The position numbers and the translations under genes are program-made. Source: Calothrix sp. HK-06 (GTDB taxonomy: Bacteria > Cyanobacteriota > Cyanobacteriia > Cyanobacteriales > Nostocaceae). Taken from it: 64,000 nucleotides of DNA. Positions 1 through 64,000 of this stretch are shown here, piece by piece. The notes under the pieces were generated by a model, which was not told the origin of the DNA, made no database searches, and was given only the letters and a program-made list of their open reading frames with translations. Where the stretch lies: assembly GCF_001904745.1 (NCBI RefSeq), contig NZ_MRCD01000003.1, positions 62,001 to 126,000 of the forward strand, given 5' to 3'. The number at the start of each line of letters is the position of its first letter. Within the stretch, counting starts at the first letter, position 1.

Positions 1-774
1 TGAAGTTAGATTTGACTCATGCAAACCGTTATATAAACCATTTTGCGGTTCTGGCTCAACTGTTGACTCAATAACTGGCTCAAAATCTTGGATAATTGTT
101 TGTTTTTGTGGTGGTAAAGCTATTATCTTGGGTTCTTGTGGTTCGATATGGCTTAAATCTTTGTATGTTGTCACTCCTTCACCATAGTCTGTGCTTAAAA
201 CTTCTGAGTTTATAACTTTGAAACCACCTATATCTGGTTTTGGTTGCCTAAATTTTCTTAATAAGTAAGCAATGGCGCCAGTTGTTCCTACTAACCCCAG
301 TCCAACTAGTGCCCACCAAAATATACCTCTTCCACCATTACCATTGGCAGGCGCCTTGGTAGTTGCAGTTGGACTAGCTGTTGGTGTCGGTTGCGTTTTC
401 TGTAAAACGGCAGCATCAAGTTTTGTACGAGTCGTGGTGCCGAAAATACCATCTGCGGTTAAATCATTGTCTGCTTGAAACCTTGATACTGCTATTCGCG
501 TACTAACACCATAATCGCCATCTATCTCATCAGTATATAACCCTAACTGCTTGAGTTTAGTTTGCAATGCTTTAACTTCCGTACCTGAACTACCAGGTCT
601 TAATAAACGCTGGTTACTTGTTTCAGCATTTGTGCTGCTTGTTGAATTCGTTGGTGTTGCTTGTGCTAATTTGACAGCATCAGGCAGCTTTTGACTCGAT
701 AGGGCAATTTGACTTGTGCTAAACCCAGCAAGCAAACAGCTAGTAATCAGGATGGAAGAACCGCATAGCCTCAT
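1..774 (-). CDS. Peptidoglycan-binding domain membrane protein, C-terminus cut by window edge
   Basis: An open frame runs from the ATG at 774-772 to the left edge without a stop (258 codons). Residues 1 to about 25 look like a signal peptide or anchor (MRLCGSSILITSCLLAGFS). Residues 60-120 form a PG_binding_1 domain: the run RLLRPGSSGTEVKALQ is followed by LGLYTDEIDGDYG and the closing GIFGTTTRTKL, all typical of this fold. A Thr/Pro/Ala linker and one strong membrane helix (about residues 150-172, GIFWWALVGLGLVG) follow, then a basic stretch and an acidic Pro-rich tail. The protein probably binds the cell wall from a membrane anchor; its catalytic role, if any, lies outside the window. The domain call is firm, the cellular role unknown. 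Confidence 0.8.
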   Translation of the reverse strand, partial: MRLCGSSILITSCLLAGFSTSQIALSSQKLPDAVKLAQATPTNSTSSTNAETSNQRLLRPGSSGTEVKALQTKLKQLGLYTDEIDGDYGVSTRIAVSRFQADNDLTADGIFGTTTRTKLDAAVLQKTQPTPTASPTATTKAPANGNGGRGIFWWALVGLGLVGTTGAIAYLLRKFRQPKPDIGGFKVINSEVLSTDYGEGVTTYKDLSHIEPQEPKIIALPPQKQTIIQDFEPVIESTVEPEPQNGLYNGLHESNLTS

Positions 775-972
775 ATCAGAAAGTTTCAGTCAGTACATGT
801 ATTATAAATTACCGATTAATACGATAATTTCATTTGTAAGTAAATGTTAACTTTTATCTGGACAGAAAAATCTTATTGGCACCTTGAATCAAATAAATAA
901 TCAGACTTTAGATTTTAGAACCTAGAATCGCGCGTGCGTAATCAAGATATCACCCTAACTCAGTAACTACAC

Positions 973-2025
973 TCAAGAACGCATTGCTTCTGACTCTGTA
1001 TGCTTTACAGGCACGGTTAAAGTAGTTTGTTGTGCTGCGCTTATTTCCTTGGCAGGGATTTTTGTTTTGGTGAGCGCTAGGGTATCACGTTGGTTAATCA
1101 GGTAAATACTAATTAACGTTAAACCGACACCTGTCCATTGTATAGGGTTTAGAACTTCTCCGAGCAATAAATTACCGAAACATAAGGCAAATACTGGCGT
1201 TAGAAAAGTTAACGAGCTCAAAGACGTCAAATTACCGCTTGAAGCAAAATAGAAAAACAAAGCGTATGCTATTGCACTTCCAAAAACTGTGGCATAACTG
1301 AGCGCTATCCAATCAGAACTTACTAAGTTAGACCATTGGTGTGTTTCAATAACCGCAGAAATTACCCATAATGGCAATCCACCTATAATCATATGCCATC
1401 CAGTTGCCATTACTGGGTCTGCATGTTTTGTGACGTACCTAATTAAAACTGTTCCCACTGCCATTGATAAAGCGGCTAGCAGCATCAACCACTCTCCACT
1501 CTCAAATAGTGAGTAAGGTGATAGTAACAATGATGTCGGCTCAAAAGTAACGTTACTTGAAATTAAGCTCAGAATTAATTGCTCAGGTAAGCCTATAAAA
1601 CTAATACCCGCAACACCTAGGCTTAAGCCCAACCATCCCCACAGTCCTATGCGTTCTTTAAATAGCCATAGTGACATCAGCGCAACTGCCAAGGGTTGTG
1701 AGTCAATCATCACCGAACCTAAGCCGGCGCCTGTCCGTACTAATCCTTGAGCGAGGAATCCTTGAAACATCGCTCCATCTATCAAGGCAAATAGCGTAAT
1801 CCATAACCAGGCTTTTAAACCACTTGGTTGAGGTTTACCCATCAAGGCGCCTGCAATTAAAATCATTACACCTGCTGGTATTATTCGTACCCCAGCCATA
1901 AACATCGGCGTAGTATGGTCAATTACACCTTTCATTGCCACCATCGCCGTTCCCCAGAGGAAAAACGGCGCAATTAAAAGTATTGGAGCTAGGGGAAGGC
2001 GTGATGCACGCTCGTTCAGTTGCAT
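973..2025 (-). CDS. DMT-superfamily (EamA) transporter
   Basis: This 350-residue inner-membrane protein has about ten hydrophobic helices arranged as two EamA repeats, roughly residues 12-140 and 175-310. Typical features are FFLWGTAMVAMKG at the start of helix 1, a conserved Pro/Gly-rich RIIPAGVMILIAG segment, and GEVLNPIQWTGVGLTLISIYL at the end of the second repeat. The family (drug/metabolite transporters, RhaT/YdcZ-like) exports small metabolites or amino acids; the substrate cannot be read from sequence. Length matches the family. It is transcribed alone, with a repeat-rich gap of about 200 bp before the interrupted acyltransferase gene on the other strand. Confidence 0.88.
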   Translation of the reverse strand: MQLNERASRLPLAPILLIAPFFLWGTAMVAMKGVIDHTTPMFMAGVRIIPAGVMILIAGALMGKPQPSGLKAWLWITLFALIDGAMFQGFLAQGLVRTGAGLGSVMIDSQPLAVALMSLWLFKERIGLWGWLGLSLGVAGISFIGLPEQLILSLISSNVTFEPTSLLLSPYSLFESGEWLMLLAALSMAVGTVLIRYVTKHADPVMATGWHMIIGGLPLWVISAVIETHQWSNLVSSDWIALSYATVFGSAIAYALFFYFASSGNLTSLSSLTFLTPVFALCFGNLLLGEVLNPIQWTGVGLTLISIYLINQRDTLALTKTKIPAKEISAAQQTTLTVPVKHTESEAMRS

Positions 2026-2116
2026 GGGATTGGCAAAGCCTTTATTTTAACGACGCATAATGATTGCTTTACCTAATTTTACCTAAACATTGCGATTTGT
2101 GAAGAAATTTGTACGT

Positions 2117-2168
2117 AGCACAGGCATCCTTGCCTGTGATGTCTTGCCTGTGATGTCTTGCCTGTGCT
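2117..2168. repeat. Dispersed GGCATCC/GGATGCC-type palindrome with tandem 14-mers
   Basis: The sequence CAGGCATCCTTGCCTG forms a short hairpin and is followed by two tandem 14-base units (TGATGTCTTGCCTG). Related hairpins occur at 3237-3270, 24931-24979, 26505-26535, 29876-29901 and 48432-48450, all between genes. This is a dispersed non-coding repeat family. Confidence 0.7.
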
Positions 2169-2223
2169 TTCCCACCTAATTTTGGGAACTATATCTATCA
2201 TGTGTGAGTTTACCTAGAAACCA

Positions 2224-3234
2224 ATGAAGATAGAAAGAGACAACAGATTGGACGCATTAAAAGCAATTAGTATTATTTTTGTCTTAATTTGGCACTTACG
2301 ACCTATTAGCTTTTTTGTCAATAACGATACGCATGTAATGATTGTCGTTATTGCTTGGATAGTTCGAGATTTGGAACTACAACTCTCTTTATTAGCTGTT
2401 CCTCTATTTTTCCTTGTCTCCCTTTACTTATTTTTTACCAAAAAGCCAGACAACAAATATCTAAAAATTAGATTAATCAAGCTTTTTAAGCTATTTAGCT
2501 TCTGGTCTATATTTCATAATATTTTTGTGTTTGCCGTCACTAGAGAAGTTGCTGATTTTTCTTGGGATATTATTACAGGCTTAAAGCCCAGCTTACCCTT
2601 TGCTGGCGATTATGTATTTTATTTCTTATTCAATTTAATGGTGCTAACTATAATTAGCTTTTTGTTTTTTAAAATTAATTCCAAAAAATTTACTCAACTA
2701 TTATCGTCTGTAACTATTATATTTTCTTTGTTATACTTTGAAGTTGTTGGTATAGCAAATTATAGTATTCCCTATCATTGGCTATAAAATTTTATTGTTT
2801 ATATTCCAATTGCTTTCTACCTTGCAAATTACTTAGATAAAATATTAAATTTTAGATTTTATTATTTAGTGGCTTACATTTTCTTTTCACTTCATGATAT
2901 ATATTTACGTATTTATGGTTACAACCAAAGTATCTATGGAAGAATTTCGATAGTATGCGGCGCCTTTGCTTTGTTCTGCTATGTTTACAGGCTCAAAATT
3001 CCAGAAAGTTGGTACATACAAAAATTATCTCAATACTCACTGGGATTATTTGCAATACATAAATATTGGCAATCTTTGCTATTTTTGCTAGTTCAACATT
3101 ATCAAATAAGTTTACTTCCAAGTCTAGTTTCTTTAAATATTATGTTTCCTTTAATAGGCGCCTTGGTTGTGTTGTTAACTATAGTATTTATTTATTTATT
3201 AAAATCAACTAGTTTGAAGCAGTTTATAGGTTAG
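2224..3234 (+). pseudogene. Acyltransferase family 3 (OafA-like) membrane protein interrupted by one in-frame TAA
   Basis: Two open segments, 2224-2787 (187 codons) and one resuming directly after the stop to 3234, lie in the same frame and are separated only by TAA at 2785-2787. Codons after the stop read NFIVYIPIAFYLANYLDKIL, so the reading is continuous apart from the stop. The N-terminus (RLDALKAISIIFVLIWHL, residues 8-25) matches the acyltransferase-3 helix 1 with its conserved His. About ten hydrophobic helices follow over 337 codons, the usual family length. Such proteins acylate surface polysaccharides. One stop with no other lesion suggests a very recent pseudogene, a sequencing error, or less likely readthrough. 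Confidence 0.8.
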
Positions 3235-3236
3235 CA

Positions 3237-3270
3237 CAGGCAGGGATGGGCGGGCAATGATGCCCGCTCC
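3237..3270. terminator. Hairpin between convergent genes
   Basis: GGGCGGGCA at 3248-3256 pairs with TGCCCGCTC at 3261-3269 around an ATGA loop (9 bp, one G-T pair). It lies between the acyltransferase gene and the convergent ppx gene and can serve both strands, although no long T-run follows. It belongs to the same dispersed repeat family as 26505-26535. Confidence 0.5.
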
Positions 3271-3305
3271 ACAAGAAAAATCCACAAGACAAATTTACAA
3301 GAAGC

Positions 3306-4955
3306 TTAAGTGACTGTAACTACGGTTGGTTCCAAGATGGCGGAGACTTTGAGATTAAACTCTTGCTCAAAAACTTCTTTGCTGTAATCTAAGCTCCAAA
3401 GTTCGAGCGCACAATCATCGCTAGGGTTTGATGGATGAATTCTTAACTTAAGAAGCTTTGCTTGTTGGTTGTAGTCGCAATGAACGCGCGATACTGCTCC
3501 AATTTGTCTGCGGTCAAGGGCAGTTGCTAAACGCAATATAGCACTTAACTGATTCACCATTAAACGATGCTCTTTGTTTACCAAAATGCGGTAGTTTTCA
3601 TGCTTTTTCTTTGGTGGAGATTTTCGGTGGTAACGCGCTATATTGGCGATAATTTCGATTTCAGCTTCGCTGTATCCCAGTAATTCGCTGTTGCGAACTA
3701 AGTAGTATGAGTGTTTATGGTGGGCAGAATGGCTAACATAGTGACCACAATTATGCAAAATTGCTGCTGACCACAGTAGCTGACGTGTTTCGTTATCCCA
3801 GTTGTGTAAAATAGCTTTTGTTTGGTCAAATATACTTGTCGCAAAGTTTGCTACACGGTCGCTATGAGACAAATTAACGTGATACTTTTTGGCTGTTTTG
3901 AGTACGTTACGTTGACGTACCGAACCTTGGTAGCGCAGACGGTCTTCTATTAAACCGTGAGTTAGCATCCAGTCAACAATTACACCTTCACGCAAGGAAC
4001 GTTCACAAACAGTAATGGCTTCACACCCTAGCAGCGTCATTGCTTCTTGCAAAATAACTGCTCCTGCGAGTATTACTTCTGAACGCTTTTCTGGCATTCC
4101 CGGAACTGTTGCGCGCTCGACGTAGCTCATGGTTTGTAAACGAGTTACTAACTCACGTAAGTCTCGCAATGGAAACTGATAACCGTTGAGCGTTGAAGGA
4201 ATAAAACCTAAATGTTCGCGTGCATGAATTGCTGCTAGTGTCTCAATAGTTCCTGCTGTCCCTACTAAACGCGGAGACTCACCTAGTCGTAAGTCTGCTC
4301 GTACTTCTTCTACCGAACGTTCGAGCATTCCCCTTGAATATGCTTGGAGGTAGTCAAACTCTGCTGGAGAAATTGGGTCGGTGCTAATTAGTTCACTTGT
4401 TAAGCGCACGGCGCCTATTTTTGTACTAGTGAGAACTCGTTCTTCGTGGCTATCACCCAAAATAATCTCGGTAGAACCACCACCAATATCGATTATCATG
4501 TGGGGCTGGTTGTTAAATTCCATTCCCGACAGCACACCCAAATAAATTCGTCGCGCTTCTTCAGTACCGGATATTAAATCAACCTCTAACGCTAACTCAG
4601 TTTCGATTTGATGTAGAAAATCTCTACCGTTAGGCGCCTCACGTACAGCAGAAGTCGCCACAGCAATAATAGTTTCGGCGTTGAAGGTTTTCGCAACATC
4701 CTGAAACCTTCGCAGTGCAGCAATTGCCCGCTTCATAACTTCAGGCTTTAAATTACCTGTCTCTAAATCTCGGTCGCCAAGTCGAACTGTTTCTTTTTCT
4801 CTAGCAATAATGCTAAATGCTGGTAATGTCGGTTCAATCCGTACAATTACCATGTGCAATGAATTTGTTCCCAAATCAATTGCAGCAATTATCCGTTGTA
4901 GGTCAGTTGTTGTTAATCCAACTGAAAAGCTAGCCGACGTAACTGTATCCACCAT
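3306..4955 (-). CDS. ppx: Exopolyphosphatase / pppGpp phosphohydrolase, Ppx/GppA family
   Basis: This 549-residue cytoplasmic enzyme releases orthophosphate from polyphosphate chains or from pppGpp. The ASKHA-fold phosphate motifs are visible: DLGTNS at residues 27-32, GTEEARRIYLG at 130-140, DIGGGSTEIILG at 156-167 and LVGTAGTIETLAA near 240. The last 200 residues form the HD-like domain (LHNCGHYVSHSAHHKH, then IANIARYHRK) found in long Ppx proteins. Length fits the long cyanobacterial form. It is divergent from the ubiA-type gene, with about 200 bp between. The same window carries sphR-sphS-phoU 28 kb away, but nothing links them directly. Confidence 0.93.
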   Translation of the reverse strand: MVDTVTSASFSVGLTTTDLQRIIAAIDLGTNSLHMVIVRIEPTLPAFSIIAREKETVRLGDRDLETGNLKPEVMKRAIAALRRFQDVAKTFNAETIIAVATSAVREAPNGRDFLHQIETELALEVDLISGTEEARRIYLGVLSGMEFNNQPHMIIDIGGGSTEIILGDSHEERVLTSTKIGAVRLTSELISTDPISPAEFDYLQAYSRGMLERSVEEVRADLRLGESPRLVGTAGTIETLAAIHAREHLGFIPSTLNGYQFPLRDLRELVTRLQTMSYVERATVPGMPEKRSEVILAGAVILQEAMTLLGCEAITVCERSLREGVIVDWMLTHGLIEDRLRYQGSVRQRNVLKTAKKYHVNLSHSDRVANFATSIFDQTKAILHNWDNETRQLLWSAAILHNCGHYVSHSAHHKHSYYLVRNSELLGYSEAEIEIIANIARYHRKSPPKKKHENYRILVNKEHRLMVNQLSAILRLATALDRRQIGAVSRVHCDYNQQAKLLKLRIHPSNPSDDCALELWSLDYSKEVFEQEFNLKVSAILEPTVVTVT

Positions 4956-5154
4956 TTTTAGTTATCTCTATGAACGAACCGCAAGCTTTAAACCAACAAA
5001 ATATGACATTCACTTAGCTGCTTATCATCAACACAACAAATTTAATATATTTAAAAGGTCATTGCTGATGAATCATCTTAATCAATAGCAAAAAAAGTTA
5101 TCCTATAAATGTGAAGATGTATTAAATATTGTTTGCAAATCATTTTTCCTGTTC

Positions 5155-6036
5155 ATGCTAAAGTCGCTCGAAAACCACCAAAACACGGCTGTTGCCGTAA
5201 TTCAGCTTTTGAGGTGGCACAAGCCCGAAGGAAGATTAATCTTAATGATTCCTGCCTTGTGGGCTGTATTCCTAGCAGCAGCGGGAAAACCTCCACTACC
5301 TTTAGTTGCCGTCATTGTGCTTGGCACTCTTGCTACTAGTGCTGCTGGTTGTGTAATTAACGATTTATGGGATAGAAACATTGACCCAGAAGTTGAGCGC
5401 ACTAAAAATCGTCCCATAGCTTCACGCGCCCTTTCTGTAAAAGTTGGTATCGCTGTTGCTATTGTTTCTTTTGTTTGTGCGGCAGGTCTGGCTTTTTATC
5501 TTAACCCGCTTTCATTTTGGTTATGCGTTGCTGCTGTTCCAGTTATTGTTCTTTACCCAGGCGCCAAAAGAGTATTCCCCGTTCCACAATTGGTACTATC
5601 CATTGCTTGGGGTTTTGCTGTTCTAATTAGCTGGAGCGCTGTTACAAAAAATATAATGCAGCCGACTTGGTTATTATGGGGCGCCACTGTATTATGGACT
5701 TTAGGGTTCGATACTGTATACGCAATGAGCGATAGAGAAGACGATAAACGTATTGGCGTAAATTCTAGCGCTTTGTTTTTCGGCGCCTATGCCCCTATTG
5801 CAATTGGTTTTTTTTACATTGGTACTGTTGCTCTGCTTGGCGCTTTAGGTTTTACTATTCACCTTCATATTGCTTTCTGGTTAAGTCTTGCACTTGCGGC
5901 ACTAGGCTGGGCTTGGCAATTAATGCGTCTAAAAGATGACACTCTTTCTAGTATAGCATATGCTGAAATGTTTAAGCAAAATGTTTGGATAGGATTTATT
6001 TTGCTAGTAGGCATGATAGCTGGTAATTTGTTATGA
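5155..6036 (+). CDS. UbiA-family 4-hydroxybenzoate polyprenyltransferase
   Basis: This 293-residue integral membrane prenyltransferase carries both Asp-rich motifs of the family: NDLWDRNID at residues 69-77, followed by PEVERTKNRPIAS, and SDREDD at 192-197. About nine hydrophobic helices are present. In cyanobacteria the close family attaches a solanesyl chain to 4-hydroxybenzoate as a step toward plastoquinone; the alternative tocopherol and chlorophyll prenyltransferases have different sequences around the first motif. The ATG at 5155 fits the length of relatives. The Crr6 gene starts 17 bases after the stop, so the two are probably co-transcribed. Confidence 0.9.
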   Translation: MLKSLENHQNTAVAVIQLLRWHKPEGRLILMIPALWAVFLAAAGKPPLPLVAVIVLGTLATSAAGCVINDLWDRNIDPEVERTKNRPIASRALSVKVGIAVAIVSFVCAAGLAFYLNPLSFWLCVAAVPVIVLYPGAKRVFPVPQLVLSIAWGFAVLISWSAVTKNIMQPTWLLWGATVLWTLGFDTVYAMSDREDDKRIGVNSSALFFGAYAPIAIGFFYIGTVALLGALGFTIHLHIAFWLSLALAALGWAWQLMRLKDDTLSSIAYAEMFKQNVWIGFILLVGMIAGNLL

Positions 6037-6053
6037 AAAGCGCGAGAAAGTAA

Positions 6054-6524
6054 ATGTCAACTACAATTACAGTAAATATTGACCAAATTAATACTTTGGA
6101 CATTTCAGCGGCTGTTGAGGTAATAGAACTAATTAGTTCAAAAAACGCAATTCTGTCAAACGAGCAGCAGCTAATTTTCAATATTGACTATCCAAGGGAA
6201 GACGGTGACCCACGCGAACTTTCAGAAATACCCGAAATTCGTTTATGGTTTGTTCGTTTAGATACACGTTACCCGTGGCTACCATTTTTTTTAAATTGGC
6301 AAGAAAAAGAATTTACTCGCTATGCGGCAATGTTAGTACCGCACCAATTCACAAAAGAAGGAATACAATACAACCCAGAAGCACTAGAAATATTCTTGAT
6401 GAGCAAGATTTTTCTTTTAACCGACTGGCTTAAAAAACAAGAAATACCGCACCAATCTAGACTTAAAGCAATGGCGCAGTTATTAGGATATGACCTAGAA
6501 GATGGTCTATTTTCCATGTTCTAA
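6054..6524 (+). CDS. Crr6-like (chlororespiratory reduction 6, DUF1817) protein
   Basis: This 156-residue soluble protein contains the run DYPREDGDPRELSEIPEIR at about residues 50-68, then LWFVRLDTRYPWLPFFL and LVPHQFTKEGIQYNPEALE, which I recognise as the Crr6/DUF1817 signature. In plants CRR6 is needed to mature the NdhI subunit of the chloroplast NDH complex, and the cyanobacterial relatives have an NDH-1 assembly role. It follows the prenyltransferase gene by 17 bases. The assignment is from memory of the family motif and was not searched. Confidence 0.72.
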   Translation: MSTTITVNIDQINTLDISAAVEVIELISSKNAILSNEQQLIFNIDYPREDGDPRELSEIPEIRLWFVRLDTRYPWLPFFLNWQEKEFTRYAAMLVPHQFTKEGIQYNPEALEIFLMSKIFLLTDWLKKQEIPHQSRLKAMAQLLGYDLEDGLFSMF

Positions 6525-6530
6525 TCGATG

Positions 6531-6580
6531 TAGAGACGCGATTTATTCCCTGCGGGACACTACGTGAACGCGTCTCTATA
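6531..6580. repeat. GTAGAGACG-type dispersed palindrome, copy 1
   Basis: GTAGAGACGCGATTTATT and a terminal GCGTCTCTA are inverted arms around a non-homologous 20-base insert. The copy lies between two convergent genes and could act as a terminator. Six other copies are in the window (21303, 30078, 42566, 52369, 52509 and 57265). Confidence 0.75.
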
Positions 6581-6589
6581 TTATTTAAT

Positions 6590-7342
6590 TTATGCAATGC
6601 GACTTAAGGCACTATTAAAAGCATATTCAACAGCTTTTGATTCGCTTGGTAATAAAGCTTGCCAAATACGATAATCATTTAAATCTAAGATTAGATTGAC
6701 CATATCATCAATTTTAAGTTGTCTGAGAATTTCGTGCTGTATGTACTCAAATTCAACAGAGTTTCCACCCGCTTCTACAATAGATGTAGCAGCTTGAATA
6801 AATTTTTTCATAACCGCTTGCATATATTTTTCACCTGCGGTTTCGGCGAAAATGGCTGAGGTATGAAGTACTTGATACTCTCTATATAATAAATTAGAAA
6901 TTTTTCTAGCTTCAGTATTATCCCAGCCCAGTGGCAATTGAACATCAAGATACTTGCCTTCTTGATAGCGATACTGAAGGTACTGATTAATATTTATTGT
7001 TTCTTGAGCGAGTTTATCACCTGCTAAAAGTCGATAGAGGGGTTTTAGACTTGTGTCAATTCCAGAGTCCGGGAATACATTTTCTTGACCATCTGGACAT
7101 TCATATAACATGTATGTCCATATTCCAGGACGCTCTACTTCCGATTTATCTGCCTGATAGAAGGTAACTGTACCATCTTCTTCACAATAATAATAAGCGT
7201 TATGAATATCATTAAGGCTACATTTACGTAATTTCATCCACTCCGCAATTTTTCTTAATATGCCAGTGATATGAAGTGGTTGGCTATCAACTTGGATGTA
7301 CCGTTTTCCGGTAATAACAAAGCTATGTAATTTAATCGCCAT
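6590..7342 (-). CDS. Unrecognised protein
   Basis: The 250-residue frame starts at an ATG at 7342 preceded on its strand by AAGGGGACAAT, a good ribosome-binding site. The protein is soluble with no signal peptide. It is rich in aromatic residues in the middle (YYYCEEDG, WTYMLYECPDG) and ends in a helical section (MVNLILDLNDYRIWQALLPSE). I recognise no family. Convergence with crr6 across a palindromic repeat suggests an independent transcription unit. Codon usage resembles neighbours, so it is likely a real gene of unknown function. Confidence 0.7.
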   Translation of the reverse strand: MAIKLHSFVITGKRYIQVDSQPLHITGILRKIAEWMKLRKCSLNDIHNAYYYCEEDGTVTFYQADKSEVERPGIWTYMLYECPDGQENVFPDSGIDTSLKPLYRLLAGDKLAQETININQYLQYRYQEGKYLDVQLPLGWDNTEARKISNLLYREYQVLHTSAIFAETAGEKYMQAVMKKFIQAATSIVEAGGNSVEFEYIQHEILRQLKIDDMVNLILDLNDYRIWQALLPSESKAVEYAFNSALSRIA

Positions 7343-8538
7343 TATATTGTCCCCTTGAGAATATCAAATCTAAAAGTAAATGCACGCCAATCACTTTCAT
7401 TTCGTCAATCAGCAATTCAACCCTATACATCTCCCTTTAGGAGTATTCCAGATTATCTAATTTTATATTTTTAGATAAATGCTACTTGGATTTAATCTGG
7501 ATAATCTGTGAATTGTTAAATGCTATACTTGACAAATTAGCGTTGAGAATAGAACCACAATGTTAATTTAGATAACAATGTGTAGAGACTGACTTTGTTG
7601 TCTTCTCTAATTTCAGTCCTATATAGTGTTCCCAAACAGTTGCCGAAACTAACAAATTAATTAAAAAAATTTCTGTTTTTTTGGATGCGTTCCTGAAACC
7701 CTTACTGTATAAGCTTTTTAAACTCAATATTAGTGCCATGTTTTACAATTACTAGTTATATGAGTAAGCTAAAAGGGCGCCTTAATGCTACAAAGAGTTG
7801 ATATACATGAACTCTCTAACAGCAAAGAAACCTATAAAGCTGATAACAACTTGATGCACTAACCTCAGAACCAAAACCTTCGTTGAAAGACTAATATTTT
7901 ACTTAGCTCTACTCAGATTTGTACAGAGGGGTTAGACCACTCATTTTATTTTTTTAGGTATTATAAATTACAATCGCCACAAACTTTCGGTTCGCTAGCC
8001 TAATGTTACGCTACACACTTGATTATGAGCATTAGAATATCTTACGCTCAGTAAAGTAGTATACATAAAAGTTGCTTTCCTCGCAAAACATGCAATTCCA
8101 ATCCTTGAAAGTTTTTTAATTAGTAAAATCAACCTAAGAACGTATTTGAGGTACCACCATCAAATACAACTCACTATTTCAATCAACTCTCGCCAACTTA
8201 GCTTTATTAACCGAATTGAACAATTTACTGTTAACTTAGTTTGTAACTGGATTAAAGAAAATTCAAGTGGTCGCAATATACTTTTTATCCCATATAACCA
8301 AATATCAGTCTTTAGGTATAGACTTATCTTTCCTCAAGCAGTTGTAGTTAACTTTATTTATTTTCAAAAAATTAAATATTAAATCAAAAGGAAATGTTAA
8401 ACTGTTCGCTTAACTACAACAACCCAGTTTCTGATTTTTAAATAGATAGATATTTTAAATGATTTGAGGTTGTAAAGAAAAATATTAAATAATGTAATTT
8501 GTATCAAGGCAGACTAGTTTGCCTGCCTATAGAACTAA
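7343..8538. other. Gene-free stretch of about 1.2 kb
   Basis: I found no convincing gene or RNA here. The only sizeable frame (8146-8382, +, TTG start, 78 codons) has no ribosome-binding site and an unstructured composition, so I leave it out. One GGCGCC site lies near 7777 and one weak hairpin (AGAGTT/AACTCT) near 7795-7816. The stretch is more AT-rich than its flanks and may be decayed DNA. Confidence 0.5.
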
Positions 8539-9495
8539 TTAACCACCCCAAATTTTTTCTAAAACGGTTTGGCTTGAAATATCCGCTATATTACCAGTGG
8601 GTGATTGAATGGCGAGGAATTTATCGTTTTTTGGTAACAGCTTGGTGCTATTATCGGCACCAAATAAGGCAACAGTGAAGGTTTGAACTGCGACGCTTAG
8701 GTGCATAGGGTAGCTAGAGTCACATACCATTAAATTGGCGCCTGCAATCATGGCAGCTAGTTTACCAATATTGTCAGGGACAGTAACTTTGAAATTTGGC
8801 GCCGACTCTTTTAGAGTACGTATTAACTCTTCGCTTTCTGAGGTAGCAACAGCAATTAATGGCATATCAGGTTGTTTGAGTTGCCAATTTTGAATTATTT
8901 GTAACCAATTTTTCACTGGGTAAATATTATTCAATCGAGTTTCAGACGAAGACGAGGAGGTACCGTATAACAGTACGTACCCAGTATCTTTAATACCAAG
9001 GCGTTTTTGCTCATTCGTTGCCCATTCAATATCTGGCTTTGGGACTGAGAGTGCTAATTCTGGACAAGGTGATTTAATACCCAAACCTTGAACGAGTTCA
9101 TGATATGTAGTAGCAAAGTACTGTTGGGAGTTCATAGGTATTTTATAAGTTAAAAACCCAGAACCAAAACTAAGAAAGCCAACGCGGGTAGGAATTCCGG
9201 TTAACCATAGCATTAGGCCAACCGACCAGCTTTGTTCAAGGGTAATTGCAATATCGTACTCACGGTCACGAATTGTACCAACTAAGTTACCCCAGTCAGC
9301 TAAACTATTACGGTCTTCAAAGTCAAACGTTAACACTTCTGACACTGACTTACTTACCCGGTAAGCAGCCTTTGAACGGCTTGATGCAACGACATCGATT
9401 TGCGCGTCTGGATAATGGCGCCTAATTGTATCAATTGTCGGGAAAAAGAGAATTTGGTCTCCTATTCCACCTGAGACAAGGGCTACTACTCGCAT
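8539..9495 (-). CDS. Glycosyltransferase family 9 (heptosyltransferase-like)
   Basis: This 318-residue cytoplasmic protein begins MRVVALVSGGIGDQILFFPTI, the classic N-terminal GxGD loop of GT9 (WaaC/WaaF-like) enzymes. The C-terminal half carries the nucleotide-sugar binding region (LYGTSSSSSETR, then GKLAAMIAGANLMVCDSSYPMHLSVA) where the family normally has a D-S/T-G-x-x-H motif; here it reads DSSYPMH. Members add heptose or another sugar to surface glycans. It is divergent from ispD with 125 bp between. The donor and acceptor cannot be inferred. Confidence 0.85.
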   Translation of the reverse strand: MRVVALVSGGIGDQILFFPTIDTIRRHYPDAQIDVVASSRSKAAYRVSKSVSEVLTFDFEDRNSLADWGNLVGTIRDREYDIAITLEQSWSVGLMLWLTGIPTRVGFLSFGSGFLTYKIPMNSQQYFATTYHELVQGLGIKSPCPELALSVPKPDIEWATNEQKRLGIKDTGYVLLYGTSSSSSETRLNNIYPVKNWLQIIQNWQLKQPDMPLIAVATSESEELIRTLKESAPNFKVTVPDNIGKLAAMIAGANLMVCDSSYPMHLSVAVQTFTVALFGADNSTKLLPKNDKFLAIQSPTGNIADISSQTVLEKIWGG

Positions 9496-9620
9496 AATTA
9501 TTTTTAAGGCTCTTAGGGCTACTCGCTAATCATTTTATTAGTTGTTTGCTGCTAATGGTAACTTCCGCAGTGATTAGGCATTATATTGAGTATTCTTGTT
9601 TTATTTGGCTTTTATTAACT

Positions 9621-10301
9621 ATGTATCTATTAATTCCTGCTGCGGGTATGGGTAAGCGGATGGGAAGCGACCGCAATAAACTTTTGCTATCGCTTCTAAA
9701 GCGTCCTATTCTTGCTTGGACGTTATTAGCAGCACAAGCATCTGTGGAAATTAACTGGATTGGCATTATATTGCAGCCTATAGACTACGAAGCAATTAAT
9801 ACAATTTTAGAATCATTAAATTTGAGCAAACCAGTACAATTGATTCAAGGCGGCGCCACTCGTACTGAATCTGTATACAATGGCTTAAAGGCTTTGCCAC
9901 CAGAAGCACAACAAGTACTAATCCATGATGGCGCCAGATGTCTTGCGACTCCAGGTTTATTTGATAGATGTGCTTTAGAAGTACGTTCTTGTGCTGGTTT
10001 AATCGCAGCAATACCCGTAAAAGATACGATTAAAGTTGTTGATTCTAGTGGAATAATTACTAGCACACCCGACCGTAAAAATTTATGGGCGGCGCAAACT
10101 CCACAAGGGTTTGATGTTAAATTACTTCTTGAGTGTCATCAGTTAGGAGTTGAAAACGGCTGGGAAGTTACCGATGATGCGACTTTATTCGAGAAATGCG
10201 GTTACAAAGTCAAAGTTGTACCTGGGGAGGAAACTAATTTGAAAGTTACTACACCCCAAGACTTAGCTATTGCTGAATTTATACTTAACCAACGAGCTTA
10301 A
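9621..10301 (+). CDS. ispD: 2-C-methyl-D-erythritol 4-phosphate cytidylyltransferase
   Basis: IspD joins CTP to methylerythritol phosphate, the third step of the MEP isoprenoid pathway. I take ATG 9621 as the start (226 residues) because the protein then opens MYLLIPAAGMGKRMG, the nucleotide-binding loop; the open frame reaches back to 9546 but those 25 codons are outside the family's usual start. Other conserved blocks are IHDGARCL, PVKDTIK, LWAAQTPQGF, TDDATLFE and PGEETNLKVTTPQDL. Full length. It supplies precursors to the prenyl chains used by the UbiA enzyme nearby. Confidence 0.93.
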   Translation: MYLLIPAAGMGKRMGSDRNKLLLSLLKRPILAWTLLAAQASVEINWIGIILQPIDYEAINTILESLNLSKPVQLIQGGATRTESVYNGLKALPPEAQQVLIHDGARCLATPGLFDRCALEVRSCAGLIAAIPVKDTIKVVDSSGIITSTPDRKNLWAAQTPQGFDVKLLLECHQLGVENGWEVTDDATLFEKCGYKVKVVPGEETNLKVTTPQDLAIAEFILNQRA

Positions 10302-10384
10302 CTCTTTTACTTGAACGGACTTGACGCTACCAATATATAATGGTATAATCCGTGCCACTCACTTGTTATTTGTCTTAGAAGCCA

Positions 10385-10918
10385 ATGAGTATAGCAGCGG
10401 CAAAAATCGAAGCAATTCTCTATTTAAAGGGTAGACCCTTGTCTATTGGCGAAATAGCCGAATATGCAGCGTGTGACCGAATGACGGCACAAGAGGGAGT
10501 TATCGAGCTAATTGATGAATATGCCCATCGAGATACTGCTCTAGAAGTAGTTGAAACTTCAGGTGGTTACTGTCTGCAAGTACGTTCAGATTATCAAGAT
10601 TTAGTGCAAACGCTGATTCCTGTAGAGTTAGGTGTAGGCGCCTTGAGGACTTTAGCAGCGATTGCACTTCATAGTCCAATTAAACAAAGCGATTTAATTA
10701 ACGTGCGTGGTTCTGGAGCATATCAACATGTTCAAGAATTAGTTGAGCAAGGCTTTATTCGTAAACGTCGTGATAGCGATTCTCGCTCGTACTCGCTACA
10801 AACAACTGCAAAATTTAACCAGTACTTCCAAATCGACCAACTTCCACAGCCTTTTGTAGCACGACAAGAAGAGCGTCAGTTAGAATTAGAACTCTTACCA
10901 CAAGCAGAAGCAAGTTAA
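10385..10918 (+). CDS. scpB: Segregation and condensation protein B
   Basis: This 177-residue protein has the two winged-helix domains of ScpB: AAKIEAILYLKGRPLSIGEIA at the start, LRTLAAIALHSPIKQSDL near residue 90 and the motif VRGSGAYQHVQELVEQGFI. ScpB dimers bind ScpA and SMC in chromosome condensation. The C-terminus ends in an acidic, Gln-rich tail. The gene follows ispD by about 80 bp on the same strand. No scpA is in the window, which is common in cyanobacteria, where scpA and scpB are often separated. Confidence 0.9.
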   Translation: MSIAAAKIEAILYLKGRPLSIGEIAEYAACDRMTAQEGVIELIDEYAHRDTALEVVETSGGYCLQVRSDYQDLVQTLIPVELGVGALRTLAAIALHSPIKQSDLINVRGSGAYQHVQELVEQGFIRKRRDSDSRSYSLQTTAKFNQYFQIDQLPQPFVARQEERQLELELLPQAEAS

Positions 10919-11037
10919 TAACTGCACGCGCTTAAGTTGAGACACTTTTAATAGTGGCTTTCACACCTTAGAATGTGGCTCACTCTTAATGCTATGGTTT
11001 AGAGTAGAATTAGCAACTCAGCTAAAAAAAATAGCCA

Positions 11038-11385
11038 ATGGTATTTGACCCTAACTTTTTAAATGACAACTTCGATGGCCGCACTTCGGAGCTTCCTTTT
11101 GAGAGCTTTGAGGAACATCCAAATCCGTTACTCAATTACCTCCAGCACCAATCGCCGGAAGTTCTAGCGCGCGTCGCCCAGTCAGTCAGTCCTGAAATTA
11201 AGCAAATCATATCGCAAAACGTCCAAGGCTTAGTAGGGATGCTGCCTCCCGACAACTTCAACGTACAAATTACAACCGACCGCGACAATTTAGCCGGACT
11301 GTTGGCATCGGCGATGATGACGGGATATTTTCTGCGCCAGATGGAACAGCGGATGCATTTAGACAATTTAAATAGCAGCCATTAA
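11038..11385 (+). CDS. DUF760 protein
   Basis: This 115-residue protein matches the DUF760 pattern of cyanobacteria and plastids: NPLLNYLQHQSPEVLARVAQ, then SPEIKQIISQNVQGLVG and a final helix LLASAMMTGYFLRQMEQRM. It has no signal peptide. Function is not established for the family. It stands 119 bp after scpB on the same strand and convergent to the protease gene. Confidence 0.82.
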   Translation: MVFDPNFLNDNFDGRTSELPFESFEEHPNPLLNYLQHQSPEVLARVAQSVSPEIKQIISQNVQGLVGMLPPDNFNVQITTDRDNLAGLLASAMMTGYFLRQMEQRMHLDNLNSSH

Positions 11386-11437
11386 TTCAAATTAATTAAT
11401 GGCTTATCTAGCGGCACTTAAAATTGCCCTTTTGCAA

Positions 11438-12658
11438 TTAACTCTTCGGGTAAGTACCCGACTGGATTTTGAAAGCCTGAATTTTATCATTACGGTTGAC
11501 TTCTATTTCTAGAATGTCCCCGACCGAGCTTGATTCTACGAGCTTTTGAACTTGAGCGGCCGTTCTTACGGGTTTGCGATTAACCTTGACAATTAAATCG
11601 CCTACTTGAAGTCCGCCTTTCTGTGCTGGAGATTTTTCGGTAATTCCTTTAATCAATATCCCCGTATCTTGCTTGATACTTAGGTTATTTTCTTGATTGA
11701 TTTGCTGTTTTTTGTTTGGACTTAAATCTACCATTTCAATTCCAAGAAAGGGATGCTCGACGCGCCCTTTCGTGAATAGTTCGCCAGCGATACGCGCAGC
11801 AGTTTCGATGGGTATAGCAAACCCCAAACCTTGTGCATCAGCGCGAATGGCAGTATTTACACCAATTACCTCACCAGTAGAATTGAGAAGTGGGCCACCT
11901 GAGTTACCAGGGTTGATAGCAGCATCAGTTTGAATAAAGCTGACTCGTTTTTCTGGCACACCAACTTGGGCGCTTGTACGGTCAGTTGCGCTAATAATGC
12001 CAATAGTCACGGTATTATCTAAACCGAGTGGATTACCGATTGCAATTGCCCATTGTCCAGGAATTAAATTTTGTGAATTACCTAGTTTTACCGTTGGTAG
12101 CTTAGAACCTTCAATTTTGACGGCAGCAACATCCGTAACCGAATCAACTCCTACAACTTTTCCCTCAAAAGTCCGACCATCTTTGAGTGTCACCTGTACT
12201 GTGTCGGTATCAGCGACAACATGAGCATTTGTAAGTAATTGACCATCTTGACTCAAAATAAAACCAGAACCAGTACCTCGTTCAATTCTTTCTTGGGGTA
12301 CTGGTTGCTCATTTTCACCAAAAAACCGTTTTAATATTGGATTTTGAAATGCGCTCGAGATGGGGTTTGCGACTTTGCGAGTGGCATTAATTCGTACAAC
12401 TGATGGGCCTGTACGTTGAACCGCAGCAGAAATAAAGTTCACATCTTGCTCTCCAACTGCCCCAATTACACCCCCTACAGAAGGTGCCACAATTGTATCT
12501 GGGGTTGAGGCAACTGTAACATTTCTTAACTCTTGAAACTGGCGCCTTGCTTGTGGAGCAAGGAAAGAATTAGCAAACATTGCCGTACTACCACCGAACA
12601 TTCCGCCGACCGTTACAAGAGAAAAATAAACAATTAGTTGCTTTAAGGATAATTTCAT
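11438..12658 (-). CDS. HtrA/DegP-family serine protease with PDZ domain
   Basis: This 406-residue membrane-anchored or secreted protease has one N-terminal hydrophobic helix (residues 8-28), a trypsin-like domain with the triad His146 (TNAHVVAD), Asp176 (SVTDVAAV) and Ser253 (NPGNSGGPLL), and one PDZ domain at about 300-395 (GIEM, KGGLQVGDLIVKVN). A single PDZ domain fits the cyanobacterial HhoA/HhoB/HtrA group, which degrades misfolded proteins in the periplasm or thylakoid lumen. I cannot decide which of the three paralogues it is. Confidence 0.93.
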   Translation of the reverse strand: MKLSLKQLIVYFSLVTVGGMFGGSTAMFANSFLAPQARRQFQELRNVTVASTPDTIVAPSVGGVIGAVGEQDVNFISAAVQRTGPSVVRINATRKVANPISSAFQNPILKRFFGENEQPVPQERIERGTGSGFILSQDGQLLTNAHVVADTDTVQVTLKDGRTFEGKVVGVDSVTDVAAVKIEGSKLPTVKLGNSQNLIPGQWAIAIGNPLGLDNTVTIGIISATDRTSAQVGVPEKRVSFIQTDAAINPGNSGGPLLNSTGEVIGVNTAIRADAQGLGFAIPIETAARIAGELFTKGRVEHPFLGIEMVDLSPNKKQQINQENNLSIKQDTGILIKGITEKSPAQKGGLQVGDLIVKVNRKPVRTAAQVQKLVESSSVGDILEIEVNRNDKIQAFKIQSGTYPKS

Positions 12659-12962
12659 AGTAATAACACGTAAGAGACAATAATTTTAAGAAGAAAGCTG
12701 CAAGCACTAATTTATAAGTTTAATCAAGCAAAAAGCTTGTTGCCAGATAGGAATTGACGTATAACACCCGCGCTTACAAGGCTTTGAGGTTTTATTGATG
12801 TAAAAATCGTCCACGAAGCGACTTGTAGTAACTAGTCATAGCCATGTATTCATTGGTTCTATGGCAATAACCGTATTATATGAAGGCGCCAAATATCAAA
12901 TCGCAATCTAAAATCTAAAATAAAACCTAAAATTAATAAGACTGCTGCACTTGGATTCATGC
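12659..12962. other. Intergenic region between divergent protease and peptidase genes
   Basis: About 300 bp with no coding signal. It holds one GGCGCC site near 12885 and a loose A-rich tandem (AATCTAAAAT-type units, 12903-12936). Promoters of both divergent genes must lie here, but I cannot place them. Confidence 0.5.
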
Positions 12963-13838
12963 ATGAAATCTCCTATCTACTTACCGATAATTTGTTACGT
13001 ATTTAACATATTTGCCGTATTATTAGCACTTTCATCAAATACGCTAGCTCAAAGTAGTAGCAGTTGTCCAAGAGCTGCATTATCGCGGTTTTTGCGACAT
13101 ACGGTATCGAGTGGTGAAACCCTTGAAACAATAGCCCAAACGTACAATCTCACGCCTAAATCAATTCTTACCATGAATCCGGGGCTGCAAAACCGTGCTA
13201 TTATTACAGGTACTCAAATCTTGATACCTCCCTATAACGGTATCATCGTTGAAGTCCCGCGCGGAATGACCTGGCGTGATATCGCAAAGCAATATAAAAT
13301 TCGTGCCGATGTACTATATGAAATTAATGGTTGCCAATCCATACCCCAACTAGTATTCATTCCATCAAGGCGCCCTTCTAACCAATCTGACGAAATATCA
13401 ACAGCCAGTACAAATAATTCTACTTCCACACACTTCGCTCTTTATCCACTTGAAAAATTGGCAACAATAGCTTTACCCTACGGATGGCAAAATAATCCTA
13501 AAAACGGCGAAGTATTTTTTCACAGTGGAATAGACCTACTGGCGCCAGTAGGAACCGAAGTACAAGCAACAGGAGACGGAACCGTAGCATTTGCGGGTAC
13601 ACAAGGTAGCTATGGAAACTTAGTAATAATCAACCACGGAAAAGGGATACAAACTCGTTACGCTCAATTAGAAACTATTAAAGTCACAGCAGGTCAAAAA
13701 GTTCAACAAGGTGACATCCTTGGAACTGTCGGTACCACAGGAAAACCAACATCACCCCAACCTCATTTACACTTTGAAGTTCGTAGCAGTTCTGATTTAG
13801 GTTGGAAAGCCCTAAACCCTCAAGATTATTTAAAATAG
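12963..13838 (+). CDS. Secreted LysM and M23 (lysostaphin-type) peptidase
   Basis: From ATG 12963 the protein has 291 residues; a TTG at 12951 would add four. A signal peptide (residues 1-26, ending near TLAQ) leads to two LysM units, about 40-85 (HTVSSGETLETIAQTYNLTP) and 85-130 (VPRGMTWRDIAKQYKIR). The C-terminal M23 domain has the zinc motifs HSGIDLLAP and HLHFEV. LysM binds peptidoglycan and M23 cleaves cross-links. Both metal motifs are intact, so it is likely active rather than an inactive EnvC-type activator. It sits alone, divergent from the HtrA gene. Confidence 0.92.
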   Translation: MKSPIYLPIICYVFNIFAVLLALSSNTLAQSSSSCPRAALSRFLRHTVSSGETLETIAQTYNLTPKSILTMNPGLQNRAIITGTQILIPPYNGIIVEVPRGMTWRDIAKQYKIRADVLYEINGCQSIPQLVFIPSRRPSNQSDEISTASTNNSTSTHFALYPLEKLATIALPYGWQNNPKNGEVFFHSGIDLLAPVGTEVQATGDGTVAFAGTQGSYGNLVIINHGKGIQTRYAQLETIKVTAGQKVQQGDILGTVGTTGKPTSPQPHLHFEVRSSSDLGWKALNPQDYLK

Positions 13839-14023
13839 CACAGCCCACGTAGCACAGGTCTTCTTCGCCTATACAGTAAATATTGTTCTTGATTTTCTGT
13901 ATAATATTAAGCCGTCTCTATGGAAAAAATAAAGCAATGTATGTAACGGATGTAAGAATAACGCATCCGTTGCAAACTTTGCTGATTAGAGATTCTTCTC
14001 TACGTTCAGAATGACAAATGAAA

Positions 14024-14275
14024 TTAATTAAGTACGAATTGACTTAGGTATGAAATAGGTTCATGAAGTAGAAGCATTAATTGTTGAGACGTTAGGTTAA
14101 GTTCGGCAAAAGTTTGTCCGGATGTGTCACTAAAATCGACTTCAAACACATCAGGCGCCACTATATCAGTAACAGTACCTACTTGACCGCGATATATTCC
14201 ATACTCAGGTAAATCTTCGACTAAAGCGACAATATCGAGCAGTCTAATGGACGCATTCATTGTTCCAATTTTCAT
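14024..14275 (-). CDS. DUF4926 protein
   Basis: This 83-residue soluble protein contains LLDIVALVEDLPEYGIYRG, then QVGTVTDIVAPDVFEVDFSD and a closing LTSQQLMLL, the DUF4926 pattern. Such small beta-rich proteins are frequent in cyanobacteria, often beside toxin-antitoxin genes, but no partner is seen here. The actual start may be MNASIRLLD, five codons downstream of the first ATG. It lies 45 bp after the histidine kinase gene in the same direction and may be co-transcribed with it. Confidence 0.75.
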   Translation of the reverse strand: MKIGTMNASIRLLDIVALVEDLPEYGIYRGQVGTVTDIVAPDVFEVDFSDTSGQTFAELNLTSQQLMLLLHEPISYLSQFVLN

Positions 14276-14320
14276 AATTTTCAGTCTTTTTGTTGAAGTA
14301 AGAAGTAGAAGTAAATAAAT

Positions 14321-16048
14321 TTATCCTTCTGCCATAAGTGGTAAACTAACTGTGAAAGTGGAACCGTTACCAGGTTCACTTTTAAGCAGAATTTCACCAC
14401 CCATCATTTGGCAAAAATGACGGCTAATAGCTAACCCTAAACCAGTACCACCGTACTTTTTAGTAGTCGAAGCATCGCCTTGGGTAAATGGCTTAAATAA
14501 TTGCTGCTGCTGATGGTACGTCATGCCAATACCAGTATCGCTAACGGTAAAGATTATTTTTTCCTGTGGGTATTCGCCACCTTTATCTTCTTTTTCCGTG
14601 CGTACTCTCAAACATACTTTGCCATTCGTTGTAAATTTAGCAGCATTACTGAGCAAATTCAATAATACCTGACGGACGCGCGTTTGGTCAGCATACATTG
14701 TTCCAAGTTGCGGGTCGCAGTCTATCTCAAAAACATTACCATTTTTTTCGATTGATGGTTTGACTGTTAGAACAACATTATTTATTAGCGTTGCAATTTC
14801 AAACGTTTCCGGATAAAGAGTCATTTTACCCGCTTCAATCTTCGATAAGTCGAGAATGTCGTTAATTAGTTCGAGTAAGTGTCTACCTGCGGAATTAATA
14901 GTTTCTAGGTCAGTAGCAAAATCTCCTTCTAACCCCATGTCGGCAGCGTCGTCTTGTAGCAACTGACTCAAACCAATAACGGCATTGAGTGGGGTACGCA
15001 ACTCGTGGCTAACGTTGGCAAGAAATTGACTTTTTGTTTTGCTCGCTGCTTCGGCTTCTTCTTTTGCCTGCTGTAGTTCTTTCGTTCTTTCTGATACTCT
15101 TTCTATCAATCTGTTAAGGGATTTTGCTAGTAACCCTATTTCATCTTCGGTTGTTACAGGCGCCCTTAAATCGAAGTTAGATTTTCTTGCGACCTGTTCG
15201 GCGACCTGGGTAACAATAATAACAGGCTCGGCTATATCACGTGAAGTTCTCCAAGCTACGATAGCAGCAACAGCAACCGAAGCTAACATACTCAAAATAG
15301 TAATTAAACGTTCATAAGTTCTGGCATTTTCAACATCTTTATAACGTTTCTCGCTTTCAATTTGAGCAGCTTCAGCAGTTTCAAGCAACCTTTGTGACAG
15401 TTGGTCTAACCGTATAGCAGTATCTTGACGCATTACCGAAAGTAACTCCGAAGTAATCTTCGCAGCAGATTGTCCTTCGAGTGGTTGAAGAGCTTCTACA
15501 TCTTGTAAAATTGACTCAACTTGCCCAACGTAAGTTTTTAAGTTATCAGCATATTCACTTAAAAAAGTACGTAACGCTTTTGGACGTGAACTGGAACGCG
15601 ACTTATCATCAAGGAAAGAGGCTAGTTTTTGCTCGGATTTTTGCGCTCTAGTAAAATTATCTCGAAAGCTATTTTGCCCTTCGAGTAATTGCTGTTTATC
15701 TTGTACGACAGCAGGTAGCTTATAGCTAATAAGCAGTGTCCGCATTGCCGCATCTTTATAACTAGCTAAAAGTTTAGATTGGTCACTAGCTTGCTTTAAC
15801 TGTTGAATTTCGTGTCCTCGGTAATAGTTAGCTGTGATCAATCCAGTTAAAGAACCCAAAAATCCAATGCCAATTGCCAGAAAATAACCGTAGCCGATTT
15901 TTTGGTGAATCCGCCATGAGCTGGCTTTGAGTTTCCCGCGTGTGGGAAATTCAATCGTCGGCAGTTCATCGGTTGAGGGCTGATTTGGTGGCACTGTTTT
16001 AGTTTCGGAACGTTTATTGAAAGCGGTCGGCTGAAGCTTCGTTCGCAT
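14321..16048 (-). CDS. Membrane sensor histidine kinase (HAMP, HisKA, HATPase)
   Basis: This 575-residue kinase has a helix at about 52-73, a periplasmic helical sensor of about 170 residues (75-248) with no recognised domain, a second helix at 250-266, HAMP (267-320), a short coiled coil, HisKA with the phospho-acceptor His348 ([11 protein letters not shown]), and an ATPase domain with [25 protein letters not shown] and [11 protein letters not shown]. No receiver domain is attached and no response regulator is adjacent, so it is an orphan kinase. The helical sensor resembles four-helix bundle sensors by composition only. Confidence 0.92.
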
Positions 16049-16314
16049 CCCTCAATCCTCCCTTGCCCTCCCGCATTGGACATTTATATATAAGCGTAAA
16101 TTTGCTGCTTTGTGTGGATTTCTTATATTGATACTTATTAAGTTAAATTAGAAAGCAAATAATGCCAAAATTTCTTATTTTTGACCAAAAATAAGTATTA
16201 ATGACTAATTACATACTTTCAACACAAATGCACCTGCGTTTCATCCATGATTCTCAAACCAACAAAGCAAATATTATGATATCAAAAGAATTTAGTTTTC
16301 TCAAAAAAACCAAA

Positions 16315-16345
16315 AAACCCGGTTTCTTGTTCAGAAACCGGGTTT
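16315..16345. repeat. AAACCCGGTTTCT inverted repeat, copy 1
   Basis: AAACCCGGTTTCT (16315-16327) and AGAAACCGGGTTT (16333-16345) form a perfect 13-bp hairpin with a 5-base loop. Other copies are at 30578-30608 and 46931-46995. All lie at the 3' ends of genes. Confidence 0.8.
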
Positions 16346-16358
16346 CTGATATATCAAA

Positions 16359-16384
16359 GGGTATGCAGGAGTTGCTGCATACCC
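16359..16384 (-). terminator. Terminator-like hairpin downstream of metK
   Basis: GGGTATGCAG (16359-16368) pairs perfectly with CTGCATACCC (16375-16384) around a 6-base loop. On the minus strand it is followed by TTTGATAT. It lies 50 bp after the metK stop. Confidence 0.7.
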
Positions 16385-16433
16385 TGTTGTTGCCATCAAA
16401 TTACAGCAAGCTTTCTGAGGCAACATCAAAGCT

Positions 16434-17696
16434 TTACACAACTGCTGTTAACTGTAAGTTGGTAGCGGCAGCTTTGAGTATTTCGGCTTTGTCGGTTTTT
16501 TCCCAAGGTAAATCTAAATCGTCTCGACCAAAGTGACCGTAAGCCGCGACGTCCTGATAAAAACGTCCGCCTCGTTCATTTGGCAAGTTTTTGAGATTTA
16601 GGGTGTGAATAATTCCTGCTGGGCGCAATTCAAAGTTCTGCTTGATGATTTCTAGCAAGATGTCGTCGCTAACTTTGCCTGTGCCGAAGGTTTCAACAAA
16701 AATACTTGTTGGTCTTGCTACACCAATAGCATAGCTTAACTGTACTTCGCATTTTTCTGCTAAACCAGCAGCGACAATATTTTTAGCAACATAGCGACAA
16801 GAATATGCTGCACTGCGGTCTACTTTTGTGGGGTCTTTTCCTGAGAAGGCGCCACCACCATGTCGAGAGTAACCACCGTAGGTGTCAACTATAATTTTGC
16901 GTCCAGTCAAACCAGCATCACCTTGTGGTCCACCAACAACAAATTTGCCAGTGGGGTTGACAAGAAAGCGTGTTTCTGAATCTGGCTTAATTTCTAAATC
17001 GCCAAACACAGGTTCAACGACGGCGCCCCATAAGTCTTCTTTAATTTTGGCTTGAACATCAGCTTCCGAGGTGATATCACCAATTACAGCATCGTGCTGA
17101 GTTGAAATTAGAATAGTGTCAATGCCAACTGGGCGCCCGTTTTCGTAAATAACAGTAACTTGGGTTTTACCATCTGGACGAAGGTAAGGGAGTAGTTTTG
17201 TTTTACGAACAACAGCTAAACGACGCGCGATACGGTGAGAAAGTGAGATTGGCAAAGGCATGAATTCTGGAGTTTCGTTACATGCGAAACCGAACATAAT
17301 ACCTTGGTCGCCGGCACCAACTTTATCAAAAAGTTCATCGCTGCTTTGTTCGCGAGTTTCTTGAGCAGTATTTACACCTTGAGCAATGTCAGGTGACTGT
17401 TCATCTAACGCTACTAAAACCGAGCAACTTGTAGCAGAAAAGCCATTATCAGCATCGTTGTAGCCAATTTCAGCGATTTTCTGACGCACTAATTTAACGT
17501 AGTTGACGTTAGCTTTAGTTGTGATTTCACCTGTAATCACTACCATGCCAGTATTGACGACAACCTCAGCAGCTACACGGCTTTGCGAGTCTTGTGCAAG
17601 CAGTGCATCCAAAATAGTATCTGAGATTTGGTCGCAAACCTTATCTGGATGCCCTTCGGTTACAGACTCAGAGGTGAATAAATTTCTACGTGACAA
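16434..17696 (-). CDS. metK: S-adenosylmethionine synthetase
   Basis: MetK makes S-adenosylmethionine from methionine and ATP. The 420-residue frame opens [19 protein letters not shown], with the catalytic GHPDK motif, and has [15 protein letters not shown] near residue 125, the [18 protein letters not shown] loop and a C-terminal DLPWEKTD. Length is normal. No SAM riboswitch was recognised in the 276 bp upstream. The supply of SAM would also serve the radical-SAM enzyme CofH encoded at 54 kb, though there is no genetic link. Confidence 0.96.
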
Positions 17697-17913
17697 ATGA
17701 ACATTCCTCCAAAATCGGTTTATACTAAGCTGCCATATTCAGTCTGTATACACAACCTTTATTTAGCGGCTTTAATCAGCAATCATAACAACATTTCTAC
17801 TTTGACAACGAGCGAGTTTTGTTATCTTCATCAAAATCAAGTATTTTCACGGAATAAATTTAATCAATATATGACTTTTGGCAGATACTAATTTAATTAG
17901 ATAGTGATGTTAC

Positions 17914-17943
17914 GTAAAAAAGGGCACCCTAGAAGATGCCCTT
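17914..17943 (-). terminator. Intrinsic terminator of prk
   Basis: On the minus strand AAGGGCA pairs with TGCCCTT (17937-17943 with 17920-17926) and a run of T follows (A-run 17915-17921 on the plus strand). It lies 30 bp after the prk stop. Confidence 0.85.
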
Positions 17944-17972
17944 GATTTTGTATTGATTTTTTATGTATTCAG

Positions 17973-18977
17973 TTACACATTAACGGCTAATTTTGCTTCT
18001 TTTGCAGTTAAGCGTTCGTAAGCGGCACGCATTTTCAAGCCAGTCAGAACTTGGAACAAGCCAGTGCCGTTGTTGGAGCCAGGATATTCACGGTGCTGAA
18101 CCAATAAGTGGGTCATTTCACCCTCATACTTGGTTGAAGTCTTACTGAGGTGAGTTTCAATATAAATCACTTCGTCGAGATTATCGAACTGACCATCAAC
18201 CTCTAAAACAGAGACGTAGCGACCATAGTATACATCTGAACCGTAGTAAAGTTGCATACCTGGGTAAGAACATGACAACTTGCGTCCGCAAGGAGTCCAG
18301 TTAATAGTTGAGCCTTCATCGAATAGATACACTGGCTCAAATCCTTCCTTGCCTTCGCGTTGTAGCATTCGCACACGCAGAACTTTACGCTCTTCGTCGT
18401 TTTTAATTAAGTTGGTGGGCAATACTTGAAGAACTACATCCGCGAATTCGCGTTGAGGTTCGATATATTTTTGGAAATCTGGTCTACGCGAGTTGATGGC
18501 TTGTAAAACATCTTCGTAGCTATGACCACGTTCAGCCATATCGCGCTGAACTTTCCAAGCAATTTTAACTTCATCGCTTATATCAAAATAAACGCTGAAG
18601 TCAATTAGTCCGCGTACCCGCTCGTCATATAAAGGATGTAAACCTTCAACCACAATAATGTGATTTGGCTCGATTTTTTCCGGCGGGTCAATCATGCCGG
18701 TTTCGTGGTTGTAGATAGGCTTCATAATTGACTGACCATCTTTGAGCGTTTTGATTTGCTCATACATTAGGTCAAAATTATTTGCTCGTGGGTCAAGTGC
18801 TGTTATTCCTGTTTCTTTGCGTTGTTTACGGTCGAGACAATGATAGTCATCTAAACAAATAACAGTCATTAATTCTTCACCGAACAAATCAAAGAGGCGA
18901 CGCAAAAACGTAGACTTACCACACCCAGAGTCTCCAGCAACTCCAATCAGCACCACACGTTCCGGCTTACTTGTCAT
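17973..18977 (-). CDS. prk: Phosphoribulokinase
   Basis: PRK phosphorylates ribulose 5-phosphate to ribulose 1,5-bisphosphate, the CO2 acceptor of the Calvin cycle. The 334-residue protein has the P-loop GDSGCGKST at residues 15-23. Cys19 and Cys41 match the pair that forms the light-regulated disulphide in cyanobacterial PRK, the target of thioredoxin and CP12. Other family blocks are DDYHCLDRKQRK, EGLHPLYDERVR and RDMAERGHS. Full length, monocistronic, with an intrinsic terminator. Confidence 0.96.
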   Translation of the reverse strand: MTSKPERVVLIGVAGDSGCGKSTFLRRLFDLFGEELMTVICLDDYHCLDRKQRKETGITALDPRANNFDLMYEQIKTLKDGQSIMKPIYNHETGMIDPPEKIEPNHIIVVEGLHPLYDERVRGLIDFSVYFDISDEVKIAWKVQRDMAERGHSYEDVLQAINSRRPDFQKYIEPQREFADVVLQVLPTNLIKNDEERKVLRVRMLQREGKEGFEPVYLFDEGSTINWTPCGRKLSCSYPGMQLYYGSDVYYGRYVSVLEVDGQFDNLDEVIYIETHLSKTSTKYEGEMTHLLVQHREYPGSNNGTGLFQVLTGLKMRAAYERLTAKEAKLAVNV

Positions 18978-21250
<2,273 letters not shown>

Positions 21251-21284
21251 TAAGTAGAAAGTGCGCTCGTTCTGAGTTCTGAGT

Positions 21285-21330
21285 AGAGACGTGATTAATT
21301 GTGTAGAGACGCGATTAATCGCGTCTCTAC
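21285..21330. repeat. GTAGAGACG-type dispersed palindrome, copy 2
   Basis: A perfect 28-bp palindrome (21303-21330; arms GTAGAGACGCGATT) is preceded by a degenerate half copy at 21283-21300. It lies just after petH and may end its transcript. Confidence 0.8.
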
Positions 21331-21423
21331 TGGTATGGTGGTCGTGTGCCACCCTATAATATTTTTTACTGTTGATAAATATTATCGCTTTACTCATTAC
21401 TCTATATACGGGGTGTTTTATTT

Positions 21424-22719
21424 GTGGGTATAAAATTAGGAATATTAGGATTAGGTACAGTTGGAACTGGAACTGTACAGCTACTTCAAGATAATGTCGG
21501 GCGCCATTCGCTGTTACAGTTAGTTGAAATTCATCGGGTTGGTGTAAAGTCCCTCGATAAACCTCGTGATGTCACATTACCTCAATCGGTAATTACTACA
21601 GATTTAGAGTCAATTGTCAATGACCCAGAAGTAGATATTGTCGTTGAATTAATTGGTGGATTAGAGCCTGCACGCGAGTTAATATTAAAAGCAATTCAAA
21701 ACGGTAAGCACGTAGTCACAGCAAACAAAGCTGTAATATCAAGATTCGGCGCCGAAATTTTTACTTTGGCAAACCGTCAAGGTGTATACGTCATGCTCGA
21801 AGCTGCTGTTGGTGGTGGTATTCCAGTTATACAACCGTTGAAACAATCTTTAAGTGTTAACCGAATTCATACAGTTACAGGTATTATCAACGGTACCACT
21901 AACTATATATTGACGCGAATGCAAACCGAAGGCAGCAGCTTTGACGCAGTTTTAGCAGATGCCCAAAAATTAGGTTATGCCGAAGCAGACCCGACTGCTG
22001 ACGTTGATGGATGGGATGCTGCTGATAAAATCTCAATATTGGCATCATTAGCTTTCGGTGGACGCATCAACCGCGAAGAAGTAAGCAGTGAAGGTATTCG
22101 ACAAATTAGTAAAACAGATATTACTTATGCAAACAATTTAGGTTTTGTAATTAAATTACTTGCTATCGCCAAAAAAGTTTCTCCCACGGATTGTACACTA
22201 TCTGTTCGCGTTCACCCCACACTCGTCCCCAAAACTCACCCGCTCGCTAGTATCAACGGTGTATATAACGCAATACTTGTAGAAGGAGAACCTCTAGGAC
22301 AAGTAATGTTTTTTGGTCCCGGTGCAGGTGCAGGTGCCACAGCTAGCGCAGTATCATCAGATATTCTAAATTTAGTAGCGCGGTTACATAAAGGAGAAAT
22401 TTCGGCACCGTTAGACCCACTTTTAGGTTGTTCGCATCAAGATTACTGTCAAATAGCTCCTCAAGACGAACTAACAGCAAGATTTTACACAAGATTCTTA
22501 ACCAAAGACCAACCAGGAGTAATAGGTAAACTCGGAACCAGCTTTGGAAAACACGGAGTCAGTTTAGAATCTATTGTACAAACAGGATTTCAAGATAAAC
22601 TAGCAGAAATAGTCGTAGTAACTCACGACGTAAAAGAAGGAGACTTCAAGCAAGCGCTAGAAGAAATACGTACATTCGAGGCAATAGATAGTATCCCCAG
22701 TAAATTACGGGTGCTGTAA
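21424..22719 (+). CDS. hom: Homoserine dehydrogenase
   Basis: Hom reduces aspartate semialdehyde to homoserine, the branch point to threonine and methionine. The 431-residue protein starts at GTG 21424 with the Rossmann motif GILGLGTVGTGTVQLL. It has ELIGGLEPARELILKA, the TANKAVIS block, GGIPVIQPLKQSL, GIINGTTNYILTRM and DPTADVDGWDAADK, then a C-terminal ACT domain (about 350-425, FYTRFLTKDQPGVIGKLG) for allosteric control. Full length; single gene with no adjacent thrB or thrC. Confidence 0.95.
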   Translation: MGIKLGILGLGTVGTGTVQLLQDNVGRHSLLQLVEIHRVGVKSLDKPRDVTLPQSVITTDLESIVNDPEVDIVVELIGGLEPARELILKAIQNGKHVVTANKAVISRFGAEIFTLANRQGVYVMLEAAVGGGIPVIQPLKQSLSVNRIHTVTGIINGTTNYILTRMQTEGSSFDAVLADAQKLGYAEADPTADVDGWDAADKISILASLAFGGRINREEVSSEGIRQISKTDITYANNLGFVIKLLAIAKKVSPTDCTLSVRVHPTLVPKTHPLASINGVYNAILVEGEPLGQVMFFGPGAGAGATASAVSSDILNLVARLHKGEISAPLDPLLGCSHQDYCQIAPQDELTARFYTRFLTKDQPGVIGKLGTSFGKHGVSLESIVQTGFQDKLAEIVVVTHDVKEGDFKQALEEIRTFEAIDSIPSKLRVL

Positions 22720-22949
22720 CAAACAGTTCAGTGCTTGATATAAGCACTCTTCGTGCTTAGTACAAATAAAAATATTATTCCAATTGTTACATTTGCCCAG
22801 CAACCTTGTACGCTGTAATTAATATTTGCTCTATAGCACCAATTCTTTACTTCGTGGCTATGTTCGTGTAACTACTTTCTAGTTACATACAGATTTTTAT
22901 ACACAGTACCTATTTACAGCATCCAACACTAAGCACGTTCTTTGGTAAT

Positions 22950-23990
22950 ATGACAAATTTACCTCCTAGTGGTCCTAGGTCGCCTCAACGAAGTCCCCTT
23001 GACTTTGATGAGTTTATTGGAATAATAGTTGCATTTACAACTATAGGCGCCATTTTATTCTGGGCATTTTCGCGTCGAGACACAGGTTGGAATTTGGGAT
23101 CATTACTTCCAACTCAACCAACTCCAGGTGTACAAGTTTCACCAGGCGCCTCTAATAATGTAATACCTGGATTACAAAATCCAGACAGCAAAGTAACACT
23201 ACCTGTCATTCCACCAGTTGGCACCAACCCAGAGTCAAATTCCAATATTTGGCCTCCAGTAAATAACGAGCAAAATCTTGAACCCAACGTTGGAGTGGCG
23301 CCTCCTATAATACCTGGTGTAGTAGTACCAATACCCAACATTAACCCGGCGCCTCAAATTACAACACCAGTAACGGGTTTACCTGTAACTCCACCACCAA
23401 GAGCATTTACAGATGTACCCGATAACTTTTGGGCTAGACGCTTTATTGATGTATTGTCATCGCGTAAAATTATTGAGGGATTTAAAGATTATTCGTTCCG
23501 TCCAGACCAACCAATTACACGCGCTGAATTTGCTGCTATTGTAGAACGCGCTTTTAATAAAGACATTGGACAAACAAAGCTCCCGTTTACCGACGTACCG
23601 GGAAATTACTGGGCAACTGGTGCAATAAATGATGCCATAGCCACAGGTTTTTTAAAAGGATATCCTGATAAAACCTTTAAACCTGAACAAAAAATTACCC
23701 GTGTTCAAGTATTGGTTGCACTCGTTAGCGGTTTAAACCTCAAAACACCAACGGTGCCAGATAAAGTAGTTAGTATTTACTCTGATGCCAAGAACATTCC
23801 CAAATACGCCGTTGATAGAGTCGCAACAGCAACCACAGAAGGACTGGTAGTCAACTACCCCGACCGAAATGCTTTTGCACCAAACCGAGAAGCAACGCGC
23901 GCAGAAGTCGCAGCAATGATTCATCAAGCATTAGTACGAGAAGGTAGATTACCAGCAATCAAGTCCGAAAATATCGTTCAAGTCAAATAA
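22950..23990 (+). CDS. Membrane-anchored SLH-domain protein
   Basis: This 346-residue protein has one N-terminal membrane helix (about residues 22-42, FIGIIVAFTTIGAILFWAF), a Pro/Asn-rich linker to about residue 145, and three SLH domains. These begin AFTDVPDNFWARRFID, PFTDVPGNYWATGAIN and SIYSDAKNIPKYAVD, each followed by an I.G(F/Y).D-type stretch. SLH domains bind secondary wall polymers or peptidoglycan, so the protein likely links membrane and wall. A short cytoplasmic head of about 20 residues precedes the helix. It is monocistronic. Confidence 0.9.
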   Translation: MTNLPPSGPRSPQRSPLDFDEFIGIIVAFTTIGAILFWAFSRRDTGWNLGSLLPTQPTPGVQVSPGASNNVIPGLQNPDSKVTLPVIPPVGTNPESNSNIWPPVNNEQNLEPNVGVAPPIIPGVVVPIPNINPAPQITTPVTGLPVTPPPRAFTDVPDNFWARRFIDVLSSRKIIEGFKDYSFRPDQPITRAEFAAIVERAFNKDIGQTKLPFTDVPGNYWATGAINDAIATGFLKGYPDKTFKPEQKITRVQVLVALVSGLNLKTPTVPDKVVSIYSDAKNIPKYAVDRVATATTEGLVVNYPDRNAFAPNREATRAEVAAMIHQALVREGRLPAIKSENIVQVK

Positions 23991-23991
23991 A

Positions 23992-24071
23992 TGTAGGGTG
24001 GGCACCCTCCGGGTTCACCAGTTTGACGCGCACGGAAACCGAGACGCGCTAACTGGTTCACTGCCCACCTT
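23992..24071. repeat. Long imperfect inverted repeat after the SLH gene
   Basis: GGTGGGCA near 23996 pairs with TGCCCACC near 24061, and inner arms CCAGTT/AACTGG (about 24019 and 24050) add a second helix. It lies between convergent genes and could act as a terminator for both. Confidence 0.55.
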
Positions 24072-24079
24072 AGCATGAC

Positions 24080-24511
24080 TTAGTTGGTAGCTTCTTTACC
24101 AACAACTTGCTTTTTAATGGTTGTGATTTCAGAAGTTAACTCTTGACGACTCGAAGCTTTGAGTAAATAACGGTAAACAAACCAAGCTGAGTAGCCAATT
24201 CCAATTAGCTCAAAAGTGGGCGCCACTAAAGGAATATCATTTAATGCATCTAATACAGCAAGTACTACCTTTAAAGTCACAATGGCAGCAACAATCAAGC
24301 CCAAGACGGTTAAAGGCTGTTTATATTTGTTAAAAATTGTTCCAGCATATTCGGGAAGGGTTGCTAGAAAGCTAGAAACCTGTTCTCCATACTTAAGCCA
24401 TTCGTCCTGTGACGGTGAAGGCTGAATTTTGGTAATCGTTCCCGTTTGGTTATTTAATTCTTGCATCTTAGTTTCTGGAGATTGAGTTTCCATGATTTCC
24501 GGTTCTTGCAT
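24080..24511 (-). CDS. CAAD-domain membrane protein
   Basis: This 143-residue protein has a Gln/Glu/Thr-rich head (1-45), two membrane helices (about 70-90, LTVLGLIVAAIVTLKVVLAVL, and 97-118) separated by NDIPLVAPT, and a Lys-rich tail. This is the cyanobacterial aminoacyl-tRNA synthetase appended domain (CAAD) layout, related to plant CURT1 thylakoid-curvature proteins. As a free-standing domain it is expected in the thylakoid membrane. LPEYAGTIFNKYKQPL is a typical amphipathic entry segment. The start could also be MQELNNQ at residue 16. Confidence 0.85.
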   Translation of the reverse strand: MQEPEIMETQSPETKMQELNNQTGTITKIQPSPSQDEWLKYGEQVSSFLATLPEYAGTIFNKYKQPLTVLGLIVAAIVTLKVVLAVLDALNDIPLVAPTFELIGIGYSAWFVYRYLLKASSRQELTSEITTIKKQVVGKEATN

Positions 24512-24966
24512 TGTGAGCTTCCATTAATGATGACACGTCTAATCACAATAATTGCCTCTAAACTACTACATAATCACCCGATAAAACAGAAGATATGCAG
24601 TAAGGTAGAAGTCAGTCTTACTCTTTGGAGATACAATACGCAACTGCAAGTTCGTTATTTGTAATCTCAAATTTCCTTGTTCGTATCGATTTTAAGCTGT
24701 GTCAGTAGACATTTGCAGCAATCTTACAAAACAAGGCGAGAAAACTTGTTCACTTTTCTTTTATACAAGTCATCATGCCGATTTTGTTCGACATTAAGCT
24801 ATATTAAGACACTTTTAATAATTTAAATCCTTGTACTATGTATATTTACTTAAGCAAATAAGTATTTGTTTCTATAATTACCATTTGTTATATATTGGCT
24901 TTTTGTAGCCAGCATTACAATTTATCTTGTGGAACAGGCATCCTTGACTGTTTAGGGGGCGGGTAA
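24512..24966. other. Non-coding region with a dispersed palindrome
   Basis: No gene is apparent. At 24931-24979 there is an ACAGGCATCCTTGACTGT arm and a GGGTAAGGATGCCC arm of the GGCATCC repeat family, which borders the gene remnant that follows. Confidence 0.5.
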
Positions 24967-25439
24967 GGATGCCCACGACAAGCTTATATTGATGGGCGCC
25001 TTATTTGGGCTAGCGATGTACAACAAGATGTAGCGCCTATTGATTGGAGCGAAGAAGGCTATGAAGTTGAAGGCGCCTGGACTTTTGAAGTAGATGAAAA
25101 AGATGATAATATAGAAGATGTTGTAGAATCCGCTTTAGCACCAGCAGTTTCTAATGATTCAGAGAAACAAGGTGTTGAAAAATTGATTGAAGTATTACAA
25201 ACGCCGCCTTCTTGGCAAGAAGTGATGTAGCGTTAAAAAATTATGAAGAGTTTAAGCAACAGGCTTGGGAAGGATTAACACCTGTGGAAAGGCATCGGGT
25301 AGTTTCAATTACACTAATTGAGGTGAGAAAGTTATCTCAAGCTAAAAGAAATGCTAAAACAATTGATTTTTGCGAGATAGGTAAGGATGTGTATAAAGTT
25401 CAGTATTCAGAATATATATACGTATATACGGAGAGATAA
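24967..25439 (+). pseudogene. Frameshifted, 5'-truncated gene remnant of unknown family
   Basis: Frame 1 is open from 24967, just inside a dispersed repeat and without a start codon, to TAG at 25228-25230 (ends PPSWQEVM). Frame 2 continues from about 25212 (ARSDVALKNYEEFKQQAWEG) to 25439 (ends YSEYIYVYTER). The composition (acidic helical segment, then basic C-terminus) reads as one protein if the frames are joined. Adding a second copy of GCAAGAAGTGATG at the junction restores the single reading PSWQEVMARSDVALK, so loss of one 13-bp repeat copy would explain the shift. I do not recognise the family; two short overlapping genes is the alternative. Confidence 0.5.
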
Positions 25440-25508
25440 TTTATAAAGATAAACTGAATGATTTTTTGGCGCGGTTCTGAAAAGAGAATATTTAGTAGTA
25501 TTAAATTT

Positions 25509-25549
25509 AATCCCCCCAACCCTCGTTAATAAGGGGGGTTGGGGGGATT
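25509..25549. terminator. C-rich/G-rich palindrome after the remnant
   Basis: AATCCCCCCAACCC (25509-25522) pairs with GGGTTGGGGGGATT (25536-25549), a perfect 14-bp stem, followed by TTTTTAAAA. It is a frequent cyanobacterial intergenic repeat type and can serve as terminator for either convergent gene. Confidence 0.7.
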
Positions 25550-25563
25550 TTTAAAATGGACAT

Positions 25564-26394
25564 TTACATACTGGTCTTTTTGTCGTTGATATTTAAATCG
25601 CCTTGAGTGTCAATGTCTAATTCTTCGCGACGAATTGTTTCTTTAGCTTCAAAGTTTTCTTGCTCAACTATTTTTTTGATTCGCACTTCTTCGCGTACAT
25701 ATGCTTCTTTACGAATTTCTGGTGTTTCTTCGTAAACATCAATCCGCGCAATTTCTCCTTCTTGGAAGTTTATTATTGTAGAATCTACTACTGCTTCGCT
25801 AGATGGTGTTGAAACTCGTTCAATTACTACTCGCTCTTTTTCTAGTGGGACTGTAACTGTTGCGGTTTCTGTTTCGATGTGTTTACCAAGAGTGACTTCT
25901 CCAGCTTTGACACGATTTTTATTGGCAATTAATCGTTCTTCGTATAATTTGAAGGTCTGATTGTCGCGTGCGTTCAAATCGTACAAGTTAGAGTCTTGTT
26001 GATAATTGTAGGTGTCACGGTTATATGTTGTATTCTGCGTGGTTGGACGATACGCTTGTCGTACTCCTTCTTCGTAGTCGTAATCAACTACCATGCTATC
26101 TTTATATTCTGGTAAATGTTCGACTTGTTCTTTACTCAGCCCATCGACATAGACGCGCGATTCGTTATAGGCAATTCGAGATAGTCCAATTGGTAATAAA
26201 ATACTTTTATTTGTTAAGCCATGCATTGTATTGATAACTAAATAGCGAAACTTTCCTTCGTCATCAACTAATGCATCATCAACTGAACCAATGTGAGTAC
26301 CGCCTTCGGTATACAGTTCTAAGCCTTTAACGTCATCACCACCAAATGTTTCTTTATAAGTTGGGTCGAAGCTAGCAAGTTTATGGAGAGGCAT
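25564..26394 (-). CDS. PRC-barrel and DUF2382 protein
   Basis: This 276-residue soluble protein has an N-terminal PRC-barrel (about 20-90: GLELYTEGGTHIGSVDDALVDD, YLVINTMHG) and a C-terminal DUF2382 domain (about 150-260: RLIANKNRVKAGEVTLGKHI, TATVTVPLEKERVVIERV, then IRKEAYVREEVRIKK). The two-domain pairing is common in cyanobacteria and Deinococcus and is often stress-linked, though no molecular role is proven. The middle (95-150) is Tyr/Asn/Gln-rich and probably disordered. It is monocistronic and convergent with the gene remnant. Confidence 0.87.
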   Translation of the reverse strand: MPLHKLASFDPTYKETFGGDDVKGLELYTEGGTHIGSVDDALVDDEGKFRYLVINTMHGLTNKSILLPIGLSRIAYNESRVYVDGLSKEQVEHLPEYKDSMVVDYDYEEGVRQAYRPTTQNTTYNRDTYNYQQDSNLYDLNARDNQTFKLYEERLIANKNRVKAGEVTLGKHIETETATVTVPLEKERVVIERVSTPSSEAVVDSTIINFQEGEIARIDVYEETPEIRKEAYVREEVRIKKIVEQENFEAKETIRREELDIDTQGDLNINDKKTSM

Positions 26395-26504
26395 ATTTTT
26401 AACTACAATATTTTTAATGTTTGTTGTTATCAGTTTAAATTTTTATTTATGCCGTTGCATCTTGCTCGCGACTGAATTAAAGGTGGTATCTTTTGTGATT
26501 TTTG

Positions 26505-26535
26505 GGGGTGGGCAAGCAGGGATGCCCGCTCCACA
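26505..26535. repeat. GGCATCC/GGATGCC-type dispersed palindrome
   Basis: GGGTGGGCAAGCAGGGATGCCCGCTCC closely resembles the hairpin at 3243-3270, including the CCACAAGA that follows. It lies between two co-oriented genes. Confidence 0.6.
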
Positions 26536-26555
26536 AGAGAAGATTAGATGAATAA

Positions 26556-27638
26556 CTATATTGGTTGTAGGTCTATTAGGAATTGGGAGTTATAGGCGCC
26601 TCCACCATGTCCGATGGCGATGGTTTTACCGTCTGGGCTAAAGCGAACGCTGCTGGGGTATATACGGTCTAGATTTTGATTATTGGCAGCAGGAATAAGA
26701 GTTTTTACAAGTTTCGCTGAAGCTATATTCCATAATCGTACTGATGCATCTAAGGAAGTTGTAGCTACGGTTGTACCATCGGGACTAATGGCAATTGCTT
26801 TGATTCCTTCTGCCGATGGTGCTTTTATAGTATTTATTAACTCACCGTTTGAGACGTTCCATGTTTTGATAGCGGTTTCATCACCACTAACTATAGTTTG
26901 TCCATCAGGAGTAAAATTTACAAAACTAACGGCATTAGTATTTGCTGTAATACTACGAATTAGTTTTCCGGTGCGTAAATCCCATAGTTTAACAGATGTA
27001 TCGGTATTCTCTGAAAGCGAACCACCTCCACTTACTAGGGTGTTACCGTCTGGACTAATTGCAATTGCTCGCACCCAGGCGCCATGTCCCGTTAACGTAT
27101 TAATTAGTTGACCTGTGTTTAAATTCCACAGTTTGATGGTTTTGTCATAACTTCCACTAACGAGAGTTTGACCATTAGGACTTATGCTCAAAGAAGTGAT
27201 ACCTTGTGTATGACCTTTTAAAGTGCGAATCACTTTACCTGTTTTTAAGTTCGTGATGCGAATAGAAGTATCAGTATTGGGTTTTGCTGAACCACCCGCA
27301 TTTGCTAAAGTTAGTCCGTCAGGTGTTAAAGCTACAGCATTTACACCATCTTTATTACCGGGTAACGACCGTATTAACTTACGCTTCGACAAATCCCATA
27401 CTTGAATCGTTTCGTCTAAGCTACCACTAACTAAAGTTTTTCCATCTTTTGTGAACGCTAAATCTGAGACATCCCATATATGTACTCGTAAGCTGTATGA
27501 ATTGCTTAGAGCGATTTTTGATGTTATCGGGGGTGTGATTTTTTGGGCTGGCGATATCGTTGGCGCCAAGCTACAAGTTATCGCCAGAATTGACATTATA
27601 CTAATGGCTGTTTTGTCAAGTATTTTTTTTGCTATCAT
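26556..27638 (-). CDS. Secreted WD40-repeat protein
   Basis: This 360-residue protein has a signal peptide (about 1-31, ISIMSILAITCSLAPTISPAQ) and then about seven WD40 blades, with repeated units such as LAFTKDGKTLVSGSLDETIQVWDL, LSISPNGQTLVSGSYDKTIKLWNL and IAISPDGTTVATTSLDASVRLWNI (shown here as typical cores). A single beta-propeller fills the mature protein with no catalytic domain, so it probably acts as a protein-binding scaffold in the periplasm or on the cell surface. The final blade is less regular. It is divergent from the aldolase gene. Confidence 0.9.
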   Translation of the reverse strand: MIAKKILDKTAISIMSILAITCSLAPTISPAQKITPPITSKIALSNSYSLRVHIWDVSDLAFTKDGKTLVSGSLDETIQVWDLSKRKLIRSLPGNKDGVNAVALTPDGLTLANAGGSAKPNTDTSIRITNLKTGKVIRTLKGHTQGITSLSISPNGQTLVSGSYDKTIKLWNLNTGQLINTLTGHGAWVRAIAISPDGNTLVSGGGSLSENTDTSVKLWDLRTGKLIRSITANTNAVSFVNFTPDGQTIVSGDETAIKTWNVSNGELINTIKAPSAEGIKAIAISPDGTTVATTSLDASVRLWNIASAKLVKTLIPAANNQNLDRIYPSSVRFSPDGKTIAIGHGGGAYNSQFLIDLQPI

Positions 27639-27752
27639 GCAAGCACGAATATAAAGTGTTTTTTACGTGTATTTATTTAGAATACATTTGTAGAGAGAAA
27701 AATAAAACTAATGTAAATTGAATTAATAAGTTTATTTAATAGCTAAGAATTG

Positions 27753-28388
27753 ATGGCTGATAATTGGTTATCGATATTACGTAAGAATCGTGCATTTGCT
27801 GTAATTAGGGCGCCCAAACTTGAAATGGGACGGCAAATGGCGCTTGCCGTTGCAGCATCAGGAATGCGTTTAATTGAAATTACTTGGAATAGTGATTCAA
27901 GTGCAGATTTAATTACCAAGCTGCGTTGTGAATTGCCAGACTGTATTATTGGTACAGGAACAGTACTCAATTTACAAGATTTGGAATCGGCGATTAATTG
28001 TGGAGCGCAATACATTTTTACTCCACACGTTGACCCTGAACTAATTCGTGCTGGTATGGCTCAAAATATACCAGTTATTCCCGGCGCCTTAACTCCTACA
28101 GAAATTGTCACAGCTTGGAAAGCCGGCGCCGCATCGGTTAAAGTATTTCCTGTTCAATCACTCGGTGGCGCCGATTATATTAAAAGTTTACAAGGGCCTC
28201 TCGGACATATCCCCCTCATTCCGACAGGAGGTGTCACTATAAATAATGCATTACAGTTCTTTAAAGCAGGCGCTGTTGCAGTGGGGTTAAGCGGAGAACT
28301 ATTTCCAAAAGCATTGATAGAAGCGCAAAATTGGGAACTAATTACTCAAAATGCGAAAAAACTTCTTCAAACCCTAGATGTTGGCTAA
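27753..28388 (+). CDS. eda: KDPG / 4-hydroxy-2-oxoglutarate aldolase
   Basis: Eda splits 2-keto-3-deoxy-6-phosphogluconate into pyruvate and glyceraldehyde 3-phosphate (Entner-Doudoroff pathway). The ATG at 27753 gives 211 residues in a TIM barrel. Family motifs are AVIRAP at 15-20, RLIEITWNS with the catalytic Glu, GTGTVLN, the Schiff-base Lys in SVKVFPVQSLGG and PTGGVTINNA. An in-frame TTG sits just before the chosen ATG. No other Entner-Doudoroff gene (edd, gnd) is in the window, so its main substrate in this organism is not shown by context. Confidence 0.92.
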   Translation: MADNWLSILRKNRAFAVIRAPKLEMGRQMALAVAASGMRLIEITWNSDSSADLITKLRCELPDCIIGTGTVLNLQDLESAINCGAQYIFTPHVDPELIRAGMAQNIPVIPGALTPTEIVTAWKAGAASVKVFPVQSLGGADYIKSLQGPLGHIPLIPTGGVTINNALQFFKAGAVAVGLSGELFPKALIEAQNWELITQNAKKLLQTLDVG

Positions 28389-28495
28389 TTTTGTATGTTA
28401 AAAATAAAACTAAGAATACTATGTAATTAGAGCTACCTCACACACCACGGCGATATGCCGATATTTGCTGAAAAATTATTAACTGAATGCAAATC

Positions 28496-29008
28496 ATGAA
28501 AAATTGGATTCCTAGCAATTGGGTGCGTCCCTTAACAGCAATATTTGTTGGTGCAGCAATAACTCTCGGTTCTCTGGGTGCAAGTTCTACAGAAGCTTTA
28601 GCGCAATCAAAGGGTTCTAGAATTCGTCAATCGATTCAAAGACTCAAACAGTCGGAGCGTCGTTGGATTCAGGTAGACTTATCTGAACAAAAATTAGTAG
28701 CTTGGCGAGGTAGAACACCTGTTTATTCGATGCGGGTTTCTACTGGAAGAAGAAAAGACCCAACATTAACAGGTGTTTTTAATATTCAAAGCAAACACCG
28801 CACAGCGAGAATGCGTGGTGCAGACTATGACCGGAAAAATGTTCCAAGTGTTATGTACTATGACGGTAATTATGGTATTCACGGCGCCTATTGGCATAAT
28901 AGCTTTGGCACCCCAGTTAGTCGCGGTTGTGTAAATTTGCGACCCAGACAAGCCAGAGCATTATATACTTGGGCATCGATTGGTACACCTGTAGTTGTAC
29001 ATCGTTAA
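28496..29008 (+). CDS. L,D-transpeptidase (YkuD family), exported
   Basis: Taken from ATG 28496 the protein has 170 residues; an in-frame ATG at 28487 would add three. A signal peptide ends near EALAQ (about residue 37). The YkuD domain covers the rest: WIQVDLSEQKLVAWRG, the SMRVSTGR block and the active-site motif HGAYWHNSFGTPVSRGCVNL, with catalytic Cys and His. These enzymes make 3-3 cross-links in peptidoglycan or attach proteins to it. There is no peptidoglycan-binding domain. A strong terminator follows. Confidence 0.92.
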   Translation: MKNWIPSNWVRPLTAIFVGAAITLGSLGASSTEALAQSKGSRIRQSIQRLKQSERRWIQVDLSEQKLVAWRGRTPVYSMRVSTGRRKDPTLTGVFNIQSKHRTARMRGADYDRKNVPSVMYYDGNYGIHGAYWHNSFGTPVSRGCVNLRPRQARALYTWASIGTPVVVHR

Positions 29009-29034
29009 GTTCCATCACTGTAAAAAATATATGT

Positions 29035-29079
29035 AAAGGGGAGAGAATACAAAAGAGAATTCTCAGTCCCCTTTTCTTT
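29035..29079 (+). terminator. Intrinsic terminator after the L,D-transpeptidase gene
   Basis: AAAGGGG (29035-29041) pairs with CCCCTTT (29068-29074), with an inner GAGAAT/ATTCTC stem, followed by TTCTTT. It separates the gene from hisA, whose ATG is only about 14 bases further on. Confidence 0.85.
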
Positions 29080-29092
29080 ATATAGGAACGCT

Positions 29093-29866
29093 ATGGAAGT
29101 TATTCCAGCAATTGATTTACTCGAAGGACGTTGTGTACGACTTTATCAAGGAGACTACGCGCAGTCACAAGTTTTTAATGAAAACCCTGTTGAAGTTGCT
29201 CAAGAATGGGTTGCAGCGGGCGCCACTCGATTACATTTGGTAGACCTAGACGGCGCCAAACAGGGTAAACTAGTAAACCTCGAAGCAATACAAGCAATTA
29301 CCCAAGCAGTCTCAATACCTGTAGAAGTTGGTGGAGGGTTACGCGACAGAGAAAGTGTTAAACAACTTTTTGATGTAGGTGTACGCTACTGTATATTAGG
29401 TACCGTCGCAGTTGAAAAACCTGAATTAGTTCAAACGTTAGCACAAGAATATCCCGGTCAAATAATTGTTGGTATTGATGCTCGCAATGGTCTTGTCGCT
29501 ACACGGGGTTGGCTGGAAACTTCAGAAATACAAGCAACCCAACTCGCAATACAAATGCAAGAATTAGGCGCCTCGGCTATTATATACACCGATATCCATC
29601 GTGATGGTACTATGCAAGGCCCCAACCTTGATGCACTTCGCGAACTTGCTAGTAAAATCTCAATTCCAATTATCGCTTCTGGTGGAGTTAGTTCTATCAC
29701 CGATTTACTTAGCTTACTCGCTCTCGAACCCCAAGGTGTAACAGGTGCAATCGTTGGACGTGCTATTTACACAGGTGATGTTAACTTGCGTGAAGCCATA
29801 AAAGCAGTAGGCCCCGGACGCATTCAAGATATTCCTCCAAACCTAGACTTTTCTACCTTCGCATAA
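29093..29866 (+). CDS. hisA: ProFAR isomerase of histidine biosynthesis
   Basis: HisA opens the ribose of ProFAR, the fourth step of histidine synthesis. The 257-residue TIM barrel starts [21 protein letters not shown], with the first catalytic Asp in AIDL. It has [25 protein letters not shown], the IVGIDARNG block with the second Asp, [14 protein letters not shown] and [12 protein letters not shown], all standard. Full length, with a C-terminal tail of about 15 residues beyond the barrel. It is solitary; the other his genes are elsewhere. Confidence 0.95.
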
Positions 29867-29875
29867 TAAAGACAT

Positions 29876-29901
29876 GTAGAACAGGCATCCTGCCTGTTTT
29901 A
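29876..29901 (+). terminator. Repeat-type terminator of hisA
   Basis: ACAGGCA (29881-29887) pairs perfectly with TGCCTGT (29891-29897) around TCC and is followed by TTT. It is a minimal copy of the GGCATCC dispersed repeat serving as a terminator 14 bases after the hisA stop. Confidence 0.75.
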
Positions 29902-30235
29902 TAAAATTTTGTTTGAATATTTCCGGATTCAGAAATTCCGTCGGTGTATCTCAAGTTATGGATAGTTACCAAGCTACTGATAGCTAGGCTCATTCAATTT
30001 GAAATTTCAATATACAATTTCAATATCTTTTTCAATATCTTTATAAATCAACAAAAATTTAATGGGTTTCCTCTTTATAGAGACGCAGTGCGTCTCTTTT
30101 TTTGTTTGCAATAACTCTAATATCTCAGCATCAATACATAATAACTAATGTCAAAAAAATATCTTTCGTTTCCGGATTCAAGAAAACGACATATGTAGTA
30201 ATACCTGTAACCAACCACAACAAAGGTAAACTAAA
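29902..30235. other. Non-coding leader before the two small ORFs
   Basis: No gene is seen. The 12-mer TTTCCGGATTCA occurs twice (about 29920 and 30169). A GAGACGCAGTGCGTCTC hairpin with a T-run is described separately at 30078-30100. Confidence 0.5.
30078..30100. terminator. GTAGAGACG-family hairpin with T-run
   Basis: AGAGACGCA/TGCGTCTCT is a perfect stem followed by TTTTTTT, a minimal copy of the dispersed palindrome family. Its position before the small ORFs suggests read-through control or termination of a transcript from the left. Confidence 0.7.
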
Positions 30236-30358
30236 ATGTCACAAAAAAGACCAACACCACCCACAAAAGATAGACCATTTAAAACAGATAACGGGTTTAC
30301 TGTAGATACGAATAAACCCAATGGTGACAAGAGCAATACTAAAAAGTCAACTCCATAA
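30236..30358 (+). CDS. Small Pro/Lys/Thr-rich protein, 40 residues
   Basis: The ATG at 30236 follows AAAGGTAAACTAAA, an acceptable ribosome-binding site. The product is 40 residues, opens MSQKRPTPPTKDRPFKTDNG and is basic, highly polar and free of Cys, with no membrane segment, so it is probably disordered. A second ORF of the same length follows 90 bases on and starts in a similar way (MAQPKRQDPPP). I know no family. The matched length and start support a real gene; coding status is inferred, not proven. Confidence 0.5.
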   Translation: MSQKRPTPPTKDRPFKTDNGFTVDTNKPNGDKSNTKKSTP

Positions 30359-30448
30359 ATCATTTATTTTCGCTTTTTATTTCATTCATTAATAGAGACA
30401 AAAAATAAATATTATCAACTGTAAAGACAAATTACCAAGGAGATTATC

Positions 30449-30571
30449 ATGGCACAACCAAAACGACAAGACCCACCACCAAGAACTGGTCAACCAATCA
30501 TCAGAGAACCAGGTTTGCTACCACAAAATAATTCATCCCAACAAAATAATATCAAAAAAAATAAGCCTTAA
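30449..30571 (+). CDS. Small Pro/Gln/Asn-rich protein, 40 residues
   Basis: The ATG at 30449 follows a strong Shine-Dalgarno (AAGGAGATTATC). The product has 40 residues, opens MAQPKRQDPPPRTGQPIIRE and ends KKNKP, and is basic and disordered by composition. It is the same length as the preceding small ORF and shares the pattern M-(S/A)-Q-x-x-R with an early PP. An AAACCCGGTTTCT inverted repeat follows 7 bases after the stop and may end the transcript. Function unknown. Confidence 0.6.
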   Translation: MAQPKRQDPPPRTGQPIIREPGLLPQNNSSQQNNIKKNKP

Positions 30572-30577
30572 TAAAAC

Positions 30578-30608
30578 AAACCCGGTTTCTCAAATAAACC
30601 GGGTTTCT
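30578..30608. repeat. AAACCCGGTTTCT inverted repeat, copy 2
   Basis: AAACCCGGTTTCT (30578-30590) and AAACCGGGTTTCT (30596-30608) are inverted copies around a 5-base spacer, between convergent genes. Confidence 0.8.
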
Positions 30609-30620
30609 GAACCCAATTAA

Positions 30621-31727
30621 TTATTTAGCTTTCATTTGACTTTTGGCTTGTTCTAAAGCAATTTCTTTCATTGCTTGATAAGAGTTTACACTCGAAGAAC
30701 CTTCGATTGCCTTGACTGCCAAATCTTGAACTTGTTTTAATGCAGATTCAAGCTGTCTGGAAAGATTTTGAATGCGTGCGTCTTGGTTAGAAATAGTTTG
30801 CTCTAAAGATTGAAGTCTTTGTTCGTAGAAGCGCTTTTGCCCGTCTACGTCTTTTGCTAACAAGTCAGATTTAATTTTGGCTTGGTAATATGCAATTCCT
30901 TTACCTTCTTCAGTTGCTTTCTTAATTGCTCCTTCTTTTTCTTTTGGCAAAGCTTCGACTTTCGCTTTTAATTCTTCAAATTGTTGCTCACGCTCAGAAA
31001 TACCTTTTTCGCGAGCTTCCCATTGTTTATTCGTTTCTTGCTGTAATTCTTCTAGCTGAGTATATAAAGCTTTTTGTTGCTGTTCGTACTCGTCTATTGC
31101 GAGTTTGCGTTGCAGTTCTAAATCATATTTATACCCAGATTCTTCACGCTGACGACTTCGAGAAAGATTATCATTACGTTCTTTGACTGTTAACTTGTGC
31201 GCTTCTTGTTCCTTTTGCCAAGAACTTCGCATTTCCTGAATTTGCTGCAATAGCGTTTCTGACTGCTTTAAATATTCTTCTTGGTAAGTTTTAGAGTTAT
31301 TTTCATAAGTTTCGACAAGAGTGTCTAGGGTATTCTCTTTTACTTCTAGCTTATGTAGTTCTTTGAGTTGCTGTATTTCCTGCTCAAAAGATTGCTTGAC
31401 TTCTGCAAGCTTTAATGCCCTTGCTGTTAATAGTTCAGATAATTCATTCGCAGCACTCCCAAACCCCATTTGAATTTTAATCAAGCTTTCAATCGTCGAG
31501 TTCATTTTTTGTTGAACGCTTGCGGATGAATTCATAGTTGTTTTCTCTACTGCTACTGGTTTTTCTTTGACTGTGGTTTTAGGCGCTGATGCCGTACTAT
31601 TATTTGAACTATTTTTTGCTGCTGCATCAAGTTCTGTTTTCAATGCTGCCTTCTCTTTGGCTAACTCTTCGTATGCTTGGAGGATTTCGGCTTTGGTATT
31701 TTTATCTGTTGGCTTTTTCGCTGGCAC
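30621..31727 (-). CDS. Coiled-coil protein A of a paralogous pair
   Basis: This 368-residue soluble protein starts with a Lys/Thr/Ser-rich disordered region (1-75), then has near-continuous heptad repeats from about 80 to 345 (for example VKQSFEQEIQQLKELHKLEV and LEELQQETNKQWEAREKG). It ends YEQRLQSLEQTISNQDARIQ, then LESALKQVQDLAVKAIEG. The end is clearly related to the upstream neighbour's YELKVKSLEETIQKQ and TTLKQAQDLAMRAF, so the two are paralogues. Paired coiled-coil-rich proteins of this sort in filamentous cyanobacteria have been described as filament-forming (cytoskeleton-like). That role is inference here. Confidence 0.8.
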   Translation of the reverse strand: MPAKKPTDKNTKAEILQAYEELAKEKAALKTELDAAAKNSSNNSTASAPKTTVKEKPVAVEKTTMNSSASVQQKMNSTIESLIKIQMGFGSAANELSELLTARALKLAEVKQSFEQEIQQLKELHKLEVKENTLDTLVETYENNSKTYQEEYLKQSETLLQQIQEMRSSWQKEQEAHKLTVKERNDNLSRSRQREESGYKYDLELQRKLAIDEYEQQQKALYTQLEELQQETNKQWEAREKGISEREQQFEELKAKVEALPKEKEGAIKKATEEGKGIAYYQAKIKSDLLAKDVDGQKRFYEQRLQSLEQTISNQDARIQNLSRQLESALKQVQDLAVKAIEGSSSVNSYQAMKEIALEQAKSQMKAK

Positions 31728-31772
31728 TGTTACTCTCCTTTTTTGTAATAAAGTACTTAAGTACTTTTCGTA

Positions 31773-32741
31773 CTATTGATTGAAAGCACGCATCGCTAAA
31801 TCTTGTGCTTGTTTGAGCGTTGTTTGGAGTTGGGTAGAGATACTTTCGATTTGTTCGACTTGTTTTTGGATTGTTTCTTCGAGAGACTTTACTTTGAGTT
31901 CGTAACTTTGCTTCGTTCCTTCCCACTCTTTCTCAAGTAAGTCAGCTTCAACTTTGGCTTTTTGGCTTGTGTCTTTTATTGCTTCTTCACGCGCTTTTTT
32001 AACTGCTTCTTCTAATTCTGCTGGAAATGCAGTGACTTTTTTTTGATATTCACCCAACAATGTTTGATTTGCTTTCAGGGTTGTCTCGCGTTCTGCCCAA
32101 TTTTTTTCTCTTGTTATGGCGCCAAATTGTAGTTCGCGTTCTAAGTTACGCTTTTTAGCTTCGTATGCGTCGGTATTAATTTTACGAGTATTTTCGAGTT
32201 TATACTGATAGTCTTCTGTTTCTTGCTGACGCTGTTTGAAAAGCAGTTGATTATACACTTGTACAGCTTCATCGAACTCGGCTTGTTCCTTAAGCCAATC
32301 TTTACGAGCTTGTGCTGCTTCCTTTTCTAATGCTTCACGCTTACTTTGAATATCTTGTTCAAGAGTTTTCAATTTCTCTTGATGCTCCTGCGTCAAAATA
32401 TCAACCGCATCTGCTACGACTCTTACTTGTTGAATCTCTTGCAACAGAGCAGTTTCAATCTCTATACCTCGGTTGAGTTCATCGAGCTTCGAGTTCTCTT
32501 TGGCTAACTTCTCAGATAAGCTGTTGACGATGCCGCCAAACTCTAGCTGTAAATCTGCCAAGCTTTTAACTATACTATCAACGGTATATGTAGAAGCGGC
32601 TTCGAGAATTTGTTTATTTTTAGCTTTCTCCGCAACTTCGAGCTTTGTAGCTATCTTCGACTCAAGCTGTTTACGCTCGACAATGATTTGCTCGAAAGCT
32701 TGCATTAACTGCCGTTTAGCGTCTTTATTCGCAACGTCCAT
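31773..32741 (-). CDS. Coiled-coil protein B of a paralogous pair
   Basis: This 322-residue soluble protein is almost entirely coiled coil (LMQAFEQIIVERKQLESKIA near the start; EAKKRNLERELQFGAITREK in the centre), with no disordered head like that of protein A. It is transcribed first, and protein A follows 45 bp downstream, so both are probably in one operon and their products may co-assemble. The shared block (residues about 60-90) reads VDSIVKSLADLQLEFGGIVN against STIESLIKIQMGFGSAANEL in A. No catalytic or membrane segment is present. Confidence 0.8.
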   Translation of the reverse strand: MDVANKDAKRQLMQAFEQIIVERKQLESKIATKLEVAEKAKNKQILEAASTYTVDSIVKSLADLQLEFGGIVNSLSEKLAKENSKLDELNRGIEIETALLQEIQQVRVVADAVDILTQEHQEKLKTLEQDIQSKREALEKEAAQARKDWLKEQAEFDEAVQVYNQLLFKQRQQETEDYQYKLENTRKINTDAYEAKKRNLERELQFGAITREKNWAERETTLKANQTLLGEYQKKVTAFPAELEEAVKKAREEAIKDTSQKAKVEADLLEKEWEGTKQSYELKVKSLEETIQKQVEQIESISTQLQTTLKQAQDLAMRAFNQ

Positions 32742-33203
32742 ACAAACAAACTCCTAATATAAGAAATATACGAAATCTGAAATTCTCGCAAACGCACAGC
32801 CAATACCAAGGCATTACCCATGCAGACATTAGGCTAGCCTTGAAATGCTTATTTTTGGTAGGGTGAAAATGCTGAAAACGACTTTATTAAGCCTTTTGAA
32901 ACGTAGTTCCTTACGACTTAATTTAGTTCTATTGTACTAAATTAAGTATACAAAGGAAAATATGGCTTGTCAAGGGAGTCATGAAAAAAAGAGATAAGCG
33001 ATTAGGTACCCCTTATTATTAGCACTATGACCACGAACAATAACAAACTTCTCATGATTTCTACTGAGTTTAGTCTATAATTGGGTGGATGTCTTTGTGT
33101 AAATTACTTTTTAAAAGTTTTAGTAATTACTCCAAATCATTTAGTACGCATAAGTAATAATCAAGATTTCTGTAAGCGAAAACCTCATAAAGTGATATCA
33201 TCA
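32742..33203. other. Divergent intergenic region, coiled-coil pair / sphR
   Basis: About 460 bp with no gene. It must hold promoters for both directions. An open frame reaches back to 33081 in frame with sphR but lacks a good start. Confidence 0.5.
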
Positions 33204-33956
33204 ATGTATAGCAATGAACTAAGTAAGTATCCCTCGAATACGGAGTTCGTACAAACAAGTCGGATTTTGGTAGTAGAAGACGAAGAATTGATACGCGAAA
33301 TGCTACTGATGGCTTTAGAGGGTGAAGGGTATGTAGTAGTAACGGCTTCGGATGGACGTTCGGCAGTTGATTATTTGAAGGGTAACGAATCGAATTCAAG
33401 TGAGAATAACTTTGATTTGGTGATTTTGGATTTAATGCTGCCGCAAATTAATGGTTTAGATATTTGTCGATTTTTACGTCAACAAGGTAATCCTGTACCA
33501 ATTTTAATGTTGAGTGCGAAGGGTAGCGAGACCGACCGTGTGTTAGGCTTGGAAGTTGGCGCCGATGATTACTTGACTAAACCGTTCAGTGTTCGAGAGT
33601 TAGTGGCACGTTGTCGGGCATTATTACGGCGCCAGAGGTTGAGTGCATTACCGCAATCTCCTGTTTTACAATATAAAGAAGTAACGTTGTACCCCCAGGA
33701 ATGTCGCGTTTTGGTACGGGGACAGCAAGTGAACTTATCACCAAAAGAATTTCGCTTGTTAGAAGTATTTATGAGCTATGCACGACGAGTTTGGTCGCGT
33801 GAACAGTTATTAGACCAAGTATGGGGCCCAGACTTTGTAGGTGATAGCAAAACAGTTGACGTACATATACGCTGGTTGCGCGAAAAGCTAGAGAAAGACC
33901 CAAGTCACCCAGAGTACATAGTAACTGTACGTGGTTTTGGCTACAGATTTGGATGA
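33204..33956 (+). CDS. sphR: OmpR-family response regulator of phosphate starvation, SphR-like
   Basis: I choose ATG 33204 (250 residues) because it puts the receiver near the N-terminus; the open frame reaches to 33081. The receiver (about residues 18-140) has ILVVEDEE, the phospho-acceptor Asp in LVILDLMLP, and LTKPFSVRELVARC. The winged-helix DNA-binding domain follows (about 155-250: LSPKEFRLLEVFMSYARRVWSREQLL, VDVHIRWLREKLE, YIVTVRGFGYRF). The following kinase and phoU genes identify it as the phosphate-sensing regulator. Its stop codon lies at the edge of a heptanucleotide tandem repeat. Confidence 0.88.
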   Translation: MYSNELSKYPSNTEFVQTSRILVVEDEELIREMLLMALEGEGYVVVTASDGRSAVDYLKGNESNSSENNFDLVILDLMLPQINGLDICRFLRQQGNPVPILMLSAKGSETDRVLGLEVGADDYLTKPFSVRELVARCRALLRRQRLSALPQSPVLQYKEVTLYPQECRVLVRGQQVNLSPKEFRLLEVFMSYARRVWSREQLLDQVWGPDFVGDSKTVDVHIRWLREKLEKDPSHPEYIVTVRGFGYRFG

Positions 33957-34110
33957 GTTATGAGTTATGAGTTATGAGTTATGAGTTATGAGTTATAAGT
34001 TTAGAGTGATGAGTTATGAGTTTTAAGTAATGAGTTCTAAAAATTTAAATAAAGCAGAGTTACTGGTACTGATTGCACCCTAATTTACTAACTCCTAACT
34101 CCTAACTATT
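33953..34110. repeat. Heptanucleotide tandem repeats between sphR and sphS
   Basis: At least five consecutive GAGTTAT units run from 33955, degrading to about 34038. A separate CTAACTC tract (about 34087-34108), the complement-type unit, follows. Both occupy the whole gap between two co-transcribed genes. Similar tracts are at 55096-55153 and 59698-59778. Confidence 0.8.
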
Positions 34111-34132
34111 AATTACGAGCAAGTGACAGGTA

Positions 34133-35446
34133 ATGGTGTTATTGAGTTTTTGTTTGGGTTTGGTGGTTGGTTTGACTATTTGCGTATGGCAGCAGTTTCA
34201 ACTAAACCGCTACATATCCCAAGTGCTGCGACCCCTAACCGCTCAATCATCGAAAGTGGCGCTACCATTAATTCCCCGGTTGCGTCATGAACTTGCATTG
34301 GTAAAATACCAAGGGTTACACCTACAGCAGCAATTACAAACTTATCAAGATTTGTTAGAGTTCGCACCAATTGGTTATTTACAGCTAGATGACCAAAATC
34401 AACTACTGTGGTGTAACGAACAAGCGCGCGAAATATTATATTTACAGCGTTGGCAACCAGGACAAGTTAGGTTACTGGTAGAACTTGTGCGTTCGTATGA
34501 ACTAGATAGATTAGTTGAACGAACACGCGAACGTCAACAGTTACAAATTAAAGAGTGGGAGTATCACCCCTCTTGTGACAATGCGGCGGCAATGTTAGAT
34601 GTAAAGTCATTGGTTCTTCGTGCAACTGGATTGCCTTTACCGAAAGGTCAAGTTGGTGTGTTTTTAGAAAACCGTCAGCCGTTACTCGAAGTGAACCAGG
34701 TTAGAGACCGTGCATTTTCTGACTTAGCACATGAGCTAAGAACACCTTTAACATCAATTAAACTCGTAGTAGAAACTTTACAAGACCGTTTAGATTCACC
34801 CTTGAAGCGCTGGGTTGACCGTTTGATGCTCGAAGTTGACCGCTTAATTAATTTGGTGCAAAGCTGGTTAGACTTAACCCAACTCGAAACCAATCCGACA
34901 ATGCAGTTAGCTCGACAAACCATAGACCTGCGTTCGCTGATTATTTCTGTTTGGGAAACACTTGAACTCAGCGCGCAACAGCGAGAGATGCATTTTATTT
35001 ATTCTGGGCCTGACCATGTATGGGTTAGTGCTGACTCTTCGAGAATGTTTCAAGTATTTATTAATTTACTTGATAACTGCATTAAATATAATCCGCCTGG
35101 TGCTAAAATTCATGTTGATGTGAGAATTGACGCTCGCAATCAACAAGTTGAAGGTAACATTGGTAATTATTTGCCAAGTGTGGAGATTAATATAGTTGAT
35201 TCTGGATTTGGGTTTTCAGAAGAAGACTTACCCCACGTATTCGAGCGGTTTTACCGAGGTGACACTGCCCGAACTCGCGCCACGGCATCAGAAGAAAGCA
35301 TAACGACAATTGGTACTGGTCTTGGGTTAGCTATAGTTAGGCAAATTGTAATAGCACATAATGGCTCAATCAAAGCTATGAATCATCCGGAAACTGGAGG
35401 CGCCTGGATGCAAATAGTGTTATCAGGAATAATGGCAAAATTTTAA
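34133..35446 (+). CDS. sphS: Phosphate-sensing histidine kinase, SphS-like
   Basis: This 437-residue kinase has a single N-terminal membrane helix (residues 2-20), a linker, a PAS domain (about 72-175: LLEFAPIGYLQLDDQNQLLW), HisKA with His200 (FSDLAHELRTPLTSIK), and an ATPase domain with FQVFINLLDNCIKYNPPG, DSGFGF, VFERFYRGD and [13 protein letters not shown] single helix with a PAS is the SphS/PhoR layout of cyanobacteria. It lies 176 bp after sphR across tandem repeats, and phoU starts 2 bases after its stop. Together they sense phosphate and turn on phosphatase and transporter genes. Confidence 0.9.
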   Translation: MVLLSFCLGLVVGLTICVWQQFQLNRYISQVLRPLTAQSSKVALPLIPRLRHELALVKYQGLHLQQQLQTYQDLLEFAPIGYLQLDDQNQLLWCNEQAREILYLQRWQPGQVRLLVELVRSYELDRLVERTRERQQLQIKEWEYHPSCDNAAAMLDVKSLVLRATGLPLPKGQVGVFLENRQPLLEVNQVRDRAFSDLAHELRTPLTSIKLVVETLQDRLDSPLKRWVDRLMLEVDRLINLVQSWLDLTQLETNPTMQLARQTIDLRSLIISVWETLELSAQQREMHFIYSGPDHVWVSADSSRMFQVFINLLDNCIKYNPPGAKIHVDVRIDARNQQVEGNIGNYLPSVEINIVDSGFGFSEEDLPHVFERFYRGDTARTRATASEESITTIGTGLGLAIVRQIVIAHNGSIKAMNHPETGGAWMQIVLSGIMAKF

Positions 35447-35448
35447 AG

Positions 35449-36180
35449 TTGATATTATTGTTAGAATTATCTTCTCTATCTGAGAATAACCGAAGCGTGA
35501 AAGCTCCACTTTCTAATCACGGCAGTAACAGCAGTAACAATTCCGAATCTCAGCTAACGCGCGATATCCGGCGCCTTGAGCGAGATGTACTGCGTATGGG
35601 CGCCTTAACAGAGAAATCTTTTCGCCTTAGTCATCAAGCATTGTTCGCTCGCGACCTTTCAGCAGCCCTTGAACTGCCTCAAATTGATAAAAGAATCGAC
35701 ACTTTTTATCGGCAAATTGAGTTAGAATGCACATTAATAATGACAAGTCTTGCACCTACCGATAGAGATTTAAGGTGTTTGAGTGCATTTATGCAGCTAG
35801 TACGAGATTTAGAGCGCATTGGGGATTATGCTGAAGACTTGGGAGAAATAGCAGTCAAAATATTTCCTTATCCTCAGCATCGTTTGCTTCCAGAAATTGC
35901 GCTGATGTCACACCATGCACAAGCAATGTTGGCAACTAGTTTAGTCGCACTCGCCGATTTAGATGAAGTTAATGCACGTAACATTAAATATCTTGATGAC
36001 ACAGTTGATAACGCTTATGAACGAGTTTATAACGCTCTGGCTCAACAACGCGATATTAGCGGCGCCTTAGAACCATATTTACTTTTAGGATTAGCAATTC
36101 GTTGCTTAGAGAGAATGGCAGACCATGCCACCAATATCGGTCAACGAGTCGCGTATATAGTCACAGGTCAACGTTCTTAA
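35449..36180 (+). CDS. phoU: Phosphate signalling complex protein PhoU (SphU)
   Basis: PhoU represses the SphS-SphR system when phosphate is plentiful. Two three-helix PhoU repeats are present, opening TRDIRRLERDVLRMGALTEKSF and closing with YLLLGLAIRCLERMADHATNIGQRVAYIV. The metal-binding signature ERIGDYAEDLGE is near residue 125. The start is uncertain: TTG 35449 (used here, 243 residues, 2 bases after the sphS stop) or GTG 35497; the first 35 residues are Ser/Asn-rich and unconserved. Either way it is translationally close-coupled to sphS. Confidence 0.9.
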   Translation: MILLLELSSLSENNRSVKAPLSNHGSNSSNNSESQLTRDIRRLERDVLRMGALTEKSFRLSHQALFARDLSAALELPQIDKRIDTFYRQIELECTLIMTSLAPTDRDLRCLSAFMQLVRDLERIGDYAEDLGEIAVKIFPYPQHRLLPEIALMSHHAQAMLATSLVALADLDEVNARNIKYLDDTVDNAYERVYNALAQQRDISGALEPYLLLGLAIRCLERMADHATNIGQRVAYIVTGQRS

Positions 36181-37668
36181 TAATTTTATTCATATCGCTG
36201 CGTCTCGTATTTAAGTATGAAATTGTAAATAAATTACTCCTTAAGGTAGATATTAAAAACAGCAGGTAATCAGTTATATGTAATAAATTAATGCATCTAC
36301 TTAGAATAGTTTATAACTTGAGATAGAATAGTAAGGTTATTCGTTATACATCCTTTTAAAGTTTATAAATACTATAGATCAAGGTCTATATTAGTTACTT
36401 AATCTTTATAAAAAAGTATATTATTATGATTTTTTAATTTGAGTATTTGAATAAAGTATTAGAAGTTACTTCAAATGCAAAGTAAATCTTGAGATATATG
36501 GATGTATAATTTAGGTATAAATTTTAACGGTGTTGATTTTGAACTGTACAATCATTACTAAACAAGACTTTGCAGTGATAGATACTGCTAGTTAAATTTG
36601 TTACTTAAGTTAAACATCGGTTAAATGACATACATTTTATGTAACGCTTACCTATTCTTAATCTTCTTAGATTAAATTAGCAGAGACATCAATAAAGTGT
36701 TTCTGATAGCACTCATAGGTTTGGTACAATTACGAAGAACAGATATTGTTAACACGGTATTTTTACTTCTTGCAAAAGTTAATAAATAACTTTGGTGCCG
36801 GACAAAATTTGAGTGGATATTCATTCTATCAGATAATATAGCTGGTGCGAAATTTTGATAAAAACATCAGGGAAAAATAGAATACGCTGATTCTGTGGAT
36901 ATTACATGCCTACAAGCATTCATTAAGCAGATAAGTACCGTTAAATTCAACATACAAACCTTACATTGAATAGTTTGTTACCATCAATAAAACCAATGTA
37001 TAAAACGTGACAGACAAAGACGTAAAAAAGCACAATAATGCGATTGAACGTCAAGCTTGTTACAAAGGAAGATTCACAACAACATGTGAATCGTATGGTT
37101 GACCGAAATATTACAGGTTATTGATTCCTTGTAATTGAGGAATATTGTATGTGGTGAGCAGTTAGAAAATTAATAGTCGCTGCCATTAAATGCAACTTGC
37201 TCCTGTGTATACTGTGAGCGGTCGAGAAATAAAATGAATGAAATAGCTGTCTTCCTTCTTCTGCTAGCTATTGCCTAAAAGCTAAAAGCGCTCCCGCTTG
37301 AAGTTTAAAGTATCAGCTTCTTTTAGGTTTAAACAAAAGCAGGTGTGTATTGAAGCGTTTATCAATCACATAAAGATATCAACAATCAATCAGTCACAAT
37401 TGCTAAGTAATTATTACGACTTAGCTTAAGAAATGTGATTGCTAGATGACTAAAAAGTTTTGGTTGATATATTTCGTATCTATCAGGGTATTAAAGTATA
37501 AGCCTTTAGGCATCTATCTTTGGGTATAACCGCGCATTTCGCGTTAGTTAAATTGCTAGATATTCCTGAATTAATTCTGCCACTAGTTGCTTATTTAGGG
37601 CAGATCGCCAGGATACCTTCGACAAAGTTTAAATCGACAAAACACATTAATTTACCTATTCCCCAACT
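36181..37668. other. 1.5 kb non-coding region upstream of the Crp-type gene
   Basis: No frame longer than 60 codons and no tRNA is seen. The DNA is AT-rich. One GTA-N8-TAC site (36456-36469), the NtcA core consensus, and a TATAAT at 36505-36510 occur, but the 35-base spacing is not that of a standard NtcA promoter. A small hairpin CGCG-CATTT-CGCG is near 37532, and one of the rare GATC sites is at 37605. The length suggests a long regulated leader or an unrecognised RNA gene. Confidence 0.5.
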
Positions 37669-38322
37669 ATGATGTATTCCACAAGCCGTAACACAAATGG
37701 TATTCCCCAGAATTCAGCTACCAACACCAACACCAACACCAACACCAGTACAAATACATCCGGTTTGCAACAACGGTTATTTACTCGTCGCGAAACAATT
37801 CCTGCACGTAATGACGTGTTATGGAAAATCGAGCGTGGCGCCGTTCGGACTTTGACATGGAGCGAAGATGGAACGTTCATTACCTTGGGATATTGGGGAC
37901 CTGGAGATTTAATCGGCTACCCTTTGTCACGTGTAAAGCCTTACCAAATTGAATGTCTGACCAGCGTTGAAGTTAGTGTCGTTCCTCCTCAGTTATGGCA
38001 TCAAGATATTAACTCATTCTTGTCACACATTCAGCAAGCTGAAGAGTTGTTGAGCATAGTACACCGTAAACCTATTTCTCTACGCTTGTGGCAATTCTTA
38101 GTATGGTTGAGCGAGAAATTTGGTCGTGACGTTGAGCAAGGTAAGTTAATCGACCTCAATGTTACTCACCAAGAAATGGCAGAAGTATTAAATACTACCA
38201 GAGTAACCGTAACTCGTTTGTTGCAACAGTTTGAAGAAGAGAAAACAATGATTCGTCACAAGCGTCGGATTATCTTGCGTACACCAGCAAATAGTAACCA
38301 GAATACCACTCAGCGAAAATAA
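37669..38322 (+). CDS. Crp/Fnr-family transcription regulator, DevH-like
   Basis: This 217-residue regulator has a variable Asn/Thr-rich head (1-33) containing a perfect tandem hexanucleotide (ACCAAC, 37717-37746) that encodes alternating Asn-Thr. A shortened cyclic-nucleotide-binding fold follows (RRETIPARNDVLWKIERGAVRT, then LGYWGPGDLIGYPLSR), lacking the usual cAMP-contacting Arg-Ser pair. The DNA-binding helix-turn-helix is at about 165-190 (THQEMAEVLNTTRVTVTRLL). The pattern resembles DevH of heterocyst-forming cyanobacteria, which controls envelope glycolipid genes. The orthology is my impression only. A hairpin follows and two porin genes come next. Confidence 0.8.
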   Translation: MMYSTSRNTNGIPQNSATNTNTNTNTSTNTSGLQQRLFTRRETIPARNDVLWKIERGAVRTLTWSEDGTFITLGYWGPGDLIGYPLSRVKPYQIECLTSVEVSVVPPQLWHQDINSFLSHIQQAEELLSIVHRKPISLRLWQFLVWLSEKFGRDVEQGKLIDLNVTHQEMAEVLNTTRVTVTRLLQQFEEEKTMIRHKRRIILRTPANSNQNTTQRK

Positions 38323-38331
38323 ATAAAACGT

Positions 38332-38360
38332 GCGGTGGCTGACAGAAATCAGCCATCGCC
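38332..38360 (+). terminator. Hairpin between the Crp-type gene and the first porin
   Basis: GCGGTGGCTGA pairs with TCAGCCATCGC (11 bp, one G-T pair) around CAGAAA. No T-run follows, so it may be an attenuator or an RNA-processing hairpin rather than a full terminator. Confidence 0.6.
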
Positions 38361-38448
38361 TCTTGCTACACTTAGTTTGGAAGTCATAAGTAAATTCTCG
38401 TAGAAGGAAAAGACTATGAGAAGCAGCTCAATGATTAAACCACTAGGT

Positions 38449-40260
38449 GTGAGTGAGAGAAAAATAATGACAAAGCTATTCTGGAACGTTATCAAGTTGG
38501 CGCCAGTTTTAGTTGCTGCAACATTCATTGCTTCAAACAGCGCATTCGCAGTTGAAGCAAACGAAACATCAGTAGCTAAACTAGCAGAATCGAACAACAT
38601 CGGACAAGTAACTTCAGTTTCACAGTTTTCTGATGTACAGCCTACCGATTGGGCTTTCCAAGCATTACAGTCTTTAGTAGAGCGTTACGGATGTGTTGCA
38701 GGTTATCCCGGCGGCACATTTCGTGGCAACCGTGCAATGACTCGTTTTGAATTTGCGGCTGGTGTAAATGCGTGCTTAGACCGTGTAAACGAATTGATTG
38801 CCACAGCCACCGCAGATTTAATTAAGAAAGAAGATTTAAGTGCATTACAGCGCTTACAAGAAGAGTTCGCTGATGAACTCGCAACCCTACGCGGTCGTGT
38901 TGATGAACTCGACGCGCGTACCACAACATTAGAAGGAAAACAGTTCTCCACTACAACCAAGCTAGTTGGTGAAGCTATTTTCAGCGTATCTGATACCTTT
39001 GGTGATAAAGAAGCAATTGGTTCACGTGCTTTGATTAACAGCAACATTGTTAACGGAGTTAATCAAGCAGCATCACGAGCAAGAACCTTGGATAGCAATC
39101 CAACTTTATCTGACCGTGTACGTCTAAGCTTCAACAGCAGCTTCACTGGAACAGACCAATTGCAAATTCGTTTGCAGGCTGGAAATGTCCTCAACAACGG
39201 CAGCACCACTGGACTTTCAGTTATTCCTGGTGCTACTCCTGCTACGGGTACTAACATGACCCGTTTAGCATACGACGGTTTTGCTACTACCAGCAACAAC
39301 TCCGTTAGTATTGACAAAATCAGATATGCATTCAGCCCAAACGACAAAGTTCGTGTCACTGTTGATGCAAACAATGGTGAGTTCTTCGAGAACGTTAACA
39401 ACTTCAACCCTGACCTTGCTAGCTCCAGCAGAGGTTCGATTTCTCGCTACGGTCGTTTCAGCCCAATCTACCGTCAAGGTGCAGGTGGCGCCGGTGCAAC
39501 TGTTGTCATTAATCCTAAAGGTAAGTTGAATGCTTCTTTTGGCTACTTAGCAGGTGGTGGTAGTAACAACGTTTCAAACGACCCTTCAGTTGGTAAAGGT
39601 TTATTTGATGGTAACTACGCTGCATTAGGACAAGTAGCTTACAAATTCAACGATGCTTTTAACGTAGGTGCTACATATGTTCGCAGCTACCAAAACTCAG
39701 CGAATGGCAACGTAAACTTATTTGGTTCTACTGGTAGTGACTTAGTAAACGCACCATTTGGTACTGCCGTTGCTACTTCTGCTAACCACTACGGTATCCA
39801 AGCTAACTACAAATTTAATCCTCAAGTTGCTCTTGGTGGTTGGGTTGGCTATTCTAACGCTACCGCTGAAACCAACGCTTCTAGCACACTGACTGCGGCT
39901 CAACTTGCAACTGGTAACTTTGTTCGCAAAGGCGACAGCGCAGATATGTTCTACTGGGCTGCTAACTTGACAGTTAAGGACTTCATCAAGGAAGGTAACT
40001 TGCTTGGTATCACCTTTGGTCAATCTCCTAGAGTAACCAGCAGTGACTTCGCACCTACACTTCGTTTAGTAAATGGTGTAGCAACAAAAACCGAGCAAAA
40101 AGATGCTGACACCTCTTACCACTTGGAAGCTCTCTATCGTATGCAAATCAGCGATAACATCACAGTAGCTCCTAGCTTGTTGGTTATCTTCAACCCAGAA
40201 CACAACAGCCTTAACAACACAATCTACGTTGGTACTGTTCGTACCACCTTCTCTTTCTAA
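38449..40260 (+). CDS. SLH-domain OprB-type porin, copy 1
   Basis: An outer-membrane porin anchored to the cell wall. The frame opens at ATG 38416, but I prefer GTG 38449 (603 residues) because the leader GGTGTGAGTGAGA is shared with copy 2, where it also encodes M-S-E. Signal peptide TKLFWNVIKLAPVLVAATF ends near SAFA. The SLH domain follows (QFSDVQPTDWAFQALQSLV, GYPGGTFRGNRAMTR), then a coiled coil (about 125-165, LQRLQEEFADELATLRGRV) and the OprB beta-barrel to a C-terminal Phe (TTFSF). Such porins are often annotated as iron-uptake porins; substrate unproven. Confidence 0.92.
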   Translation: MSERKIMTKLFWNVIKLAPVLVAATFIASNSAFAVEANETSVAKLAESNNIGQVTSVSQFSDVQPTDWAFQALQSLVERYGCVAGYPGGTFRGNRAMTRFEFAAGVNACLDRVNELIATATADLIKKEDLSALQRLQEEFADELATLRGRVDELDARTTTLEGKQFSTTTKLVGEAIFSVSDTFGDKEAIGSRALINSNIVNGVNQAASRARTLDSNPTLSDRVRLSFNSSFTGTDQLQIRLQAGNVLNNGSTTGLSVIPGATPATGTNMTRLAYDGFATTSNNSVSIDKIRYAFSPNDKVRVTVDANNGEFFENVNNFNPDLASSSRGSISRYGRFSPIYRQGAGGAGATVVINPKGKLNASFGYLAGGGSNNVSNDPSVGKGLFDGNYAALGQVAYKFNDAFNVGATYVRSYQNSANGNVNLFGSTGSDLVNAPFGTAVATSANHYGIQANYKFNPQVALGGWVGYSNATAETNASSTLTAAQLATGNFVRKGDSADMFYWAANLTVKDFIKEGNLLGITFGQSPRVTSSDFAPTLRLVNGVATKTEQKDADTSYHLEALYRMQISDNITVAPSLLVIFNPEHNSLNNTIYVGTVRTTFSF

Positions 40261-40795
40261 GATTTAATCTTAGTTACTTGATTTCTCCAGTAATCCTCCA
40301 ATAATTTAATCCCACCCCCATTCCTATCCAGATGGGGGTTTCTTTTGTACTTTTCCACAAACAAGATTCTCCCCCGTCACAAATAGAGGCGCCGTCCAAC
40401 GTGGGGAATTTACCTTATTGACAAAATATTGTTTATTCTTTATTTATAAGACAGGCGGTTTTTGGACAAGAAAGTTAAAGACGCGATACATAGCTTTTTT
40501 GTGCCCAAATTTTTCTAAAATTTTATGTAAAAAATGTTACATATAAAAATCAAGATTTTATAACACTTCCACAAACATATAGGTAAATTTTCAGCCTTCA
40601 TAACCTGGCTTTAACCTAGCGTCAAGTAGAATCATCACTCAACTTGACCTGGCTTAACAAGGGTGAAATGCGGCATTTCAGAGACTTACCGAATTGTCAA
40701 GAGCTTAATTTATAAAATTTATGCAAACAATTTAAATTAAATCTTTGTATAAGTGAGAAAAAACTCCCAGACACATGTAAAATAATTACGTAGGT
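40261..40795. other. Long leader between the two porin genes
   Basis: After the terminator at 40314-40346 about 450 bp have no coding signal; a single GGCGCC is at 40390. The sequence upstream of copy 2 is AT-rich and could give an independent promoter. Copy 2 therefore is probably not simply read through from copy 1. Confidence 0.5.
40314..40346 (+). terminator. Intrinsic terminator after porin copy 1
   Basis: ACCCCCAT (40314-40321) pairs with ATGGGGGT (40332-40339) around a 10-base loop and is followed by TTCTTTT. Confidence 0.88.
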
Positions 40796-42550
40796 GTGAG
40801 TGAGAATACAAAGATGCGAAAAATACTTTGGAACACGATTAAGTTAAGCCCAGTTGTTGTAGCTGCGGCATTTGCTACTGCAAACAGCGCTTTCGCTGGC
40901 GAAATGGGTCAAAATGTGCCTTCGGTTAGCGAAATGGCACAGGCGCAAAAGACCGATAATATAGGTCAGGTAACATCAGTATCACAATTTTCAGACGTAC
41001 AACCTACTGACTGGGCATTCCAAGCATTACAGTCATTAGTAGAACGTTACGGTTGTATCGCAGGTTATCCCAACGGAACCTACCGTGGAAACCGCGCATT
41101 AACTCGTTATGAATTCGCAGCAGGTTTAAACGCTTGTTTAGACCGCGTAAACGAATTAATCGCAACTGCAACAGCTGACTTAGTTAGAAAAGAAGACTTA
41201 GCGACATTACAGCGCTTACAAGAAGAATTTAGTGCAGAACTAGCAACCTTACGTGGTCGCGTTGACAACTTAGAAGCACGCACCGCTGAATTGGAAGCAA
41301 ACCAGTTCTCCACCACAACCAAGTTATTAGGTGAAGCAATCTTCAGCGTTTCTGATGCTTTTGGTGACGAAGCAGCGATTGGTTCTCGTGAATTAGTTAA
41401 TAACCCGAACACTGCAAGAAGAGATTTAAACAGCAACACTGTTTTCTCCGAACGTATTCGTTTGAACTTACTCAGCAGTTTTAGTGGTAAAGACCAATTG
41501 CAAATTCGTTTGCAAGCAGGAAATACAACCCCTAACAACAACGTTACGGGTACACAAATGACCCGTTTGGCTTACGACAACGACACTGGAAACCGCGTTG
41601 ATATCGATAAAATTAACTACGCTTTCAACTTAAGCGATGCTATTCGCGTTAAGGTTGATGCCAATAACGGTGAGTTCTGGGAAAACATCAATAACTTTAA
41701 CCCAGACTTTGCAAGCTCTAGCCGTGGTTCAATTTCTCGCTATGGTCGTTTCAGCCCAATTTATCGTCAAGGTTCTGGTGGTGCTGGTGCTACCGTTACC
41801 TTTAATCCAAGTGGCGCTATTTCTGTATCTGCTGGTTATTTAGCAGGTGGACGCGAAAATCGTGCCAACAGTCCGTTTGATAAAGAAGGCCTGTTTGATG
41901 GTAACTATGCTGCACTTGGTCAGATTGCTTTCCAGCCTAGCAAACAATTAGGAATTGGTTTGACTTACGCGCATTCTTATCAAAGTGCTTTTGCGGTAGA
42001 TGCACAAAACAATAGAGTTGCAGGAGATTTCGGCGGTGGTGTAAACGTATTTGAGGGTACTGGTAGCAATTTAGCTAGCACACCTTTTACTCGTAACGTT
42101 TCTACTGTTGCCAATCATTACGGCGCCCAAGTTAACTTCCGTCTAAGTGACAAAATTGCAATTGGTGGATGGTACGGTTTGGCTGACATCTCAGGTGAAA
42201 CAGATGTAAATAATAATAGATTAGATGCAACTGCTACATACTGGGCAGCGAACTTAGCGCTTAGAGACTTTGGCAGCAAAGGTAGTTTATTAGGTGTTAC
42301 TTTTGGTCAACCTCCTAAAATTACAGGTAGCAATTTTAGAGGGTTAGATGCAACTGGTCGTGCAGGTAATGCAACTGGTATACGTCAAAAAGATGAAGAT
42401 ACTTCTTACCAATTAGAAACTCTTTACAGATTACAACTGAATGACAACGTTTCGGTAACTCCTGCGTTGTTGGTAATCTTCAACCCAGAACATAACGACC
42501 GTAACGATACCGTTTACATCGGTACATTACGTACAACCTTCACATTCTAA
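40796..42550 (+). CDS. SLH-domain OprB-type porin, copy 2
   Basis: A tandem paralogue of the preceding porin, 584 residues from GTG 40796 (opening M-S-E-N-T-K) with an alternative ATG at 40814. Signal peptide (ILWNTIKLSPVVVAAAF...NSAFA), SLH domain (FSDVQPTDWAFQALQSLVER), coiled coil and beta-barrel match copy 1 almost throughout; the SLH and coiled-coil parts are near-identical, while the barrel loops (about residues 195-215, 390-420, 520-545) differ in length and sequence, as expected for surface-exposed loops. It ends GTLRTTFTF. Duplication followed by loop divergence is the simplest reading. Confidence 0.92.
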   Translation: MSENTKMRKILWNTIKLSPVVVAAAFATANSAFAGEMGQNVPSVSEMAQAQKTDNIGQVTSVSQFSDVQPTDWAFQALQSLVERYGCIAGYPNGTYRGNRALTRYEFAAGLNACLDRVNELIATATADLVRKEDLATLQRLQEEFSAELATLRGRVDNLEARTAELEANQFSTTTKLLGEAIFSVSDAFGDEAAIGSRELVNNPNTARRDLNSNTVFSERIRLNLLSSFSGKDQLQIRLQAGNTTPNNNVTGTQMTRLAYDNDTGNRVDIDKINYAFNLSDAIRVKVDANNGEFWENINNFNPDFASSSRGSISRYGRFSPIYRQGSGGAGATVTFNPSGAISVSAGYLAGGRENRANSPFDKEGLFDGNYAALGQIAFQPSKQLGIGLTYAHSYQSAFAVDAQNNRVAGDFGGGVNVFEGTGSNLASTPFTRNVSTVANHYGAQVNFRLSDKIAIGGWYGLADISGETDVNNNRLDATATYWAANLALRDFGSKGSLLGVTFGQPPKITGSNFRGLDATGRAGNATGIRQKDEDTSYQLETLYRLQLNDNVSVTPALLVIFNPEHNDRNDTVYIGTLRTTFTF

Positions 42551-42565
42551 TAATACGAACATGTT

Positions 42566-42593
42566 GTAGAGACGTGATTAATCACGTCTCTAC
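42566..42593. repeat. GTAGAGACG-type dispersed palindrome, copy 4
   Basis: A perfect 28-bp palindrome with arms GTAGAGACGTGATT, 16 bp after the porin stop. A second hairpin follows at 42618-42640. Confidence 0.85.
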
Positions 42594-42617
42594 GATTAAT
42601 TTGATTAAATTGATTTT

Positions 42618-42641
42618 GGCTCACCCAATGGTGGGCTTTTT
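42618..42641 (+). terminator. Intrinsic terminator after porin copy 2
   Basis: CTCACC pairs with GGTGGG around CAAT (about 42620-42635; one G-T pair) and is followed by CTTTTTG. Confidence 0.75.
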
Positions 42642-42684
42642 GTTTAGATTTTTTGTTTTGTTGGGTTCCGTTCCTCCACCCAAC

Positions 42685-42945
42685 CTACAAATCGTCCAAA
42701 TCGTCTGGTTTTTTTAAGTTGGTGGGTGGTCTATCATTACTCCAAGCCCACCAAACGCCACCGCACTGGCAACGGTAAAATTCTTGCCATTTACGTTTAT
42801 AATTTTCGGTAGTTACAGGCGCCCGTCGGTTAATCCAAACCTGTGTTGCTTCCAAACTACTTGAATGGCATGTGGGGCAACAAAAATCGTAAGCATGAAT
42901 TGCCTCCGAAGTCCATTCTGGCGGGAAAAATGCAAAAGCTTCCAT
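42685..42945 (-). CDS. Small zinc-ribbon-like protein
   Basis: This 86-residue protein has paired Cys motifs typical of a zinc ribbon: FCCPTCHSSSLEATQVWINR at about 21-40 and YRCQCGGVWWAWSND at about 57-71, the latter with the conserved GG-W pattern. It opens MEAFAFFPPEWTSEAIHAYD. I know it only as a conserved cyanobacterial unknown by its look. The acidic tail ends KPDDLDDL. It is convergent with the porins, and a 175-bp gap separates it from the divergent DUF3318 gene. Confidence 0.7.
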   Translation of the reverse strand: MEAFAFFPPEWTSEAIHAYDFCCPTCHSSSLEATQVWINRRAPVTTENYKRKWQEFYRCQCGGVWWAWSNDRPPTNLKKPDDLDDL

Positions 42946-43120
42946 AGTATGTTGAATTAGAATTGATTTGATTTGATTTGTATGTGTGTGGGTTTGATTT
43001 TGAAGTTTTTTATGTGATATTTATTAATCAAGATTATTTGATTATGTAAAAAATATTACTGTAGTCCAATGATTCCACGCTCGTTGCTTGTTTTAGTAAT
43101 CACAATTTTATATCAAAAAT

Positions 43121-43714
43121 ATGGAGCAGAACATTGAGATTCGCCGCTTGTTGGAAATAATGCCAGCATCAAGCAGGATGACAGTAAAAATACTCAGCAA
43201 GCCAGAGCAAGCTAAAGTAATAGATGTGGCTTTTCCATTGCCTTGGAATTCTGATAGACCTATATATATTAACTTTGATTTGTGGCGCCGACTAACTAAA
43301 CCCCAACGCGACATGTTGTTACTACGAACGGTCAGTTGGTTAACAGGGGTAAAATGGTTTAAGCCTGATATATATCAAGGTGTAGCAGTTGCTGGGTTAT
43401 TAGGTGGGTTTGTAGAATTAGCACAACGAGATGTTGTAGGTATTATAGCTGCTGTGGGTTTAAGTTCAATGGCTGTATTACGAATATGGCGCCTGAATAA
43501 TGGACAAGACTCAGAAATTATAGCCGACACTGCGGCAATAAAAATCGCACAACGTCGAGATTATATCGAAACCGAAGCAGCAGAACATTTGCTAAATGCT
43601 ATAGAAATAGTAGCAAAAATAGAAGGGCGCCAAGGTTTAAATTTTATAGAATTAATTCGTACTCAGAACTTGCGCGCAACTGCTGGACTATCTTCTATGG
43701 GTATTCCTAGGTAA
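43121..43714 (+). CDS. DUF3318 protein
   Basis: This 197-residue protein has the DUF3318 pattern: EIRRLLEIMPASSRMTVKI, FPLPWNSDRPIYINFDLW and RRLTKPQRDMLLLRTVSWL. A hydrophobic hairpin (about 88-125, VAVAGLLGGFVELAQRD and VVGIIAAVGLSSMAVLRIW) suggests membrane association, followed by a helical tail (IADTAAIKIAQRRDYIETEA). Function unknown; the family is cyanobacterial. Length is normal. Its stop is 137 bp before the convergent Rpn-type gene, a gap with two GGCGCC sites near 43801 and 43825. Confidence 0.85.
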   Translation: MEQNIEIRRLLEIMPASSRMTVKILSKPEQAKVIDVAFPLPWNSDRPIYINFDLWRRLTKPQRDMLLLRTVSWLTGVKWFKPDIYQGVAVAGLLGGFVELAQRDVVGIIAAVGLSSMAVLRIWRLNNGQDSEIIADTAAIKIAQRRDYIETEAAEHLLNAIEIVAKIEGRQGLNFIELIRTQNLRATAGLSSMGIPR

Positions 43715-43851
43715 ATTGATCCACTATAAATTGGGTGTAGCGACAGCGTAACCCAACATCCAACTAGTAACAATTTCCATAACTTGCTTCCAATATTAAA
43801 GGCGCCCGTTGGTTGTATTGTGGAGGCGCCAGCAACTAAGTAACATACAGT

Positions 43852-44820
43852 TTAAACGCGCGCGAGCCAGTTCTTTAAATCTGTAATTGAATTAAAATCT
43901 AATAGCGCTTCCCCTAATTCTTCTAAACGTTTTGCAGAAAGACCTTGAATACGTTCCTGCTGACTTTGGCTTAAGTTTCCGAAACGACGTTGAAGTAAGC
44001 GTATGATTAGCTTTGCAGTTCCACTTTGCTCACCTAGTTGCATACCTTCTTCTCTACCTTCTTCTCTACCTTCCTCCCTACCTAGTTCCTTGCCCTTTTC
44101 TATACCTTTTTCCATCCAGCTAGTGACAATTTCCATAACTTGCTCCTTTTTCTCTAATTCTATGGTAGCAATTTGTGAATTAAACACTTCTTCTTCCTGT
44201 GTATTGAGTTTTAGGTAAGTATCGATAAATCCGGAGATTTGTCCGACTTGTGCGGGATTTAGTCCCAACGAAGCAAGTACCTGTAATGAAATTAGCTTTA
44301 CCATTGGACGCTCGTTAGCACCCATCTTCATTTTCGACATCAAAGCACTGGCAACAGGGTTTTGTATATTTACGAAGTCTTGCCAATTAAGTTGATTTAA
44401 CTGAACTACTTGATAGTCAAACTGCATTACACTCTTGGTTCCAGCGCTAATGTTGAAGGATGATGGTTGTATAGTCAACGGCGCATCATGAGAGAAGATA
44501 ACGATTGGTAATATTGGAATGCCGTATATTTTATACAAATCGGCAAAGTATAAAAACATTCTTTCATTAAAGTCTTTCTCAATATAGGACTGATGTTCGA
44601 TGTGTATAATAAATAGCGTCGTCTGATTTTTGTATTTTGCTTGGACTAATACGTCTATAATTTTTTTCTCACCTTTTCTGACATTTGTCAGTATCTCCTG
44701 TGGTAAAAATGTTATAGAGTCTTTATCCAAAACATCACTGATATCTGGAAAGAATAACTCGATGAAATTAAAAAAGAAATTCTGTATTAATTTTTTAAAT
44801 AAGCTATCGTGGTCAATCAT
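43852..44820 (-). CDS. Rpn/PD-(D/E)XK nuclease-family protein with DUF4351 tail
   Basis: This 322-residue protein belongs to the Rpn-type 'putative transposase' nuclease group, not to a true insertion sequence. The N-terminal domain has LFKKLIQNFFFNFIELFFPD, the core IIDVLVQAKYKNQTTLFIIH with the acidic residue, and IEHQ supplying the E-x-Q of the nuclease core. A repeat linker (about 230-252) is built from Gly-Arg-Glu-Glu units, then a DUF4351 domain (SGTAKLIIRLLQRRFGNLSQ, LEELGEALLDF). The family promotes RecA-independent recombination in E. coli. No terminal repeats flank it here. Confidence 0.85.
   Translation of the reverse strand: MIDHDSLFKKLIQNFFFNFIELFFPDISDVLDKDSITFLPQEILTNVRKGEKKIIDVLVQAKYKNQTTLFIIHIEHQSYIEKDFNERMFLYFADLYKIYGIPILPIVIFSHDAPLTIQPSSFNISAGTKSVMQFDYQVVQLNQLNWQDFVNIQNPVASALMSKMKMGANERPMVKLISLQVLASLGLNPAQVGQISGFIDTYLKLNTQEEEVFNSQIATIELEKKEQVMEIVTSWMEKGIEKGKELGREEGREEGREEGMQLGEQSGTAKLIIRLLQRRFGNLSQSQQERIQGLSAKRLEELGEALLDFNSITDLKNWLARV
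44032..44100 (-). repeat. In-gene 12-bp tandem repeat
   Basis: Units of the CCTTCTTCTCTA type (minus-strand sense Gly-Arg-Glu-Glu) occur about three times in tandem within the linker of the Rpn-type gene. Unit number could change by slippage without shifting the frame. Confidence 0.7.
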
Positions 44821-45035
44821 GAAGTTACTTCACTTTCTTGTGCAACCTGGATAGTATGAAATTATTAGATAGAAATTATTTTATTAAGTCTTAATAATCA
44901 AGATTATTTAATTAATTGTATGAGTTGGGGGGCGGGTTTAGGAAGGTTGTTTTTTTTGTTTTAAAGTTATGAGCTAACCCGCCCGTACAGTATTATGTTT
45001 GTGTCGTGCCGAATCTGAATTATCTCCAGAAATGT

Positions 45036-46607
45036 TTATGTGGTGCCGAATCCTCCTCCTCCGGGTGTTTCGATGATGAATATGTCTCCTGGTTGCATTT
45101 CTACTGTTCCGGTGCTGCCCAAATTTTCTTTGTTTCCGTTACTGCGTTGTATTGAGTTGCGTCCTAGTTGTCCGTTTTCGGCGCCTTTTAAACCGAATGT
45201 GGGAATTATTCTATGACTTGAAAGAATATTTGCTGTCATTGGTTCGAGAAATTTTATTTTACGAATTACTCCGTTACCTCCTGAATGTTTGCCTTTGCCA
45301 CCGCTATCAGAACGTATACTAAAACTTTCTACCATGACTGGGTATCTTGTTTCTAATACTTCTGGGTCGGTTAAGCGTGAGTTTGTCATATGTGTATGAA
45401 CTGCGTCGGTTCCATCAAAGTCGGCGCCTGCTCCCGAACCGCCACAAATTGTTTCGTAATATTGATAACGCGCGTTACCAAAGGTGAAGTTATTCATTGT
45501 TCCTTGAGAAGCTGCCATTACTCCTAATGCACCATATAAAGCGTCAACAATAGTTTGGGAGGTTTCGACGTTACCAGCAACTACTGCTGCTGGATATACG
45601 GGATTAAGCATTGAGCTTTCGGGAATAATTATTTCTAAGGGGTTGAGACATCCAGCGTTGAGAGGAATGCTATCATCTACTAATGTTCTAAATACATATA
45701 AAACAGCAGCTTGAGTTACAGCTTTGGGAGCATTAAAGTTGCTATTGAGTTGTTGAGATGTTCCAGTAAAATCTATTACAGCGCTGCGATTTTGTTTGTT
45801 AATGGTGACCGTAACTTTTATAACTGCATCGTCATCCATATGATACGTAAAAGTGCCGTCTTTGAGAACATCAGTCGCGCGTCTCACTGCTTCTTCAGCA
45901 TTGTTTTGTACAAATAGCATGTAAGCTTGAACAGTTTCCAAACCATATTGAGACACCATCTTTTGCAGTTCTTGAACTCCACGTTCATTTGCGGCAATTT
46001 GTGCTTTCAGGTCTGCTATATTTTGGTCGGGGTTACGCGCTGGGTAACGATGGTTTGCCAGCACTTCGCGTAGTTGTGCTTCTTGGAAATTTCCTTGTTC
46101 GACTAAGAGAAAATTATCAAATAATATTCCTTCTTCTTCTATTGTAGTACTGTTGGGTGGCATTGAACCGGGAGTAATGCCGCCAATATCAGCTTGGTGT
46201 CCGCGCGATGCTACGTAAAATATTGGTGTGGCGCCGTTTAAGTTTATATTTAAAGAATTTGCATCTAAAAAAACAGGTGTAATTGCTGTAACATCAGGAA
46301 GATGTGTTCCACCGTTATAAGGGTTATTGGATAAATATACATTTCCTGGTTTAATAGTGTTGCCTTTGTCGTTGATTAAACAGCGAACGCTTTCACTCAT
46401 AGAGCCTAAGTGTACGGGAATATGTGGGGCGTTTGCTACTAGTAAACCAGAAGTATCAAATATTGCACAGGAAAAATCTAATCTTTCTTTGATATTTACC
46501 GAAGTAGCTGTGTTTTGCAGCACTATTCCCATTTGTTCGGCAATAAATTGATACAGATTTTTGAAGATTTCTAAGCGTACTGGGTCGGGTTGTGATGTAG
46601 TATTCAT
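45036..46607 (-). CDS. Hydantoinase B / oxoprolinase B-subunit family protein
   Basis: This 523-residue soluble protein is the HyuB partner of the HyuA encoded 1.9 kb upstream. Typical blocks are LEIFKNLYQFIAEQMGIVLQ, FDTSGLLVANAPHIPVHLGS, SNNPYNGGTHLPDVTAITPV, the VASRGHQADIGGITPGSMPP metal-site region and the Gly-rich end PGGGGFGTT. The family hydrolyses cyclic amides (N-methylhydantoin, 5-oxoproline) or carboxylates ketones using ATP; the substrate is not evident. A 363-bp repeat-filled gap separates it from the GNAT gene before it, so it may have its own promoter. Confidence 0.9.
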   Translation of the reverse strand: MNTTSQPDPVRLEIFKNLYQFIAEQMGIVLQNTATSVNIKERLDFSCAIFDTSGLLVANAPHIPVHLGSMSESVRCLINDKGNTIKPGNVYLSNNPYNGGTHLPDVTAITPVFLDANSLNINLNGATPIFYVASRGHQADIGGITPGSMPPNSTTIEEEGILFDNFLLVEQGNFQEAQLREVLANHRYPARNPDQNIADLKAQIAANERGVQELQKMVSQYGLETVQAYMLFVQNNAEEAVRRATDVLKDGTFTYHMDDDAVIKVTVTINKQNRSAVIDFTGTSQQLNSNFNAPKAVTQAAVLYVFRTLVDDSIPLNAGCLNPLEIIIPESSMLNPVYPAAVVAGNVETSQTIVDALYGALGVMAASQGTMNNFTFGNARYQYYETICGGSGAGADFDGTDAVHTHMTNSRLTDPEVLETRYPVMVESFSIRSDSGGKGKHSGGNGVIRKIKFLEPMTANILSSHRIIPTFGLKGAENGQLGRNSIQRSNGNKENLGSTGTVEMQPGDIFIIETPGGGGFGTT

Positions 46608-46970
46608 TGTAAACTCCTAAGATGTTAATAAATGTTGATATTGTCATGTTGAACGCAGTGTAAAGCAGAGCTTTTCCCGAAGGGAAACATCTGTAAAATT
46701 CTCAAAACAAATTAAGATTTTCATATTGTCATGTTGAACGTAGTGTAAAGCGGAGCTTTTCCCGTTATCGAAGATATCCCGTAAACGGAGTTTTCCCGTA
46801 ATCCGTAAACGGAGTTTTCCCGCAGGGTAGGATTTCGCGAAGGGTAGGGTGGGGTAGGGTAGGGTAACATCTCTAAAATTCTCAACCAACAATAATAAGA
46901 GGTTAAAGATGATTATTCGTTGGCGCCGAGAAACCCGGTTTCTTTTCGTTTTATTCCAATATTGTTGTGC
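46608..46970. repeat. Composite repeat region: duplicated block, tandem segments and a G-rich tract
   Basis: The block TGTCATGTTGAACG(C/T)AGTGTAAAGC(A/G) occurs twice (about 46643 and 46732), each ending GAGCTTTTCCCG. The segment CCGTAAACGGAGTTTTCCCG occurs twice in tandem (about 46788-46823). A G-rich run (46842-46866) has five G3/G4 tracts with 1-2-base loops, a G-quadruplex-type motif. ACATCT(G/C)TAAAATTCTCAA also occurs twice. No coding signal. Confidence 0.75.
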
Positions 46971-46995
46971 TTAGTGTAGAAGAAACCGGGTTTCT
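46931..46995. repeat. AAACCCGGTTTCT inverted repeat, copy 3
   Basis: AAACCCGGTTTCT (46931-46943) and AGAAACCGGGTTTCT (46981-46995) are separated by 37 bases. The right arm encodes the last residues of the GNAT gene. Confidence 0.8.
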
Positions 46996-47465
46996 GGGGT
47001 TTCTATGATAAATTTTTCCATTACGTAGTTTATAAATGTTTGTCCTCTTGCTTCTACTTGTTGTTCTTTAATAACTGAGAAGCCCATGCGTAGGAAAAAG
47101 GGTTTGGCTGTAATGCTTGCTTCGGTATATAGACGATTTATTCCTAGTTCATAAGCTTTTGTTTCTATGGCATTGTATATACTACTACCAACACCTAGGC
47201 GCTGATAGTTTTTGTGACAGTAGAAACAATCTATATGACCGTTTGCTTCTAGTTCGCCAAACCCGGCAATTATTCCTTCATCGTCCGCAACAAAAGTAAA
47301 CTTTGATGAACAAGCTTTTGCCCAGTCTCTAAAATGTATATCGTCCGGCGCCCAAGCTTTTACTTGTTCAAGTGAGTAATCACGAATATTTACTTCCCGA
47401 ATTGTTTCATGGAACAATCGTGCGATTTGTTCAGCATCATTTTCTTGGAATAAACGTATATCCAT
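46971..47465 (-). CDS. GNAT-family N-acetyltransferase with repeat-derived C-terminus
   Basis: I choose the ATG at 47465-47463 (164 residues), preceded by GGGGAAGAGAAA, over one at 47516. The protein opens MDIRLFQENDAEQIARLFHE. The acetyl-CoA motif A is NYQRLGVGSSIYNAIETKAY and motif B follows (LYTEASITAKPFFLRMGF). The normal end is near YVMEKFII; the last ten residues (ETPETRFLLH) are translated from an AAACCCGG-type dispersed repeat. It lies between hyuA and hyuB with the same orientation. Target unknown. Confidence 0.85.
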   Translation of the reverse strand: MDIRLFQENDAEQIARLFHETIREVNIRDYSLEQVKAWAPDDIHFRDWAKACSSKFTFVADDEGIIAGFGELEANGHIDCFYCHKNYQRLGVGSSIYNAIETKAYELGINRLYTEASITAKPFFLRMGFSVIKEQQVEARGQTFINYVMEKFIIETPETRFLLH

Positions 47466-47629
47466 TTTCTCTTCCCCATTCAATCCATGCTTGAGCCATT
47501 TGTTAGAGTCTTCCACGGTGTTCTGCCTTAATAGAATTTTCTCCTGTAATAGCAGTTAATGCTAAAAACCAATGTTCAAGTTCACAAACTCCTATCTGAA
47601 TTTAATCAACTGACATTAATAATTATCCC

Positions 47630-48412
47630 TTAAACATTCAGAAGACAGTCGCTTGCGTTTTGGAAAGAAATGTGCAAAATTTCCCCAATTTTGGAGAACC
47701 CAGCTCGTATGTATATTCGTTCCTCTGCTTCGTGTGCTGCCATTAGAAAAGCTACAGTAACTCCTTTATTAAAAGCTTCACATACCAAACGTGTTGTTAA
47801 CGCACCTGCTACTCCACGTCTTCGGAACGGTGCCCGTACACCAATGGCAGCAATTTCTGTCATTCCATTATTTGGCACAGTGCAAATACCTGCTCCCACA
47901 GCTTCACCAGTTGACGCAACGCGAGCCAAAACTACAATTTGCCCTGCTGCTACACTTGCCTTTATTCGGGCGACAGCATCATCTGTTGGCGCCGACTCAC
48001 CACCATACGCTTCGTTTTGGGCAGCAATAGTGGCAAGCAGTTCGGCATCACTTGTTGGTATGATTAATTCAATACTTTCTGGTACGGGTAGATTTTGTTG
48101 TGAGCCAGGAATGCAGGTCATAAGCGGTAAGCGTCCCTCAACAGTAAAACCTGCTGCTAGTAGCGCACTCTCAACTGATGGCGCCAGTTGTGTAATATAT
48201 TCAAGACGTGGTATGCGTGAACGTTGTTTGTAAGCAGTAATCAAAGCAGTGACATCAGCAAACGAAGGTACAGCATCATCGTCAGGAATGGCATAGTTAA
48301 GAAAGGGGTTGTCACTGTGAACACTAAAGGTTGCCAAGAATGAGCCAATTTGCTGTGTATCACGCTGCTTGCTCGCTGCAAAGCGTAAGTAAGATTGAAT
48401 TCGAGATTTCAT
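47630..48412 (-). CDS. GNAT-family N-acetyltransferase (two-domain length)
   Basis: This 260-residue protein carries a C-terminal GNAT domain: IVVLARVASTGEAVGAGICT, then EIAAIGVRAPFRRRGVAGAL with the acetyl-CoA loop and AFLMAAHEAEERIYIRAGF. The first 120 residues are unlike a second GNAT by eye but contain GFTVEGRLPLMTCI, typical of the N-terminal half of two-domain GNATs. It is 67 bp downstream of hyuA and 165 bp before the other GNAT. The operon position suggests acetylation of a hydantoinase-linked metabolite, which is inference. Confidence 0.85.
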   Translation of the reverse strand: MKSRIQSYLRFAASKQRDTQQIGSFLATFSVHSDNPFLNYAIPDDDAVPSFADVTALITAYKQRSRIPRLEYITQLAPSVESALLAAGFTVEGRLPLMTCIPGSQQNLPVPESIELIIPTSDAELLATIAAQNEAYGGESAPTDDAVARIKASVAAGQIVVLARVASTGEAVGAGICTVPNNGMTEIAAIGVRAPFRRRGVAGALTTRLVCEAFNKGVTVAFLMAAHEAEERIYIRAGFSKIGEILHISFQNASDCLLNV

Positions 48413-48431
48413 AATTTACCATCTATATTTA

Positions 48432-48450
48432 GAACGGGCAAGGATGCCCA
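48432..48450. repeat. GGCATCC/GGATGCC-type dispersed palindrome
   Basis: GGGCA (48436-48440) and TGCCC (48445-48449) around AGGA, followed by ATTTCACAAGA. It lies between hyuA and the GNAT gene. Confidence 0.6.
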
Positions 48451-48479
48451 TTTCACAAGATTATGCACACAAAATACTG

Positions 48480-50576
48480 TTAAATAAAGCGCTCTAAAAT
48501 TAAGTGATTACGTTCGGTTAATTTTGCTTGCCAATTTGGCTCAACTACAATGGTGCTAATCTTCTCTACGATAATTGCAGGCCCATTTATACTATCTTCT
48601 GGTTGTAAATCGTCGCGTCTATAAACTGGTGTATCATGCCATTTATCAAGAGCAAATATCTTTACCGTCTCTACACAAGTAGGCGCCTCATTTAAAGTTC
48701 GAGTGCGAGAAACTAAGGGTTCTTTGGGAGTATCCATTTTGTGAATAACTTCCACGCTAGCTGATTCGACAATTAAATTTTTTCCTGATTGAATAAAACC
48801 GTAGCGTGTTTTATGTTCAATCTCAAATTCCTGTTGTATAGCTGTTATGTCTATATTAAAATTAACAGTTAATATTGAATTAGTCCCTTCATACTTCAAA
48901 TTAACTTTTTGTACTACTTCCTGCTCGCTCTCGTTGTTTAGGGGTAACTCACCTCTAGCTTGTATCTCTAAACTTTCCATCAGCACCTGCAACTGATGTA
49001 TTAACTCCTGTGTTAAAGTTTGTTCTACTGCGCCTTCACGAAGCGCACGCACATCAGCAAGTCCCATTCCATAAGCTGAAAGTACCCCTGCATAAGGATG
49101 TAAAAATATCTTTGTCATGCCCAGAGTATCAGCTATTAAACATGCTACCTGCGCTCCGGCGCCTCCAAAACAGCAAAGTACATACTGCGTTACATCATAT
49201 CCACGTTGTAAACTAATCTTTTTAATTGCCGAAGCCATACTCTCTACAGCAATGGCAATAAACCCAGCAGCTACTTGTTCAGGGGTACTATTATTTCCTG
49301 TCTTTGTTTTTATCTCTTGTGCTAGCTGTGTAAATTTCTCAATGACAATATCTTTATCTAAAGGTAAATTCCCATCTACACCAAATACGGAAGGAAAATA
49401 TTGCGGATGAATTTTACCTAACATTACATTCGCATCTGTTACAGCTAATGGGCCACCACGTCGATAACAAGCAGGCCCAGGATTTGAGCGAGCAGATTCT
49501 GGACCAACGCGATAACTGGAACCATCGAAAAATAAGATTGAACCACCACCTGCTGCGATAGTATGAATATCTAATACAGGTACTCGCATTCTGGCGCCTG
49601 CAATTTCGTTTTCCAACTGTCGTTCATACTCACCTTTAAAATGGGCAACATCAGTACTAGTACCTCCCATATCAAAGGTGATAACTTTAGAAAAACCTGC
49701 ACGCTTGCTTGTTTGAACGGCGCCGACAATACCACCAGCAGGCCCACTTAATATACTATCCTTACCTTGAAATTGTTCTGCCGCAACCAATCCCCCGTCA
49801 GATTTCATAAACATTAATCTAACTCCAGGTAGATGACTTGCTACTTGGTTGACGTAATGCCGCAAAATTGGAGTTAAATAAGCATCAACAACAGTTGTGT
49901 CTCCTCTACTAACTAGTTTCATTAAAGGGCTTACTTGATGTGATACTGATATTTGTGTAAATCCAATATCTGAAGCTAATTGTGCAACTTGTTGTTCGTG
50001 TTGAGGGTAACGGTAAGCGTGCATGAATACTATTGCACAGCTACGAATGCCTGAATTATAAGCTGCTTGTAAGTCTTCTTTTACTGCTTCGATATTTACA
50101 GGCGCCAGTTCTTGACCGTGAGCATTGTAACGTTCGTCAACTTCTATTACCTGTTCGTAAAGCATTGACGGTAAAACAATGCGACGGGCAAATATATCAG
50201 GACGGTTTTGATAGCCTATTCGTAAAGCATCTTTAAACCCTTTGGTAATGGCAAGGACTACACGCGAACCGTTTCTTTCTAACAGTGCATTTGTTGCTAC
50301 TGTTGTTCCCATTTTTACCACTTCTATTTCTTCGCAGGGAATAGGCGCTTCACCTGAAAGCCCTATAATATCTCTTATTCCTTGAATTGCGGCATCCTCG
50401 TATAATTCGGGATTCTCGGAGAGAAGCTTATAAACGATTACCCACTGATTATTTTCTAATGGCACAGTTAAAAACCGCTCTGGATGATTTGAGAGGTTAT
50501 CTATAATTTGTCTACTATCTGTAACAGCTACTAAGTCTGTAAATGTACCACCCCGGTCGGCAAAAACTTTCAACAT
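48480..50576 (-). CDS. Hydantoinase A / oxoprolinase A-subunit family protein
   Basis: This 698-residue protein starts MLKVFADRGGTFTDLVAVTD, the ATP-binding opening of HyuA/OplA. It also shows KMGTTVATNALLERNGSRV, SVSHQVSPLMKLVSRGDTTV, FDMGGTSTDVAHFKGEYERQ and CCFGGAGAQVACLIADTLGM, all family signatures. Length is full. It pairs with the B subunit at 45036; two GNAT genes separate them, whereas A and B are usually adjacent. The ATP-dependent ring-opening of a 5-oxoproline- or hydantoin-like compound is the likely chemistry; the substrate is unknown. Confidence 0.92.
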   Translation of the reverse strand: MLKVFADRGGTFTDLVAVTDSRQIIDNLSNHPERFLTVPLENNQWVIVYKLLSENPELYEDAAIQGIRDIIGLSGEAPIPCEEIEVVKMGTTVATNALLERNGSRVVLAITKGFKDALRIGYQNRPDIFARRIVLPSMLYEQVIEVDERYNAHGQELAPVNIEAVKEDLQAAYNSGIRSCAIVFMHAYRYPQHEQQVAQLASDIGFTQISVSHQVSPLMKLVSRGDTTVVDAYLTPILRHYVNQVASHLPGVRLMFMKSDGGLVAAEQFQGKDSILSGPAGGIVGAVQTSKRAGFSKVITFDMGGTSTDVAHFKGEYERQLENEIAGARMRVPVLDIHTIAAGGGSILFFDGSSYRVGPESARSNPGPACYRRGGPLAVTDANVMLGKIHPQYFPSVFGVDGNLPLDKDIVIEKFTQLAQEIKTKTGNNSTPEQVAAGFIAIAVESMASAIKKISLQRGYDVTQYVLCCFGGAGAQVACLIADTLGMTKIFLHPYAGVLSAYGMGLADVRALREGAVEQTLTQELIHQLQVLMESLEIQARGELPLNNESEQEVVQKVNLKYEGTNSILTVNFNIDITAIQQEFEIEHKTRYGFIQSGKNLIVESASVEVIHKMDTPKEPLVSRTRTLNEAPTCVETVKIFALDKWHDTPVYRRDDLQPEDSINGPAIIVEKISTIVVEPNWQAKLTERNHLILERFI

Positions 50577-50702
50577 AACTATACACCCATCGCACTATAG
50601 AACGGTTCTTACTTTGTGTCCTCTGCGTAAGAGTGGTGAAATTATGCATTTTGAAATAATTTTTTTACCACAGAGTCACAGAGGACACTTAAGAGTTGAG
50701 AT

Positions 50703-52457
50703 TTACCTACACCGATAAACTTTGTACTCGTAACCGTTTACTGGTGGCAACGGTTTACTATTGAGCGAACAAGTTTCTAGTTCTTCGGGGTCGTCGGCAA
50801 AAAAGTTCACCTTCCATAAATCAAATGGACGAGGTAAAGTTTTTACGGCTTTGCCCAATGCTTTTGATGAAGTGCTAGGATTATTATCTTGATGTGCTAG
50901 TAGAAACTTTGTATTAGTTAATTTCTGATTTTTTTTCAATTCCCTTGCTACACCCATCATTTCCCCTATATGTACATGGGTTTTTTGTGTGGTGGCAATC
51001 AATACTGGTTGGCTAGATACTCTTTGAATAATACCAATGAATAAATCAGGACGATAGTATTTTTGATAGCCTAAGTTATTAACAACTGTTATGCCGCTCG
51101 CTAATGACATCAGCCAAATTATTAACACGGCTTTTTTTCCTGATATCCGCCATTTAAACATTTTGACTGTTTCTAGGCGCCAGCAGATAGCTAAACTTGC
51201 TCCCACTAGTATTATTACTGCCGGAAAATAAATAAAATTATAGCGGGCGCCACGTGTTAAATCAATACCTAAAAAGTAGGTAAATATAGAAAATAACAGG
51301 AGTGCGCTGATTATAAATGCAATTAAGACCTTGGTGATAAATCGGTTTTCTGGTTCATTGAGTGTAGCTTTTAGACCGCGAACTAATATTGGTGTTGCCC
51401 AAATAAAAAAAGCTAGCATCACAACTCCCGAAGTAATCATCACCGCTAACCGTGGAGACTCAACGGGCAGTAGCGAAATCATTGTAATCCAAGCTGCTAA
51501 ACCTTGAAAAATTGGACTCAACCAAGCAAGTCCAACTCTATCACCTTGAATCCACTCGGTTAATTTTCCACCATAGCTATTCTGTAAAAATACGGGTATC
51601 CAGACGGTGCCTGCTATTGCTGTACCCACTGCTACCGCGAATATACGGTACCATGCACTTCCCCATTCTTTATTCCTTACTTGTTTGACTAAAAGGAAAA
51701 GTAATACAATTGCTTCACAACAAAGAGTTAAAACAAAGAAATAATGTGTAGCTATACCCAAAGCGTTGACAACAATCCATGTTAAAGCGACTTTGAGAGG
51801 TAATTGACTACGACTTTGAACGTGGCGAACGGCACTGATAAAACAAGCAAGCGTTGCCATTACCCACAAAATAGGTAAAGTATAGTGCCGTGTTTCTTGA
51901 GCCAAAAATATAGCGTAAGGTGAAGTCGCCATAAAAGCCGCAGCTAAATGACTGACTAACCGTGAACGATACAGCTTAAAACTAAATATATAAATGCACA
52001 GAACACTCATAGCACCAAATAGTGCAGCCAACGCACGGGCGCCCCAAACCGATACCAATCCGGCATCTGTTGGAAATAGCCGCAGCCACAAATGCGTCAA
52101 TATAAAATAAAGTGGCGGGTGATTACTTTCTGTAAATAAGTGCTTTAACACATCTTGTACACCAGCACCAGCACGCGGTTGCAGTGGTTGTAAAAGTGTA
52201 TCAATACCAATAGGCTGGTCGAGCGGTACATTTAAGAAGCTATTGCCAAGACTAAATACCAAAGTTGAAAACTCATCAGTCCAAGGTGGTTTAGCATCCA
52301 AATTAATGAAGCGTAAAATAGTACCAACAGCAAACCAAAATAGAAGTAATATTACAGAATTTTTAAATGTAGAGACGCGAAAATTCGCGTCTTTTTGACC
52401 CGTTAGTGCTGAATGCTGATTTTTGAGTGAAGAGTTAGGAAATAGCTTTTTCAGCAT
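50703..52457 (-). CDS. Membrane glycosyltransferase family 39 (mannosyltransferase-like)
   Basis: This 584-residue protein has about ten or more membrane helices. The first follows residue 32 (VILLLFWFAVGTILRFINL) and leads into the family-typical luminal loop with Asp (DAKPPWTDEFSTLVFSLGNS). The segment ESNHPPLYFILTHLWLRLFP is the second conserved loop. Members move a sugar from a lipid carrier to protein or glycan outside the membrane. Residues 22-30 (KDANFRVST) are translated from a GTAGAGACG-type dispersed repeat, so the annotated N-terminus is repeat-derived. It is in the same direction as the GT2-GtrA gene before it, which could provide the lipid-linked sugar. Confidence 0.88.
   Translation of the reverse strand: MLKKLFPNSSLKNQHSALTGQKDANFRVSTFKNSVILLLFWFAVGTILRFINLDAKPPWTDEFSTLVFSLGNSFLNVPLDQPIGIDTLLQPLQPRAGAGVQDVLKHLFTESNHPPLYFILTHLWLRLFPTDAGLVSVWGARALAALFGAMSVLCIYIFSFKLYRSRLVSHLAAAFMATSPYAIFLAQETRHYTLPILWVMATLACFISAVRHVQSRSQLPLKVALTWIVVNALGIATHYFFVLTLCCEAIVLLFLLVKQVRNKEWGSAWYRIFAVAVGTAIAGTVWIPVFLQNSYGGKLTEWIQGDRVGLAWLSPIFQGLAAWITMISLLPVESPRLAVMITSGVVMLAFFIWATPILVRGLKATLNEPENRFITKVLIAFIISALLLFSIFTYFLGIDLTRGARYNFIYFPAVIILVGASLAICWRLETVKMFKWRISGKKAVLIIWLMSLASGITVVNNLGYQKYYRPDLFIGIIQRVSSQPVLIATTQKTHVHIGEMMGVARELKKNQKLTNTKFLLAHQDNNPSTSSKALGKAVKTLPRPFDLWKVNFFADDPEELETCSLNSKPLPPVNGYEYKVYRCR
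52369..52394. repeat. GTAGAGACG-type dispersed palindrome inside the GT39 coding region
   Basis: GTAGAGACGCGAAAA and TTCGCGTCTTT are inverted arms located within codons 22-30 of the GT39 gene. It is the only copy found inside a gene body. A related arm pair is at 52509-52537. Confidence 0.75.
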
Positions 52458-52508
52458 ATGTAGAAAGCCGCAAGGAACAATAGAACTAGAATACTGTGGG
52501 TGCCATAG

Positions 52509-52537
52509 GAGGAGACGCTCCAGAATCGCGTCTCTAC
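52509..52537. repeat. GTAGAGACG-type dispersed palindrome after the GT2-GtrA gene
   Basis: GGAGACGC and GCGTCTC are inverted arms around a 13-base loop, just after the stop of the GT2-GtrA gene on the minus strand. Confidence 0.65.
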
Positions 52538-52543
52538 ATTAAT

Positions 52544-53782
52544 TTATTTTTGTACATCAGTTACACGCCAACTGAGCTTGAGATTAACCCAAAAGTTCCA
52601 CAAAACTACCACTGCTATCGCAATTAATTTTGCTAGATACTCGTTGACCTTCATAACGTTGTAGAGCGAATTTACTATCAAAGCTTGTAAAATGACTCCA
52701 GCCAAACAAATGACGTTGAATTTCAAAAATCTTTTCAAACGGGCGCCTTTTCCAGTTTGTCGGCTTGAGATATCGCGAAATGTCCAGATATCATTCCATA
52801 GGAAGTTGTTAATAATTGCCGTTTCTGCTGAAAGTATAGTGCTACGTGTCAGTCCTAGCTCGAAAATTTGCCGCAGTATATAAAATACCGTCAAATCGAC
52901 TCCTAAACCACTAAAACCAACTACGCCAAACCGCAAAAATCTACCAATAGGAAAATTCAAACGTTTATTCATACGTTCCAAGTGTCCTGTAGTTAGACGC
53001 AAGCGGATTAAATGGCGTAAGTAATCTATATACTGTTTCCATGTGACTTTGCTTTCACCTTCAACGCGCTCGTTAAAAACATATCCTACTTCAGCAATTT
53101 CTTGAATATCACCTCGTCCAATTATTTCCAACAGTATTTTGTAACCAACCGGATGAAGTGTGATTTCAGCTATACTATCTCTCCGCACCATAAAATAGCC
53201 GCTCATTGGGTCAGATACTCTACCTAAAACCCCTGGTAAAATAATTAAACCTAATACTTGGGCGCCTCTTGATAAAAATCTTCTGACCACACTCCAACTA
53301 CTTACCCCACCTCCATCTACATGACGACTACCAACCGCTAAATCGGCGCCTTCTTCTACTGCGCGTAGCAATTGCAACATGACATGCGGTGGATGCTGTA
53401 AATCTCCGTCGATAACTCCCAAAATACGTCCCTTTGCCACTTGCCAACCGCGAATTACCGCTTGTGATAGTCCTCGTTCTCCAACTCGACGCATTACCCG
53501 TAGTTGGGGATATGAAGTCATTAAAGAAGCGGCAACTTCCCAAGTACCATCAGGACTATCATCATCTACAACAATTAGCTCGTAATCTCCATACATCGAC
53601 GAATCGAGTAACTTCGTCAACACTTGCACAACGTTTGTTATATTGTTGCGCTCGTTATAAGTGGGAATTATTAGTGAGAATAAGATACAATCTTTACTAC
53701 CAGTAGTAATGGCAGGATACTTTGGAACCCGTAATGCACCAGATGGTGCCGATAGCAATGGATTTGGTTCAATAATACTCAT
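52544..53782 (-). CDS. Glycosyltransferase family 2 fused to GtrA membrane domain
   Basis: This 412-residue protein joins a dolichol-phosphate-mannose-synthase-type GT2 domain (about 30-250) to a GtrA domain (about 275-400). GT2 features are FSLIIPTYNERNNITNVVQVL, the nucleotide-binding IVVDDDSPDGTWEV and VIDGDLQHPP with the metal-binding DxD-type region, then SRHVDGGG. GtrA features are LRFGVVGFSGLGVDLTVFYI and four helices ending VLWNFWVNLKLSWRV. The fusion probably makes and flips a polyprenyl-phosphate sugar, to be used by the adjacent GT39. The two genes are 86 bp apart. Confidence 0.93.
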   Translation of the reverse strand: MSIIEPNPLLSAPSGALRVPKYPAITTGSKDCILFSLIIPTYNERNNITNVVQVLTKLLDSSMYGDYELIVVDDDSPDGTWEVAASLMTSYPQLRVMRRVGERGLSQAVIRGWQVAKGRILGVIDGDLQHPPHVMLQLLRAVEEGADLAVGSRHVDGGGVSSWSVVRRFLSRGAQVLGLIILPGVLGRVSDPMSGYFMVRRDSIAEITLHPVGYKILLEIIGRGDIQEIAEVGYVFNERVEGESKVTWKQYIDYLRHLIRLRLTTGHLERMNKRLNFPIGRFLRFGVVGFSGLGVDLTVFYILRQIFELGLTRSTILSAETAIINNFLWNDIWTFRDISSRQTGKGARLKRFLKFNVICLAGVILQALIVNSLYNVMKVNEYLAKLIAIAVVVLWNFWVNLKLSWRVTDVQK

Positions 53783-53974
53783 TCAATAAGATGGTGGAAT
53801 GTCCAAGGGTGAGCAGAGAGATGAGGTTACATAAAAATTTATCGCTCTTGATTTTAAGTCAAAATCAGAATTTCACAAGCATTGGTTACACTTTCCAAAA
53901 CGATTAATGGTTGTATATATTACAATTAATAAAGTGATTTAATATAAATAAACCCATTACAAAGAAGTTTAGCT

Positions 53975-55138
53975 GTGGTTGTTATAAGTGTTGAAGCTAT
54001 TTTAGAACGCGCTAAAGAGTATGATTTGTCTCCACAGGAAGCCGTGTTCTTATTGAAACAAACTGACCCTAGTATTATTGCTGAAATTCGCATAGCTGCT
54101 GATAAATTACGTCAACAACAAGTAGGAGATACTGTAACATACGTCGTTAATCGCAACATCAATTTTACTAACATTTGTGAACAGCACTGTAGTTTCTGTG
54201 CTTTCCGTCGAGATTCAAATTCAAATGGTTCATACTGGTTAGATTGGGAGCAAATTAGAGCTAAAACAATTGACGCAGTACAACAAGGTGCCACAGAAAT
54301 TTGTATGCAGGGTGGTTTAAACCCAGAAGCAAAAATCAACGGCAAGTCATTGAACTACTATATAAAGCTTGTCGAAATTATTAAACAAGAGTTTCCACAA
54401 TTACATCTCCACGCATTTTCGCCCCAAGAAATTCAGTTTATAGCCAGACTTGATACAATTTCTTACGCCGAGGTAATAACAGCTTTACGCGACTCAGGTC
54501 TCAACTCAATGCCTGGAACTGCCGCCGAAGTGTTAGATGATAATGTTCGTGCTGTATTATGCCCTGAAAAAATCAATTCAGCAACTTGGTTAGAAATCGT
54601 CGAAACAGCCCATAAATTGGGTTTACCCACCACTAGTACAATGTTATCGGGGCATATCGAAACACCCTTACAGCAAATTGAACACTTAGAGCAACTCCGC
54701 ACGCTTCAGCAAACTGCCATTAAAAACAACTATCCAGCCCGAATTACCGAATTTATAATATTACCCTTTGTAGGAGCATTAGCACCAAAATCCTTACGGC
54801 GCCGTGTTGGTCGTGACCAACCAGTATTACTTGACACACTTTTACTTACAGCAGTTGCTCGAATATATCTAGGTAATTACATACCAAATCATCAGCCCAG
54901 TTGGGTAAAACTTGGTCTAAATGGCGCCAAAGAAGCATTGAAATGGGGTTGTAATGATATTGGTGGCACCTTAATGGAAGAACACATTACCACAATGGCA
55001 GGCGCTATTGGTGGAACCTGTATGTCCGTCTCAGATTTACAAAACGCAATATCAGAACTTGGGCGCCCATACCAGCAACGTGACACCCTATATAAAGTTA
55101 TAAGTTATGAGTTACAATTGCTAACTCCTAACTCCTAA
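53975..55138 (+). CDS. cofH: FO synthase subunit 2 (radical SAM)
   Basis: CofH joins the CofG partner to make FO (8-hydroxy-5-deazaflavin), used in cyanobacteria as an antenna of DNA photolyases. The start is GTG 53975. The [4Fe-4S] motif CxxxCxxC is at Cys68, Cys72 and Cys75 (CEQHCSFC), followed by AFRRD. Other blocks are [31 protein letters not shown] and [20 protein letters not shown]. The last 13 residues ([13 protein letters not shown]) are translated from a heptanucleotide repeat tract that also supplies the stop codon. No cofG is in the window. Confidence 0.93.
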
Positions 55139-55153
55139 CTCCTAACTCCTCAC
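55096..55153. repeat. Heptanucleotide tandem repeats over the end of cofH
   Basis: GTTATAAGTTATGAGTTA is followed by four CTAACTC-type units, ending just before TCACTAATT. The tract covers the final cofH codons and stop and runs into the gap before psb27. Confidence 0.8.
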
Positions 55154-55218
55154 TAATTTGATCCCAATCCAAGATACGATAAAGCTTGATTTAAGTATTT
55201 TTTCACTTTTGATTGCTT

Positions 55219-55620
55219 ATGAAGCGCTATTTGTCACGCCTACTTGCCTTGGTTTTGGTTGTAACTATTGGTTTGATGGGTTGTTCGTCTTCTGACCCCA
55301 ACAGCTTAACGGGGAATTATAGCCAAGACACGTTAACTGTAGTCAACATTATACGTAATGCAATTGAACTACCGAATGATGCGCCTTCTAAAGCAGCAGT
55401 TCAAACCGAAGCACGTCAAAAAATTAATGACTTTTCGGCACGCTATCAGCGTAACACCTCTGTTGCAAGCTTAAGTTCTTTCACCACCATGCGAACTGCC
55501 CTAAATTCTTTGGCAGGACATTATAGCTCTTATCCTAACCGCCCTGTGCCCGAAAAACTTAAAACCCGCTTACAACAAGAGTTGAAACAGGTAGAGTCTG
55601 CTTTGCAACGTGGTGCTTAA
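55219..55620 (+). CDS. psb27: Photosystem II assembly lipoprotein Psb27
   Basis: Psb27 binds the lumenal side of CP43 in immature photosystem II and prevents early binding of the extrinsic proteins. I choose the ATG at 55219 (133 residues; an in-frame TTG is two codons upstream). A lipoprotein signal (MKRYLSRLLALVLVVTIGLM) ends in GCSSS with lipid-attachment Cys22. The mature four-helix bundle shows LTGNYSQDTLTVVNIIRNAI and HYSSYPNRPVPEKLKTRL. Length is normal. It stands alone, 80 bp after cofH. Confidence 0.95.
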   Translation: MKRYLSRLLALVLVVTIGLMGCSSSDPNSLTGNYSQDTLTVVNIIRNAIELPNDAPSKAAVQTEARQKINDFSARYQRNTSVASLSSFTTMRTALNSLAGHYSSYPNRPVPEKLKTRLQQELKQVESALQRGA

Positions 55621-55649
55621 CCGTTTGTTGTGCTGTACTTACTGTACTT

Positions 55650-55676
55650 GCTGTGGGTTGGGTGTTACCCAACCTA
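55650..55676. repeat. GGGTTGGGTG/TACCCAACC palindrome
   Basis: GGTTGGGTG and TACCCAACC are inverted arms close together after psb27. Related halves are seen near 42660 and 43729. It could terminate psb27 transcripts but no T-run follows. Confidence 0.5.
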
Positions 55677-55777
55677 CTATAAAGAACTTTTATATAAAAA
55701 GAATAAATTAGATATATAAAAGAATTAATTATTGACTCATCTTGGCTCAATATTTAAAATTAAATTAAATTCCATCT

Positions 55778-57268
55778 ATGTCTTTACGTCCTTTGAATGT
55801 TGTAAAAATGTTCTCTTGGCGACGCTTCAGAGCTGCCGCTTTAATTAGTAGCTTGTTAATTCCCTTTTTGGGACAACCTTCAGAGGCTCAACTAAACGAG
55901 TATTGTCAGTTACCTAACAAGGCAGTACAAGAAAAAGAAAACTTACGTATATCGGCGTTTCGAGGAAACCTGTCGGCGCAAAAACAGTATCAAAATTTAC
56001 TACAAAAACACGGTGAAGCCGTTCGAGACTGCCGTCAAAACAATTGGTTGCAGGTTCAAGCGATTTGGTTACGTTTGTATCCTTGTGATATTCAATCAGG
56101 CGCCCTTGACCGGATTATGGATAGAATCGTCAATAAGGGTTACAGCGCTGTCTATGTAGAAACTTTTTATGATGGACGGGTAATGTTACCCTCAAACGAT
56201 AATCCTACAGTTTGGCCCTCTGTAGTACGGGCACCGGGACAAGAAAATACTGATTTGCTAGAGAAAGCAATTCAGAAAGGACGCGAACGCGGTTTAAAAG
56301 TGTACGCTTGGATGTACACCGTTAATTTTGGTTTTAACTATGCTCAACGAAAAGATAGAGAAAGTGTAATTGCGCGTAACGGTAAGGGGCAAACCAGTTT
56401 GTACGTTGTTGATGGTGGTAGTCATGTTTTTATTGACCCATACAGCGTAATCGCTCGAACAGATTATATACGCATGGTACAAGAAGTCGCTCGTCGGCAC
56501 CCAGATGGTATTTTGTTCGACTATGTACGTTATCCGCGTCAGTCTGGTAATAATTCAATCGCGACAAAAGTTACAGATTTGTGGCTATATACAGAATCAA
56601 CTCAGCAAGCTTTATTTAAAAGGGCACAAAATATCAAGGGGTTAGATTTAATACGTCGCTTTCTAGGCAAAGGATATGTAACTACTAGTGATATTACAGA
56701 TGTGGATAGATTATATCCCTCGGAAGGCGAACCAATGTGGCAGGGACGTACTTTGGTTGCTTCTAAGTCGCTCTTATCGGCAAGTCAACGTCAACCCCAA
56801 CTTCAATCAGATTTATGGCAGCTTTCGGTTGCTCACGCAATGCAAGGAATTGTTGATTTTATAACTTTAGCAGCATATCCAGCACAACAAATGGGTGTTC
56901 CGGCAGGCGCCGTCTTTTTTCCTGAAGGCAACCAAATTCACGGTCAAGGTTACGATTCACGCTTACAACCGTGGGATAGATTTCCTAGTAACTTTGAATG
57001 GCATCCAATGTCTTACGCGAACTGTGGAAACGTCGCTTGTATTGCTCAACAAGTTCAGCGTGTTTTAACTATGTCAAGACCCGACACACAAATTATTCCT
57101 GCTGTCGCCGGTACTTGGGGTAAATCTGTTAGCGGGCGCCCATCATTAGAAGTTCAAATGCAAGCACTCCGCCAATTTGCCCCCCGTGTACGTGGAGTTA
57201 GTCACTTCGCTTACTCTTGGCAAGACCCACAACACGACAGCGAACGTAAATTATGCCGCACACAGTAG
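55778..57268 (+). CDS. Secreted family 10 glycosyl hydrolase-like protein (GHL10 type)
   Basis: The 496-residue frame opens with an N-terminal hydrophobic segment (about 19-37, AAALISSLLIPFLGQPSEA) that looks like a signal peptide. The catalytic-like barrel starts around residue 90 (QAIWLRLYPCDIQSGALDRI) with YSAVYVETFYDGRVMLP, GLKVYAWMYTVNFGFNYAQR and PDGILFDYVRYPR, and continues to GVSHFAYSWQDP. These match the GHL10/DUF187 hydrolase-like group by memory. The group includes glucosyl hydrolases acting outside the cell, but the substrate is unknown. The start could be the third ATG at MFSWRRF, residue 11. Confidence 0.8.
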   Translation: MSLRPLNVVKMFSWRRFRAAALISSLLIPFLGQPSEAQLNEYCQLPNKAVQEKENLRISAFRGNLSAQKQYQNLLQKHGEAVRDCRQNNWLQVQAIWLRLYPCDIQSGALDRIMDRIVNKGYSAVYVETFYDGRVMLPSNDNPTVWPSVVRAPGQENTDLLEKAIQKGRERGLKVYAWMYTVNFGFNYAQRKDRESVIARNGKGQTSLYVVDGGSHVFIDPYSVIARTDYIRMVQEVARRHPDGILFDYVRYPRQSGNNSIATKVTDLWLYTESTQQALFKRAQNIKGLDLIRRFLGKGYVTTSDITDVDRLYPSEGEPMWQGRTLVASKSLLSASQRQPQLQSDLWQLSVAHAMQGIVDFITLAAYPAQQMGVPAGAVFFPEGNQIHGQGYDSRLQPWDRFPSNFEWHPMSYANCGNVACIAQQVQRVLTMSRPDTQIIPAVAGTWGKSVSGRPSLEVQMQALRQFAPRVRGVSHFAYSWQDPQHDSERKLCRTQ

Positions 57269-57316
57269 AGACGTGTAAACCGGAGGTTTTCCCGCTCTTA
57301 TTAATCACGTCTCTAC
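57265..57316. repeat. GTAGAGACG-type dispersed palindrome with insert
   Basis: GTAGAGACGTG and TTAATCACGTCTCTAC are inverted arms around a 25-base insert that contains CCGGAGGTTTTCCCGC, a sequence also related to the tandem at 46788-46823. It begins on the last base of the GHL10 stop codon and ends 3 bases past the end of the convergent gene. Confidence 0.75.
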
Positions 57317-58029
57317 GAAGCAATAGATAATGCAGTTTGCACTCCCGCCATCTCAATAAGTCTAAACGTGAAATCTAAAAGTTCAGCGTCGTTTAATTGT
57401 CGGCGCGAAGTTTTTGCGTAATTTTGCTGTAAGTATTTACGCCCCATTTCTGGTGTCCAATTCAACTGCGCTAAATACTTATCTATCTGTGCCATCATCA
57501 TGGCGCGAATTTCAGTGTTTTTACTCGTACCGACTTGCGTGGTTTGAGTTTGTGATGCGATAGTCTCTATTTTGGCGCTAACTCTCTGCTCTAATGCTTG
57601 CAAATCAATTTCTTTGTGTCCACCCCAACTAAAATCAACGACTCGATACGTCGCTGGGTCGTAAATGCTGCAAAATACTACCGTTTTTTCACCAGGACTG
57701 ACCGCAATTGTTAAAGGATTACGCAGTTGCTCAACAGTCAAAGCATCAAGCGATAGCAGTAAACTCTTGGAAAAATACGATTCCCTTCCCGAACGTATTA
57801 TGCAAGGTATTGGCGCCAAAATTGCTAAGTCAGTTTTAGAAGTTAATCCGTACTGCGTTTCAACGCTCTTATTACACTCAATCCCAGTAATTAAACCTGT
57901 TAAAGCTTTTTCATAAATTGGTATTTGCTTACCCTCTTCGGAGAGACTATACCAACAAGCATCACCTTCACGACTCACAAAAACATATTGCGCTTTTGGA
58001 ACCGTCCCAAACCCTAACTTTATATCCAT
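57313..58029 (-). CDS. Unrecognised protein
   Basis: I take the ATG at 58029-58027, preceded by GAGAGGGCGT, giving 238 residues; an in-frame ATG at 58077 would add 16. The protein is soluble. The first half is beta-rich (KLGFGTVPKAQYVFVSREGD, LGLTSK-type region, then EKTVVFCSIYDPATYRVVDF), and the second half is helical (MMAQIDKYLAQLNWTPEMGR, FTFRLIEMAGVQTALSI). I recognise no family. Its stop lies inside the dispersed palindrome shared with the convergent GHL10 gene. Confidence 0.7.
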   Translation of the reverse strand: MDIKLGFGTVPKAQYVFVSREGDACWYSLSEEGKQIPIYEKALTGLITGIECNKSVETQYGLTSKTDLAILAPIPCIIRSGRESYFSKSLLLSLDALTVEQLRNPLTIAVSPGEKTVVFCSIYDPATYRVVDFSWGGHKEIDLQALEQRVSAKIETIASQTQTTQVGTSKNTEIRAMMMAQIDKYLAQLNWTPEMGRKYLQQNYAKTSRRQLNDAELLDFTFRLIEMAGVQTALSIAS

Positions 58030-58178
58030 ACGCCCTCTCTTGCACGCTACAGTAAGTGTACCCAGACGCGAAAACATTCTAACAACGCACGCATCCAGTT
58101 ATAACTAAGTATAGTACTAATATACTGCAAATACTTAAAAAAGGTAGGATACTTCTCACATATACACCCCAGTACTGA

Positions 58179-58478
58179 TTATTCGGGAGACCCTTGAATC
58201 ATTGTCATCAAGCGGTCTAAAGTTTGTGTAAGCTGCGAAAGCTTTTGTAGAGAATCATCTTGAGTTTCAGCCAAAGTTTGCACTGCGTCGCACAATGCCA
58301 AAATTTGATATCCCTGTTGTTTAATTTGCTTTCCTTGCTCTTCAATCTGTCCGCTTAAATTTTCAACACGGTCCCCCAACCGCTCAATTGTCTCCGTAGT
58401 CGCAAGTACTGCTTCTCCGATTTGTTCGACAATCGACTCTAAACGACCAACTTTTACGTCAAATCCTACAGCAACCAT
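58179..58478 (-). CDS. Small coiled-coil protein
   Basis: This 99-residue protein is nearly all heptad repeat (VGRLESIVEQIGEAVLATTE, LGDRVENLSGQIEEQGKQIK, LAETQDDSLQKLSQLTQTLD), with a single Cys. It resembles small hypothetical coiled-coil proteins of cyanobacteria that follow structural or regulatory genes. It has no membrane segment. It is 101 bp upstream of the unrecognised gene at 57313 in the same direction and may be co-transcribed. Function unknown. Confidence 0.65.
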   Translation of the reverse strand: MVAVGFDVKVGRLESIVEQIGEAVLATTETIERLGDRVENLSGQIEEQGKQIKQQGYQILALCDAVQTLAETQDDSLQKLSQLTQTLDRLMTMIQGSPE

Positions 58479-59015
58479 TTCTTTAGCACCTCATCGATAG
58501 CACGAGCAGACAGCAATTGTAATTGCCTGTTTTGGAACATATAGTTATTCGGAATTTAAGTAGTAGTAAAATTTACTACCTAAATTCCAAACTTAATCAA
58601 GATTTTATACAATGGTTTCTAATGTTTAACTTAAATTGACATAACAGTCAAATATATACATTACACAAAGACGACTTTTTATCAGACATATTGTAAATAT
58701 TTAAGCTGGATAAGTGTTTTACCCGAAAAATGCGTGTAATTTATACATTGCTGAATAAATTTATTACACGTACTTGACTGGTAGTAAACTATAGCACAAC
58801 TCTCTCAAATATACACAACAGAAAGTATTTTTCATCCTTCATAAGATATATTAAATTTACTTCATATAAGATTTATAAAAAATCATCAGAAGCCCGATGC
58901 TGATGAAGATTCAGTGAATATACGGTTGATAGTAATTATATTTAGGGAAGTCAAGTCTATAGTCTAATTAAGCTTACGTAAATATACGTTTTAATAAAAA
59001 AAATTCGGCTTTACA
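58479..59015. other. Intergenic region upstream of the sugar transferase
   Basis: About 540 bp, AT-rich, with no gene or strong hairpin seen. It should contain divergent promoters. Confidence 0.5.
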
Positions 59016-59693
59016 ATGTATCAAATACTATTTACACCCATAGTTCAGGGTGCAGCATCTGAAACTTGGGATAATCAAATTCAATATCACCCTTCGGTCA
59101 AGTCTAAATTTAAACGTTGTTTAGACATTGTGGGTAGCATAGTCGGGTTAGTTATTTTAAGTCTCGTATTCATACCTATAGCCATCGCGATAAAATTTGA
59201 CAGTCCCGGGCCTGTTTTCTTTGTACAAGAGCGTTATGGACTACATGGGAAGACATTTAAAATTCGCAAATTTCGCTCAATGGTAGTAGAAGCGGAACAG
59301 CTAAAGAACTTGGTAGAGAACGAAGCAAACGGATTATTTTTTAAAAACAAGAACGATTTTAGAGTCACAAAATTAGGTCGTTTTTTGCGAAGCACAAGTT
59401 TAGACGAGTTACCTCAGTTCTGGAACGTTTTAATGGGGGATATGAGCTTGGTTGGTACCCGTCCCCCAACAGCAGACGAAGTTATGAACTATAGTCAGCA
59501 TCACTGGCAACGCTTAAACGTTAAACCAGGTTTAACAGGTGAGTGGCAAGTCAACGGTCGCTCTCAGGTCAAAGACTTTGAGGCAGTCGTCGATTTAGAC
59601 TTACAGTATCAGAAAAAATGGTACCCAATGTACGACGTATTAGTAATCGTTAAAACTATTTATGTCATCTTAGCCAAAGTCGGCGCCTTTTAA
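59016..59693 (+). CDS. Bacterial sugar transferase (polyprenyl-phosphate glycosyl-1-phosphate transferase)
   Basis: This 225-residue monotopic membrane enzyme starts exopolysaccharide or glycan assembly by loading a sugar phosphate on undecaprenyl phosphate. The re-entrant hydrophobic helix (about 33-55, CLDIVGSIVGLVILSLVFIP) leads into the core: FDSPGPVFFVQERYG, FKIRKFRSM, TSLDELPQFWNVLMGDMSLV, GTRPP and RLNVKPGLTGEWQVNGRS. There is no N-terminal extension of four helices, so it is the short form. It is not near other polysaccharide genes except the GT39/GT2-GtrA pair 5 kb away. Confidence 0.93.
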   Translation: MYQILFTPIVQGAASETWDNQIQYHPSVKSKFKRCLDIVGSIVGLVILSLVFIPIAIAIKFDSPGPVFFVQERYGLHGKTFKIRKFRSMVVEAEQLKNLVENEANGLFFKNKNDFRVTKLGRFLRSTSLDELPQFWNVLMGDMSLVGTRPPTADEVMNYSQHHWQRLNVKPGLTGEWQVNGRSQVKDFEAVVDLDLQYQKKWYPMYDVLVIVKTIYVILAKVGAF

Positions 59694-59697
59694 TTAG

Positions 59698-59778
59698 TTA
59701 ATACTTAATAGTTAAGAGTTATAAATTAGGAGTTAGGAGTTAAAAACAACTCATAACTCATAACTCATAACTCTAATT
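59698..59778. repeat. Heptanucleotide tandem repeats after the sugar transferase
   Basis: A GAGTTAT/GGAGTTA tract (about 59711-59738) is followed by an inverted AACTCAT tract of three units (about 59749-59772). It fills the gap between two convergent genes. Confidence 0.8.
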
Positions 59779-59801
59779 TCGTTTGCCTGAGACATTAGTT
59801 C

Positions 59802-60374
59802 TTATTGACCGAACATGAGTACTTGTCGCATTTTACGCATGTTAGCAGGCAATTCAAGGTTCATGGCTTGTTGAATTAAAATTGATGGTACAGGAATTGT
59901 TGGTGTTGCCTGAACTGCGTATTTTAACAAGGTTCCATTACCAAAATCAGATAGCTCAAGATTGGCTGTAAAGTCATGGAAAGTACCCTTCTCTAATTTA
60001 AATTGGATACGCTGTCCTAATTCCTCTACTACATTCAGGTAAATTTCAACTTGGGCTGTCAAAAATAAAAATGCTTTTTGTGCTGCTTGATACAGACGTT
60101 TAACTTCGCCTCGTTGTATAATTTCACTTTTTGTGACATCGGGGAAATATTGCACCCAGCGAGGATAATCTGTTAACTGTTGCCATACTTGGTTTCGTTT
60201 CATTGGTAAATACATCCACGCTGTTACCGCTCCACCCCAAGCACTATAAGATGAAGTTTCAACAAAAACCTCACCTTCTAGCATTTTAGCTTGTTTATCA
60301 GAACTCCAAGCTGTGCCTTCGGTATATATTACTGAATCAGAAGTATGGGATATAAACATAAGATTTTCAATCAC
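59802..60374 (-). CDS. SRPBCC (START-like) family protein
   Basis: This 190-residue protein has the polyketide-cyclase/SRPBCC fold pattern: AWMYLPMKRNQVWQQLTDYP, RWVQYFPDVTKSEIIQRGEV and RIQFKLEKGTFHDFTANLEL, followed by LLKYAVQATPTIPVPSIL and a closing long helix. Such domains bind hydrophobic ligands; no catalytic residue can be named. It is convergent with the sugar transferase and separated by the repeat tract. The start could be M1 (60374) or M6 (60359). Function unknown. Confidence 0.82.
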   Translation of the reverse strand: MIENLMFISHTSDSVIYTEGTAWSSDKQAKMLEGEVFVETSSYSAWGGAVTAWMYLPMKRNQVWQQLTDYPRWVQYFPDVTKSEIIQRGEVKRLYQAAQKAFLFLTAQVEIYLNVVEELGQRIQFKLEKGTFHDFTANLELSDFGNGTLLKYAVQATPTIPVPSILIQQAMNLELPANMRKMRQVLMFGQ

Positions 60375-60863
60375 TCCTCAACACATTTACTACGAAAGCG
60401 CATACAAACAAACGAAACTTTTGAAATAGCTGTTAGCTGTTAGCTTAAAGCTAATGGCTAGCAGCTAACCGCTTGTATAATCCACTAGTTCTCATTCCAC
60501 TACATTATCTAAGTTGTCCGGAAATGGTTCTTTGTTGCTATATTATTCCCGAAAATTCACCAAAAATATGTCTTTTTTATGAATAGTATATTTTTTATGT
60601 AAAAATACTGAAGTATTTATTGAAATAAGCAACATCAAATGTAGTTATCTGCTAATAGAGACGTTAGAATAGCGCAAAAAGCATAACGAATGCGTCTTGT
60701 CTTAAGAGTTGCCTAAACGTCTGAAATCTGAAATTCTATAGATAAAGAGCGTTCAGGCGCCATATCAAGTCCAAAACAACGTTAGCTTACCGTTAATGAA
60801 AGCAAAAAACCAAGATAACTATTTATACTTCATCAAATCTTTATAGTAGTTGGAGAAACCTAA
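60375..60863. other. Non-coding region with one hairpin repeat
   Basis: No gene is seen. AGCTGTTAGC units and GCTAGCAGCTA form an inverted repeat at 60428-60469, and a GGCGCC site is near 60757. Confidence 0.5.
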
Positions 60864-61067
60864 ATGTCACAGTCTTCTAAGTTAAACCGTTTACTAACGC
60901 AAGCATTTGGTATGTTTTTTGGTATAGCTCTTGCTGTCTGGATACTGCGAGGACTTGGCGTTGGAATTTTATCTGCCATCCCAGGAGGAATCATTTGGCT
61001 GCTACTTGGACTTGCAATCGTATTCGCTATTCTTGCTTACGTACAAAAAACTTGGTGGCGCTTCTAG
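60864..61067 (+). CDS. Small membrane protein, 67 residues
   Basis: ATG 60864 follows TTGGAGAAACCTAA, a good ribosome-binding site. The protein has a basic head, one helix (about 13-32, AFGMFFGIALAVWILRGLG), a Gly/Pro turn (IPGG) and a second helix (about 42-62, IIWLLLGLAIVFAILAYV), then QKTWWRF. Two helices and a short loop give a hairpin. I know it only as a type seen in filamentous cyanobacteria; function unknown. A run of non-coding DNA flanks it on the left. Confidence 0.75.
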   Translation: MSQSSKLNRLLTQAFGMFFGIALAVWILRGLGVGILSAIPGGIIWLLLGLAIVFAILAYVQKTWWRF

Positions 61068-61257
61068 GCAACGGATGTAATGGATGTAGGACAGGCGCCT
61101 CAAACAACTAGATACGATGGAGGGTTATCAGCAGGTGTACAGTATGACCCTTTTTGTTGTATTATTTAGGATACATATCTTAACAATAGTATACAATTAT
61201 CAGAAAACTTGATACTTGAATTTTCGCACGTCAGGTACAAGTGTTATCTCGATGCCC

Positions 61258-64000
61258 ATGAATAAAAACTTTATAAAAATCTTATTGGTCGTAAGCGAGC
61301 AGAAAGATGTCGCTTTACCAATTAATTTTATCCAAGAAGAGAATTTAGACATCCAAATTGCGACTTCAACTCAAGAAGCTATCACAGCAATTGTCTCACC
61401 TCCAGATTTAATAGTGTTGGATGTGACAACAGATAATATAGATGAAGTTGAAATATATAAATTTTTAAAAAAAATAAAAAATTTAAAAGATAAATTCAAA
61501 GAAAATTTACTTGCTGATATTCCAATTATTTTTATTACCGACATTAATCATAATTTTTCGTTGATAAGTAATATTGATATTAATAATTTTAGTTTTGATT
61601 ATTTAAAAAAACCGTTTCCACAAAATGAATTATTAGTTAGAATCCGGCAAAATGTACGAATTATTAAACTCGAAAACAAATTAGAAATAAAAAAACAACA
61701 GTTATGTACTGAGCGCGAAATTAAATCGATTGCAGCGCAGTTGGAAATTACGGTATCTCAAGCTAAACTTTTGGAGCGTTCCAAACAAGCTCGTCGTGCT
61801 GAAGCTAAATTAGCATCAGCTTTTCGCTCATCTCCAGACCCTATTGCTTTAGTAACATTCCCTGATATATATTACATCGAAGTTAACGATAACTTCTGCC
61901 ATGTGTTTGGTTACGAACGTTCAGAAGTTATTGGTAGTAGTGCGAAATCTATTGATATTTGGGTGAATCCTTCTGAATGTAATACTATTCTCAATATTTT
62001 ACGAGATTCTCACAAAATTCGCAATTATGAACTTCAGCTTCGCGGCGCCAATAATGAAATAAGAACAATGTTGTTGAGCGCAGAACTAATTGAAATTGAG
62101 GAGCAGCAATATTTATTAGGAACTGCCAGAGATATTACCGAGCGTAAAATAGCTGAAGCTGCACAGCAATTAAGCGAAGAACGATTACAACTAGCACTAG
62201 AAGCTAGCGACTTGGGAATGTGGGATTGGAATATTGCTAGTGGTAAAGTATATCGGGACTGGCGCTGGTTAAAAATGTTAGGGTATGACTCAGCGGAAGT
62301 CAATGAAACCCGTCAAGGTTTCCTTGAATTAGTACATCCAGATGATTTAAATTCAGTAAATATTGCTTTAGAACAGTATTTACTTGGTAACACCCCTGTT
62401 TACAAAGTTGAATTTCGGATGCGCTCTAAAGCAGGTGATTGGAAGTGGATAGAATCATGTGGGAAAATTTTTGATTATAATGAACGCGCTGAACCTTTAC
62501 GTTTAACTGGCACTCATAAAGATATCACCGAGCAAAAAACTTTAGAGCGGACACTCGCAATTCATCAAGCACGCTTGGATGCTTTTTTTAATAATGCTCC
62601 TGTTGGTCAGTGTATTGTAGACGAACAAATGCGCTTTGTACAGGTTAACGAGTTGTTAGCACAAATAAATGGACTAAGCATCGAAGCACACAATGGTAAA
62701 TATATATACGAAGTTTTTCCGGCTCTTGCATCTGTAATTGAACCGATTTATCGACGAGTATTAGAAACGGGAGAACCAGTTCTTTGCCAAGAAATAAGTG
62801 CTTACTCTCCTAACGAACAAAATTCTTTGCGCCATTTTTTAACTTCTTATTTTGCTATTCAAGGTTCAGACGGGCGCCCTAGTAATGTCGGCACAGTGGT
62901 TGTAGAAATCACAAACCTCAAACGCGCAGAAGCTGCTTTACGCTCTGCTGCTGAACGCGAGCGCGCTATTACACAAGCAATTCAACGAATGCGCCGAACG
63001 CTCGATTTAGAAACAATATTCACCGCTACAACTGAGCAATTACGTCAAGTTATTAACTGTGACCGCGTTGTTGTTTATCGATTTAATCCTGACTGGAGTG
63101 GCGAATTCGTCGCTGAGTCCGTCGGTTCCGCTTGGGTTTCACTTATAGAAGAACATAATACCAACCCCAACTTTACCAAAGGCGCCCTTGATGCGGATAC
63201 TTGTGTAGTAGAAAAAATGAACAGTAACGATAATCAAGTTATCGATACTCATCTCCAAGATACCAAAGGAGGAGTATATAGTCGTGGCGCCAGCTTTCTA
63301 TGTGTTCCTGATATTTACAACGCAGGATTTGAAGACTGTTATATTAAACTGCTAGAACGATTCCAAGCCAAAGCATATATTACCGTGCCCATATTTTGCG
63401 GCAGCAAACTTTGGGGGTTGCTTGGTAGTTATCAAAACAGCAGTTCGCGCTCTTGGGTTCAGGGAGAAATTAATATTGTAGTTCAAATCGGCAACCAACT
63501 TGGTGTCGCACTTCAACAAGCAGAACTATTAGCACAAACACAACTTCAATCGCAAGCACTACAACAAGCTGCCGTCGCAGCTGATGCTGCCAACCGCTCG
63601 AAAAGCGAATTCTTAGCAAATATGAGTCATGAGCTACGAACTCCACTCAATGCCATCTTAGGATTTACGCAGCTAATGAGTCACGATAATGATTTATCTG
63701 AAGAACATCAGCAAAACCTTAGCATTATTAACAAGGCAGGTGAACATCTCCTCAACCTTATTAATGACATTTTAGAAATGTCAAAAATTGAAGCGGGTCA
63801 AAGTCACCTTAACATCACTAGCTTTGATTTAATTAGCTTACTCGACACTCTCAAAGAGATGTTGCTATTCCGTGCAACAGCCAAAGGTTTAATGCTGACA
63901 TTTGAATACGAAAGCAATGTTCCCCAATATATTCAAACCGACGCAAGTAAACTTCGCCAAGTTCTATTAAATCTTTTAGGGAACGCAATTAAATTTACAA
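61258..64000 (+). CDS. Multi-domain histidine kinase, C-terminus beyond the window
   Basis: An open frame of 914 codons runs to the right edge from ATG 61258 (an in-frame ATG also lies at 61252). Domains in order: a receiver-like domain (about 1-125), a PAS (about 185-300), a second PAS (about 310-430, LALEASDLGMWDWNIASGK) and a third (about 440-545), a GAF (about 560-740, AITQAIQRMRRTLDLETIFT) and HisKA ([20 protein letters not shown]), and the start of the ATPase domain ([16 protein letters not shown]). The receiver keeps the Asp (LIVLDVT) and Lys (FDYLKKPF) but lacks the acidic pair at its start (LVVSEQ). Probably light or redox sensing; no chromophore Cys-His was recognised in the GAF. 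Confidence 0.9.
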   Translation, partial: MNKNFIKILLVVSEQKDVALPINFIQEENLDIQIATSTQEAITAIVSPPDLIVLDVTTDNIDEVEIYKFLKKIKNLKDKFKENLLADIPIIFITDINHNFSLISNIDINNFSFDYLKKPFPQNELLVRIRQNVRIIKLENKLEIKKQQLCTEREIKSIAAQLEITVSQAKLLERSKQARRAEAKLASAFRSSPDPIALVTFPDIYYIEVNDNFCHVFGYERSEVIGSSAKSIDIWVNPSECNTILNILRDSHKIRNYELQLRGANNEIRTMLLSAELIEIEEQQYLLGTARDITERKIAEAAQQLSEERLQLALEASDLGMWDWNIASGKVYRDWRWLKMLGYDSAEVNETRQGFLELVHPDDLNSVNIALEQYLLGNTPVYKVEFRMRSKAGDWKWIESCGKIFDYNERAEPLRLTGTHKDITEQKTLERTLAIHQARLDAFFNNAPVGQCIVDEQMRFVQVNELLAQINGLSIEAHNGKYIYEVFPALASVIEPIYRRVLETGEPVLCQEISAYSPNEQNSLRHFLTSYFAIQGSDGRPSNVGTVVVEITNLKRAEAALRSAAERERAITQAIQRMRRTLDLETIFTATTEQLRQVINCDRVVVYRFNPDWSGEFVAESVGSAWVSLIEEHNTNPNFTKGALDADTCVVEKMNSNDNQVIDTHLQDTKGGVYSRGASFLCVPDIYNAGFEDCYIKLLERFQAKAYITVPIFCGSKLWGLLGSYQNSSSRSWVQGEINIVVQIGNQLGVALQQAELLAQTQLQSQALQQAAVAADAANRSKSEFLANMSHELRTPLNAILGFTQLMSHDNDLSEEHQQNLSIINKAGEHLLNLINDILEMSKIEAGQSHLNITSFDLISLLDTLKEMLLFRATAKGLMLTFEYESNVPQYIQTDASKLRQVLLNLLGNAIKFT

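Follow-up and report, generated by a model that had tools for sequence, protein, structure and literature searches.

The DIF1 element, TCCGGA positioned 35 bp before the start, has been described as a requirement for the heterocyst-specific expression of patS and hetR; its replacement abolished the expression of patS in heterocysts, and DIF1 was reported to depend on hetZ (PMC7377430). The HetR- and HetZ-dependent reading of DIF1 in cells committing to the heterocyst fate has likewise been published, for genes other than those discussed below. A synthetic minimal promoter of 48 bases has been built in which DIF1 and an extended -10 element are 17 bp apart (PMC6133370). Short RNAs driven by DIF1 from tandem units with their own promoters are exemplified by NsiR1 (PMC9045159). 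Two further transcripts of Nostoc PCC 7120, NsiR8 (171 nt, HetR-dependent, and heterocyst-specific) and NsiR9 (122 nt), were published as RNAs, with NsiR8 being induced by nitrogen stress except in a hetR mutant (PMC4734099).

The locus described here resembles nsiR1, patS, patX, and hetR in carrying TCCGGA at -35 and 17 bases up to the -10 element (PMC6133370, PMC7377430), a likeness of promoter sequence, and differs from them in its products, which would be basic microproteins of a GKPxKTE family and an RNA ending in an element termed R1. Compared by description, it also departs from the NsiR1 arrangement of 12 tandem copies of approximately 60 nt upstream of hetF: the RNA predicted in the window is about 146 nt in length, lies beside hisA and a coiled-coil gene (CC1), and possesses an intrinsic terminator as well as protein-coding sister units. 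The size of NsiR8 fits that of a type-B transcript of the new family (estimated at ~26 + 111 + 35 nt), a resemblance of length.

The window, i.e., the whole 64 kb stretch of DNA analysed, comes from a genome of 10 Mb, which shares its GTDB genus with Dulcicalothrix desertica PCC 7102 (Nostocales by taxonomy), Calothrix sp. PCC 7716, PCC 7103, NIES-4105, and FI2-JRJ7. The paralogy of the two ORFs, the DIF1-type promoter in front of them, and the RNA unit just upstream all go beyond the preliminary description of this DNA.

DIF1-type promoters beside hisA

The forward-strand gene at 29093-29866, which is taken to be hisA, is the conserved left neighbour of the block under study. Only two TCCGGA-N17-TGTA sites occur in the 64 kb, starting at 29922 and 30171, and TCCGGA by itself is not enriched there (7 found against 5.85 expected). 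The distal site (29922-29948, +), with TCCGGA at 29922-29927, a 17-base spacer, and TGTA at 29945-29948, is kept in the genus alignment, while the proximal site (30171-30197, +) combines TCCGGA at 30171-30176 with TGTA at 30194-30197 across a spacer of the same length and stands before ORF1, where the conserved stretch opens with TCCGGA at -65.

The same element recurs in front of the 73 family members introduced below, counted once four long frames had been manually reset to start at the conserved Met. Between -53 and -76 from the ATG, the best TCCGGA site was exact in 30 members and carried one, two, or three mismatches in 29, 10, and 4, respectively, so that 59 of the 73 have an exact or one-mismatch site; four other 23-base intervals yielded 0, 0, 1, and 0 exact copies. 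The strict pattern TCCGGA-N17-TGTA was found for 27/73 members (22 genomes) and the relaxed pattern TC[CT]GGA-N16-18-TGTA for 45/73 (35 genomes), each against a shuffle mean of 0.01. The spacer before TGTA measured 17 bases in 46 of 49 measurable cases and 16 in the other three. At both window sites TCCGGA falls near -35, a placement deduced rather than mapped, and the 17-base distance to an extended -10 agrees with the published class, the comparison being made on the spacer and not on the -10 logo. The promoters of ORF1 and of the family can thus be considered to match the DIF1 class, and heterocyst specificity would follow from that class. ORF2 lacks a DIF1 site of its own and has a strong Shine-Dalgarno sequence, hence it is probably co-transcribed with ORF1.

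A SigJ J-Box promoter of the hormogonium type was considered and rejected, as the published GGGaAtacT (PMC6495340) is unmatched and no GGG precedes AATACC in the ORF1 leader. Elsewhere in the window, at 7452 on the reverse strand, TCTGGA, separated from TGTA by 16-18 bases, lies ~110 bases upstream of a 250-residue ORF (6590-7342, -) and is possibly a weak DIF1 promoter.

ORF1 and ORF2 are tandem microprotein genes under purifying selection

The two ORFs of 40 codons each proposed in the preliminary description are confirmed, at 30236-30358 (ORF1, MSQKRPTPPTKDRPFKTDNGFTVDTNKPNGDKSNTKKSTP) and 30449-30571 (ORF2, MAQPKRQDPPPRTGQPIIREPGLLPQNNSSQQNNIKKNKP), both on the forward strand, and orthologues of both stand in tandem in 7/7 genomes of the genus. 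Each was said to have its own ribosome-binding site, and each does, that of ORF2 being strong (AAGGAG, 30437-30442) and that of ORF1 weak (AAAGG, 30222-30226). Their equal length, correct for the window, is a coincidence, since relatives of ORF1 vary from 40 to 42 aa and those of ORF2 from 39 to 42 aa. The assertion that the two are otherwise different did not survive: in the most divergent genome of the genus (G076), they are clearly paralogous (MSRKLPKPPTPGGRPFKTDNGFRADVN... versus MTDKKRQKPPQNGKPPISETGFSKDIN...), and a joint alignment shows M1, P8, P9, P14, G20, and K37 to be common to both.

Both checks suggested with that description, namely frame conservation among relatives and the comparison of synonymous with non-synonymous changes, came out in favour of genes. 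In the genus alignment, insertions and deletions within the ORFs preserve the reading frame, whereas those between ORF1 and ORF2 do not. Pooled over all pairs among the seven genomes of the genus, which are non-independent, pN/pS was 0.47 for ORF1 and 0.63 for ORF2. Single-pair tests of selection gave p=0.0018 (PCC 7716/NIES-4105), p=0.0007 (PCC 7103/G076), and p=0.003 (NIES-4105/G076) for ORF1, and p=0.0099 (PCC 7716/NIES-4105) and p=0.079 (NIES-4105/G076) for ORF2; within the close group, ORF1 compared with that of FI2-JRJ7 was near neutral on few changes (dN/dS 1.04-1.95). Family-wide, 13 non-overlapping genome pairs yielded a pS of 0.321 and a pN of 0.090, i.e., a ratio of 0.28 (Fisher p=1.8e-22), which means that these are real genes whose ORFs matter as proteins. 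ORF1 and ORF2 are genuine microprotein genes, tandem duplicates maintained as proteins by purifying selection.

The new short peptide family that had been envisaged is borne out by relatives across the Nostocaceae. Its members are basic, 29-63 aa long, and share the core [K/R]xPPxxGKPxKTExG, a definition under which both ORFs fall as type A; in type B the core sits at the C-terminus (..RKKPLNNGKPNKTDP, ..KRPQPPKGLGKPKTE). Neither Pfam nor NCBIfam holds a model for ORF1, ORF2, or eight relatives at E 10, PHROGs returned nothing for the two ORFs, PDB sequences gave nothing credible for them (one match at E 0.076), and plasmid records contained no match to 29850-30620. No paper naming the GKPxKTE family was found in full text, with supplements and most subscription journals lying outside the scope of the search.

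An HMM scan of 67 regions, each the 3 kb beyond the 3' end of CC1 in 66 genomes and the window, recovered 73 family ORFs (44 of type A and 29 of type B) in 49 regions at E up to 0.3, all on the strand convergent to CC1; the opposite strand gave no match at threshold, and 18 regions had no detected member. The HMMs were built from members in the same regions, and the scores there are therefore inflated. An earlier regex scan, which had reached 49/67 separately, was dropped in favour of the HMM scan on account of false matches in repeat frames such as VSIPNRDF. Beyond these regions, the joint ORF1/ORF2 profile found the motif in 32/192 Nostocaceae genomes at E <= 0.05, several of the weakest being inside long frames and probably due to chance, and the type-B profile found it in 121/217 Nostocaceae genomes and 27/56 genera. 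Order-wide, a type-A profile matched 3/291 genomes, all Nostocaceae, which is weak evidence of absence elsewhere since most of the Nostocaceae sampled escaped it too; a type-B profile matched 18/291, of which 16 were Nostocaceae, with weak matches in G270 and G429 (the latter at E 0.009). Within the scope of these searches, the family is restricted to the heterocyst-forming clade Nostocaceae. The G270 match, outside Nostocaceae (L308:1-4001), is a 42-residue frame (..RQPQNYGKPYKRD..) that has the motif and lacks an ATG, either a distant relative or chance.

A Shine-Dalgarno core precedes 19/44 type-A and 4/29 type-B members, and many members do without one. A third branch, type C (MSENNN..QPPKTIGKPPKTEF..), was observed at other loci (L293-L303, L305-L307) of Nostoc-like genomes; its members have a strong AAGGAG and no proper DIF1 promoter, which implies that the protein family is not driven solely by DIF1 and that the motif has uses beyond this promoter.

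The ORF1 and ORF2 proteins, of roughly 4.5 kDa and rich in Pro, have pI values of 10.1 and 11.1, against family means of 10.8 (44 of type A) and 10.5 (29 of type B). The disorder ascribed to them earlier is consistent with an AlphaFold2 model of ORF1 (12 rows), which contained no helix or strand element and had a pTM of 0.19, with mean pLDDT values of 82 and 75 for residues 1-20 and 61 and 58 for residues 21-40; both proteins are probably unstructured.

The explanation that accounts best for the whole, and which is considered rather likely, is that the locus encodes DIF1-driven microproteins of cells becoming heterocysts, which would serve as linear-motif ligands, with the upstream RNA acting separately. 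Nitrogen step-down would work through HetR and then HetZ on the DIF1 promoters to give an ORF1-ORF2 mRNA and the R1 RNA in future heterocysts; both would be made in (pro)heterocysts, if DIF1 is here, too, read only in heterocyst-committing cells. The role as disordered linear-motif ligands is suggested by the conserved core together with the amino-acid composition and the predicted lack of structure, and GKPxKTE may be the docking site for a single partner, a protein undergoing remodelling at an early stage of differentiation.

The candidate small RNA upstream of ORF1

The distal promoter is followed by ~146 bases devoid of a conserved ORF, and the predicted RNA (29957-30102, +) has its start placed 35 bases from DIF1 according to the distance published for that class (PMC7377430). 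It terminates in R1 (30045-30114, +), in which TAATGGGTTTCCTCT (30060-30074) precedes a terminator hairpin, AGAGACG..CGTCTCT (stem 30079-30097, +), and a T-run. This unit, which has the same kind of promoter as ORF1, is probably a small RNA, and it would act separately through the TAATGGGTTTCCTCT stretch.

A rival explanation, possible though somewhat doubtful, takes the DIF1 transcripts to be mainly small RNAs in an RNA-first or dual-function locus, with the ORFs as a lineage-dependent addition within them. Where units were mapped, unit 1 consists of DIF1, a type-A ORF, and R1, and unit 2 of DIF1, a type-B or type-A ORF, and then CC1; in 12 mapped genomes, the window included, DIF1 leads to R1 without an intervening family ORF, indicating that the RNA outlives the ORF. 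The R1 end recurs across many genera whether or not an ORF accompanies it, and the R1 covariance model scored at least 40 bits in 37/66 fetched CC1-side loci, the model having been built from 21 sequences (20 from named loci) partly drawn from the same genomes as the tested loci. In the 21-sequence alignment, TAATGGGTTTCCTCT, the hairpin, and the T-run are kept, and the 15 bases of TAATGGGTTTCCTCT are invariant, an invariance due in part to the sequences having been chosen by GGGTTTCCTC. In its own genome, R1 has one strong match (E 3.8e-12), the next (E 0.006) being probably ordinary terminators.

Several observations weigh against this explanation. The family-wide selection on the ORFs shows that they matter as proteins; the hairpin pairs of R1 display no compensatory change, and its fold z-score is only -1.55. 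The complement of the R1 seed, allowing at most one mismatch, occurs at 6 sites in its own genome (one being R1 itself) versus 16 control sites, and the other five sites all fall outside the ribosome-binding sites of evident genes. As to known RNA families, an Rfam search of 29800-30700 gave no convincing match, the best (E 0.022) falling below the gathering score and on the other strand, and six relatives gave nothing at the gathering score.

Coiled-coil neighbours and the remaining alternatives

Past ORF2, a terminator-like hairpin (30578-30606, -) lies in the gap before the convergent, conserved CC1 (30621-31727, -; 368 aa), behind which lies its relative and usual partner CC2 (31773-32741, -; 322 aa). 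The coiled-coil pair does adjoin the ORFs on the other strand, as first described; being ahead of it is to be understood as a tail-to-tail arrangement, with the ORFs facing the 3' end of CC1. Both proteins match phrog_29668, a phage-protein family of unknown function (E 1e-25 and 7e-15), and CC1 resembles gp268 of Bacillus phage G (28% over 285 residues, E 4e-16). In three genomes (G014, G060, and G063), CC1/CC2 appear to be fragments with stops, and in two of them, G014 and G060, the adjoining microprotein ORF remains whole. A paired coiled-coil set is also known from Anabaena, in which the genes of ZicK and ZacK are adjacent. These coiled-coil-rich proteins depend on each other for heteropolymer formation (PMC7766704), and CC1/CC2 are likened to them by description, with no identity claimed.

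An alternative judged unlikely is that CC1/CC2 have the microproteins as their partners or regulators, which might, for instance, cap or bundle a coiled-coil filament while cells differentiate. The neighbourhood itself speaks for such a role: the family ORFs of the 49 regions lie 50-1365 bases from the 3' end of CC1, and a family ORF accompanies CC1 at 28 of the 80 named hisA loci, occurs without CC1 in the sequence covered at 6, and is missing beside CC1 at 5. The genes are, however, convergent and do not form one operon, and the ORFs are kept beside a reduced or broken CC1 (G060, G014, and G067), in genomes giving no CC1 match (G076 and G005), and where CC1 is distant (another contig in G002, ~300 kb away in G102), so that CC1 is unnecessary for their retention. 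Conversely, Chlorogloea sp. CCALA 695 (Chroococcales by taxonomy), which is non-heterocystous and provides one of the five loci having CC1 alone, has hisA, CC1, and CC2 (CC1 at 58% and CC2 at 60% identity) with a tRNA-Arg in the gap and no family ORF; TCCGGA is also absent from the 8.8 kb of this locus, which is weak on its own as only 1.0 was expected. Thirty loci (L089-L100, L102-L104, and L107-L121), 29 of them non-Nostocales by title and several short, contain neither CC1 nor a family ORF. Most simply, the hisA-CC1-CC2 block would be the older arrangement, which the DIF1 units then joined within the heterocyst-forming lineage.

The microproteins might instead be diffusible peptides that act on HetR as inhibitors, after the manner of PatS/PatX/HetN: their size is similarly small, and the promoter class is that of patS and patX (PMC7377430); this identity is nevertheless very improbable, as the RG(S/T)GR pentapeptide occurs in 0/73 members and no hydrophobic N-terminal stretch is visible by eye. 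That the ORFs arose by chance in A+C-rich low-complexity sequence, as their shortness, biased composition, and lack of a family model might suggest, is scarcely credible in view of the 13-pair selection test and of the conserved frame and motif, the signs of selection, and the constant promoter spacing seen in numerous genera.

A more speculative possibility, regarded as tentative, is a heterocyst-specific dual-function locus in which each DIF1 unit gives an RNA that serves as mRNA for a GKPxKTE microprotein and has a conserved trans-acting seed at the 3' end; in some genera, including that of the window, the upstream unit would have shed its ORF to become a pure small RNA, the downstream unit keeping the proteins. 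If so, some published HetR-dependent "non-coding" RNAs would be microprotein mRNAs. The combination of TCCGGA-N17-TGTA with a short ORF, of the sort easily skipped in annotation, offers a base-precise signature by which more such genes may be sought. Given that heterocyst differentiation is a leading model of bacterial cell-type patterning, the microprotein family and the candidate small RNA would constitute testable players in its first hours.
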